IMG/VR virus record: IMGVR_UViG_3300020172_002377
Location: 1 to 30,792 of that record
Length of the DNA stretch: 30,792 nt
Strand: one strand, 5' to 3'
Source: a virus
Part shown: piece after piece, positions 1-30,792 of the stretch
Layout: the number at the start of each line of letters is the position of its first letter
Position numbering within the stretch: position 1 is the first letter of the stretch
The notes under the pieces: model-generated
Databases searched by the model: none
What the model saw: the letters and a program-made list of their open reading frames with translations, nothing else
Told to the model about the DNA's origin: nothing
Position numbers and translations under genes: made by a program

Positions 1-439
1 GCTCAAACCCTTGTTTGATGCTAAAAAGAATCAATACAATTTCACACGCAGTATTAAAATTAAAGGCATAGACATAGAAGTGTATGTACAAGGCAGTAAG
101 GATGCCCATCACAGTGCTGGAATTTATAGTGTTTTAGACAACCGTTGGATCAGCGAACCCAAGCAAGAACGTGTTGATATCAATGACGATGACGTTGAAA
201 ACAAGGTAAATAGTTACGTATACAAGATTCGTTCAGCGTTAAAATCTGACGATAAAGCAAAGATCGTAGCAGTTAAAGATGAAATAGCCAGAATACGCAA
301 AGCAGGACTAGAACAAGCTGGCGAATTTAGTGTGGAAAATTTAACGTTCAAAGTGCTACGTGCCAAAGGCCTTATTGACGAATTGAGAACACGTATAAGA
401 GAATTAGAAGATACAGAATTGAGCCTCAGGTCATCATGA
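1..439 (+). CDS. C-terminal part of a nucleotidyltransferase-like phage protein (5' partial)
   Basis: The reading frame is open from the first base, so the true start lies outside the window and only about 145 C-terminal residues are seen. The visible part has the pattern LFDAKK...IKGIDIEVYVQ...HHSAGIYSVLDNRW. I associate this with the C-terminal half of phage proteins whose N-terminal half carries a minimal nucleotidyltransferase fold, but the catalytic GS...DxD part is not in view. Residues after about 60 form charged helices. The stop overlaps the next start as ATGA, so the two are translationally coupled. The family call is from memory of similar proteins; the function is not shown by this fragment. 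Confidence 0.5.
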   Translation, partial: LKPLFDAKKNQYNFTRSIKIKGIDIEVYVQGSKDAHHSAGIYSVLDNRWISEPKQERVDINDDDVENKVNSYVYKIRSALKSDDKAKIVAVKDEIARIRKAGLEQAGEFSVENLTFKVLRAKGLIDELRTRIRELEDTELSLRSS

Positions 440-1401
440 AAATAGAGCAATTATTAACTGAACACAAGAAAGGTGTAAAGGCAGTGAAGTACACTAAGAA
501 GCCCACGCCTCTTGTTGGTCCTGAAGCACAGAAAAAGAAAGCCAAGGCTAAAACTGCTCCGCCTAAAACAGAATTACAAAAACACAGTAAACTAGCAACT
601 AAGTTAGAAGCCAAACGTCCAGATCGTCCACTACCAAAGACAGATCTTAAAGTAGGAGACGATGTTGTAGCAGATACTAGTAAAGAAGATTATCCAGGCG
701 GCCACAAAGAACGTCGTGGCAAAGTTACTAGAGTGGGCGAAAAAGGTGTACACATTAAGACCGATGACAATGACGAGCATGAATGGCATCCTTATAAGAT
801 TGTAAAGAAACATAGTGTTGCGGAAGGCAAGATTAAAATAAACATTAAGAAGCAACCAGAGACAGCACAGGAAAAGTTATATAAGAAGCATCAAGAATTG
901 AGAAAGAAAAGTGGCTTACCTGATCCAGAAGAATATAAAAAGAAAGCAGCTGAAAAACAAAAAGAGATAGACGATATGAAAGAAGCAAAGCAACCAGAAG
1001 CACCTAAGCCACGTAACTTTGTGGCCAAGAATGCTAAAACTGCTGGTGCCGGCGCACACAAAGATGCTAAGAAAGCAGCTAAAGAAGTGCGTGGACAAAA
1101 GCATAAGAATAAAGAAATGGCAGAAAATGCCATGGGAAAAGTTGTAGACTATAAACCAGGCGTCAGTGCTACTATAGACACTGGACCAGGCATGACTACG
1201 ATGTTAGACTTAAAAAAGAATCCTACAAGTTTAACAAAGGATCCACAAACAGGTAAGTTAAAACTAATGCCTGGTACAGCAGCAACAGCTCAGCCAAGCG
1301 CCACTACACAATCAACAGTTAAACCTGGCGATCAAGTAGAAATGCCTAAGACTAATACAATGGCAGCGGAAGACATACTGCGATTAGCAGGTTTAAGATA
1401 A
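436..1401 (+). CDS. Lys-rich internal-head candidate with SH3/KOW-like segment
   Basis: The protein has 321 residues, very rich in Lys and Ala. It starts MKIEQLLTE, which matches the T4-type capsid-targeting leader: a short amphipathic start ending in LxE, where prohead protease would cut after Glu9. Residues about 71-124 (KVGDDVVAD...GKVTRVGEKGVHIKTD) look like a small KOW/SH3-like beta-barrel. The rest is low-complexity, charged and probably extended or helical. The C-terminus, AAEDILRLAGLR, matches the end of the next protein. The start overlaps the previous stop (ATGA). A DNA-associated internal head protein fits the composition and leader, but the function is inferred. Confidence 0.6.
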   Translation: MKIEQLLTEHKKGVKAVKYTKKPTPLVGPEAQKKKAKAKTAPPKTELQKHSKLATKLEAKRPDRPLPKTDLKVGDDVVADTSKEDYPGGHKERRGKVTRVGEKGVHIKTDDNDEHEWHPYKIVKKHSVAEGKIKINIKKQPETAQEKLYKKHQELRKKSGLPDPEEYKKKAAEKQKEIDDMKEAKQPEAPKPRNFVAKNAKTAGAGAHKDAKKAAKEVRGQKHKNKEMAENAMGKVVDYKPGVSATIDTGPGMTTMLDLKKNPTSLTKDPQTGKLKLMPGTAATAQPSATTQSTVKPGDQVEMPKTNTMAAEDILRLAGLR

Positions 1402-1411
1402 GGAAAATATT

Positions 1412-2473
1412 ATGAAAATTAATGAAGTATTACTTAAAGAATTGGAAACAGGTAATATAGGAAAACCTGGTCATGTTACAAAACCAGGTGACGCAGCACC
1501 AGCACCAAGTGTCGCAGCACCAGCAGTAAATAATGACACTAGTAGTTATGGCGTACCAACACCTGGTTCAGGAGGTCATACCAAATGGCCTGCCAGCAAA
1601 GCCGAGGTGGAGGCATTTCAGAGGTCCCAAGGTATTAAACCTGTAGATGGATTGATTGGTAAAAATACAATGGCAGCACTACAAAAGTCAGGAGCAACTC
1701 CTCCTCCAGGATTTAAACCTGTAGGAAATAAAGCAAAACCAGCAACACCTAAAGCAGGCGCTGATGCCCAAGGTAATGTTCCTATTCCATCAGGCGGTGT
1801 TGGAGCTAGTACACAAGCACAAGTCGATGCTGCCAACGCACAACAAGCACCCGCAGGCAGTAATCCTAATAATGATTCCAGTAATTACAGCGGCGCTCCT
1901 ACACCAGCAGCACCAGCAGCGGCAGCACCAGCAAATCCAGGAACTCCGGCAGCAGGAGTAGCATTTAATCAAGGAGCATCAAATCCGGAAATTGCTAGAC
2001 TACAACAATTAGGCGGAATGCAAGCACAAGTAGCAAATCCTTTACAACCAGCACCAGCAGCAGACAAACCTAGTACTTCAACGGCAGCAGCACCAGCAGC
2101 AGCACCAGCAGCAGCACCAGCAGCAGGTGACGCAGCACAAGCAGCCGCTGCTCCAAGTGCTTTACCAAATCCATGGGATGGTAAAGATCCTACTAAAGCA
2201 GCAGCGTGGTCAGCATTGTCACCAGAAGATCAAAAATGGCTTGGAAATGCTGATCCAACTGATAAATTCATTTTGGCAAGATCTCCAAGTAAAGGCGGGT
2301 TTGTAGGCAGTATCACTCCTAACTTTATGAAGAAGAAACAACCAGCCGCAGGACAAGGAGGTCAACCAGCAGCTACTCCTGGTTCTCCGCAAGCAGGAGT
2401 AGCATTTAATCAGGGAGCGGCTAAAGAATCAGCAGATTTAACAGCAATGTTAAGAATTGCAGGATTGAGATGA
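1412..2473 (+). CDS. Ala/Pro-rich protein with peptidoglycan-binding domain and capsid-targeting-like leader
   Basis: The protein has 353 residues. The start MKINEVLLKE resembles the capsid-targeting leader of its neighbour. Residues about 58-93 (WPASKAEVEAFQRSQGIKP, then DGLIGKNTMAALQ) match a peptidoglycan-binding type 1 domain. The rest is Ala/Pro/Gln-rich linker with two copies of AGVAFNQGA, encoded by a 27-base direct repeat. It ends LTAMLRIAGLR, like the upstream protein. The ribosome binding site is AAGGAAA before ATG 1412. The protein could act on the cell wall during entry or be a virion component; the leader suggests packaging. No catalytic domain is visible. Confidence 0.6.
   Translation: MKINEVLLKELETGNIGKPGHVTKPGDAAPAPSVAAPAVNNDTSSYGVPTPGSGGHTKWPASKAEVEAFQRSQGIKPVDGLIGKNTMAALQKSGATPPPGFKPVGNKAKPATPKAGADAQGNVPIPSGGVGASTQAQVDAANAQQAPAGSNPNNDSSNYSGAPTPAAPAAAAPANPGTPAAGVAFNQGASNPEIARLQQLGGMQAQVANPLQPAPAADKPSTSTAAAPAAAPAAAPAAGDAAQAAAAPSALPNPWDGKDPTKAAAWSALSPEDQKWLGNADPTDKFILARSPSKGGFVGSITPNFMKKKQPAAGQGGQPAATPGSPQAGVAFNQGAAKESADLTAMLRIAGLR
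1951..1977 (+). repeat. 27-base direct repeat, copy 1
   Basis: This encodes AGVAFNQGA inside the Ala/Pro-rich protein. Copy 2 lies at 2392-2418 with a single mismatch (A to G). Being in frame, it looks like a duplicated protein module rather than a mobile element. Confidence 0.8.
2084..2126 (+). repeat. GCA/CCA triplet microsatellite
   Basis: An uninterrupted run of GCA and CCA codons encodes alternating Ala-Ala-Ala-Pro. It is a low-complexity linker likely to vary in length between strains by replication slippage. Confidence 0.75.
2392..2418 (+). repeat. 27-base direct repeat, copy 2
   Basis: This is the second copy of the in-frame repeat at 1951-1977, one mismatch apart. It lies just before the C-terminal LRIAGLR tail. 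Confidence 0.8.
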
Positions 2474-2682
2474 AATTAAATGAGCTTGTTAAATCATTTG
2501 AAATTTATACTTCAAATGAAGAAAAAGAGATACTGAGGAAGTTAGATTATCCTCAGTATCTCAGTAGCTTTAACGAAAGAGATCAATTCACAATTGAGGG
2601 TCTGGTTCGAAAAAGTTTGGTAATTAAGATAGGAGACTTTAATCCAAGAGTAATTGCTAATGAACTACAAGAAACAAGCTGA
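2470..2682 (+). CDS. Small phage protein of unknown function
   Basis: The protein has 70 residues and starts MKLNELVKSFE. It is mostly helical with charged faces and no membrane segment or metal-binding motif. The start overlaps the previous stop (ATGA), so it is coupled to the peptidoglycan-binding protein. Its position among head-related genes suggests a structural or assembly accessory role. I do not recognise a named family. Confidence 0.6.
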   Translation: MKLNELVKSFEIYTSNEEKEILRKLDYPQYLSSFNERDQFTIEGLVRKSLVIKIGDFNPRVIANELQETS

Positions 2683-3091
2683 CAAATTAGAACGATTTTT
2701 AGAAGACGAATTTACAAAAAAGATACCTATTGTAGTTCTCCCTAATAACGACTTAGTTTATAAAAGATTTAGAATACATAAGAATAAAGCAGGTAGTTGG
2801 GAATTTAGGCATGTAGCAGGGGATTTGATAGATAGTTTTAATCTCAAAGCTACAGCAGTATTAGCAGCTAAATTTTACGATATTTGTAGATTTGATAGAT
2901 ACAACGAGATAAAAAACCTAGATACAGGCTACTGGAATAATAGTTTAGATTCCATCAGATTTAAGCACAGATTAACTGAAATCAATAAAGATGATAAAAA
3001 AGTTCTGTATGCAGCAAGATATGTTGTGACTGCTTCAAGAGCTGAGCGATACAAAGAGAAGATAAGCACTATATTTAGAAATAACTTTTGA
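2660..3091 (+). CDS. Phage protein of unknown function
   Basis: I chose ATG 2660 (MNYKKQADKLERFL, 143 residues) over an in-frame TTG two codons earlier. It overlaps the end of the preceding gene by 23 bases in another frame. The protein is basic, with aromatic-rich blocks (VYKRFRIHKNKAGSWEFRH, CRFDRYNEIKNLDTGYWN) and a helical C-terminus. There is no signal peptide or known catalytic motif. Tight packing between small unknowns and the acidic structural protein suggests a virion-morphogenesis role, which is inference. Confidence 0.6.
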   Translation: MNYKKQADKLERFLEDEFTKKIPIVVLPNNDLVYKRFRIHKNKAGSWEFRHVAGDLIDSFNLKATAVLAAKFYDICRFDRYNEIKNLDTGYWNNSLDSIRFKHRLTEINKDDKKVLYAARYVVTASRAERYKEKISTIFRNNF

Positions 3092-3097
3092 TAAATA
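3090..3097 (+). promoter_or_regulatory. Late-promoter-like box GATAAATA
   Basis: This is one mismatch from the T4 late consensus TATAAATA. It overlaps the stop of the upstream gene and lies about 28 bases before ATG 3125, the right distance for a late start driving the acidic structural protein. Confidence 0.4.
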
Positions 3098-3124
3098 ATT
3101 TTAACACCTTTTAGGACTTATAAA

Positions 3125-4030
3125 ATGCAAGTAAAAGATCTTTCACACCCAAAGAACAGCAAAGCTCTTAACGAGAATGTAGCTAAGAAGTTTGGATATA
3201 AACTAAACTTAGATAATTTCACAGATGCCCAATTAATGGTGGCAAGAGACAGAATGCTGGAGAAAATTTCTACATTTGAAAGTAGCAAAAGCTATGATGC
3301 TGTGTACGAGAGCACTGTTTACCAGAAGGATCGCGCATTCTTAGATGTGATTTCACAGGCTTTAGAAGAAAGAAAACTGAGCCCAGGCGAAGAAGGCAAG
3401 CGAGAAAAGTATGTCAAAGGCATGAAAAAAGTCAAAGGCGATTTCAAAAATCGTTATGGCGACAAAGGCGACGAAGTCATGTATGCTACTGCCACTAAAA
3501 TGGCCAAGAAAGAAAGTGTCGGCGAAGCAATGGAAATATTACGCAGTGTACTAAGCGAAAGAACATTAACAGAAGGCGAAGAAGAAAAAGCAGCATTAAT
3601 CATGTCCGCTCGTGACATGGTAGATAAGATTACAGGCTGGTTAGAAGACACCGCGTCTATGAAATCCGAAACATTATTAGAATTGTTAGACTCTATAAGA
3701 GATGAAATGGGTTCAGATATTAGCAGCCAATTTGAACAAAAAGTTAAACCAGCATTAGAAGATTTATACACTAATTTAGAAACACAACGTACAGCATTAG
3801 CACAAGCAGTGTCTGTGCTTACAGGCGAAGAAGCACCTGGATCAAGCGTAGGATCAGCTCCTGTTCCAGGAGACGATATGGGCATGGAAGATGAATTAGC
3901 TGCTACCGGAGATGAATTTGCCGCAACAGCACCAGCAGCAGGCGGTACAGCAGCAGCAGGCCGCGACCGTAGGGAAAGTGTAGAATACAGCCGTAAATTA
4001 GGCCAGATGTTAACTTCAAAAAAAAAATAA
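3125..4030 (+). CDS. Acidic, helical structural or scaffold-like protein
   Basis: The protein has 301 residues. The N-terminal part (1-110) is charged and helical. A basic block follows, about 95-130 (KREKYVKGMKKVKGDFKNRY, then DKGDEVMYATATKMAKK). The acidic helical region about 140-230 contains LSERTLTEGEEE. The C-terminal linker is Ala/Gly-rich (TAPAAGGTAAAG), and the end is RKLGQMLTSKKK. LxE sites typical of prohead-protease substrates occur inside it. Composition and position fit a prohead core or other virion protein, but I cannot name an orthologue. The last codons form a ten-A run followed by a stop and a stem-loop, so an extended -1 frameshift product is possible. Confidence 0.6.
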   Translation: MQVKDLSHPKNSKALNENVAKKFGYKLNLDNFTDAQLMVARDRMLEKISTFESSKSYDAVYESTVYQKDRAFLDVISQALEERKLSPGEEGKREKYVKGMKKVKGDFKNRYGDKGDEVMYATATKMAKKESVGEAMEILRSVLSERTLTEGEEEKAALIMSARDMVDKITGWLEDTASMKSETLLELLDSIRDEMGSDISSQFEQKVKPALEDLYTNLETQRTALAQAVSVLTGEEAPGSSVGSAPVPGDDMGMEDELAATGDEFAATAPAAGGTAAAGRDRRESVEYSRKLGQMLTSKKK

Positions 4031-4059
4031 CAGAAGACGCGGATGATTTAATCCGCGTC
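4018..4059 (+). promoter_or_regulatory. Candidate programmed -1 frameshift signal (A-run plus stem-loop)
   Basis: Ten A residues (4018-4027) contain A AAA AAA in the correct codon phase at 4021-4027, directly before the zero-frame TAA (4028-4030). After an 8-base spacer comes a perfect 9-bp stem GACGCGGAT/ATCCGCGTC (4036-4044 and 4051-4059) with a 6-base loop. The -1 frame is open through to 4353. The geometry matches known bacterial and phage -1 signals. Transcriptional slippage on the A-run, or a homopolymer sequencing error, would look the same. Confidence 0.55.
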
Positions 4060-4131
4060 CTTTCTAATCTTCAATCAAGAGCAAACTCCAAAAGAACTAC
4101 AGCCAAGTATAGTTGGGATGCCATCAGCAGT

Positions 4132-4353
4132 ATGATGCAGAATGTCACTGGTCAAAAGGTCGATTATGACCTATTCAAAATGCAGTTTGATTCGAACCCT
4201 AGTATTAAAAATCTAGTAAATCGGTTTGACGGTAAAGGCATAGAGATCAAAACAAAAGAAAAAGAGCAGCCTACGAACTTTGGTAAAAAGCCAGGTATAG
4301 ATACAGCAGCAGCGAACAGGGCAGCAGCCAACGTTCTTCAACAACCAGGTTGA
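4132..4353 (+). CDS. Small phage protein, or the -1 frame extension of the upstream structural protein
   Basis: The first ATG in this frame is 4132 (73 residues, MMQNVTGQKVDYDLFKMQ), but no ribosome binding site precedes it. The frame is open upstream through the whole intergenic stretch and reads protein-like: ITEDADDLIRVLSNLQS, then KRTTAKYSWDAISSM. A -1 shift at 4021-4027 would add 108 residues to the upstream protein, giving about 409 in total. The extension begins ITE, a prohead-protease-type site. If the gene is separate, its start is unresolved. Residues near the end are Ala/Asn-rich. The function is unknown. Confidence 0.55.
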   Translation: MMQNVTGQKVDYDLFKMQFDSNPSIKNLVNRFDGKGIEIKTKEKEQPTNFGKKPGIDTAAANRAAANVLQQPG

Positions 4354-4377
4354 CAAACTTAATAAAAACTATATAAT
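4350..4377 (+). promoter_or_regulatory. Sigma70-type promoter, leaderless arrangement
   Basis: TTGACA (4350-4355), a 16-base spacer and TATAAT (4372-4377). The expected +1 falls on or next to ATG 4384, with no ribosome binding site between, so the transcript may be leaderless. It drives the nuclease gene. Confidence 0.75.
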
Positions 4378-4383
4378 GTTGTT

Positions 4384-5103
4384 ATGACATTATTAATAAA
4401 TCGTTTTGAATATAAAAAACTCTCTAGAGAAGAATTTGCGGGTAAGCGCCTGTATGCTACCCCAGATGGATCTAAAGTTCCTAGTGTTACTACTATACTA
4501 GATAAAACCAAACCCGCAGAAGCTCGTGCTGCCCTAGCTAATTGGAAAAAAGCAGTTGGTGAAAAGAAAGCACAAGAGATTGTCACAGAAGCAGCAGGTA
4601 GAGGAACTAGGATGCACAAGTTTCTTGAAGACTACATCAAAGGCGACCCTTTAAAAGAAACTGTAACTAATCCCTTCGCACAACAAAGTCTGTTAATGGC
4701 TCATAAGGTAATCGCAGAAGGCTTTCCTGATATAACAGAAGTCTGGGGAAGTGAAGTGCCTTTATACTTTCCTGAACTATATGCGGGCACGACAGACTGT
4801 GTAGGTATACACAATGGTGACGAAAGTATTCTAGACTTTAAACAGACCAATAAGCCTAAAAAGTTGGAGTGGATTGATGACTATTTTTTACAGCTCACTG
4901 CTTACGCACTAGCACATAATGAGGTTCATGGTACTAAGATACGCAAGGGTGTTATCATGATGTGTGTACGTCCTCCAGAAATAGAACCTGGAAAGTGGGG
5001 AGAACCACAATATCAGCAATTTGTTCTAGAATCTAATGATTTTGACATGTGGACTGAACGTTGGTGTCAACGGGTAAGTGAGTACTATAAACTAGCCGGA
5101 TAA
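4384..5103 (+). CDS. PD-(D/E)XK superfamily exonuclease (Cas4/MGME1-like)
   Basis: The protein has 239 residues. Family motifs appear in order: GRGTRMHKFLED with His78; Glu124 in SEVPLY; Asp138 in AGTTDCVG; the core ILDFKQT with Asp151 and Lys153; and QLTAYALA giving the QxxxY helix (Gln170, Tyr174). This is the active-site layout of RecB-like and MGME1-like single-strand exonucleases that need Mg2+ or Mn2+. It probably acts in phage DNA replication, recombination or host DNA breakdown. It has its own strong promoter and apparently a leaderless start, which suggests early expression. The exact substrate cannot be read from sequence. Confidence 0.85.
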   Translation: MTLLINRFEYKKLSREEFAGKRLYATPDGSKVPSVTTILDKTKPAEARAALANWKKAVGEKKAQEIVTEAAGRGTRMHKFLEDYIKGDPLKETVTNPFAQQSLLMAHKVIAEGFPDITEVWGSEVPLYFPELYAGTTDCVGIHNGDESILDFKQTNKPKKLEWIDDYFLQLTAYALAHNEVHGTKIRKGVIMMCVRPPEIEPGKWGEPQYQQFVLESNDFDMWTERWCQRVSEYYKLAG

Positions 5104-5106
5104 ATA
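5099..5106 (+). promoter_or_regulatory. Late-promoter-like box GATAAATA
   Basis: It overlaps the stop of the nuclease gene and lies 22 bases before the spike gene start at 5128, which has AGAGGA as ribosome binding site. One mismatch from TATAAATA. Confidence 0.45.
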
Positions 5107-5127
5107 TGCTGTATAGAGGATATTTTT

Positions 5128-6765
5128 ATGGCCGTGATTCAGATTTCTAAAATTCAATTAAGACGTGGGCGGGAACAAGAAGAAGGAATTCCACAATTAG
5201 CCAGCGGCGAATTAGCGTGGGCAGTAGATACACAAAAACTGTTCATAGGTAATGGTGCTGTAAGCGAAGGATCTCCTCAAGTCGGCAATACAAGAATCCT
5301 TACTGAAAAAGATAATATTTTTGAATTAGCACAAGACTATCAGTATAGAGAAAATGATACCTCTATTCAGACTGGGCTGACTACAAACTATCCTGTACTT
5401 AGAACTTTACAACAGCGATTAGATGAAAAAGTTACCAATGAAGAATATGGAATTTATCCTAATGGGTTAGATCAAGCTGCTAACATTCAAAACGCCATAG
5501 ATAATCTTTTCTTAAATCCTGCTTATATTACTAGAAATAATTTAAGAGTTACTCTAGAATTTTTGCCAGGAACGTATTTGATATCCACTACTATCTTTCT
5601 ACCTAGTAATGTAACGATTGTAGGAGCAGGCATTGATAAAACTGTATTTCAATTTACTGGACTAAGTCAACCAGTATTTAGATTTATTAATGATAGTTCT
5701 ACTAAGACCGTTCGAAGTACAATATCGAGTACTACTTATATCAATCAACCTAAAAACATTTTACTCAAAGGATTTACTGTGACTACAGGAGATCCAAGTG
5801 TAAATGGTTTTAAAATTGATGCTGTTAGAGACAGTATATTCGAAGACATTAGAATTGATGGAAGTTATGGGGACAGTGGCAGTAATCAGAGCAGAGGATT
5901 AGATATTTCAGCTCTTAGTAGTGTAGTAACTACTCAACGAAATCAATTTGTTAGAATGAGATTTGATGGAATGAAATTCTCTGTTCATTCAAAATATGAT
6001 ATACGAGATAATGTGTTTTCAAACTGTGAATTTATAAATGGTTACATTGGTGTGCTTTTCGGATTAGATGCAAATCTTTCATCGGATGGAGAAGAATACG
6101 GACCAAGAAATAACATTATATCAGGATGTATGTTTACCAATATAGATAGACAGGGAATTTTTGTTGTTAATGGTTATGGAAATAGATCTGTGACTAATAA
6201 TTTCATTAATGTAGGTAACGATGGCGGCGGCAATCAAAACAATGAAACTGCTATCATTCGATTTGATACAAATGGCAACAGTTCGTCTGATGATATTTTT
6301 GATAGACGAATAATGCCATATGATACTCTAAACGACTTGTCTTCGAATAATTTTAACAGAAGTTATGTAGCAGAAGTACAAGGCAAAATTTATCAAGAAA
6401 TAAACTCCACTAATAGAGTAAATCTCATTAGCAGCAATATTCCTATTCAATTTATGAGATTTCCAGTTGATACAGATGCGTCTATAGAAATTAGTTATCT
6501 AATGAAAAGCACCAAAACAACTGCTCCTCAATATAATCAAGTAAGAAAAGGTAAAATACACTTAGTGGTAGATTATCTTAATATTGATTTAGTTCAACAA
6601 CACGTTCGTTTAGTAGACGAATACGAGTTTGTTGGAGAAGAATTCGACGACGACAACATCATATTCACAGCAAGTATAAACGGTGGAGATGTGTTTGTTT
6701 CCTACGTTAACTACAATGGCAGTGATACTTCTATGTTCGAATATTCGTACAGATACCTTAACTAA
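5128..6765 (+). CDS. Tail spike/fibre with N-terminal attachment domain and right-handed beta-helix
   Basis: The protein has 545 residues. Residues about 5-45 (IQLRRGREQEEG, LASGELAWAVDTQKLFIGNG) match the N-terminal repeat found in phage tropism-determinant and tail-fibre proteins. Residues about 125-370 have repeated short beta strands with the pectate-lyase-like pattern: a GTYLIS/FLPSNVTIVGAG start, then NxIxxCxFxN-type rungs such as NNIISGCMFTNI. The C-terminal part (about 390-545) is beta-rich and could be the receptor-binding or trimerisation head. It probably binds or degrades a surface polysaccharide. A glycan-degrading active site was not identified. Confidence 0.8.
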   Translation: MAVIQISKIQLRRGREQEEGIPQLASGELAWAVDTQKLFIGNGAVSEGSPQVGNTRILTEKDNIFELAQDYQYRENDTSIQTGLTTNYPVLRTLQQRLDEKVTNEEYGIYPNGLDQAANIQNAIDNLFLNPAYITRNNLRVTLEFLPGTYLISTTIFLPSNVTIVGAGIDKTVFQFTGLSQPVFRFINDSSTKTVRSTISSTTYINQPKNILLKGFTVTTGDPSVNGFKIDAVRDSIFEDIRIDGSYGDSGSNQSRGLDISALSSVVTTQRNQFVRMRFDGMKFSVHSKYDIRDNVFSNCEFINGYIGVLFGLDANLSSDGEEYGPRNNIISGCMFTNIDRQGIFVVNGYGNRSVTNNFINVGNDGGGNQNNETAIIRFDTNGNSSSDDIFDRRIMPYDTLNDLSSNNFNRSYVAEVQGKIYQEINSTNRVNLISSNIPIQFMRFPVDTDASIEISYLMKSTKTTAPQYNQVRKGKIHLVVDYLNIDLVQQHVRLVDEYEFVGEEFDDDNIIFTASINGGDVFVSYVNYNGSDTSMFEYSYRYLN

Positions 6766-6767
6766 AC

Positions 6768-6796
6768 TTGACATTGTTGTTAAAACTGTATATTAT
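6768..6796 (+). promoter_or_regulatory. Sigma70-type promoter upstream of nrdA
   Basis: TTGACA (6768-6773), a 17-base spacer and TATTAT (6791-6796). It lies just after the spike gene and begins transcription into a 24-codon ORF and then nrdA, so the nucleotide-synthesis operon can be transcribed independently of the structural genes. Confidence 0.7.
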
Positions 6797-6821
6797 TTGT
6801 CATCAGTAGAGGATAAAATAT

Positions 6822-6896
6822 ATGGTCAGTTCCAAAAGTTTTAAGCCAAATCACCTGGCTATAAATAAGCATTCAGCCAATCTCGCCTTTACTTAA
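6822..6896 (+). CDS. 24-residue peptide ORF upstream of nrdA
   Basis: The ORF encodes MVSSKSFKPNHLAINKHSAN followed by LAFT. It has a good ribosome binding site, AGAGGA, ten bases before ATG 6822 and lies between a sigma70-type promoter and nrdA. It could be a leader peptide controlling nrdA or simply chance. A TATAAATA box at 6860-6867 lies within it. No homologue is known to me. Confidence 0.35.
   Translation: MVSSKSFKPNHLAINKHSANLAFT
6860..6867 (+). promoter_or_regulatory. Late-promoter-like box TATAAATA
   Basis: An exact match to the T4 late consensus, 44 bases before nrdA. Together with the upstream TTGACA promoter it would give nrdA both early and late transcription. Confidence 0.45.
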
Positions 6897-6910
6897 AAAA
6901 GAATAAAACA

Positions 6911-9247
6911 ATGTCGAATATTACAGTTATTAAAAGAAATGAAAAGAAAGAGCCACTAATGATAGAAAAGTGGCAGACACAGATAGCGAAAGTGTGTAGT
7001 GGTATAGCAGATGTTAGTCAAAGTATGATTGAAATCAAAGCTCAACTGCACTTTTACGATGGTATTACAACAAAAGAAATCGATGGAATAACCTTAAGAG
7101 CTATTGTTGACCTTATTGATGTAGAAGAAAATCCTGATGTCGGGCATGTTAACTATCAATATGTAGCAGGCAAGCAACGTTTGAGTATGTTACGTAAGGA
7201 TGTTTATGGTAGTTATGAACCTCCACATCTTTATGAAATAGTAAAAACAAATGTTGCCACAGGACTTTACACCAAAGAATTACTAGAATGGTATAGTGAA
7301 GAAGATTGGAATAAGATGAACGATATAATCGATCATTCTAAGGACGAGCAATATAGTTATGCTGCTATTGAACAACTGATTGAAAAATATCTAGTTAAGA
7401 ATCGTAGCACAAAGGAAATTTATGAAACTCCGCAGGTTAGATACATGGTGGCGGCAGCTACAGTTTTTCACAAAGAAGAACCTAACCAAGCAAGAATACG
7501 TTACATTAAAGAATACTATACAGCAGCATCCGATGGTTTGTTTACCTTGGCTACTCCTGTGCTCGCCGGTCTTGGAACTCCTACTAAACAGTTCAGTAGT
7601 TGTGTACTCATTCGTAGTGATGATGATCTTGATAGTATTTTTGCCTCTGGCGAAATGATGGCCAAGTATGCCAGTAAACGTGCGGGGATTGGATTAGAAA
7701 TTGGTCGACTACGCCCATTGGGCTCCCCAATTCGCGGTGGCGAAATCATGCACACTGGCATGCTTCCTTTTTTAAAAAAGTGGTTCGCAGATTTAAGGAG
7801 TTGTAGTCAAGGTGGAATACGTAATGCTAGTGCTACTGTTTTTTATCCAATTTGGCATCATCAGTTTGATGACCTTATCGTGCTTAAGAATAATCAAGGT
7901 ACAGACGAAACCCGAGTCCGTCACATGGACTACGGAGTGGTACTGTCTGCTTTCTTCTGGAAACGATTTAAAAATAAAGAATCCATTACTTTCTTTGATC
8001 CCAATGAAGTACCAGACCTTTATGAGGCTTTCTACAAAGACATACAACGGTTTGAAGATCTATATGTCAAGTACGAGAAAGATCCTAATCTGCGCAAGAA
8101 AGTTATCTCAGCAGAAGAAGTTTTTAAGAGTGGAATTCTAAAAGAACGTACAGACACAGGTCGTATCTATCTTGTGTTTATTGACAATGTAATGAATCAA
8201 GGTCCATTTGATCCTGAGTATCATGCTATCTATCAAAGCAATCTATGTTGTGAGATCTTATTACCAACTAAGTCATTCAAGAGACTTGATGACGAAGAGG
8301 GACGCATTGCGTTATGTACACTAGGATCTATTAACTGGGGTGCTTTCCGTAATCCAGAAGACATGCGCAGAGCATGCCGTATTCTACATCGTAGTCTTAA
8401 TAATATTCTTGACTATCAAGACTTCTTGAGCATTCAAAGTAAGTTAAGTAATGATGAAATTCGTCCACTTGGTATTGGCATTACAAACTTAGCCTACTGG
8501 CATGCCAAGCGCAGCCTTAAGTATGGTGAGAAGGATGCACTAGCAGAAGTTAAAACTTGGGCAGAGCATCAAGCATATTATCTAACTGAAGCAACAGTTG
8601 AATTAGCCAAAGAACGGGGCCCATGTACACACAGTGACAAGACAAGATACGGACAAGGAATATTTCCTTGGGAACTACGTGCAGAAGGCGTAAATGAATT
8701 ATCAGACTTTACTCCTGAACTTGATTGGGAACCTCTACGTGCTGAAATGAAACAGCATGGTGTACGCAACGCCACACAAATGGCTATTGCGCCCGTCGAG
8801 AGCTCAAGTGTTGTTATAAACAGCACCAACGGAATTGAGATGCCTATGAGCTTAATCAGTGTTAAGGAAAGTAAAGCAGGATCATTTACACAGGTAGTTC
8901 CTGAGTATCACAGATTGAAAAACAAATATCAATTGATGTGGGATCAAAAAGATTGTGCTGGATACATTAAGACTGCGGCTGTACTAGCAGCCTATGTAGA
9001 TCAAAGTATCAGCACTAATACTTTTTACAATCCAGCACATTGGGCAGATCGTAAAGTTCCAACTACATTGATTGCTAAGAATTTAATGCAAGCTCATATG
9101 TGGGGTATCAAAACTTTCTACTACAGTTTGATTAACAAAACAGGATCCAAGGCAAAAGAACACTTGGGTGAGCCTAAGATGAATGGATTTCATGAAATGA
9201 ACGTGGACCTATTAGACGATGCTGACTGTGAATCTTGCAAATTATGA
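6911..9247 (+). CDS. nrdA: Ribonucleoside-diphosphate reductase class Ia, large subunit
   Basis: The protein has 778 residues, full length. It converts ribonucleoside diphosphates to deoxy forms together with NrdB. An ATP-cone domain occupies about 1-90. The active-site cysteines are visible: SSCVLIRS (first redox Cys), SNLCCEI (Asn, radical Cys, Glu) and ALCTLGSIN (second redox Cys). KTFYYSL carries the Tyr pair of the radical path. The C-terminal CESCKL supplies the CxxC that re-reduces the site. It is followed at once by the SOD gene (ATGA overlap), then nrdB and glutaredoxin. It provides dNTPs for phage replication. Confidence 0.97.
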   Translation: MSNITVIKRNEKKEPLMIEKWQTQIAKVCSGIADVSQSMIEIKAQLHFYDGITTKEIDGITLRAIVDLIDVEENPDVGHVNYQYVAGKQRLSMLRKDVYGSYEPPHLYEIVKTNVATGLYTKELLEWYSEEDWNKMNDIIDHSKDEQYSYAAIEQLIEKYLVKNRSTKEIYETPQVRYMVAAATVFHKEEPNQARIRYIKEYYTAASDGLFTLATPVLAGLGTPTKQFSSCVLIRSDDDLDSIFASGEMMAKYASKRAGIGLEIGRLRPLGSPIRGGEIMHTGMLPFLKKWFADLRSCSQGGIRNASATVFYPIWHHQFDDLIVLKNNQGTDETRVRHMDYGVVLSAFFWKRFKNKESITFFDPNEVPDLYEAFYKDIQRFEDLYVKYEKDPNLRKKVISAEEVFKSGILKERTDTGRIYLVFIDNVMNQGPFDPEYHAIYQSNLCCEILLPTKSFKRLDDEEGRIALCTLGSINWGAFRNPEDMRRACRILHRSLNNILDYQDFLSIQSKLSNDEIRPLGIGITNLAYWHAKRSLKYGEKDALAEVKTWAEHQAYYLTEATVELAKERGPCTHSDKTRYGQGIFPWELRAEGVNELSDFTPELDWEPLRAEMKQHGVRNATQMAIAPVESSSVVINSTNGIEMPMSLISVKESKAGSFTQVVPEYHRLKNKYQLMWDQKDCAGYIKTAAVLAAYVDQSISTNTFYNPAHWADRKVPTTLIAKNLMQAHMWGIKTFYYSLINKTGSKAKEHLGEPKMNGFHEMNVDLLDDADCESCKL

Positions 9248-9795
9248 GTTATGAATTTATAAAAGGATTCATTGCTGAAGGTCGCAATGAAAAATTAAGT
9301 ATTAAACCTTTACCTTATAAAAAGGATGAACTTAGTCCTAGCGTAAGTGAAAATACACTTAACTATCATTATGAAAAACTAGCCAAGACCTATGCTGAAA
9401 GATACAACAAAGGCGAAGGAGATCCTGTGTTTAATGAAGCAGGAGTGTTCTTACACAATATATTGTTTCAACAGTATCAAAGTCCTAATGCTAAAAACAA
9501 ACCAGACGGAAAAATTGAAGAATTTATAAACAAACACTATAAATCCTTTGATAAGTTTAAAGAAGAGTTTGAAAAAACAGCTATGGGTATACAAGGCAGC
9601 GGTTGGGTATACCTTAGCAAGAGTGGTAAAATAAAAACAATAACAAATCACGAAATAAAAAAAGACATAGTACTATTGATAGACTGGTGGGAACACTCTT
9701 GGGCTCTTGATTATCAATCTGACAAAAAGAAGTATTTAGAGAATCAATGGAAAATAATTAATTGGAATCATATAAATGAGCAAACAACAATATAA
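9244..9795 (+). CDS. Fe/Mn superoxide dismutase with capsid-targeting-like N-terminus
   Basis: The protein has 183 residues. It converts superoxide to oxygen and peroxide. The metal ligands are all present: His42 (TLNYHYEKL), His71 (FLHNILF), Asp147 and His151 (LLIDWWEHSW). GSGWVYL and the WKIINWNHI end are also typical. Gly67 is at the position that is Gly in Mn types, and His136 appears where many Mn enzymes have Gln. The first 20 residues are an extra leader, MSYEFIKGFIAEG, ending in IxE like the T4 capsid-targeting sequence. ATG 9244 overlaps the nrdA stop (ATGA), and the gene end overlaps nrdB by 20 bases. A SOD inside an nrd operon is unusual. Confidence 0.9.
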   Translation: MSYEFIKGFIAEGRNEKLSIKPLPYKKDELSPSVSENTLNYHYEKLAKTYAERYNKGEGDPVFNEAGVFLHNILFQQYQSPNAKNKPDGKIEEFINKHYKSFDKFKEEFEKTAMGIQGSGWVYLSKSGKIKTITNHEIKKDIVLLIDWWEHSWALDYQSDKKKYLENQWKIINWNHINEQTTI

Positions 9796-10876
9796 CTTAC
9801 AGACAAAGACAGACTACCTGAGTCGTAAAATGTTTTTGGATCCAGAAGGTCCAGTAACCATTCAACGTTTCGAAGAAGTCAAATACCCTAAGATACAAAA
9901 AATAGAACAGACGGCCCGTGGATTCTTCTGGGTACCAGAGGAAATCAGTCTAACTAAAGACGCTGGAGACTTTAAAGAGTCCAGTGATGCTGTGAAACAT
10001 ATTTTTACTAGTAACCTATTAAGACAAACTGCCTTGGATAGTCTACAAGGTCGTGGCCCTGCACAGGTATTCACACCGTGTGTTAGCTTACCTGAGTTAG
10101 AAGCACTGATGTACAATTGGAGTTTCTTCGAAACAAATATTCATAGCCGCAGCTATAGCCATATCATTCGTAACATTTACAATGTACCTAAGGAAGTGTT
10201 TAATACTATACACGATACACAAGAGATTGTAGACATGGCCAGTAGTGTAGGCAAATACTATGATCAGTTACATAGATTAAACTGCCGTAAGGAGTTGTCA
10301 GACAATGTTACCGAAATTGAACATGTCAAAGCAATTTGGTTAGCACTTAATGCCAGTTACGCTCTTGAAGCATTCCGTTTTATGGTATCATTTGCCACAA
10401 GCCTGGCAATGGTCGAGAACAAGATCTTTATTGGTAACGGCAACATTATCAGTTTGATTTTACAAGACGAAATCCTGCATAAAGAATGGACTTCTATGTT
10501 GATTACTACTGTGGTCAAAGATGACGAAAGATTCGCTAGAGCTAAAATTGAATGCGAATCCGAAGTGTATGCTATGTATGAAGAAGTTATTCGAGAAGAA
10601 AAAGCCTGGGCAGACTATTTGTTCAAAAAAGGTCCAGTTATTGGCCTTAACGCTAATATCTTAAAAGAATTTGTAGACTACACAGCAGTTGTGGCACTTA
10701 AAGATATTGGCATTAAGTATCAACAGCCAGCACCCAAGACAACACCAATTCCTTGGTTCAACAAGCATAGCGATACTAGTAAAAAACAAACTGCCTTACA
10801 AGAAAATGAATCAACTAATTATGTTATAGGCATCATGAGCGATGCTGTAGATTATGAGGAGTTACCAAATTTATGA
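9776..10876 (+). CDS. nrdB: Ribonucleoside-diphosphate reductase class Ia, small subunit
   Basis: The protein has 366 residues. It houses the diiron site and tyrosyl radical used by NrdA. FFETNIHSRSYSHI contains Glu119, His123 and the radical Tyr127. ILQDEILHKEW supplies the later Glu and His ligands. The C-terminal tail, SDAVDYEELPNL, would dock on NrdA. The start overlaps the SOD gene by 20 bases and the stop overlaps the glutaredoxin start (ATGA), so the four genes form one translational unit. Confidence 0.96.
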   Translation: MSKQQYNLQTKTDYLSRKMFLDPEGPVTIQRFEEVKYPKIQKIEQTARGFFWVPEEISLTKDAGDFKESSDAVKHIFTSNLLRQTALDSLQGRGPAQVFTPCVSLPELEALMYNWSFFETNIHSRSYSHIIRNIYNVPKEVFNTIHDTQEIVDMASSVGKYYDQLHRLNCRKELSDNVTEIEHVKAIWLALNASYALEAFRFMVSFATSLAMVENKIFIGNGNIISLILQDEILHKEWTSMLITTVVKDDERFARAKIECESEVYAMYEEVIREEKAWADYLFKKGPVIGLNANILKEFVDYTAVVALKDIGIKYQQPAPKTTPIPWFNKHSDTSKKQTALQENESTNYVIGIMSDAVDYEELPNL

Positions 10877-11097
10877 AAGCAGTAGTATGGAGCAAACATC
10901 ATTGCCCATTTTGTGATCAGGCAAAGGCATTGTTGACACAGAAAGGTATTGAGTTTGAAGAAAAGAAAATTGGAGAAGGATACTCCAAAGAAGATTTACT
11001 AGAAGCAGTACCCACAGCAAGAACTGTTCCGCAAATATTTTTAGATGATACACTTATTGGCGGATTTACAGAACTTAAACAATATTTGAAAGGTTAA
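10873..11097 (+). CDS. Glutaredoxin
   Basis: The protein has 74 residues. The active site CPFC lies at residues 11-14 in SKHHCPFCDQA. The conserved cis-Pro motif is TVPQIF, followed by GGFTEL for glutathione binding. It is short, like other phage glutaredoxins, and placed directly after nrdB, so it probably regenerates the reductase. The ATGA overlap with nrdB supports co-translation. Confidence 0.93.
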   Translation: MKAVVWSKHHCPFCDQAKALLTQKGIEFEEKKIGEGYSKEDLLEAVPTARTVPQIFLDDTLIGGFTELKQYLKG

Positions 11098-11098
11098 T

Positions 11099-11413
11099 AT
11101 GTTATTAGAAAAATTAAGTTACAGCGAAAACGATATCGTTACTATTAAGTTAGTATCAGGCGAAGAAGTAATAGGCAAGTTTTTAAAAGAAGATGAAAAG
11201 ACAATTACGTTGGACAAACCATTGATGCTGGCCATGAGTCAGAAGGGAGTAGGAATGGCTCCTGTGCTGATGACAGTGAATCCTGATAGTAAACTTAATT
11301 TTAGTAAAGTAGCTATTGTTATTATGACACACTCTGATGAAGAAATAGGCAAGCAATACACTTATCAAACCACTGGCATACAACCAGTAAGTACATCAGA
11401 CTTTATGAGATGA
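11099..11413 (+). CDS. Small phage protein, Sm-like barrel candidate
   Basis: The protein has 104 residues. The first half, NDIVTIKLVSGEEVIGKF followed by TITLDKPLML, has the strand pattern and G-E-E-V-x-G signature of Sm/LSm-like barrels. It is followed by a Met-rich strand region and a polar tail ending QPVSTSDFMR. The ribosome binding site is AAGG, and only one base separates it from the glutaredoxin gene. It may bind RNA or be a small structural protein; the function is not known to me. Confidence 0.6.
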   Translation: MLLEKLSYSENDIVTIKLVSGEEVIGKFLKEDEKTITLDKPLMLAMSQKGVGMAPVLMTVNPDSKLNFSKVAIVIMTHSDEEIGKQYTYQTTGIQPVSTSDFMR

Positions 11414-11622
11414 CACACAAATTTGTTTTAATGATCAACGGGGAACTTCAAATCTTTGAACGGTTTGAAGATATCCCTGAAGATTTTGATCATGTGATAG
11501 AATTTGTTCCAGAAATACCAGACCCTCCCCATACACACGAACAGCACGAAGAAATAGACAAGTGGCACCATAGGTTACAAGAATTAATTGCCAAGGAAAA
11601 TAAAAAATATGGCAACAGCTAG
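11410..11622 (+). CDS. Small acidic phage protein of unknown function
   Basis: The protein has 70 residues. The beta-rich N-terminus (KFVLMINGELQIFERFEDIP) is followed by a Pro/His-rich turn (EIPDPPHTHEQHEE) and a helix. It is coupled to the preceding gene by ATGA. Similar short proteins follow the Sm-like one in related phages as I recall, but no function is established. Confidence 0.6.
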   Translation: MTHKFVLMINGELQIFERFEDIPEDFDHVIEFVPEIPDPPHTHEQHEEIDKWHHRLQELIAKENKKYGNS

Positions 11623-12076
11623 TCCATCTATTTTACCTGCTATTAATCATAATACAAATTTTTCAGTAACTGTTACATTGGTTCCTGACCTTATGGAAAT
11701 TATTACCGATGTAAGCGGTGCCTTAGTCGGAGATCCAAGTGAACCAATAACTGTTACAGCAGCAGGAACTACTGTTACTATTAGTGGTAAGCATCAAAAT
11801 TTATTTAAAGATTTTTTTACATTTACTCCTACAGATACAAGTGATAAAACAGCGACACCTACAAGTGTAGAAGGTATAGGAGCAGTTCCTGATAAACAAA
11901 ATTTATTTGGTTTAACACAGGATCAAAGACAATCAGTTATAAGAACTTACGCTATTAATTACAGCGGAGGTAGTGTAACAGTTACACAAGAAGTACTCAA
12001 TCCGTTAGAAGTTATTCTTGCTTTTATGAAAGATTATAATTATAACGATTATAAGAATAAGGAAAAAGGAGTTTAG
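11609..12076 (+). CDS. Structural protein candidate next to PAAR spike tip
   Basis: I chose ATG 11609 (MATASPSILPAINHNTNFSV, 155 residues) because AAGGA lies 12-16 bases upstream and earlier starts would run into the preceding gene. The protein is Thr/Val-rich with alternating beta strands (ITVTAAGTTVTISG, GGSVTVTQEVLNP), suggesting an immunoglobulin-like or baseplate beta fold. It is followed after one base by the PAAR protein, so a tail or baseplate role is reasonable. No family is recognised. Confidence 0.55.
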   Translation: MATASPSILPAINHNTNFSVTVTLVPDLMEIITDVSGALVGDPSEPITVTAAGTTVTISGKHQNLFKDFFTFTPTDTSDKTATPTSVEGIGAVPDKQNLFGLTQDQRQSVIRTYAINYSGGSVTVTQEVLNPLEVILAFMKDYNYNDYKNKEKGV

Positions 12077-12077
12077 T

Positions 12078-12368
12078 ATGCCAGCAGTGACTAGAATTGG
12101 TGATTCAGACGTAGCACATTGTTCAGGAATGGCTAGAGCGGCGGGATCGCCTAATGTTTTTGCTAATAACAAACCTATTAGTAGACAAGGCGATGTTAAC
12201 ACAGTTCATAAAAAACCAGGAAGTCCTTGTCCGGCGCATAGTGCGCCAATAGCAGCCGGCAGCGGCACAGTCAAAGTAAACAATAAAGGCTGCGGCAGAG
12301 TAGGTGACGGTTTGTCTGGATGTACTGCGGTTGCTGCCGGATCGTCCAACGTATTCGCTGGTGGTTGA
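12078..12368 (+). CDS. PAAR-domain spike-tip protein
   Basis: The protein has 96 residues, nearly all PAAR repeat. It starts MPAVTRIGDSDVAHC and contains GSPNVFANNKPISRQGD, HSAPIAAGSGTVKVNNKG and VAAGSSNVFAGG. The conserved His and Cys residues could bind a metal at the sharp tip. PAAR proteins cap the gp5/VgrG-type spike of contractile tails, which supports a myovirus. The ribosome binding site AAGGAG lies ten bases before ATG. Confidence 0.9.
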   Translation: MPAVTRIGDSDVAHCSGMARAAGSPNVFANNKPISRQGDVNTVHKKPGSPCPAHSAPIAAGSGTVKVNNKGCGRVGDGLSGCTAVAAGSSNVFAGG

Positions 12369-12392
12369 CAAAGAATCTAAAACGTGTATAAT
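12365..12392 (+). promoter_or_regulatory. Sigma70-type promoter, leaderless arrangement
   Basis: TTGACA (12365-12370) overlaps the PAAR stop. A 16-base spacer and TATAAT (12387-12392) follow. Six bases separate the box from ATG 12399, the same spacing as the promoter at 4350. An upstream in-frame GTG lies inside the -10 region and cannot be the start. Confidence 0.75.
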
Positions 12393-12398
12393 GAAAGA

Positions 12399-12986
12399 AT
12401 GAATAAAATTATACTTACAGACTGTGACGGCGTAATACTAGATTGGGAATGGGCATTTCATGTTTGGATGCAGGAACGTAGATATATTCCTAAACCAAAT
12501 AGTAAACAAAGTTATCATCTGCATGATCATTACGAAAATTTAGATTTTAAAGACTCTAAAAAATTAATTAGAATCTTTAACGAATCAGCAGCCATTGGAT
12601 TTCTTCCAGCACTTCGAGACTCTACTTATTATGTTAAGAGATTACATGAAGAGCACGGCTATCAATTTCGTGTTATCACTAGCCTAAGCCTAGATAAAAA
12701 TGCTGCCAAATTGCGTGAAATGAATCTAGTTAAACTATTTGGTAACGCAATCGAATCAGTTATCTGTCTAGATACAGGAGCAGATAAAGATCAAGCACTA
12801 GCATCTTATGAAGGCAGCGGACTTTGGTGGATCGAGGATAAGCCAGAAAATGCTGATGTAGGGCATAAGCTAGGGCTAAGTAGTTTGTTAGTCGAACATG
12901 GACATAATATGACACATACTTGCCCATACCCAATTGTAAAAAATTGGAAGCAGATTTACACAATAATCACAGGAGAAATAAAATGA
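12399..12986 (+). CDS. HAD-superfamily phosphatase
   Basis: The protein has 195 residues. The nucleophile motif is TDCDGVILDW (Asp8, Asp10). VITSLS gives the motif II Ser/Thr, and WWIEDKPENAD fits the acidic motif. The layout resembles phage 5'-nucleotidase or polynucleotide-phosphatase HAD proteins, but the substrate cannot be fixed. It begins a run of overlapping genes driven by the promoter at 12365, and its stop overlaps the next start (ATGA). Confidence 0.8.
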   Translation: MNKIILTDCDGVILDWEWAFHVWMQERRYIPKPNSKQSYHLHDHYENLDFKDSKKLIRIFNESAAIGFLPALRDSTYYVKRLHEEHGYQFRVITSLSLDKNAAKLREMNLVKLFGNAIESVICLDTGADKDQALASYEGSGLWWIEDKPENADVGHKLGLSSLLVEHGHNMTHTCPYPIVKNWKQIYTIITGEIK

Positions 12987-13171
12987 GTAAATACCAAGAA
13001 TTAGTAGCATTAGTAGAATCAATGGAAACAGACTTCGAAAAGTTTTACGATAAAGGTGTAAGTAGCGCAGGCACTCGTGTGCGTAAAGGTTTACAAGATA
13101 TTGCTAAATTTTGTAAAGAAACACGCAATGATGTAACAGCAGTAAAAAATTCTAGAAAAGAAGCCAAATAA
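12983..13171 (+). CDS. Histone H1/Hc1-like small DNA-binding protein
   Basis: The protein has 62 residues. The start ATG 12983 has AGGAG nine bases upstream and overlaps the previous stop. The core, ETDFEKFYDKGVSSAGTRVR followed by KGLQDIAKFCKE, matches the N-terminal helical part of Hc1-like bacterial histones but lacks their long Lys/Ala tail. It could bind phage or host DNA. The similarity is clear in pattern but short, so the role is tentative. Confidence 0.6.
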   Translation: MSKYQELVALVESMETDFEKFYDKGVSSAGTRVRKGLQDIAKFCKETRNDVTAVKNSRKEAK

Positions 13172-13199
13172 CTCAATAAATAACATTATTGGAGATTAA

Positions 13200-13607
13200 A
13201 TGGCATATTCAGAACAGGTTCTTAATCATTACGAAAACCCAAGAAATGTAGGTAAATTAGACAAAAATGATCCACAAGTAGGCACAGGACTTGTTGGTGC
13301 TCCTGCTTGTGGAGATGTCCTACAGCTTCAAATTCAAGTAGAAGACGAGGTAATCATCGATGCCAAATTTAAGACATATGGTTGCGGTTCGGCGATCGCA
13401 TCTTCGTCGCTTATCACTACGTGGCTTAAAGGAAAGAGTCTTGATGAGGCGGCGGCCATTCAGAATTCCCACATTGCGGAAGAACTCTCGCTACCTCCTG
13501 TTAAAATTCACTGTTCCATATTGGCGGAAGATGCAATTAAAGCAGCACTAGCAGATTACAGAGCGAAACATGATACAACTAACCGAACTAGCAGCAAAGA
13601 AAGTTAA
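13200..13607 (+). CDS. iscU: IscU-type iron-sulfur cluster scaffold
   Basis: The protein has 135 residues, slightly longer than bacterial IscU. All cluster ligands are kept: Cys37 and Asp39 (GAPACGDV), Cys62 (TYGCGSAIASSS), and His104-Cys105 (VKIHCSILAEDAI). The MAYSEQVLNHYENPRNVG start is canonical. The chaperone-binding LPPVK motif is intact, notable because the window also encodes DnaK. The C-terminus overlaps iscA by 38 bases. The ribosome binding site is TTGGAGA. It probably builds Fe-S clusters with host IscS. Confidence 0.95.
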   Translation: MAYSEQVLNHYENPRNVGKLDKNDPQVGTGLVGAPACGDVLQLQIQVEDEVIIDAKFKTYGCGSAIASSSLITTWLKGKSLDEAAAIQNSHIAEELSLPPVKIHCSILAEDAIKAALADYRAKHDTTNRTSSKES

Positions 13608-13896
13608 ACAACAATTGTCTAATCGAGGCAAAGGCATAGGAATATCAGTCGGAGTTCGAACTACTGGTTGTTCAGGTCTTGCTTATAAATTAGAATATAT
13701 AGATGTTCCTCCTGTTACTAGAGATTGGATGTCATATGATAGTCATGGTATCAAAATTTATGTTAACGGTAAAGATTTACCTTACATAGATGATATGATT
13801 ATGGATTGGAAGAGACAGGGTTTGAACGAAGGATTCGACTTTATTAACGATAAAGAAAAAGACCGATGCGGTTGCGGCGAATCATTTAGAATCTAA
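13570..13896 (+). CDS. iscA: IscA/HesB-family Fe-S carrier
   Basis: The protein has 108 residues. The three conserved cysteines are present: Cys34 in TTGCSGLAY, and Cys100 and Cys102 in the C-terminal CGCGESF. The middle part carries an insertion (GLNEGFDFINDKEKD) typical of the A-type family. It starts inside the iscU end, so it is made together with IscU, and it accepts or delivers iron or Fe-S clusters. Confidence 0.93.
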   Translation: MIQLTELAAKKVKQQLSNRGKGIGISVGVRTTGCSGLAYKLEYIDVPPVTRDWMSYDSHGIKIYVNGKDLPYIDDMIMDWKRQGLNEGFDFINDKEKDRCGCGESFRI

Positions 13897-13897
13897 A

Positions 13898-14230
13898 ATG
13901 TGGTCTAGAGAACATACCAAAGAATGGTTAATTCAGATAGGCACTAGACTTGAAGATTTTGAATATTATTTAAACCAAACTACTGATTGGTGTGAATTAC
14001 ATGGCATTTGGAACGATGCTGCTGTTTTTATGTGCTGTGTAATGACATTAGTATGGGTCAGTTATCAAAGAAACGAACCACTTAGTAAATCGGAAGTTTT
14101 TGAAATACTAGGGTTTGATCAAAATTCTTTTGGAAATGATATGTACGAGCTAGGTGTAGAGTTCCAAGATTTGGATCACGAAGATCTGCTATACAGAGTT
14201 ATAAAAAATTTCCATCAAGAAGAAGAATAA
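13898..14230 (+). CDS. Unknown protein in the isc operon
   Basis: The protein has 110 residues and begins one base after iscA. It is acidic and helical: WLIQIGTRLEDFEYYLNQTT, a hydrophobic stretch VFMCCVMTLVWVSYQRNEPL, then LSKSEVFEILGFD. The two adjacent Cys and the coupling to iscA leave open a link to iron-sulfur work, but no motif proves it. The middle hydrophobic stretch might be a buried helix rather than a membrane segment. Confidence 0.6.
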   Translation: MWSREHTKEWLIQIGTRLEDFEYYLNQTTDWCELHGIWNDAAVFMCCVMTLVWVSYQRNEPLSKSEVFEILGFDQNSFGNDMYELGVEFQDLDHEDLLYRVIKNFHQEEE

Positions 14231-14232
14231 AT

Positions 14233-14261
14233 TTGACTTAGCTTGCACAAGGCTATATAAT
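14233..14261 (+). promoter_or_regulatory. Sigma70-type promoter
   Basis: TTGACT (14233-14238), a 17-base spacer and TATAAT (14256-14261). About 30 bases of leader with TTGGAGA precede ATG 14292. Confidence 0.75.
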
Positions 14262-14291
14262 TGTGCTTTCGTGATAACATTTGGAGACAGT

Positions 14292-14678
14292 ATGACATTC
14301 CATTTAGAAGGCCCTTGGCTTAGTACAACAGGCAAAAAGAAAGGCAAACAGAAATTTCGAAATGCTGAAGAAGCAAGAAAGGCAAGAGAATTGGACGAAG
14401 ATTGGCAAGCCCTCCAAAAAAAATGGGGAATAGAGCAAGAGAATAAAAAAGCTAAACGAGCACTGACTCGAAAAGTTTATACTCCTCCGGCTAATCCTCG
14501 TTTGACAGAAATGAAACGTGCGCCCAGTTTGCCATTTACTGCTGGGCCATGTGTTAAGCCAGAACAGAAAATTTATACAGGAACCAAGGTAAAAGGTATT
14601 GGTACCATGCATAAAAGCAACGCTGTGCCTATTTTTAGCGACGAAGAAGCTAAAGATATTAGCAAAATGCGTAGATAA
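14292..14678 (+). CDS. Basic conserved phage protein of unknown function
   Basis: I chose ATG 14292 because TTGGAGA lies just upstream; a GTG at 14271 lies before the ribosome binding site. The protein has 128 residues, rich in Lys and Arg, with LEGPWLSTTGKKKGKQKF, a helical charged middle and a C-terminal block GIGTMHKSNAVPIFSDEEA ending ISKMRR. This layout recurs in T4-like phages of aquatic bacteria as I recall it, but the function is unknown. Its own early-type promoter suggests an early role. Confidence 0.65.
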   Translation: MTFHLEGPWLSTTGKKKGKQKFRNAEEARKARELDEDWQALQKKWGIEQENKKAKRALTRKVYTPPANPRLTEMKRAPSLPFTAGPCVKPEQKIYTGTKVKGIGTMHKSNAVPIFSDEEAKDISKMRR

Positions 14679-14817
14679 CTGGCTAATCATCTAGATAATT
14701 ACTTAACGACTTGAAAATTTAGGAGTTATGAACCTAGGTTTTCGATCTACAGCAGTTTTTAATATTTTTTGGACTGCTGGTGTGTAGCGATGCACATTCA
14801 CATAAAGGAGATAAACC
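14679..14817 (+). other. Intergenic leader of the lysis genes
   Basis: A 139-base gap. It holds a 19-codon ORF with AGGAG (14728-14787) and an inverted repeat CAGCAGT/ACTGCTG (14750-14756 and 14773-14779) with a T-rich 16-base loop. AAAGGAG lies at about 14805-14811 for the hydrolase. No clear sigma70 box was found. Confidence 0.5.
14728..14787 (+). CDS. 19-residue peptide ORF upstream of endolysin
   Basis: The ORF encodes MNLGFRSTAVFNIFWTAGV with an exact AGGAG five bases before ATG. The peptide is hydrophobic and could be a lysis-control leader peptide or chance. Confidence 0.3.
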   Translation: MNLGFRSTAVFNIFWTAGV

Positions 14818-15393
14818 ATGGAAAAATATCTAAGAATCAGTATGCTAGTATTAGGCATATTCTTAGTAGGATCAGCAATACAGGCTATTACTAAAAATCG
14901 TATAGCCTACTATAAACAACTCGAAGTAGTTACTCAACAAAAGATTGAAACTAAAAATCGAGAACTTGTCGCTCTACGTGATAGAGAAAGACAATTAGAA
15001 TGTTTAGCTCGAAATGTATATTTTGAATCTGCCTCAGAACCATTTGAAGGTAAAGTAGCAGTGGCTCAAGTTACATTGAATAGAGCAAAACATCCTCAAT
15101 TCCCAAACGATGTTTGCCAAGTAGTCTATCAAAAGTCTATCTTTATGGAAAAGGTAGTCTGTCAATTCAGTTGGTACTGTATGAATGGCGGTAGACCAAA
15201 AATCAAACATCCTGAATTATATAAGGAAAGTTATGAAGTTGCTAAAAAGGTTCTTTTGGAAAACTTTAGACTAAGTTCGATGAAAGATGCGTTATATTTT
15301 CATGCTGTTTACATCAGTCCTAATTGGGGCAAAGAACGAATTGGTGTAATCGGCAATCACGTTTTTTATAGGGATAAAAATGTCGGTTCTTAA
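14818..15393 (+). CDS. SleB-type cell wall hydrolase, endolysin candidate
   Basis: The protein has 191 residues. Residues about 7-23 form one membrane or signal-anchor segment (ISMLVLGIFLVGSAI), followed by a short helical linker. The catalytic domain from about 60 has ECLARNVYFESASEPFEGK (Glu70 probably catalytic), VAVAQVTLNRAKHPQFPNDV and VCQFSWYC, the Hydrolase_2 pattern that cuts peptidoglycan glycan strands. The anchor suggests export through the host Sec system. The next, overlapping gene is holin-like. The ribosome binding site is AAAGGAG. Confidence 0.9.
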   Translation: MEKYLRISMLVLGIFLVGSAIQAITKNRIAYYKQLEVVTQQKIETKNRELVALRDRERQLECLARNVYFESASEPFEGKVAVAQVTLNRAKHPQFPNDVCQVVYQKSIFMEKVVCQFSWYCMNGGRPKIKHPELYKESYEVAKKVLLENFRLSSMKDALYFHAVYISPNWGKERIGVIGNHVFYRDKNVGS

Positions 15394-15691
15394 TAGATGG
15401 ATAGAACACGCTAAGTTTGTTATTACCAAAAGACTTGGCGTAATTAGTTCTGAAACTATGGCTTGGTTAGCCAACATTATGTTACATGCTGCTACTATTC
15501 CTAGTTTGATAGCAGTAAGCATGAGTTTAACTGATAGACTACCCAGTGTAGATTTGGTACTCTTGACTTGGGGAGCTCTAACATTACTCTTTGCTAAAGC
15601 AGTTATTGTCAAGGACATGTTAAATGTAGCAACAATTGGTTTTGGATTTGTTATCCAAAGCGTATTAATGATGTTGATATTTTTCAAATAA
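15380..15691 (+). CDS. Holin-like small membrane protein
   Basis: The protein has 103 residues with three predicted membrane segments: about 29-50 (WLANIMLHAATIPSLIAVS), 58-75 (LVLLTWGALTLLFAKAVI) and 83-102 (TIGFGFVIQSVLMMLIFF). The N-terminus is amphipathic and basic. It overlaps the endolysin by 14 bases. Size, topology and position fit a class I holin, but holins share little sequence, so this rests on context. Confidence 0.6.
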   Translation: MSVLNRWIEHAKFVITKRLGVISSETMAWLANIMLHAATIPSLIAVSMSLTDRLPSVDLVLLTWGALTLLFAKAVIVKDMLNVATIGFGFVIQSVLMMLIFFK

Positions 15692-15701
15692 CCAAAAATA
15701 G

Positions 15702-15730
15702 TTGACAATCGAAGCCTTCTATAGTATTAT
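15702..15730 (+). promoter_or_regulatory. Sigma70-type promoter embedded in a terminator
   Basis: TTGACA (15702-15707), a 17-base spacer and TATTAT (15725-15730). The -10 box sits in the loop of the terminator hairpin, so a transcript starting near 15737 lacks the left arm and escapes termination. Confidence 0.65.
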
Positions 15731-15752
15731 TAGTACTGTAGAAGGTTTTTTT
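15715..15752 (+). terminator. Rho-independent terminator after the lysis genes
   Basis: The 12-bp stem CCTTCTATAGTA/TACTGTAGAAGG has one G-U pair and a 7-base loop, followed by seven T. It ends the lysis transcript. Confidence 0.85.
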
Positions 15753-15776
15753 ATTTTAACACACAGAAAGGCACAT

Positions 15777-16391
15777 ATGAAAAAGGCAATTGTAGTTGTA
15801 TCTTTAGCAACTGTTTTATCCGCATGTTCTACTACCAGTATGGAACCTTTGCGTACCGAAAATATTAGTAAACGTGAAGTACCTAGTTGGTATCTCGATC
15901 ATTCTGATATTGGTAAGGAATCCAAAGACGGTTGGAAGTTTTGGGACAAAGAAGGATACTTATATGCGGTAGCCGAAGACGTTAGTCCTAGCATGGAAAT
16001 GGCGCTAAAGAAAGCCACACTCAAAGCTAAGTCTAAAGTATTGGATCGTATCACTGGTGAGATGAATAATCGTACTACTATGGTGTATGACGAAGAAGGC
16101 GGTCCTGAGAAGCTAGAAGGATTTCAACAAAATCAAGATGTCATTGTTAATCTTATCGCAGAAAGTGTGCTTCGTACCTATGCTGTAGATAAAAAGATGA
16201 TAGTTTACAATCCAGACACTGCTCACTATCGTGCCTTTGTGCTAATGAAGATTACCAAAAAAGATGTGGAAGCTATGGCCAAAGAATACGATTCGCGTGT
16301 TGAACGCAAAGAGCGTAAACATGCTGGCAAGAATGTAAATGAAGTTGCCGGTGAGCTGTTAGATCAAACTAAGAATCGTAACAAACAATGA
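15777..16391 (+). CDS. Lipoprotein with LPP20-like domain
   Basis: I chose ATG 15777 (204 residues) because AAAGG lies upstream and it gives a clean lipoprotein signal: MKKAIVVVSLATVLSAC, lipobox LSAC with Cys17. The mature part has LYAVAEDVSPSMEMALKKAT followed by LKAKSKVLDRI, similar to the LPP20-type fold of bacterial outer-membrane lipoproteins. The C-terminus is highly charged. It would sit on the host envelope, possibly for superinfection exclusion or lysis. It has its own promoter at 15702. Confidence 0.75.
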   Translation: MKKAIVVVSLATVLSACSTTSMEPLRTENISKREVPSWYLDHSDIGKESKDGWKFWDKEGYLYAVAEDVSPSMEMALKKATLKAKSKVLDRITGEMNNRTTMVYDEEGGPEKLEGFQQNQDVIVNLIAESVLRTYAVDKKMIVYNPDTAHYRAFVLMKITKKDVEAMAKEYDSRVERKERKHAGKNVNEVAGELLDQTKNRNKQ

Positions 16392-16726
16392 TACGTTATC
16401 TACTAATTGGTAGTATGGTCCTTTCGGGCTGTACTACCTATACTCCCCGAGCTAGTATTCCTGATCAGTATTGTGATCTTAAATCTGAAACTGTCACTGT
16501 TAAAGATAAAAAAGGTCGAGTAGTCGATGGTAATACTGTTGAAGTAATGAACTGTAATGACAATAAAGTAGATCGGTTATTTCATGCGCAAAGTGGTATA
16601 GCACAAGACTGCGGAGAATACAAATACTTTATTACACTAAACAATCGTCCAGTAGAAAGGCGCGGCTATGCTTGTAAAAAATATGATGGTACTTGGGAAG
16701 TTGTCCCTCATCCTAGCATGTACTAA
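16388..16726 (+). CDS. Lipoprotein with 17-kDa-antigen-like C-terminal domain
   Basis: The protein has 112 residues. The lipoprotein signal is MIRYLLIGSMVLSGC (Cys15). The C-terminal half, DCGEYKYFITLNN followed by RGYACKKYDGTWEVV, resembles the outer-membrane surface antigen domain common in alphaproteobacteria (C-x-E-Y/F...AxG..C...DG.W). The start overlaps the previous gene (ATGA). It is a likely envelope protein; the precise role is unknown. Confidence 0.65.
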   Translation: MIRYLLIGSMVLSGCTTYTPRASIPDQYCDLKSETVTVKDKKGRVVDGNTVEVMNCNDNKVDRLFHAQSGIAQDCGEYKYFITLNNRPVERRGYACKKYDGTWEVVPHPSMY

Positions 16727-17087
16727 TACTCATGCTCAGAGTTGGGATAATCCTGTTAATAATCGTTGGTTAAGTAACGACAGTGCTATTCATGTTTTGA
16801 TAAACATGACTAGATACTTTGGTACGCAACTCAAGCCTCAAGATAAAGAGTTACATAATCGTGCTGTTTATCACGCTCTTAATAATTTAGAGAATGGAGA
16901 AGCGGTTGAGTGGTTCAATGATAAAACAGATGCTCAAGGTAAGGCTCGTATTGTTATGACTACACCTAATAATGGAAGTTACTGTAGACGTATACATAGT
17001 TGGGTAAGACTTGGCGCAGACGAACGTGCCTTTGAAGATACTGCCTGTTATAATGTTACTACAAAAACATGGAATTTTTACAAATAA
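16668..17087 (+). CDS. Secreted protein with 17-kDa-antigen-like domain
   Basis: I chose ATG 16668 because AAAGG lies 7 bases upstream; it overlaps the previous gene by 59 bases. The protein has 139 residues. The signal peptide is MLVKNMMVLGKLSLILACTN, cleaved probably after THA. The mature part has NLENGEAVEWFNDKTDAQGK and YCRRIHSWVRLG...DTACYNVTTKTWNF, the same two-Cys domain pattern as the preceding gene. The two look like divergent paralogues. It is probably periplasmic or outer-membrane associated. Confidence 0.65.
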   Translation: MLVKNMMVLGKLSLILACTNTHAQSWDNPVNNRWLSNDSAIHVLINMTRYFGTQLKPQDKELHNRAVYHALNNLENGEAVEWFNDKTDAQGKARIVMTTPNNGSYCRRIHSWVRLGADERAFEDTACYNVTTKTWNFYK

Positions 17088-17096
17088 ATAACTCTT

Positions 17097-18818
17097 ATGA
17101 AAGTAACATTTGCCGATAAAAGTATAGCATGGCTCGCTCTTCTAAGCGGGCTTGCCATTTCTGCTGTAGCAGTTTATTATTCAGTCGCAGGATTGATTAG
17201 TATTTTTGCTGCCGCGGCTATACCTATTGCTGTTATGGGTATAGTTCTGGAATTAAGCAAACTTGTTGCTACAGTTTGGTTAAAGCAGAATTGGTTCATT
17301 GCTCCTAGGCTAATCAAAGCATACTTATTAATAGCAGTGGCTATCTTAATGTTGATTACTAGCATGGGTATATTTGGCTACTTGTCAAAGGCACATTTGG
17401 ATCAGGCAGTACCCACTGGTGATGTTGCTGCTCAAGTTGCTCTTCTTGATGAAAAAATCAAAACTGAACGTGACAATATTGATGCGTCTAAAAAAGCATT
17501 GACTCAAATGGATGCGCAAGTTGATCAAATGCTGGGTCGTTCAGATACAGAACGTGGAGCAGAACGTGCTGTACAAATTCGTAAAAATCAAGCCAAAGAA
17601 CGTGCCAGTCTACAAGCAGACATTGCTAAAAGTCAAAAAGCCATAGCAGGGTTTAATCAAGAACGTGCTCCGATAGCCGCAGAATTGCGTAAAGTAGAAG
17701 CTGAAGTAGGCCCGATTAAATACATCGCAGCCTTACTATATGGCGACAATCCAGATCAAAACGTTTTAGAACGTGCTGTACGTTGGGTTATAATTTTAAT
17801 TGTTGTAATTTTTGATCCTCTTGCCGTTGTGTTGTTACTAGCTAGTCAATACAGTTTCCAATATTTTAGGAAACAAAAAGAGGAAGAAGATGCTAATATT
17901 AATGCCGAATTTAATAGTGTACATGTGGTGGGAGATGGCAGTGGAGCCGTTCCTGTGGTGGCTACCGGAAATCCCCAAGAAGAAATAACACATTGTCCTA
18001 AATGTGGCACAGAAATTATGAATGCGCCTGGTATTGGAGAGTTTTGTCCCAATAAAGAATGTGATGTAGTAGATAATCTATTTGGTACAGTTGATCCTGA
18101 GACAGAAGCATTTTTTAAACGTATAAGAGTAATTGCTAAACTACAAGACATCGAAGACGAACAAGCAGATATCGATGAAGCTAATGCTCTAATAGCAGAA
18201 ATTCCAAAAGACGAAGATAAGCTAGAAGAAATGGCCAGCGACTTAGCTGAGTTAGCACAGGTTACCGAAATAGAAGATATTGCAATTGAACCAGAAGAAA
18301 AACCTTGGCCATTTCCGATGTGGCGTCCATTAGAAGGTGATGCTAAACTAGAACAAGACATTATCGATAGCATGCCTGTTTTAGAAAATGAAGAACTTTG
18401 GGCAAGCCGTGTTATTGATGAAAATGACGACGAAGATGAAACCGAAGCAAAGCGTAACTGGAAATTATTAAATCCTCACGATACTATCAAACGTCAAAGA
18501 AATTTATACGAACGAGGATTAATAAGTCAATTACCGTGGGAAACTATTGAACAATTCGATTCTGAAAGAGAAGAAGAAGAAATTGAAAGATTAGCTCTAG
18601 CGGTAGATCCACTAACACCGGATTATGAAGCTGACGACGGTTCATTAACTGAAGATCAACTGGAACAGATACAACAGTCTGTAGAAGATTCTAAAAAAAA
18701 AGAGCTACATAATGAAGCAACAGAATCAACAAATAAAGAAGAAGCGGTAAACTACGTACAAAATAGTGAACAAGGTTCTGGATCTATTTGGAAAAGAATT
18801 CAAGAAAGAAAAAGCTAA
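17097..18818 (+). CDS. Four-helix membrane protein with coiled coil and zinc ribbon
   Basis: The protein has 573 residues. Membrane segments lie at about 9-38, 41-61, 73-96 and 228-250. A long coiled coil (about 108-205) between the third and fourth would be periplasmic. After the last helix comes a cytoplasmic part with a zinc-ribbon motif, Cys300-x2-Cys303 and Cys317-x4-Cys322 (CPKCGTE, FCPNKEC), then a very acidic 240-residue tail. The architecture resembles DUF4407-type phage membrane proteins. The function is unknown; an inner-membrane platform or superinfection barrier is possible. Confidence 0.7.
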   Translation: MKVTFADKSIAWLALLSGLAISAVAVYYSVAGLISIFAAAAIPIAVMGIVLELSKLVATVWLKQNWFIAPRLIKAYLLIAVAILMLITSMGIFGYLSKAHLDQAVPTGDVAAQVALLDEKIKTERDNIDASKKALTQMDAQVDQMLGRSDTERGAERAVQIRKNQAKERASLQADIAKSQKAIAGFNQERAPIAAELRKVEAEVGPIKYIAALLYGDNPDQNVLERAVRWVIILIVVIFDPLAVVLLLASQYSFQYFRKQKEEEDANINAEFNSVHVVGDGSGAVPVVATGNPQEEITHCPKCGTEIMNAPGIGEFCPNKECDVVDNLFGTVDPETEAFFKRIRVIAKLQDIEDEQADIDEANALIAEIPKDEDKLEEMASDLAELAQVTEIEDIAIEPEEKPWPFPMWRPLEGDAKLEQDIIDSMPVLENEELWASRVIDENDDEDETEAKRNWKLLNPHDTIKRQRNLYERGLISQLPWETIEQFDSEREEEEIERLALAVDPLTPDYEADDGSLTEDQLEQIQQSVEDSKKKELHNEATESTNKEEAVNYVQNSEQGSGSIWKRIQERKS

Positions 18819-18826
18819 CTATAAAT

Positions 18827-19240
18827 ATGAATCTTGGAAAAATTAATTTAATTACTCCTCCTGATAAATTATACAACACTAATATATCGTATCTTCTAGT
18901 TAAGCCCTCGACTAAAGTTAAAGTTCAGTTTCAAACTATGTTGAGTGATATCAAAGAAGATATAAATGTTTATGTATTTGATGGAGAAGAATCTGATATA
19001 GACTGGTTGTTAGGTGTGGCTCAGATTGTAGATTTCGTTATCATAGATGTAGATAATTGTGATCAATTAACTAAGTTGTTTATCAGTTTGTTACTAACTC
19101 AGCCTAATACTCATTACATAACAAATGACGAAATTACACCTTACAAGTTATTAAGTAGAAATAGAATTTATAACTTCGAATGGTTGAATGAAGTATTAAA
19201 TGATGCAGAAGATGATAGTGAGGATACTGATGAACAATAA
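18827..19240 (+). CDS. Conserved phage protein of unknown function
   Basis: I chose ATG 18827 (MNLGKINLITPPDKLYN, 137 residues) because the frame upstream of it overlaps the previous gene. The middle has alternating strands and helices like a Rossmann or CheY-type fold (INVYVFDGEESDIDWLLGVA, DFVIIDVDNCDQL, THYITNDEI). The tail is acidic (DAEDDSEDTDEQ). It overlaps the bS21 gene by 11 bases. I know it only as a family that neighbours S21 in similar phages. Confidence 0.6.
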   Translation: MNLGKINLITPPDKLYNTNISYLLVKPSTKVKVQFQTMLSDIKEDINVYVFDGEESDIDWLLGVAQIVDFVIIDVDNCDQLTKLFISLLLTQPNTHYITNDEITPYKLLSRNRIYNFEWLNEVLNDAEDDSEDTDEQ

Positions 19241-19454
19241 AGGTACTATAGTAACAGTAAAAGATGGAGAAGATATTAATCGTGCGTTAAGACGATTGAA
19301 AAATAAAGTAGAAGATGCTGGTACTCTTAAAACTTTACAAAAAAAAGAATACTACGAAAAGCCAACTACAGCTCGCAAACGTAAAAAAGCAGCAGGTCGA
19401 GCTCGATTCCTTAAAAAAATAGAAAAAGAACAATTGCCAAAAAAATTGTTCTAA
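19230..19454 (+). CDS. rpsU: Ribosomal protein bS21
   Basis: The protein has 74 residues. I chose ATG 19230 with GTGAGGAT just upstream. The sequence TVKDGEDINRALRRLKNKVE, YYEKPTTARKRKKAAGRARF and KEQLPKKLF is clearly bacterial S21 at full length. In cells bS21 sits at the anti-Shine-Dalgarno region of the small subunit and helps initiation. A phage copy could replace the host protein and bias translation to phage mRNAs. It overlaps the upstream gene by 11 bases and precedes a sigma70-type promoter. Confidence 0.95.
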   Translation: MNNKGTIVTVKDGEDINRALRRLKNKVEDAGTLKTLQKKEYYEKPTTARKRKKAAGRARFLKKIEKEQLPKKLF

Positions 19455-19474
19455 ACTTGTTTTTTTGTTATAAT
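19446..19474 (+). promoter_or_regulatory. Sigma70-type promoter
   Basis: TTGTTC (19446-19451), a 17-base spacer and TATAAT (19469-19474), overlapping the rpsU end. Weak -35, exact -10. It drives the exonuclease at 19494. Confidence 0.55.
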
Positions 19475-19493
19475 ACAATTTTAGAAAGAGATT

Positions 19494-20075
19494 ATGCTAT
19501 CTGACATTATGATAGATTTGGAGACACTGGCCACCTCTCCAAACGCAGCAGTATTAACCATTGGCGCTGTAAAGTTTGACCCTTTTAATAATGACATGGA
19601 TAATCCAAACTGTCAAAAATTATATCTCAGAGTAGATCTAGATAGTTGTGATGAATTTGGATTAGAAGTCAACGAGGACACGATTGCTTGGTGGGCTAAC
19701 CAAAGCAAAGAAGCGCAAGAAGAAGCGTTTAGTCCTGAAGGTCGAATCCATGTCCGTGACGCATTTAATCAGCTGTATAAATTTTGCTGGGGTGCCAAAC
19801 GTGTTTGGAGTCATGGTGCTAGTTTTGATACTGTTATCTGTGAAAATATCTTTAAAAAGCTTAACAAAGCATGTCCATGGAAGTTTTGGGAAGTACGCTG
19901 TACTCGAACATTATTCGACATCGGCATTAATCCTGAACGTCCACCTGTACTAAAGCATCACGCACTAGAAGATGCGTGGAATCAAACTATTGGAGTACAG
20001 AACGTATTTCAGCGGTTACGCAGCAGTACACAGTTTAATGGAAATTTAATTTCGCCTTTCGCGAATCAGAAATAA
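19494..20075 (+). CDS. DEDDh 3'-5' exonuclease, Rv2179c-like
   Basis: The protein has 193 residues. Exo I is MIDLETLATSP (Asp8, Glu10), Exo II is WSHGASFDTVI with the central Asp, and Exo III is HHALEDAW with His and Asp. The layout with the WW-rich middle (DTIAWWANQSKEAQEEAF) is that of Rv2179c-like exoribonucleases found in phages. It could degrade RNA or single-stranded DNA. It has its own promoter at 19446. Confidence 0.87.
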   Translation: MLSDIMIDLETLATSPNAAVLTIGAVKFDPFNNDMDNPNCQKLYLRVDLDSCDEFGLEVNEDTIAWWANQSKEAQEEAFSPEGRIHVRDAFNQLYKFCWGAKRVWSHGASFDTVICENIFKKLNKACPWKFWEVRCTRTLFDIGINPERPPVLKHHALEDAWNQTIGVQNVFQRLRSSTQFNGNLISPFANQK

Positions 20076-20083
20076 ATAAAGTC

Positions 20084-20152
20084 GTATAACGCCAATAGGG
20101 TTATACAAAGGACATGAGTCCGCAATATCTTGCTTAATTTAAGGAGAGAATT
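20084..20152 (+). promoter_or_regulatory. dnaK leader: hairpins plus shared chaperone ribosome-binding module
   Basis: Hairpin GTATAAC/GTTATAC (20084-20090 and 20100-20106) and a small GGAC/GTCC hairpin (20110-20121) are followed by CTTGCTTAATTTAAGGAG (20129-20146). Nearly the same module precedes groES and hsp20. Confidence 0.65.
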
Positions 20153-22024
20153 ATGAGCAAAATCATCGGTATCGATTTGGGTACTACTAATAGCTGTGTA
20201 GCAGTAATCGAGAACGGCACAGCAAAAGTAATAGAAAATTCAGAAGGCACACGTACTACACCTAGCATTGTAGCTTACACAGAAAACGAAATTCTCGTTG
20301 GTGCTCCAGCTAAACGTCAAGCAGTAACAAATCCTAAAAATACAATCTACGCAGCCAAGCGTCTCATTGGACGTAAGTTTGAAGAAAGTCAAAATCATCT
20401 TATGCCTTACGAAGTTGTAAAAGCATCTAATGGCGATGCGTGGATTAAGGCATTAGACAAAGAATTGGCTCCTCCGCAAGTCAGCGCAGAAGTGCTACGC
20501 AAAATGAAAAAGACTGCGGAAGACTATCTAGGTGAAGAAGTCACGCAAGCAGTTATCACAGTGCCTGCTTACTTTAATGATAGTCAACGCCAAGCAACTA
20601 AAGATGCTGGTAAAATTGCCGGCTTGGAAGTGTTACGTATTATCAATGAGCCAACTGCAGCAGCATTAGCATATGGCGTAGATAAAGAAAGTAAAGTAGA
20701 TAGAAAAGTTGCTGTCTACGACCTAGGCGGTGGTACATTCGATGTAAGTATTATTGAAATCGCCAATGTAGATGGCGATAAACAGATTGAAGTTCTTAGT
20801 ACAAATGGTGACACATCATTAGGCGGAGAAGATTTTGATAATCGTATCATTGATTATCTTGTTACCGAGTTTAAGAAAGAATCAGGTGTTGACTTAGGCA
20901 AAGACGTCATGGCATTACAACGTCTAAAAGAAGCAGCAGAACGTACTAAGATAGAACTAAGCAATAGCACACAGACAGACGTTAACTTGCCTTACATTAC
21001 TGCGGACGCAACAGGTCCTAAGCACATGAATATAAAAATGACTCGCGCTAAATTAGAAAGTCTGGTAGACGATCTGCTTCAGCGTAGTCTTACTCCTTGT
21101 CGTCAAGCATTGAAAGATGCAGGTATTACTGCCGCAGACATTGACGAAGTTATTCTTGTTGGCGGGCAGACACGTATGCCTAAAGTACAGGAAGAAGTTG
21201 AAAAACTTTTTGGCAGAGCTCCACGCAAAGATGTTAATCCAGATGAAGCAGTGGCAGTGGGCGCAGCAGTCCAAGGTGCTGTACTAGGCGGTGATCGTAA
21301 AGATGTGCTGTTACTAGACGTGACTCCGTTGAGTCTTGGTATCGAAACAATGGGCGGTATCTTTACCAAATTGATTAACAAGAATACTACTATTCCTACA
21401 AAACATAGCCAAGTATTTTCAACAGCAGACGATAATCAACCAGCTGTTACTATTAAGGTAGCACAAGGTGAAAGAGAAATGTTTGCCTATAATAAAATAC
21501 TAGGCGAATTTAATCTTGAAGGTATTGCTCCAGCACGTAGAGGAGTTCCTCAAATTGAAGTCAGTTTAGATATCGACGCCAATGGTATCATGCATGTCAG
21601 TGCTAAAGATAAAAACACCGGCAAAGAAAACAAGATCACTATTAAGTCAAATAGTGGCTTAACTGATGACGAAGTCCAACAAATGATTAAAGATGCTGAA
21701 GTTAATGCTGAAGCAGATAAGAAACAGCGTGAGGTTGTGGAAACAAGAAATCAAGCCGATGGCTTGCTTCACACTGTAAAAAATGATTTACAAGAAGTTG
21801 AAGATAAGTTGACTGAAGATCAAAAAACTTCAGTTAATCAGGCTATAACAGATTTAGAATCTGTTATAAATGGTGATGACGTAACAGTTATTACCGAAAA
21901 AGTGAATAACCTGTTTACAGCAAGTCAGGTTATTCAACAGGCTAAGTCAACAACTTCCGATGAATCCACTGATACTGCTCAAACAGTAGATGCTGAATTC
22001 AAAGAAGTTAAAGACGCAGCTTAA
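20153..22024 (+). CDS. dnaK: Hsp70 chaperone DnaK
   Basis: The protein has 623 residues, full length. The ATPase domain shows [44 protein letters not shown] and [11 protein letters not shown]. The substrate domain starts near 385 ([17 protein letters not shown]). The helical lid ends in [10 protein letters not shown], so even the conserved C-terminal tail is kept. No DnaJ or GrpE gene is in the window, so host partners are probably used. It may fold virion proteins or work with the phage IscU, whose LPPVK motif is the DnaK/HscA-type contact. Phage-encoded DnaK is rare. Confidence 0.97.
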
Positions 22025-22025
22025 T

Positions 22026-22079
22026 AATGTGTGACGCTATGGGTTACACATTTGTTCTTGCTTAATTAAGGAGAAAATT
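22026..22079 (+). promoter_or_regulatory. groES leader: hairpin plus shared chaperone module
   Basis: Stem AATGTGTGAC/GTTACACATT (22026-22035 and 22043-22052, one G-U pair) with a 7-base loop, followed within 5 bases by CTTGCTTAATTAAGGAG. The layout matches the dnaK and hsp20 leaders. Confidence 0.65.
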
Positions 22080-23994
<1,915 letters not shown>

Positions 23995-24009
23995 TTGTCT
24001 TTTTAGTAG

Positions 24010-24017
24010 TATAAATA
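24010..24017 (+). promoter_or_regulatory. Late-promoter-like box TATAAATA
   Basis: An exact T4 late consensus between groEL and hsp20. The start would fall within the hairpin 24016-24050. Confidence 0.5.
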
Positions 24018-24077
24018 TTTGTGCGGTGCCCAGGTGGGGCCGCACAAATAATTCTTGCTTAATTTAAGGAGAAAAAA
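24016..24077 (+). promoter_or_regulatory. hsp20 leader: strong hairpin plus shared chaperone module
   Basis: A perfect 11-bp stem TATTTGTGCGG/CCGCACAAATA (24016-24026 and 24040-24050) with a G/C-rich inner loop that can pair further. Then CTTGCTTAATTTAAGGAG leads to ATG 24078. There is no T-run, so it is not a standard terminator. Confidence 0.65.
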
Positions 24078-24518
24078 ATGACGCAATTAACACGTTTTGA
24101 CACAACTGCTCTAAACAGAGCACTAGTAGGTTTCGATAGACTTTTTGATACATTTGAAAGTAGATTCGCAAACCAATTAAATTCTAATTATCCTCCACAC
24201 AACATCGTCAAGACCGATGACACACATTATCAAATCGAAATCGCAATAGCTGGATTTAAAAAAGATGAGATACATGTAGAAATCGAACAAGAGATGTTGA
24301 CAGTTAGAGGAGAGTCTGAAGCAAGTGATGATTCAAATACACGACAATATCTACATAGAGGGTTGAGCAGTCGTAGCTTTCTAAGAAGCTGGCAACTAGC
24401 TGAACACATGATTGTAAATGGAGCTGAAATTAAGGACGGTGTACTGACAATCAGTTTGGAGTACATTATTCCAGAAGAAAAGAAAGCTCGAGTAATTGAC
24501 ATTGTAGAAATTAAGTAA
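24078..24518 (+). CDS. Small heat-shock protein Hsp20
   Basis: The protein has 146 residues. The alpha-crystallin domain spans about 35-145, with YQIEIAIAGFKKDEIHVEI, LTVRGE and ADGVLTISL-type strand (KDGVLTISLEYIIPEE). The N-terminus TRFDTTALNRALVGFDRLF is that of IbpA-type proteins. It holds unfolded proteins for refolding. It follows groEL and shares the chaperone leader. T4-like cyanophages also often carry Hsp20. Confidence 0.93.
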   Translation: MTQLTRFDTTALNRALVGFDRLFDTFESRFANQLNSNYPPHNIVKTDDTHYQIEIAIAGFKKDEIHVEIEQEMLTVRGESEASDDSNTRQYLHRGLSSRSFLRSWQLAEHMIVNGAEIKDGVLTISLEYIIPEEKKARVIDIVEIK

Positions 24519-24524
24519 TATAAT
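24496..24524 (+). promoter_or_regulatory. Consensus sigma70-type promoter for clpS operon
   Basis: TTGACA (24496-24501), a 17-base spacer and TATAAT (24519-24524): both boxes perfect. It lies over the end of hsp20. The start near 24531 falls within the hairpin below. Confidence 0.8.
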
Positions 24525-24549
24525 ATAGGGGAAGGCAACTTCCCCTATA
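24524..24549 (+). other. Perfect hairpin with GCAA tetraloop before clpS
   Basis: The stem TATAGGGGAAG/CTTCCCCTATA (11 bp) is capped by GCAA, a GNRA tetraloop. No T-run follows, so it may mark an mRNA end or stabilise the transcript rather than terminate. Confidence 0.7.
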
Positions 24550-24569
24550 CCACAGCTTTGGAGATTAAA

Positions 24570-24875
24570 ATGAACGCAGAATCCGATATTAAAATCGATG
24601 AAAAAGTTAAACAAAAAATTCAAGAACCTAAACATTGGAAGGTAATTTTCTTAAATGATGAATATACCCCAATGGATTTTGTCATACAAGTTCTTCAAGA
24701 AGTCTTTAAGCACAGCCATGACACTGCTACAAATATAACTATGCAAGTACATAACGAAGGTAGTGGAATAGCCGGTGTATACACATTCGAGATAGCAGAA
24801 GTTAAAGCAGTAGAAGCTACTACTCTAGCTCGCAGCAGTGGCTTTCCACTTCAAGTTAAAATGGAGGAAGAATGA
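24570..24875 (+). CDS. clpS: ClpS adaptor of the N-degron pathway
   Basis: The protein has 101 residues. I chose ATG 24570 with TTTGGAGA upstream. KHWKVIFLNDEYTPMDFVIQ contains the substrate-pocket residues Asn29, Asp30 and Glu31; His61 lies in MQVHNEGSGIAGVY. It would deliver N-end-rule substrates to host ClpAP. It heads a tight operon with heme oxygenase (ATGA overlap) and bilin reductase. A variable N-terminal extension is short, as usual. Confidence 0.93.
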   Translation: MNAESDIKIDEKVKQKIQEPKHWKVIFLNDEYTPMDFVIQVLQEVFKHSHDTATNITMQVHNEGSGIAGVYTFEIAEVKAVEATTLARSSGFPLQVKMEEE

Positions 24876-25414
24876 GCCTTAAAGAACTTACCAAGGATTT
24901 ACACACAGACGCGGAAAGAACAATATTTGCTAAAAAATTATTAACGGGTGTGCTAACTGACGAAGAGTATGCTAATTATCTTTGGCAAATGCTACTTGTT
25001 TACAATGGAATAGAAACCGCGGCGAAAAGTCAAGATATGCTTAAAAACTTACCTGACATCGAACGAACCCATAAAATTTATCAAGACTGTATAGAACTAG
25101 TTGGACCCAATCATAATCTTAAGTGGTTGCCTGTAGTTATAGAATACTATCAATATTTGTTATCTTTAAATTATAACGCAGAACGTAGACACTTGGTTAA
25201 GGCACACTTGTATTGCCGTCATATGGGAGACCTATACGGCGGACAGATGATAGCTAAAAAAGTTTCAGGCAAAGGCCGTTTCTATGAATTCAAAGATGCT
25301 GAAAATTTAAAAACAGCTATTAGAGCAGAACTAACTGATGACCTTGGAGACGAAGCTCGTGTAGCTTTTGAATGGGCTATTAAAATTATGAAAGCATTGA
25401 ACAGAGATGAGTGA
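24872..25414 (+). CDS. Heme oxygenase
   Basis: The protein has 180 residues, shorter than cyanobacterial enzymes. The proximal heme ligand is His11 in DLHTDAER, and the distal helix is RHMGDLYGGQ (Gly119, Asp120, Gly123, Gly124). It opens heme to biliverdin, iron and CO using reductant and oxygen. Overlap with clpS (ATGA) and with the bilin reductase (8 bases) shows coupled expression. It is placed like ho1-type genes beside pebS or pcyX in marine phages. Confidence 0.9.
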   Translation: MSLKELTKDLHTDAERTIFAKKLLTGVLTDEEYANYLWQMLLVYNGIETAAKSQDMLKNLPDIERTHKIYQDCIELVGPNHNLKWLPVVIEYYQYLLSLNYNAERRHLVKAHLYCRHMGDLYGGQMIAKKVSGKGRFYEFKDAENLKTAIRAELTDDLGDEARVAFEWAIKIMKALNRDE

Positions 25415-26087
25415 TGTTTGGAACACATTAATTGACATAAAAGAAAAATTTGAAAAGAAATTCTCAGATGTAGGTATGGAAGTTTTTGAACCTGGAATGG
25501 ATAGATTTAATCAACCAGGCTGGGTTAATCGTGTATGGACTAGTACATTCTTTCGCAGAGCCCATATAGATGTAGTAGATGCTCGTGCTACTAAAGGACT
25601 GTGGATGATGCACTGCTGTGTGTTCCCGCATTTAGATAATCCTGCTCCTATCTTTGGTTACGATGTTATAGCAGGTAAACACAAAATCACCGGCTGCTTC
25701 CATGACTTTAGCCCAGCAGGAGATCATGATCATCCAATGATAGATTGGTTTGCCAGCGAAGCAGCGAAATTACAATGGAATAAGACTCGTAAACTACCGG
25801 AGTGGGCAGAACGTATTTTTACGGGTAGTATGATAGCCGCAGGTAATGTACAGGATCCAAGCGAACTAGAGCAGATCACTACAATTGCTGCTAAAAACTT
25901 AGATTTCTATATTGCTAACATTATGGATTCTGCTCATAGTCATTCGGGTACTAAAGAACACCAGAATTACTACTGCGAAAATCAAAAGCAAAACCCCCAT
26001 ACACCCAAGGTTATGACTAGTTTAGGACTTAGCGAAGATGATGTACGTGTTTTCATCCAGGATTGCTTGTTCCCAGAAATACGCTAA
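25407..26087 (+). CDS. pcyX: Ferredoxin-dependent bilin reductase, PcyX-like
   Basis: The protein has 226 residues. Family motifs are FFRRAHIDVVDAR, MMHCCVFPHLDNPAPIFGYD, YYCENQKQNPHTPKVM and CLFPEI. At the positions of PcyA Glu76, His88 and Asp105 I read Asp55, His69 and Asp86. Keeping the His points to PcyA/PcyX rather than PebS, which has Asn there as I recall. The enzyme reduces biliverdin from the adjacent heme oxygenase to a coloured bilin, PEB for known PcyX. No ferredoxin gene is in the window. Choice of subfamily is moderately sure. Confidence 0.82.
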   Translation: MSDVWNTLIDIKEKFEKKFSDVGMEVFEPGMDRFNQPGWVNRVWTSTFFRRAHIDVVDARATKGLWMMHCCVFPHLDNPAPIFGYDVIAGKHKITGCFHDFSPAGDHDHPMIDWFASEAAKLQWNKTRKLPEWAERIFTGSMIAAGNVQDPSELEQITTIAAKNLDFYIANIMDSAHSHSGTKEHQNYYCENQKQNPHTPKVMTSLGLSEDDVRVFIQDCLFPEIR

Positions 26088-26097
26088 ATATTGAACT

Positions 26098-27459
26098 ATG
26101 AGAGCACGTGAATTCCTATCTGAAGCATCAGCCTTGACTTTGGGCAAAGTTACTAAAAGTCCTCGCCGAGTCGAAAAATTTATTGATCTAATTCAACAAG
26201 GACATCAATTTAATTCTGCTGTAGGCCCTGTGCAACTAGATACAGCACAAATTCCTTATTTACAAAGTGTATTACAGAGAACAAATGTTGGTGTTGTTAA
26301 AGGTATTAATGTTAAAACACTTGATGGACAGACCATACCTTTAGGCAAATTATATTTTGATCAAACAGCATGGAACGAATTCGGCAAAGGCGGAGATGAT
26401 AAAACTAACGTAAAACCTGGAGCAGTATTTCAGCATGGCAATGTAGGCAAGAAAGAAGAAGTTACAGCAGATTTAGCCTTAAATTTAGGAGCTTTTCCTA
26501 CTAATCAATTAGCTAATAAGATTATTAATAATGAATATCTACAAACGCAAGGCGCTGTTGGCAAAGCAGTAATTCAAATCACTAAACAGATTGATCAAGA
26601 ACAATTACCAGATGTTCCGTCAGGACTTCCTAAAAACGCAATTACCAGTATTCATAATGATGCGTTTGAATATCTAGGAATATTAGAGTTAATTAAAGGA
26701 ATTGCTAATTTTCCTAACGCAGAAGCATTCTACGAACACTTAGGTACAGATCTTACATCGATGGTATTATTTTTCCCAAAATCGCCTAATAACCCATTAA
26801 CAGATAGTTATGCTTTACAAAGTAAAAATAAAAATTCTATTTTCATCAGTAGTAAAGGCGGAAAAGCAAACGGCGCCGGATCCAGTATTAAAGCATTAAG
26901 AATTCCAGAATTTGTTCTACAAAAAAATAACGAAACAGTTGAATTTTTAAAAAGAATACAACAAACCGATAAAGCCTGGAAACAACCATTTATAACGGCT
27001 AATTTTATTAAAGAAATATCCCCGGGTAAACTAGGAGAGTTAGAACCGTTTGTTCCTTTTACTGACGACATAATGAATTATATGTCCACAGTATGGAATA
27101 ATAGAAATAAAGGTGTACCTACTGAACTTGGACAAATACCAGAAGAGTATAGAGCATTTTGGGAACTAGTAGAACGGAATTCCGAAGATTCAAAAAAACC
27201 ATTATTTTTCAAAGCAAGAAATTTTGTCAAGGACAATATAGTCGGACCAGCAATTAATAATAAAAATGCTATCCCTGGATTTAATGATACTATGTTAGAA
27301 GTACTAGGACATAACTTCATTGTTTTAAACACTAAAATTTCTAATAATAAATTTATAACAACTGTTAAGTGGCCGTCACAAATGGGTGGAAAGATTACAT
27401 TTGACCGAAAAGATCCTGCAGAGAAATGGGACGCATCTATGACCTGGAAGCTTAACTAA
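26098..27459 (+). CDS. Large unknown protein with capsid-targeting-like leader
   Basis: The protein has 453 residues. The start MRAREFLSE ends in LSE, the prohead-protease-type site. The middle contains NSIFISSKGGKANGAGSSIK, a conserved-looking loop flanked by mixed alpha/beta, and the C-terminal part has NKFITTVKWPSQMGGKITF. I recognise no catalytic motif with certainty. A nuclease-like fold is imaginable from the loop but not supported. It is the first of four leader-bearing genes in a row. Confidence 0.6.
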   Translation: MRAREFLSEASALTLGKVTKSPRRVEKFIDLIQQGHQFNSAVGPVQLDTAQIPYLQSVLQRTNVGVVKGINVKTLDGQTIPLGKLYFDQTAWNEFGKGGDDKTNVKPGAVFQHGNVGKKEEVTADLALNLGAFPTNQLANKIINNEYLQTQGAVGKAVIQITKQIDQEQLPDVPSGLPKNAITSIHNDAFEYLGILELIKGIANFPNAEAFYEHLGTDLTSMVLFFPKSPNNPLTDSYALQSKNKNSIFISSKGGKANGAGSSIKALRIPEFVLQKNNETVEFLKRIQQTDKAWKQPFITANFIKEISPGKLGELEPFVPFTDDIMNYMSTVWNNRNKGVPTELGQIPEEYRAFWELVERNSEDSKKPLFFKARNFVKDNIVGPAINNKNAIPGFNDTMLEVLGHNFIVLNTKISNNKFITTVKWPSQMGGKITFDRKDPAEKWDASMTWKLN

Positions 27460-27467
27460 ATAATTGT

Positions 27468-27794
27468 ATGAAAATACTTTTGGCTGCTATCCTACTGGCC
27501 ACATTAACTACTACTCACGCAGAACCTAGGTCTCGACAAGTAAGATTTACGTGCGGGAGTTTAGCAGAGCTAGAAATGACTATGGAAAAATATGGTGAAA
27601 AAATGATCATAGCTACACAAGCACCTGACGAGCTAACTGTAAATATGCTTTATGTAAACTTTGAAACACAAACTTCAAGTTGGGTTTTACATGATTTACG
27701 AACAGATGATTATTGTATGGTTGGTGTAGGTAAAGCAACTTATATGCCCGATGATAGTCCATTAAAAGATGTGCCAATTGGTCAAAGAACTTAA
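27468..27794 (+). CDS. Small exported protein of unknown function
   Basis: The protein has 108 residues. The signal peptide MKILLAAILLATLTTTHA is probably cleaved after Ala18. The mature part has two Cys (FTCGS and DDYCMVG) that could form a disulfide and mixed strands. It is followed directly by a strong terminator. Unlike its neighbours it has no capsid-targeting leader, so it probably goes to the host periplasm. Confidence 0.65.
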   Translation: MKILLAAILLATLTTTHAEPRSRQVRFTCGSLAELEMTMEKYGEKMIIATQAPDELTVNMLYVNFETQTSSWVLHDLRTDDYCMVGVGKATYMPDDSPLKDVPIGQRT

Positions 27795-27818
27795 AGCCTG
27801 GAAAGTCCAGGCTTTTTT
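27793..27818 (+). terminator. Rho-independent terminator
   Basis: Perfect stem AAAGCCTGG/CCAGGCTTT with a 5-base loop and six T at the 3' end. It ends the transcript of the clpS-to-27794 region. Confidence 0.9.
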
Positions 27819-27831
27819 ACGGAGCAAAAAT

Positions 27832-27912
27832 ATGACATGGTTTGTACATAGACCCAAAAGAAATCCATTACCGCCAACACATCCTGAACCCCACAAAACT
27901 CCACAGCGATAA
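27832..27912 (+). CDS. 26-residue Pro/His-rich peptide
   Basis: The sequence is MTWFVHRPKRNPLPPTHPEP followed by HKTPQR. GGAG lies nine bases before the ATG. It is short but has clean codon structure between a terminator and a late-type box. The function is unknown. Confidence 0.45.
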   Translation: MTWFVHRPKRNPLPPTHPEPHKTPQR

Positions 27913-27915
27913 ATA
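27908..27915 (+). promoter_or_regulatory. Late-promoter-like box GATAAATA
   Basis: It overlaps the stop of the small peptide and lies just before ATG 27921. The closeness would give almost no leader, so this may be chance. Confidence 0.3.
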
Positions 27916-27920
27916 TTGCT

Positions 27921-28568
27921 ATGAGAGCAAGAGAATTTATACATGTCACTGAAGGGTCAGCAGAGTATGATGAGCCAAAAAATCCTTCGCTTGAATTGTT
28001 AAAGTTAAAAAATCAATGTAACGAAATTTTAAAAACAATAGAAACAGTAGCAGACACTGAAGAACGAGAAGTAATCAGTAAAATACGTATTGCAATAGAT
28101 CAATCTCCAGAGCGAGGCGCATCTGCTGTTAGATCGAATATGATTGTAATCGTTGGATTCCCTATGTTCGAAGATGCTCCTGAAGAAGTATTAACGTGGG
28201 CTATTGCTCACGAAATAGCGCACATCGTTAAAAGTCATACTTATATCGACCTTGACAAAAAATCTAAAACTCCTGCGGATATAAAAAAGATGGAACTCGA
28301 AGCAGACGATTGGGCTCATGAAATAGCGAAACGACTAGGTGTAACTAAGGCAGCAGTATGGACATGGCTACATCGCAAAAGAGGCGGAATAGAAAAACGA
28401 TTGCAATGGGATGCTAGTCCTGCAGGGCAAGAATGGAATCGTAATAGTACACACCCTTCAATTACTGATAGAATAAGAAATGCTCAACAACATGGCATTG
28501 AACTCAGTAAAGCTGATCTTGAAAATATGTTAGATCAGTTAGATCAATTAGAACTAACCTTGGCGTAA
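27921..28568 (+). CDS. Zinc metallopeptidase, M48-like, with capsid-targeting-like leader
   Basis: The protein has 215 residues. HExxH is AHEIAHIVKSH (His97, Glu98, His101); the third ligand is probably Glu127 in MELEADDWA. The late THPSITDRI motif is also typical of M48-type peptidases. The start MRAREFIHVTE resembles the packaging leader, ending VTE (Val rather than Leu or Ile, so weaker). It has no membrane segments, unlike most M48 proteins, so it would be soluble. Target unknown. It could be delivered with DNA. Confidence 0.85.
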   Translation: MRAREFIHVTEGSAEYDEPKNPSLELLKLKNQCNEILKTIETVADTEEREVISKIRIAIDQSPERGASAVRSNMIVIVGFPMFEDAPEEVLTWAIAHEIAHIVKSHTYIDLDKKSKTPADIKKMELEADDWAHEIAKRLGVTKAAVWTWLHRKRGGIEKRLQWDASPAGQEWNRNSTHPSITDRIRNAQQHGIELSKADLENMLDQLDQLELTLA

Positions 28569-28575
28569 ATATAAA

Positions 28576-29535
28576 ATGAGAGCAAATGAATTTTTAAGCG
28601 AGTTAGTTACTCGTGCTGAAACTACCGAACACTTGATCAAGCGTTTAAACTATGCTGCTGATCTTTGTGACCAAATGGGCGATGTTCCTTTACTGGTAAG
28701 AGATTTTAGGACTGGGCTTGGAAAGGAAACAGTACTGGCCAAGGTTATTAATCGAACAGAAAAAGAAGGCGCAAGAAGTCCTGGGTATGTTAAAGGCGGT
28801 GTTGGCAAGGAAGGACAAACAGCAATACTAGAAAAACTAGGCATAGAAAATCCTGTGTTTACCAAAATGGATTTACCGGATAGCACATTTGCCTTTCACG
28901 GTGATCCACACATATTCATACCTCCTCCAGGCAGTAATGTATACTGGAGTCCTAAAATTGAAGATCTGGGCGGACAACGTCTAGCCGGTGAAGAGAGAGA
29001 ACTTGGAAAAACTACTGTAGTAGGATGGATGGCTAAAGAAGCAGACAAGTGGGCAGCAACTTATCAAAATGAAATGCCTACAGAGTTTATACGTAATGAA
29101 GTTATATGGGATTGTGAGTATTACTATCTGTTAAACATACAAGAGTTCCTACATCGTTTTAGTGGTAAAGCAAATAAGATGAGTCTAACTGCTGGCAGTG
29201 TTGGCAGTAAAAAGATTGATCCTAGTGTATGGGCAGAGCGTGTTCGTTCGTACAGTGATGTTGCTAATTTTCTACGTAAGTATGGCGTAAGTTATGTACG
29301 CTGGTATCAGGACAATGTAGAAGGAAAGAGCCCAGGAGAAAGACAATCAGCAATGGCTAACAAGCCTCAAAAGCCAACCTGGGAAGTAAAATCAGAAACT
29401 GGTCGTAGTGTTGCAGTATCAGCCAACGATGAGCAAGAAGCAATTTATCAAGCACTGAACAGCAGAGGTGCCACTGGACAACATGGTACATTCCCTAACG
29501 GCAAAGACAGCATTGCAAGTGTTGAAAAGAAATGA
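28576..29535 (+). CDS. Unknown protein with capsid-targeting-like leader
   Basis: The protein has 319 residues. The start MRANEFLSE ends LSE. A mid-region block reads DSTFAFHGDPHIFIPPPGSN then VYWSPKIEDLGG. The rest is helical and charged. The last 45 residues (TWEVKSETGRSVAVSANDEQ, then EAIYQAL) look like a small add-on domain. I cannot name a family. T4 Alt, an injected ADP-ribosyltransferase, has a similar leader, but no R-S-E triad was identified. It lies between the two metallopeptidases and overlaps the second (ATGA). Confidence 0.6.
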   Translation: MRANEFLSELVTRAETTEHLIKRLNYAADLCDQMGDVPLLVRDFRTGLGKETVLAKVINRTEKEGARSPGYVKGGVGKEGQTAILEKLGIENPVFTKMDLPDSTFAFHGDPHIFIPPPGSNVYWSPKIEDLGGQRLAGEERELGKTTVVGWMAKEADKWAATYQNEMPTEFIRNEVIWDCEYYYLLNIQEFLHRFSGKANKMSLTAGSVGSKKIDPSVWAERVRSYSDVANFLRKYGVSYVRWYQDNVEGKSPGERQSAMANKPQKPTWEVKSETGRSVAVSANDEQEAIYQALNSRGATGQHGTFPNGKDSIASVEKK

Positions 29536-30131
29536 AGATATATGAACTTACAGAGTCTGTTGACGATAGCAAACTAATAAACAAAATTGCCAACAGTGTA
29601 GCCAAGTGGATGCACAAAACTGAACCTGCTGAACACCCTGTACAAACAATTGAAAAGATGACTGGCATTAAGGGTACGCCATTAAGCAAAGTAAAAATCG
29701 CCTTTGACTATCTTGATGGAGATAAAGCAGCAGAGTTCCATAGAGAACGTAATTTAATTGTGGTAAATCTCAATGACTGGCGCGATGGTGATTATGCTAC
29801 TATTGCTGAGTATGTAGCACACGAACTAAGACATGCGTTAGACGATGTAAAGTTTAAAGGAAAACATCATATTAGTTTTCATGCAGGACAGGACAGATAT
29901 CAACAGCCTAAAGTCAAAGACGATCCGTACTGGAGTAAGCCTAGTGAAATAAATGCTAGGGTACAGCAGGCTTTACACAATGTAGATTATATCAAAAGAG
30001 ACAACCCAGGAGCCACAGTACAAGAACTATGGCCTGAAATTAAAGATATGTTAGATCAACTTAAAATAACAGAGTACCCTGGCTATCAACGAGTTGTTAA
30101 ACGTGTTTTAGCTTACGCCGAAAAAGATTAA
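29532..30131 (+). CDS. Zinc metallopeptidase-like protein with capsid-targeting-like leader
   Basis: The protein has 199 residues. HExxH is AHELRHALDD (His97, Glu98, His101); the third ligand may be Glu139 in KPSEINARVQQAL. The start MKIYELTE ends in LTE. The arrangement is unlike the other metallopeptidase, so the two are not recent duplicates. It is convergent with the - strand gene, and their stops overlap by 4 bases. The substrate is unknown. Confidence 0.78.
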   Translation: MKIYELTESVDDSKLINKIANSVAKWMHKTEPAEHPVQTIEKMTGIKGTPLSKVKIAFDYLDGDKAAEFHRERNLIVVNLNDWRDGDYATIAEYVAHELRHALDDVKFKGKHHISFHAGQDRYQQPKVKDDPYWSKPSEINARVQQALHNVDYIKRDNPGATVQELWPEIKDMLDQLKITEYPGYQRVVKRVLAYAEKD

Positions 30132-30271
30132 CGACCTTGTCCTCGATAGGCCTTGTGACTATGTCTATTACTTTTATTCATGCTGCTAGTTTTAATCTTA
30201 CCGCCTTGATTAGTAGTTTTCACTACTGATGTATGAACTCTAGTGGTTGCTGTGGTTTTTACTTTGGCCAT
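30128..30271 (-). CDS. Small basic protein, 47 residues
   Basis: The protein starts MAKVKTTATTRVHTSVVKTT and ends SHKAYRGQGR: very basic, no acidic residue. AGGGG lies ahead of the ATG on the - strand. It overlaps the Cys-rich gene upstream by 32 bases and converges with the metallopeptidase. It could bind nucleic acid. Confidence 0.6.
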   Translation of the reverse strand: MAKVKTTATTRVHTSVVKTTNQGGKIKTSSMNKSNRHSHKAYRGQGR

Positions 30272-30425
30272 TTAATTCCCCTTCGAAATCTTTACAATTA
30301 GGACATAGACATTCATTACAGTCGCAGTCGTCTGTCATACAACTATGCCCGCAGTGTTTATAGCAGCTGCACAAGCATTTATTAGGTTTAATGTACGCCG
30401 TATTGTCATCAAAAACGGGTTCCAT
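30240..30425 (-). CDS. Cys-rich small protein, zinc-binding candidate
   Basis: The protein has 61 residues. I chose the start MEPVFDDNTAY because TTGGAG precedes it on the - strand; a longer reading would run across a TATAAATA box. It has ten Cys in paired spacing (KCLCSCYKHCGHSC and DDCDCNECLCPNC), enough for two zinc sites. Function unknown. Confidence 0.65.
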   Translation of the reverse strand: MEPVFDDNTAYIKPNKCLCSCYKHCGHSCMTDDCDCNECLCPNCKDFEGELNGQSKNHSNH

Positions 30426-30445
30426 AACTTCACTCCAAGATAACG

Positions 30446-30453
30446 TATTTATA
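30446..30453 (-). promoter_or_regulatory. Late-promoter-like box TATAAATA, - strand
   Basis: An exact T4 late consensus reading leftward, 20 bases before the Cys-rich gene start. It faces away from a similar box at 30490. Confidence 0.5.
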
Positions 30454-30466
30454 TGAGTCAAAATTC

Positions 30467-30497
30467 TTGACTACCTTCAAAATACCTGTTATAAATA
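30467..30497 (+). promoter_or_regulatory. Combined sigma70-type and late-type promoter
   Basis: TTGACT (30467-30472), a 17-base spacer and TATAAA (30490-30495), which is also part of TATAAATA (30490-30497). It drives the small membrane protein and probably the tmRNA. Confidence 0.6.
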
Positions 30498-30503
30498 TAC
30501 ATT

Positions 30504-30632
30504 ATGGGTACAGAACAACTATATCTAATTATTGGATTTTTATTAGGTACTATGTTGACTGGATGTTTACTAACAATAATGTTTATACTGTGGTACGAAC
30601 ATTATCATAAAAACCCAATTGATAAAGAATAA
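30504..30632 (+). CDS. Small single-span membrane protein
   Basis: The protein has 42 residues: a short N-terminus, a hydrophobic segment at about residues 8-29 (LIIGFLLGTMLTGCLLTIMF) and a charged tail (YEHYHKNPIDKE). No strong ribosome binding site is seen, and the start is only seven bases after the promoter box, so it may be nearly leaderless. The Cys in the segment is not a clear lipobox. Function unknown. Confidence 0.5.
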   Translation: MGTEQLYLIIGFLLGTMLTGCLLTIMFILWYEHYHKNPIDKE

Positions 30633-30644
30633 AAGAATTGTTGT

Positions 30645-30792
30645 AATTCCTTCAAAGCGAAGGCATTCTGGACGAGGGTTCGATTCCCTCCATCTCCACC
30701 AGAAACACATTTGCAGACCGTGCCACTCCTTGTGAAAAGGATCTTACTGCAGGACGAAGTGTGTTTCTGATGGGGGTGACAAGGTTTCGACA
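30645..30792 (+). ncRNA. ssrA: Circularly permuted tmRNA, acceptor piece and start of coding piece (3' partial)
   Basis: The tRNA-like 3' part comes first: stem CCTTC/GAAGG (30649-30663), T arm GAGGG-TTCGATT-CCCTC (30674-30690), acceptor strand CATCTCC (30691-30697), then A and CCA (30698-30701). The 5' part follows: GGGGGTG (30772-30778) pairs with CATCTCC, including the G3-U pair used for alanine charging, then ACAAGGTTTCGACA. The spacer 30702-30771 begins and ends with complementary ends (30701-30711 with 30758-30768). The order is that of two-piece tmRNA in alphaproteobacteria and cyanobacteria. The tag-coding part lies beyond the window. The left boundary is approximate. Confidence 0.88.

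Follow-up and report, generated by a model that had tools for sequence, protein, structure and literature searches.

What is the RNA gene that is cut off at the end of this virus record, and what is the spacer inside it? The stretch of DNA analysed here (hereafter the window) is a virus record of 30,792 bases and represents a whole contig. Its last 154 bases (30639-30792, + strand) contain the first half of a circularly permuted two-piece tmRNA gene. We consider it very probable that these bases are one half of a beta-type permuted tmRNA gene from a large phage, that the contig end cuts off the rest, that the gene would give a two-piece ribosome-rescue RNA and that its intervening sequence (IVS) is an exchanged module. 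Phage-encoded two-piece tmRNA has already been published, and the core of the finding is known (PMC9004378). The spacer turns out to be more unusual than the phage two-piece tmRNA itself.

All parts of the gene lie on the + strand. In gene order, the acceptor (3') piece comes first (30639-30701), reaching from the start of the RF04321 match to an encoded ACCA. It harbors a T-arm at 30674-30690 with the stem GAGGG/CCCTC and the loop TTCGATT, read from the sequence and paired in the cmscan alignment. The 3' acceptor strand follows at 30691-30701 and consists of CATCTCC (30691-30697), whose partners covary between phages, and ACCA (30698-30701). The IVS occupies 30702-30771 and is 70 nt long with complementary ends, as delimited by sequence, fold, covariation and family members. 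The 5' piece (30772-30792), assigned from sequence and Rfam, starts with GGGGGTG at 30772-30778, after which the letters ACAAGGTTTCGACA run as far as the window end; the D-loop segment ...GGTTTCGACA is cut there. The two acceptor strands form seven standard pairs, namely G1-C72, G2-C71, G3-U70, G4-C69, G5-U68, U6-A67 and G7-C66. The G5-U68 pair is a wobble in the window, where the nearest relatives have A-U. The record ends at 30792 and so stops short of the tag frame, of the pseudoknots and of the pairing that joins the two pieces. The initial annotation had described an acceptor half preceding the GGGGGTG half, a 7-bp acceptor stem with the G3-U pair and a 70-base spacer with complementary ends, and each of these was confirmed.

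That annotation had also proposed a search with covariance models. RF04321 (tmRNA_permuted) gave 71.6 bits, above its gathering score of 47, with E values of 3.9e-13 and 4.2e-12 in two runs, and another search mode gave 56.3 bits, above the cut-off too. The match covers model positions 1-107 of 213, its 3' truncation being caused by the contig end alone. RF01850 (beta_tmRNA) gave 77.1 bits (gathering score 84) over half of the model, while complete relatives reach 133-188 bits. ARAGORN reported no tmRNA on the window because the gene is cut and lacks its tag half there. Piece order, the 7-bp stem with G3-U70 and the RF04321 score all place the gene among the permuted two-piece tmRNAs. Both Rfam families share with the window the order of acceptor piece, IVS and 5' piece, the acceptor stem, the T-arm, G3-U70 and the encoded CCA. 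Compared with bacterial permuted genes, the window gene is phage-borne and its IVS is 70 nt long, as against about 4-40 nt in the few bacterial genes read. It also differs from cellular permuted tmRNA in the core of its acceptor half, which was not found in cellular genomes.

The acceptor stem together with the IVS folds at -37.0 kcal/mol, compared with -22.8 ± 3.1 kcal/mol in shuffles (z = -4.6). The IVS family of the window is common to at least 13 other viral contigs, and every alignable case lies inside a permuted tmRNA. These viral loci belong to other phages, so that they do not continue the window to the right. Three acceptor-stem types accompany it, CATCTCC/GGGGATG (GGGGGTG in the window), CTGGTCC/GGGCCAG and CACCTCC/GGGGGTG; the IVS family is kept while the flanking acceptor stems vary. 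Across 11 sequences of the family, 99.7% of the cells of the extended hairpin were paired and two-sided changes occurred at 11 pairs. The covariation score was 0.338 (n = 11), as against 0.138 ± 0.017 in shuffled alignments and at most 0.091 when the pairing was slid. The extraction of these 11 sequences required seven acceptor pairs, which makes the covariation of the acceptor stem partly circular, while the IVS stem was unselected for pairing. An unfiltered count of acceptor pairing was unusable, as GATGGG was caught in the wrong register, and the acceptor covariation refers to the set filtered for seven pairs. Judged from the compensatory changes in this alignment, the hairpin is under compensatory selection.

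We propose that the precursor folds with its acceptor stem prolonged by the long IVS hairpin. Host tRNA-processing enzymes would then cut at the CCA and at the 5' end of GGGGGTG, releasing the IVS, and the resulting two-piece tmRNA would receive alanine by virtue of its G3-U70 pair. With SmpB of the host, the phage tmRNA may free ribosomes that stall in the infected cell and mark their products with a degradation tag, presumably to the benefit of the phage. SmpB was absent from 19 related virus records, most of them fragments; hence SmpB would have to come from the host.

The spacer was compared over 170 permuted genes extracted from all loci, nearly all of them from phages, which contained 148 distinct IVSs of 26-248 nt. 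At least eight complementary end pairs were present in 83% of the IVSs but in 1.2% of shuffles. The borders of the IVSs are alike, yet the IVSs fall into 87 groups at 75% identity. Among the 161 full genes, IVS identity correlated with the identity of the acceptor half at r = 0.13 and with that of the tag piece at r = 0.07; the correlation between acceptor half and tag piece was 0.39. In 142 gene pairs the IVSs were at most 55% identical despite at least 95% identity in the acceptor half and at least 80% in the tag piece. Conversely, the tag pieces of 11 gene pairs were at most 65% identical despite IVSs of at least 85% identity. The IVS is also different in each syntenic relative of the window, with 70 nt in the window, 55 nt in L095, 118 nt in L097 and 208 nt in L096. 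As far as sequence comparison can tell, this shows phage IVSs to be exchangeable modules, apparently swapped inside this gene like cassettes.

Conserved IVSs might instead be inherited vertically and only evolve at another speed than the mature halves, as the internal conservation of the IVS families and the capacity of acceptor stems to shift by compensatory steps would allow. We regard this as unlikely. The phage loci L067 and L080 share 98.5% identity over the 1,027 bases before the IVS and 95% after it, and their mature parts are identical, yet their IVSs are unrelated (209 and 122 nt). Moreover, one and the same IVS was found in genes with much less similar mature parts.

Some of the exchanged IVSs appear to contain small protein genes. 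An ORF of at least 24 aa (24-73 aa) with a Shine-Dalgarno sequence and an ATG, ending within the IVS, was present in 14 of the 148 distinct IVSs, whereas 0.26 were expected from dinucleotide shuffles; for ORFs of at least 40 aa, five were seen against 0.05 expected. A family of 24-aa membrane peptides has seven members, which differ at 263 third, 137 first and 68 second codon positions; codons with a single change were synonymous in 171 cases and non-synonymous in 63, these being pairwise counts that are not independent. A 64-aa ORF in L267 is 77% identical to that of L096 and L102, syntenic relatives of the window, with 23 differences at third positions and 9 and 8 at the others. The 73-aa ORF of L251 encodes a PGDYG protein (27.8 bits to PF14083, whose cut-off is 27), and 650 phage records contain matches to it. 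The L067 type of IVS contains an ORF of 61 aa.

Most of the ORF-bearing IVSs that were folded have a ribosome site AAGGA that starts 2-3 nt after the beginning of the IVS, with all of its positions paired in the predicted precursor. For four members of the 24-aa family, 4-5 of 6 positions are paired, and neither L097 nor the ORF selected for L258 had an AAGGA site in the folded set. From the pairing of the ribosome site we infer that translation of the IVS ORF and maturation of the tmRNA would exclude each other. On balance, we favor, with some reserve, a model in which the IVS is an exchange site for many modules traded by phages within the gene, each framed by a conserved fold-back stem and some with small genes whose ribosome site lies in the hairpin, so that production of the peptide and of the tmRNA would be mutually exclusive.

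In the window's own 70-nt IVS, no ORF with Shine-Dalgarno sequence and ATG was present. A frame without ATG stays open across the family when inspected by eye, but it was rejected as a gene since it has no ribosome site with an ATG, and the covarying inner hairpin also speaks against it. The IVS of the window is non-coding and structured, and its syntenic relatives have the 64-aa coding IVS at the equivalent place. The spacer of two-piece tmRNA has so far been regarded as discarded. If the phage spacer is an exchangeable slot and sometimes a protein gene with its start paired in the hairpin of the precursor, a single transcript would couple RNA processing with ribosome rescue and with the translation of a small phage protein.

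The sister contig L095/L104 is collinear with the window: most of the stretch from 10.8 to 30.5 kb aligns at about 79-83% identity, with gaps between the aligned parts and a lower value of 71% near 27.5 kb. At the equivalent place it carries a complete permuted tmRNA with a beta_tmRNA score of 133 bits and a frame ending ...ANDEAFALAA. A 199-aa protein of unknown family (29532-30131, +) serves as the synteny anchor with the sister contigs. L035 and L052 match the last 165 bases of the window at 93%, and their tag is ANDAFYGEDRLAA. Permuted tmRNA above the Rfam cut-off was present in 15 of 18 further related virus records, five of which had been picked for their tmRNA. Immediately 5' of the tmRNA, a 42-aa membrane-type ORF (30504-30632, +) has homologues of 42-67% identity in L105, L106, L107, L129, L277, L298, L271, L238 and L304, phage loci that had been fetched for tmRNA or DnaK.

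Two observations concern the tags and the composition of these genes. The tag frame given by ARAGORN in L095 (7110-7250) and L097 is unusually long, 26 aa, and reads ANVSTFKFWQSPVS[IV]AANDEAFALAA, conserved between both phages; long tag frames occur in other phages too. In the syntenic relative L096 (7791-8230), the tmRNA fits the alpha model (62.7 bits) and has a divergent acceptor half, yet its tag-coding stretch is nearly the same as in L095 and L097. The gene is thus a mosaic.

With the tag half past the contig end and the G5-U68 wobble, the tmRNA copy of the window could be defective. The view that the locus is a functionless fragment or decayed copy, picked up through faulty excision or recombination, would agree with the visibility of only half of the gene and with the tmRNA fragments known from prophages as remnants of integration sites (PMC9004378). 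We consider it very improbable. The gene breaks off exactly where the contig does, the hairpin is held by compensatory selection, and the collinear relatives have complete genes. Furthermore, four virus contigs (the window at 30792, L219, L226 and L039) stop within about 120 nt of one IVS, as assembly breaks would. Such ends at a shared IVS are probably assembly breaks arising from sequence common to many phages, and shared IVSs are a possible reason why phage contigs break in the tmRNA gene.

The half gene of a phage tmRNA also fits its surroundings. Phage families in the window include a ribonucleotide reductase, an exonuclease, an endolysin and a PAAR protein. DnaK, GroES and GroEL were recognised by sequence, and Pfam matches were obtained for HSP20, ClpS, heme oxygenase, bilin reductase and IscU/IscA-like proteins. 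That the record is bacterial or a genomic island, with the tmRNA as the host's own gene, is scarcely credible even with these DnaK, GroES/GroEL, ClpS, IscU/IscA-like and heme oxygenase genes, given the virus record, the phage-family genes just named, the tmRNA in related virus contigs of 107-365 kb and an acceptor half without an exact match in bacterial genomes, where the best tmRNA matches of the L052 phage gene reach 77-78% over about 100 bp, against 93% over 165 bp between L052 and the window. The claim that the tmRNA is phage-encoded is thus borne out by the virus record, the phage genes around it, the 15 positive records among the 18 related ones and the complete gene of the sister contig.

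The initial annotation had further suggested that the permuted form is the one used in the host lineage, and this part is not supported. Phage isolates from Pseudomonas aeruginosa, Xanthomonas, Stenotrophomonas and Acinetobacter carry permuted tmRNA genes that pass the RF04321 cut-off. These four bacterial lineages have one-piece tmRNA. This background is in line with an earlier report (PMC9004378). The isolates are Stenotrophomonas phage Marzo, Xanthomonas phages X1 and XacN1, Pseudomonas phage PaMx31 and Acinetobacter phage BUCT628, four of which also pass the beta_tmRNA cut-off. They differ from the window in belonging to other phage lineages and having other tags, and a tmRNA is annotated only in the record of Marzo. 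It is not safe to infer the host's tmRNA form from the window's permuted gene, and caution is needed in reading the tmRNA form of any host off its phages.

Assignment of a host through the acceptor half was attempted without success. Of about 85,000 bacterial and archaeal genomes, none contained its 39-base core exactly, and a loosened pattern matched a single one of them, an Accumulibacter MAG. With the L052 phage gene as query, the best tmRNA matches in a Burkholderiales sample were partial, 77-78% over 92-108 bp, compared with 93% over 165 bp between L052 and the window. As it is essentially missing from these cellular genomes, the acceptor half belongs to a phage lineage of the gene.

Among known systems, the Methylophilales phage Melnitz carries a two-piece ssrA, and 53 of 133 unique phage tmRNAs are two-piece, 50 of these from marine or aquatic samples (PMC9004378). 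Melnitz and Pelagibacter phage Mosig resemble the window as large marine phages with two-piece tmRNA. The Mosig tmRNA fits the alpha model RF01849 and has the tag GEDNFALAA, whereas the window fits the beta model best. The ssrA of Melnitz is reported to lie under a glutamine riboswitch; in the window none reached the threshold. The 2025 tmRNA database covers the permuted form and built RF04321, and it describes single cases of one IVS with a tRNA-Ala and one with a repetitive element (PMC11915505). These resemble the phage IVSs in being inserts within the spacer of a permuted tmRNA, but they are single cases, whereas the phage IVSs fall into many families, are exchanged between near-identical phages and in some cases hold protein-coding ORFs. 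In the literature searched, which lay outside most subscription journals, no report was found that phages exchange the IVS or use it for coding.

Several further genes in and near this locus were observed. Upstream of the tmRNA, DnaK, GroES, GroEL, HSP20 and the Clp protease adaptor ClpS stand together at 20153-24875; a tag from the window's tmRNA would direct proteins to Clp proteases, beside the phage's own chaperone and proteolysis set. A ROSE_3 RNA thermometer (44.4 bits, gathering score 43) lies at L095 1190-1256, roughly where the upstream region of the HSP20 gene would be in the sister phage, and nothing in the window scored above the gathering score for a ROSE thermometer. Downstream of the tmRNA in L095, the start of a PstS-like phosphate-binding protein was read by eye from 8076. 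At 24872-26087 of the window, a heme oxygenase is followed by a ferredoxin-dependent bilin reductase, the nearest isolate being Pelagibacter phage Mosig at 51% identity. Finally, IscU/NifU-like and IscA-like iron-sulphur scaffold genes stand side by side in this phage at 13200-13896.
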